The notes beneath the pieces were generated by a model, which was not told the origin of the DNA, searched no databases, and saw only the letters and a program-made list of their open reading frames with translations. A program made the position numbers and the translations under genes. Source: a bacterium (GTDB lineage: Bacteria > ARS69). From it: 5,095 nt of DNA. The stretch spans positions 1 through 5,095 of the forward strand of contig JALGZO010000766.1 of NCBI GenBank assembly GCA_025774865.1. Direction: 5' to 3'. Shown here one piece after another: positions 1 through 5,095 of this stretch. How positions within the stretch are numbered: the stretch's first letter is position 1; every line of letters starts with the position of its first letter.

Positions 1-2
1 AG

Positions 3-203
3 CTCGCGAATGACCACTTCAAGCTCCAGAGTGACAGCCTCAAGCTGACCAAGAAGTACTTCGGCAAGGTGGAAAAGGCGCTCGGCGCGAACACGGCCGC
101 GCGGTTCGTCCAGGTCATGAACCAGGTCAACCTCCTGATCGACGTGCAGATCGCGGCCAGCATGCCGCTGATCGAGCCGGTCGTCGAGGAAGCGGCGAGG
201 TAA
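3..203 (+). CDS. C-terminal end of an unrecognised protein (5' end outside window)
   Basis: Open from the window edge to TAA at 201-203, giving the last 66 residues. The peptide begins LANDHFKLQSDSLKLTKKYF and ends PLIEPVVEEAAR. It is amphipathic and probably helical: lysine-rich first (KLTKKYFGKVEKAL), then a hydrophobic stretch around VNLLIDVQIAASMPLI. The arrangement 'KK(Y/F)xxxxxKxL...xxARFxQxxNxxxxxIxxxxAxxxPLI' reminds me of uncharacterised exported proteins of Gram-negative bacteria, but I cannot name a family or function. The stop lies 12 bases before the next start on the same strand, so the two genes are probably co-transcribed. G/C-rich third positions and the close neighbour support real coding. 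Confidence 0.8.
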   Translation, partial: LANDHFKLQSDSLKLTKKYFGKVEKALGANTAARFVQVMNQVNLLIDVQIAASMPLIEPVVEEAAR

Positions 204-215
204 CGAACGACGAAA

Positions 216-1394
216 GTGCGTTCACCGGCCGCCTGCACGCTTGCTTTCGCTGTGACGTCGCTGGCCCTCGCGCCGGCCTGCTCGACGGCGCCTCCCAAGG
301 AGAGCGCCCTCATGAAGCAGGTCGAGGGCCTCGAAGTCACGAAGCACGAGCTGGAGACGGTCCTTTACGGGTACTCGTATCACTTCGCGGGAAGGGTCGA
401 GCAGGCGGCGGGGGAAATCCACGCAGAGACGTCGGATCCCGCCGTCCGCCGCGCCGCGATCGAGTGGAATCTCTACGCCCCGGCAGAAATGATGAGGTCG
501 TGCTTCAACACCGACCCGCTCGTGGGGCTGGTGAGCGCCACGTCCTTCGTCAAGGAGATGCGGGCCTTCTTCGAGACCGGTAACGGCAAGGACGTCTTCG
601 GACCGCACCAGGACATCGCCGTCGCGACATCGGGGAGACTGGAGACGGACCTGGCGGAGATGGTCGGCAAGATCTGGCCGACGGGGGACGTCGACAAGCT
701 CGTTCGTGTCTCCGACGAGTGGTCGGCGGCGCACCCGATCCAGGACACGCGCTTCGTTCGCGACACGTTCAGCCCCGCCATGGCCAAGACAGTGGGGGGG
801 GAAGTGGCCGGGGGGCTGGCTGCCGCGGGGTCGATAAACGAGCAGATGGCGTCGCTCACGCACCGCGCCAACATCATGACGGCGTACCTGCCCCGGCAGG
901 TGCACTGGCAGGCGGCCCTCATCATGGAGGACAGCAAGGCGCTGATCGCGGAGGCGACCGACTCGACCCTCGTGGCGGTCCGAGGGGAGATGTTCGCTCA
1001 CCTGGATCCGGTCTTCACGTTTGCCGATCAGCAGCGCGCGCTGATCGTCCAGGATCTCGCCCGCGAACGGGCGGCGGTCCTCACGGCCATCGCCGACGAA
1101 CGGAGCAAGGTGCTCTCATCGCTCGTGCAGGAGCGAACCCAGGTCCTCGCGACTATCGCGGAGCAGCGCGACGCCACGATGCGCGATCTCAACGAGTTGA
1201 CGCTCCTGACGCTCGACAAGGTTGCGTCTCAGTCCTCGGGCGCCGTGGATTCTGCCGTTGACCGCATGTTCCTACGCACCATGCAGCTCCTCGCGTTGCC
1301 ACTGATCTTCGTCGCCGGAGTCATCGTCGTGGCCATGTTCTGGATCCACCGCACGGTCAACCGGATTCTGGTGACGCGGGAGACCGGACCCTAA
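216..1394 (+). CDS. Predicted lipoprotein with hendecad coiled coil and C-terminal membrane segment, function unknown
   Basis: The product is 392 residues from a GTG start; GAGG at 197-200 is the nearest ribosome binding site, 15 bases upstream and a little far. Residues 1-22 form a short export signal ending in LALAPAC, so Cys22 is a plausible lipidation site, although Ala-Pro-Ala before the Cys is not the best lipobox. Residues about 30-265 are a mixed, probably helical domain I do not recognise. Residues 271-325 are five consecutive 11-residue repeats with Arg at position 4, predicting a long coiled coil. Residues about 357-377 (LLALPLIFVAGVIVVAMFWI) are a strong membrane helix, followed by a basic tail, HRTVNRILVTR. 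A likely topology is outside the inner membrane, anchored by the C-terminal helix with the basic tail inside, and possibly also by lipid. It follows the upstream gene by 12 bases and its stop overlaps the stop of the convergent beta-helix gene. Confidence 0.85.
   Translation: MRSPAACTLAFAVTSLALAPACSTAPPKESALMKQVEGLEVTKHELETVLYGYSYHFAGRVEQAAGEIHAETSDPAVRRAAIEWNLYAPAEMMRSCFNTDPLVGLVSATSFVKEMRAFFETGNGKDVFGPHQDIAVATSGRLETDLAEMVGKIWPTGDVDKLVRVSDEWSAAHPIQDTRFVRDTFSPAMAKTVGGEVAGGLAAAGSINEQMASLTHRANIMTAYLPRQVHWQAALIMEDSKALIAEATDSTLVAVRGEMFAHLDPVFTFADQQRALIVQDLARERAAVLTAIADERSKVLSSLVQERTQVLATIAEQRDATMRDLNELTLLTLDKVASQSSGAVDSAVDRMFLRTMQLLALPLIFVAGVIVVAMFWIHRTVNRILVTRETGP
1026..1190 (+). repeat. Five tandem 11-residue (hendecad) coiled-coil repeats within the lipoprotein gene
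   Basis: Residues 271-325 divide without gaps into DQQRALIVQDL, ARERAAVLTAI, ADERSKVLSSL, VQERTQVLATI and AEQRDATMRDL. Each unit has Arg at position 4, Glu or Gln at position 3, a mostly aliphatic residue at positions 7-8 and Leu or Ile at position 11. The 11-residue period (3 helical turns) suits a nearly straight or slightly right-handed coiled coil, as known for hendecad stalks. The DNA has diverged between units, so this is a protein-level repeat, not a recent DNA duplication. It probably forms an oligomeric stalk leading to the membrane helix. Confidence 0.85.
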
Positions 1395-2578
1395 CGGTAC
1401 CGGCCCTTGATCGCCCCCCAGCTCGAAGCCTCGACCGGCATCGGAGGGCACCCGACGCCGAAGGTCCCGACCTGATCGCCGCACGGGCTGTTGTGCCCCA
1501 AGAGCGGAGAGTTCTCGGCCACCGTGAAGTCTCCGCCTGCGGGATCGCAGTAGAGCGGGTCCAAGGAGAAGTTGTCGCCCCCGCCGTCGTGTCCGAGCCA
1601 GTTGATCGTGTTGTCCCAGGAATCGTTGCAGGTGACGGTGACTCCCGTGCAGATGCTGCACACCCAGAGGCCCCAGTACGCGCCGGTGAAGACGTTGCGG
1701 TCGATGATGGTGTTCTCACCGATCCCCGGTCCGAGCGCGGCCCCGGTCGGGCCGGCGCGAGCGAACGTGTTTCGCCGGATGATGACGGAGGGCCCGCCCG
1801 ACACGGTGATGGGGTGCGGTATGCCGTCGAAGAGATTGTCATAGATCAGGACACTCGAGACCCCGGCGAGGATCTCGATCGGCTCCACGCAGTCGCGGAG
1901 GACGTTGTCGCGGAACTCGACGTCTCCTTCTTCGACCCGGAGCGACAACCCGTATGTCAGCGTGTCGAACGTGCACCTCTCGACGATGACGTAGCCCCTG
2001 CGGCAGGAGACGCCAGCGACCCACGGGGCCGAGCGGCCGCCGCGGTTGTTCTCGAAGAGCGTGTCGTAAATGCGAAGATCTCCGCGCCGGAGGTGCGCGC
2101 CGGCCACGATCGCGAAGTTGCCGGAGATGATGCAGTCACGGACCACGGCGTCCCCGTCGACGTCGATCGTCCTGGCGACGTCGAAGAGCCCCCCATAACG
2201 GACTCCCGTGATCGTGAAGCCCTGCACGAGCACACCGGTGACGGGAGCGGTCTGTCCGGCGTCGATGGCCACGATGGCGCCGTCCGCGTCGAGAATCGTC
2301 GTGGCCGCGCCGGCCTGACTGATCAGAGACACGTCGGAGGTCATCTGGATCGGATCCAGGTAGGTGCCCGGCCAGACGAGGACCGTGTCCCCGGCGGCGG
2401 CCTTGGCCATCGCGTCCTGAATCGTACGGGCGTCGCCGCTCCCGTCCTCGTAGATGTTCCAGGTGGCGGCCGACGAGAGGGCGGGGCAGAGGAATCCCAG
2501 TGCACCGAGCGCGGCGAGGCGCCGGCGCCACGCGGCACCGATGGTGGAATGAATCTCGGGCGATTGCAGGGCGGCCAT
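1391..2578 (-). CDS. Secreted right-handed parallel beta-helix repeat protein
   Basis: I choose ATG 2578-2576, giving 395 residues. A signal peptide follows: basic RRR at 18-20, hydrophobic LAALGALGFL, and probable cleavage after SSA at 37 or 38. In-frame starts further upstream (ATG 2611, TTG 2671) would only lengthen the region before the signal. AGGAG lies 3 bases before the ATG, which is closer than usual. The mature part begins WNIYEDGSGDARTIQDAM and includes VWPGTY (68-73), the entry typical of pectate-lyase-like beta-helix proteins. Short rungs rich in Asn, Asp, Ile and Val follow, such as VRDCIISGN, IYDTLFENN and IIRRNTFAR. The C-terminus has paired cysteines and NSPLLG..SPCG...GTFGVGC (356-377), then SWGAIKGRYR. 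No lyase catalytic set is evident. A surface or extracellular binding or structural role is likely; the substrate is unknown. Confidence 0.9.
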   Translation of the reverse strand: MAALQSPEIHSTIGAAWRRRLAALGALGFLCPALSSAATWNIYEDGSGDARTIQDAMAKAAAGDTVLVWPGTYLDPIQMTSDVSLISQAGAATTILDADGAIVAIDAGQTAPVTGVLVQGFTITGVRYGGLFDVARTIDVDGDAVVRDCIISGNFAIVAGAHLRRGDLRIYDTLFENNRGGRSAPWVAGVSCRRGYVIVERCTFDTLTYGLSLRVEEGDVEFRDNVLRDCVEPIEILAGVSSVLIYDNLFDGIPHPITVSGGPSVIIRRNTFARAGPTGAALGPGIGENTIIDRNVFTGAYWGLWVCSICTGVTVTCNDSWDNTINWLGHDGGGDNFSLDPLYCDPAGGDFTVAENSPLLGHNSPCGDQVGTFGVGCPPMPVEASSWGAIKGRYR

Positions 2579-2623
2579 GGTCTCCTGAAGATGGTAGGGC
2601 CGCGCGTCCATCGGTTCAAGTTC

Positions 2624-2652
2624 TTGGCGCGCGTTCGAATACGGGTTATCGT
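2624..2652 (+). promoter_or_regulatory. Candidate sigma-70-type promoter for the oxidoreductase-methyltransferase gene
   Basis: TTGGCG at 2624-2629 and TATCGT at 2647-2652 are 17 bases apart. Each matches 4 of 6 bases of the TTGACA / TATAAT consensus. Transcription would start near 2659, leaving a leader of about 40 bases with the ribosome binding site near its end. The match is moderate, and promoter preferences in this lineage are unknown. Confidence 0.35.
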
Positions 2653-2684
2653 CTCCGCTCCGAGCGACCAACGACGCCAGTTGT

Positions 2685-2693
2685 AAAGGAGGA
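2685..2693 (+). promoter_or_regulatory. Strong ribosome binding site fixing the start at ATG 2701
   Basis: AAAGGAGGA lies 7 bases before ATG 2701-2703. It is a near-perfect complement of the 16S rRNA 3' end. It decides the start: the frame is open back to about 2500, but those codons overlap the opposite-strand gene and have no comparable site. Confidence 0.85.
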
Positions 2694-2700
2694 GTACCCG

Positions 2701-4869
2701 ATGGGCCTCATCAGTAGAGACGGAAATGCCGCCACGGTCGACCGGGGGGCGATCGACGCGCTGGCCGCCGGCCTCCGCGGCGATCTCCTGGAGCCCGACT
2801 CGGCCGGCTACGACGAGTGCCGGTCCATCTGGAACGCCATGATCGATCGCCGGCCCGGACTCATCGTCCGGTGTGCAGGCGCCGAGGACGTCGTGCGGGC
2901 GGTGAGCTTCGCCCGGGATCACGATCTCCTGGTGGCGGTACGCGGGGCCGGCCACAACATCGCGGGGAGTGCCGTTTGCGACGACGGCATCATGATCGAT
3001 CTCTCGGGGATGAAGTCCGTTCAGGTCGACCCGGAAAGCAAGACGGCGCGGGTGGAACCGGGAGTCACCCTCGGGGAGCTCGATCAAGCGACGCAGGCCC
3101 ACGCGCTCGCCCTGCCCGTCGGGATCAACTCGACGACGGGGGTCGCGGGGCTCACGCTCGGAGGCGGCTTCGGGTGGCTCAGCCGCAAGCACGGACTGAC
3201 CGCCGACAATCTGGTCTCGGCGGACGTGGTGACCGCCGCGGGAGAGCTCGTGACGGCCAGCGAGACACAGAACGCCGATCTCTTCTGGGGGCTTCGAGGA
3301 GGCGGCGGAAACTTCGGCGTGGTCACGTCGTTCGAGTTCAAGCTGCACCCGGTGGGGCCGGAGGTGCTGTCCGGCCTGATCGTTCATCCGTTCGCCGAAG
3401 CCGGCAACGTGCTCCGCCACTACCGGGAATTCTGTGCGCAAGCACCCGAAGAGCTGACGGTGTGGGCCGTGATGCGCAAGGCTCCGCCGTTGCCGTTCCT
3501 TCCCGAAGACGTCCACGGGACCGACGTGGTCATCCTGGCGGCGCTCTACGCCGGGGACATGGCGAGCGGCGAGACCGCGCTCCAGCCGCTTCGTTCGTTC
3601 GGAAACCCGATCGCGGATGTGATCAGCCCGCACGAGTTCACGGGGTTCCAGGCGGCATTCGATCCGCTGCTCACTCCGGGATTCCGCAACTACTGGAAGT
3701 CGCATGACTTCCACGAGCTCAGCGACGATGCCCTCGACACGTTGATCCGCTACGTGGGTACTCTTCCGAGCCCTCACTCCGAGATCTTCATCGCGCAGAT
3801 GGGCGGCGCAACGAATCGCGTCGCCGCCGATGCCACGGCGTATCGTCACCGCGACGTCGAGTTCATCATGAACGTTCACGGTCGTTGGGAAACCGCGGCC
3901 GAGGACGAGAGCAGCATCTCGTGGTGCCGGGAGCTCTTCGATGCCATGACTCCCTTCTCCACCGGCGGCGTCTACGTGAACTTCATGACGGAGGAGGAAG
4001 AGCAGCGCGTGCAGGCGGCGTACGGCGACAGCTATGATCGGCTCGTTCAACTCAAGAGCGGCGGCTCCGGAGAAGGGAGGACTCTCTTGAACGAGCCGGC
4101 GAGGCCGGTGGTCGATGTCGAAGAATTGCGCACGGCGGTCCAGGCCGAGTACGAAGCAGTCGCCGCCGATCCGCAGCGCGGATACCATTTCCACACGGGA
4201 CGCCCGTTGGCGGCGATGCTCGGCTACACGGACGAGTGGCTGACGGGAGTGCCGGAGAGCTCGATCGAGTCGTTCGCGGGAACGGGGAATCCCTTCAGCC
4301 TGGGCCCGCTCGAAGTGGGCGAGAACGTGGTCGACATCGGGTGCGGCGCGGGGATCGACAGTTTGATCGCCGCCCGCATGGTCGCTCCCGGTGGGCGCGT
4401 GGTCGGCGTGGACATGACACCGGCCATGCTGGACAAGGCCGCGGCCGGCGCTCGGACCTCAGGTCTGGAGAACGTCGAATTCCGAAAGGGATTCGGCGAG
4501 GACTTGCCGGTTGAGAGCGGGTGGGCGGACGTCGTCATCTCGAACGGGGTCCTGAACCTCATGCCGGACAAGAACGCGGCGCTGTCGGAGATGGCTCGCG
4601 TCCTCAAGCCGACCGGACGGCTCCAGATCGGTGACATCCTCGTCCAGAAGCGGGTCTCGGAGGAGGCGAAGCAACGAATCGATCTCTGGACCGGCTGAAT
4701 CGCCGGTGCTCTGCTGGAGGCAGAGCTCGAGAACACGGTGGTGGCGGCCGGTTTCACCGACTTCGAGATCGCCTGGCGGGCGGAAGTCTTCGCCGGGGCT
4801 CCCCAGCAATCGAGCGCAGCTCACTTTGGCACGCTCGGGATCAACTTCCGGGCGCGTCGTTCCCGCTAG
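2701..4869 (+). CDS. FAD-dependent oxidoreductase fused to ArsM-like SAM methyltransferase; probable selenoprotein read through UGA 4696
   Basis: Reading TGA 4696-4698 as Sec666 gives 722 residues ending at TAG 4867-4869; read as a stop it gives 665. Residues 1-452 are a VAO/BBE-type FAD oxidase: RGAGHN (81-86) with His85 as likely covalent flavin ligand, GINSTTGVAGLTLGGGFGWL (141-160) and FWGLRGGGGNFGVVT (195-209). The second flavin-linking Cys of bicovalent enzymes is absent. The usual KYDPxNxFRxNQNI tail is replaced by the linker SGGSGEGR (453-460). Residues about 470-722 are a class I SAM methyltransferase: VVDIGCGAG (543-551) binds SAM, Asp571 in GVDMTP should contact it, then VVISNGVLNLMPDK (611-624) and DLWTG-U-IAGAL (661-671). 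The last is where this group and ArsM enzymes have a conserved Cys. The Cys in ISNCV of true ArsM is Gly616 here, so arsenite as substrate is uncertain. A linked oxidation and methylation of a small substrate or metalloid is an inference. Confidence 0.85.
4075..4089 (+). promoter_or_regulatory. Possible internal ribosome binding site and TTG start for a free methyltransferase
   Basis: GGGAGG at 4075-4080 is followed after 6 bases by TTG 4087-4089, in frame with the fusion (codon 463). Initiation here would give a 260-residue methyltransferase if the UGA is read as Sec, about the size of free-standing relatives. The site falls exactly at the domain junction, in the Gly/Ser linker. It may be active, a relic of a former separate gene, or chance. 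Confidence 0.35.
4696..4698 (+). other. In-frame TGA, probable selenocysteine codon (Sec666)
   Basis: The codon sits between GAT CTC TGG ACC GGC (DLWTG) and ATC GCC GGT GCT CTG (IAGAL). From memory, relatives have Cys here (WTGCIAGAL), as ArsM enzymes have a metalloid-binding Cys in 'GCxxGA'. The 56 following codons keep the same frame with about 79% G/C at third positions. They encode family-typical blocks such as AGFTDFEIAWRAEVFAGAPQ and FGTLGINFRAR. An in-frame TGA at a conserved Cys with coding conserved on both sides is the classic sign of a selenoprotein. A single-base nonsense mutation or sequencing error is the alternative. Confidence 0.7.
4708..4726 (+). promoter_or_regulatory. Candidate bacterial SECIS stem-loop downstream of the UGA
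   Basis: GCTCTGC (4708-4714) and GCAGAGC (4720-4726) form a perfect 7-bp stem with the loop TGGAG (4715-4719). The loop begins 16 bases after the UGA. Known bacterial SECIS elements lie directly downstream of the UGA inside the coding region, with the apical loop roughly 16-37 bases away and a G in the first two loop positions; G4716 fits. A short lower stem CCG (4703-4705) with CGG (4736-4738) is possible. SelB carrying Sec-tRNA would bind it. The stem lies in the conserved codons for ALLEAE, so some of the pairing could be chance. Confidence 0.6.
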
Positions 4870-4965
4870 AACGGCGCGCCCTCCCCGAGACCGAATCCCC
4901 GCTGATTCCGGCTGCCGCCACGGCCCACTCCTGGCAACTCAGCGACAAAAAGAAGTGCTCACTCG

Positions 4966-4995
4966 TAGAAATCACTGATTGGATGGTGTTACAAT
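4966..4995 (+). promoter_or_regulatory. Extended -10 promoter for the gene starting at 5045
   Basis: TACAAT at 4990-4995 matches 5 of 6 bases of the -10 consensus and is preceded by TGT (4987-4989), an extended -10 motif. TAGAAA at 4966-4971 is a 4-of-6 match to -35 at 18 bases. The local A+T richness stands out against the window. Transcription would begin near 5002, about 40 bases before the start codon. Confidence 0.55.
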
Positions 4996-5032
4996 ATGGA
5001 GACGAGCAAGTGATCCCCAAATTTCGCAAAGT

Positions 5033-5037
5033 AAGGG
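5033..5037 (+). promoter_or_regulatory. Ribosome binding site for the gene starting at 5045
   Basis: AAGGG lies 7 bases before ATG 5045-5047. It favours this ATG over the second in-frame ATG at 5054. Confidence 0.5.
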
Positions 5038-5044
5038 CAAAAAC

Positions 5045-5095
5045 ATGCAAACGATGCGCATCCTGGCTCTCGCCGCCTTCGTCGTGACGAGCGTG
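5045..5095 (+). CDS. Start of an exported protein (3' end outside window)
   Basis: Seventeen codons are visible: MQTMRILALAAFVVTSV. One Arg followed by an unbroken hydrophobic run is a typical beginning of a Sec signal peptide or lipoprotein signal, so the product is probably exported. A promoter with an extended -10 and a ribosome binding site precede it, so it seems to be transcribed on its own. Nothing can be said of its function. ATG 5054 is a possible alternative start with the same signal-like character. Confidence 0.6.
   Translation, partial: MQTMRILALAAFVVTSV

Follow-up and report, generated by a model that had tools for sequence, protein, structure and literature searches.

Organization of the locus

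The window, the whole 5,095-nucleotide stretch of a bacterial contig analysed here, carries a long ORF on the forward strand (Table 1). From ATG 2701 the frame is open up to a TGA at codon 666, and past this codon another 56 open codons lead to a TAG. The coordinates given in the preliminary description are exact, and the motifs that it quoted (IAGALLEAEL, VFAGAPQ and GINFRAR) lie in frame after the TGA; standard annotation would indeed cut the protein at 665 residues, as that description warned. Two further proteins are encoded upstream. Positions 216-1394 specify a protein of 392 aa that has no Pfam match and, by eye, a hydrophobic stretch at its C terminus. It has a distant paralogue within the same genome (G000:C715) and one further match (G032); the same-genome match of the window's upstream protein (P0003) is a distant paralogue only. 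Positions 1394-2671, on the minus strand, encode a right-handed beta-helix protein with weak similarity to NosD.

Table 1. Features of the long ORF and of its selenocysteine (Sec) site in the window
Feature	Position	Strand	Details	Basis
Shine-Dalgarno AGGAGG	2687..2692	+	8 nt upstream of ATG 2701	Sequence
FAD_binding_4/BBE domain, EncM-like flavin oxidase	2701..4086	+	Aligned residues 13-452	Pfam, PDB 6fye
Internal Shine-Dalgarno GGGAGG and in-frame TTG	4075..4089	+	GGGAGG 4075-4080, TTG 4087-4089; possible separate methyltransferase start	Sequence
ArsM-like SAM methyltransferase domain with probable Sec	4087..4866	+	Post-UGA residues included	Pfam, NCBIfam, alignment, predicted structure
UGA codon, probable Sec666 of the long ORF	4696..4698	+	Residue 204 of the domain	Cys/UGA column in all aligned homologues
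Putative bacterial SECIS hairpin	4708..4726	+	Stem 4708-4715/4719-4726, apical loop GGA 4716-4718	Fold, covariation, Sec-only occurrence, synonymous constraint
TAG stop of the full-length selenoprotein	4867..4869	+		Sequence

At the base composition of the window, 56 open codons would arise by chance in ~24% of cases, and their openness by itself is weak evidence for coding. The stretch after the UGA is nevertheless more than a chance opening, because its G+C content at codon positions 1/2/3 is gene-like (0.70/0.54/0.79, collapsing to 0.53/0.61/0.53 beyond the TAG), its residues can be aligned with ArsM relatives from several phyla, every homologue that aligns at the interrupting codon carries Cys or UGA there, and the synonymous codons immediately downstream of the UGA are strongly conserved.

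Probable selenocysteine at a conserved ArsM position

The preliminary description proposed that the UGA encodes Sec666 in place of a conserved ArsM cysteine, and suggested counting Cys and TGA at this position among homologues. In all ArsM-like homologues that can be aligned there, drawn from 98 relatives, a scan of named genomes and wider samples, the column holds Cys in 53 sequences, an in-frame UGA in 37 and no other residue; only sequences aligning at the UGA column were counted. The collection scan used one protein as its query, a profile built from seven diverse Sec forms being too divergent. The closest homologues (75-67% identity), from KSB1, an unclassified bacterium, Chloroflexi and Acidobacteria, all carry UGA rather than TGC or TGT. 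The site corresponds to Cys174 of CmArsM and Cys156 of human AS3MT, in keeping with the proposed replacement of a conserved cysteine.

Directly downstream of the UGA lies a hairpin with an 8-bp stem and a GGA apical loop, which is separated from the UGA by 17 nt; a folding energy of -15.5 kcal/mol is obtained for the region 4699-4735. These values agree with the published bSECIS rules as quoted in PMC13188914, namely a stem of 4-16 bp, a loop of 3-9 nt with G in one of its first two positions, a distance of 16-37 nt from the UGA and an MFE of -7.5 or lower. A search of the window against Rfam returned no SECIS-like family. At least seven of the eight pairs together with a G-first loop are found in 35 of the 37 UGA homologues and in none of the 53 Cys homologues, a count that allows two fixed registers, the window's own and one six bases further downstream, with both registers likewise tried on the Cys set. 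Only on inspection of the sequences did the second register become apparent, and four loci (L022, L040, L047 and L055) were then rejected as exceptions, as their hairpin is present six bases further downstream. In two Sec homologues (L132 and L136) the hairpin fits neither register, with 5/8 pairs formed.

The hairpin is also conserved, with covariation. Across 15 Sec sequences, 95.8% of alignment cells pair, compared with 29-54% after shifting one strand by 1-3 columns; compensatory change on both sides is seen in four of the eight stem pairs. Synonymous codon identity among 12 close Sec orthologues is 88% across the seven hairpin codons, compared with 46% upstream and 45% downstream. The constraint acts at the RNA level, and it is located just where a SECIS element is required.

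The window belongs to a genome bin of 4.7 Mb in 785 contigs (92.65% complete, 8.3% contamination), in which all of the selenocysteine genes that the preliminary description proposed to look for are present: selC, a tRNA-Sec scoring 72.7 bits with the anticodon tca in ARAGORN, along with genes for SelB, SelA (543 bits) and SelD. They lie on four contigs, none of which is the window contig, and because they are spread in this way, joint contamination is an unlikely source. Tetranucleotide correlations between contigs were too noisy to place the window contig in or out of the bin. SelD, too, is a selenoprotein in this genome, with an in-frame UGA at the active site (SHTAG-U-ASK; L061:1417-2400, G000:C477, minus strand).

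Fold of the methyltransferase domain

Residues ~470-710 are grouped with ArsM-like methyltransferases by both Pfam and NCBIfam. The AlphaFold2 model of the domain has a mean pLDDT of 93.5 and is also confident after the Sec, where the 56 post-UGA codons complete the ArsM fold. Its top fold matches are CmArsM (4fr0, Z 27.0; 6cx6, Z 26.8) and CrArsM (5evj, Z 25.7), followed by matches at 21.5 and below. The structural alignment with ArsM extends beyond the Sec through residue 260, the last residue, and the Sec aligns with the Cys of the ECLxGAL motif in CrArsM and CmArsM, which is Cys174 in CmArsM numbering. The human equivalent of CmArsM Cys174, Cys156 of AS3MT, is required for both methylation steps (PMC3877260). 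As modelled, the product has an ArsM fold and belongs to the class I SAM-dependent methyltransferases, and its SAM chemistry probably resembles that of ArsM.

An EncM-like oxidase joined in frame

The first 450 residues of the ORF, which do not figure in the preliminary description, appear to be an EncM-like FAD oxidase domain. Residues 13-452 match EncM (PDB 6fye) at 408 bits over nearly its full length, the FAD domain scores 118 bits in Pfam, and the motif GAGHNIAG, a candidate for the covalent-flavin His region, is present. The BBE match covers only positions 1-29 of 45, and the conserved tail KYDPxNLFRLNQN is absent and replaced: stand-alone FAD oxidases at 63% identity (Phyllobacterium compared) finish with LKTKYDPDNLFRLNQNVQPI, and in the window this is LKSGGSGEGRTLLNEPARPV. 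This stretch encodes GGGAGG, followed after six bases by TTG 4087, near the position of the ATG at which stand-alone methyltransferase relatives start. A frameshift was considered as the cause of the lost tail and rejected, as neither of the other two frames at the junction restores YDPxNLFRLNQN.

The EncM-like domain would be co-produced with the methyltransferase in one ORF, and the 722-aa product might be a genuine bifunctional enzyme acting on one substrate by coupled flavin oxidation and methylation. A single open frame from an ATG with a strong Shine-Dalgarno sequence, a Gly/Ser-rich junction (SGGSGEG) and the fusion of known Sec ArsM-like proteins to partners such as AhpD and DUF2284 speak for such coupling. 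However, no FAD domain was found in the examined flanks of any other methyltransferase locus (orthologues at 48-75% identity), no plasmid record matches 80% of the full-length ORF, and the oxidase tail has been replaced by sequence containing a Shine-Dalgarno motif and a TTG start. These observations leave the bifunctional enzyme doubtful. The best fit is an oxidase ORF that was run into the leader of the methyltransferase, either by a deletion or by an assembly join; the fusion may be an accident or of recent origin. The best plasmid match reaching the methyltransferase part, from Phyllobacterium, was rejected as a fusion, since it consists of an FAD oxidase gene with an unrelated gene downstream of it. 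A possible further fusion was noted at L055 (G035:C268, reverse strand), where a Sec ArsM-like domain continues in frame into a radical-SAM-like motif, CNLACTHCLY.

Loss of the other arsenic-binding cysteines

The preliminary description spoke of Sec at a metalloid- or thiol-binding position; an otherwise ordinary metalloid site around the Sec is not supported. Classical ArsMs in the comparison have an N-terminal Cys pair, a Cys in G-C-G (Cys72) and a Cys in SN-C-V. In the window and the other Sec forms all of these are replaced: the N-terminal pair is absent, the Cys72 equivalent is T or V, and the SNCV Cys is typically G. Written in the order C174, C72 and SNxV, the patterns are CCC in 45 sequences, UTG in 11, UVG in 10 and CVG in 8, with a search using the NF041537 model yielding a further 15 UVG and one UVA. 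None of the 37 Sec forms keeps any other arsenic-binding Cys tested, so the selenolate stands alone. Eight orthologues carry a lone Cys, among them three that are closely related to a Sec form. The phylogenetic tree places the window in a starred clade made up of 12 Sec and 3 lone-Cys sequences (15 in all), separate from the three-Cys ArsMs, although the Sec forms taken together do not form one clade.

An arsM gene has been defined by at least three of the four As(III)-binding cysteines 44, 72, 174 and 224 (PMC5552862); because the other ligand cysteines are lost in the Sec forms, the window falls outside this definition, keeping only the 174 position, as Sec. The sole other Cys of the domain sits in the SAM motif DIGCGAG. 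The domain scores 212.2 bits against the NCBIfam arsenite methyltransferase model NF008823, below the curated cut-off of 263, and the same genome encodes a separate, classical three-Cys ArsM (L018). The name 'arsenite methyltransferase' is not justified for the window domain, and binding of free As(III) by three cysteines is unlikely.

A true arsenite methyltransferase could still be argued for, in which Sec merely replaces Cys174 while small-molecule thiols supply the missing ligands and As(GS)3-type complexes are methylated. The fold and the Sec position are shared with CmArsM Cys174 and human Cys156, NCBIfam gives related Sec proteins this name, and methylated arsenicals can do with fewer ligands, since the human mutants C32S and C61S still methylate MMA(III) although no longer iAs(III) (PMC3877260). 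Set against the absent cysteines, the sub-threshold score and the classical ArsM already present in the genome, this alternative is unlikely. We also consider it improbable that the window represents a distinct ArsM-fold family with one selenolate as its only ligand and a non-arsenite acceptor, joined here to an EncM-like oxidase that couples oxidation to selenolate-assisted methylation.

Among the neighbours in related loci, the only suggestive ones come from two near-identical Chloroflexi loci. There, an ArsR-type HTH/rhodanese gene (L070:3873-4538 and L071:2816-3481) shares 4 nt with the beginning of the Sec methyltransferase ORF, an arrangement that would suit the chemistry of metalloids, sulfur or selenium but is no proof of it. 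In L065 a cupin gene is situated upstream of the Sec methyltransferase, and by eye L021 seems to have one there too.

A proposed lone selenolate in methyl transfer

From comparative evidence, UGA 4696-4698 is almost certainly read as Sec, and the identification of Sec666 in the preliminary description is very likely correct, given the Cys/UGA column, the sel genes and the Sec-only hairpin. The genome's own SelA, SelB, SelC and SelD would decode the codon, directed by the hairpin at 4708-4726. That the UGA is instead an ordinary stop, a mutation in a pseudogene or an error of sequencing is extremely improbable, although standard annotation would call a stop and the open codons could arise by chance: 36 further loci, spread over several phyla, have UGA in the same column, the covarying and synonymously constrained hairpin is confined to Sec forms, the Sec machinery is complete, and termination at the UGA would deprive the fold of its last strands.

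The joint reading of Sec decoding and an ArsM-fold methyltransferase with a lone selenolate is highly probable. The widespread ArsM-like set to which the product would belong keeps one Sec, or in some lineages one Cys, at the CmArsM Cys174 position. Placed beside the SAM methyl group, the lone selenolate may bind or activate one soft acceptor at a time; candidates would be an arsenical bound to a single thiol, or a species of another metalloid, a heavy metal or a chalcogen. Alternatively, the selenolate itself could be alkylated and then pass the methyl on. A soft, singly co-ordinated acceptor is put forward tentatively.

To our knowledge, Sec has been little studied in methyl transfer, and the natural lone-Cys orthologues of Azoarcus, Aromatoleum and Chelatococcus are ready controls for the contribution of selenium. 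Annotation routinely cuts selenoproteins short, and in the case of the window protein both a selenoprotein and a complete methyltransferase would be missed. The absence of every other tested arsenic-binding Cys from 37 of 37 Sec forms also calls into question the name 'arsenite methyltransferase' for ArsM-like selenoproteins in general.

Comparison with known families

Sec forms of ArsM-like methyltransferases have been on record from 2007 onward, and the window is a further member. PMC13188914 catalogues an arsenite methyltransferase selenoprotein (UxxG, NF008823), citing Fomenko et al. 2007; three NCBIfam families of ArsM-like fusion selenoproteins are listed in PMC13188914, and a Sec arsM is mentioned in PMC2398784. 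New here are the lone-selenolate pattern and an unlisted FAD-oxidase/methyltransferase architecture whose reality is uncertain.

The window shares with the NF008823 UxxG entry a Sec at the ArsM catalytic Cys, with the motif U-I-A-G, but its domain falls below the cut-off. The window domain lacks the other arsenic-ligand cysteines, which the 2007 examples may lack as well. With NF041537 (ArsM-AhpD), NF041536 (ArsM-DUF2284) and NF047649 (methyltransferase/UXPK-star double selenoproteins) it shares the ArsM-like domain with UxxG. These models are among its best NCBIfam matches, yet the window has no AhpD, DUF2284 or UXPK part, and its scores are far under their cut-offs (231/510, 217.5/575 and 203.8/460 bits, respectively). 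The domain scores below the curated cut-off of every ArsM-like model that it matches. The NF041537 profile gave no match above its cut-off in sets of 96 and 119 genomes; loci found with this model have, as in the window, one Sec and no other ligand Cys. The ORF resembles EncM (PDB 6fye, 4xlo) over its first ~450 residues, but lacks the C-terminal BBE tail and is joined in frame to a methyltransferase. Finally, the domain resembles CmArsM, CrArsM and human AS3MT in its fold (Z 27.0, 25.7 and 20.1) and in the position of the Sec, whereas their three- or four-Cys As(III) site is absent and, unlike them, the window domain stops soon after the methyltransferase core.
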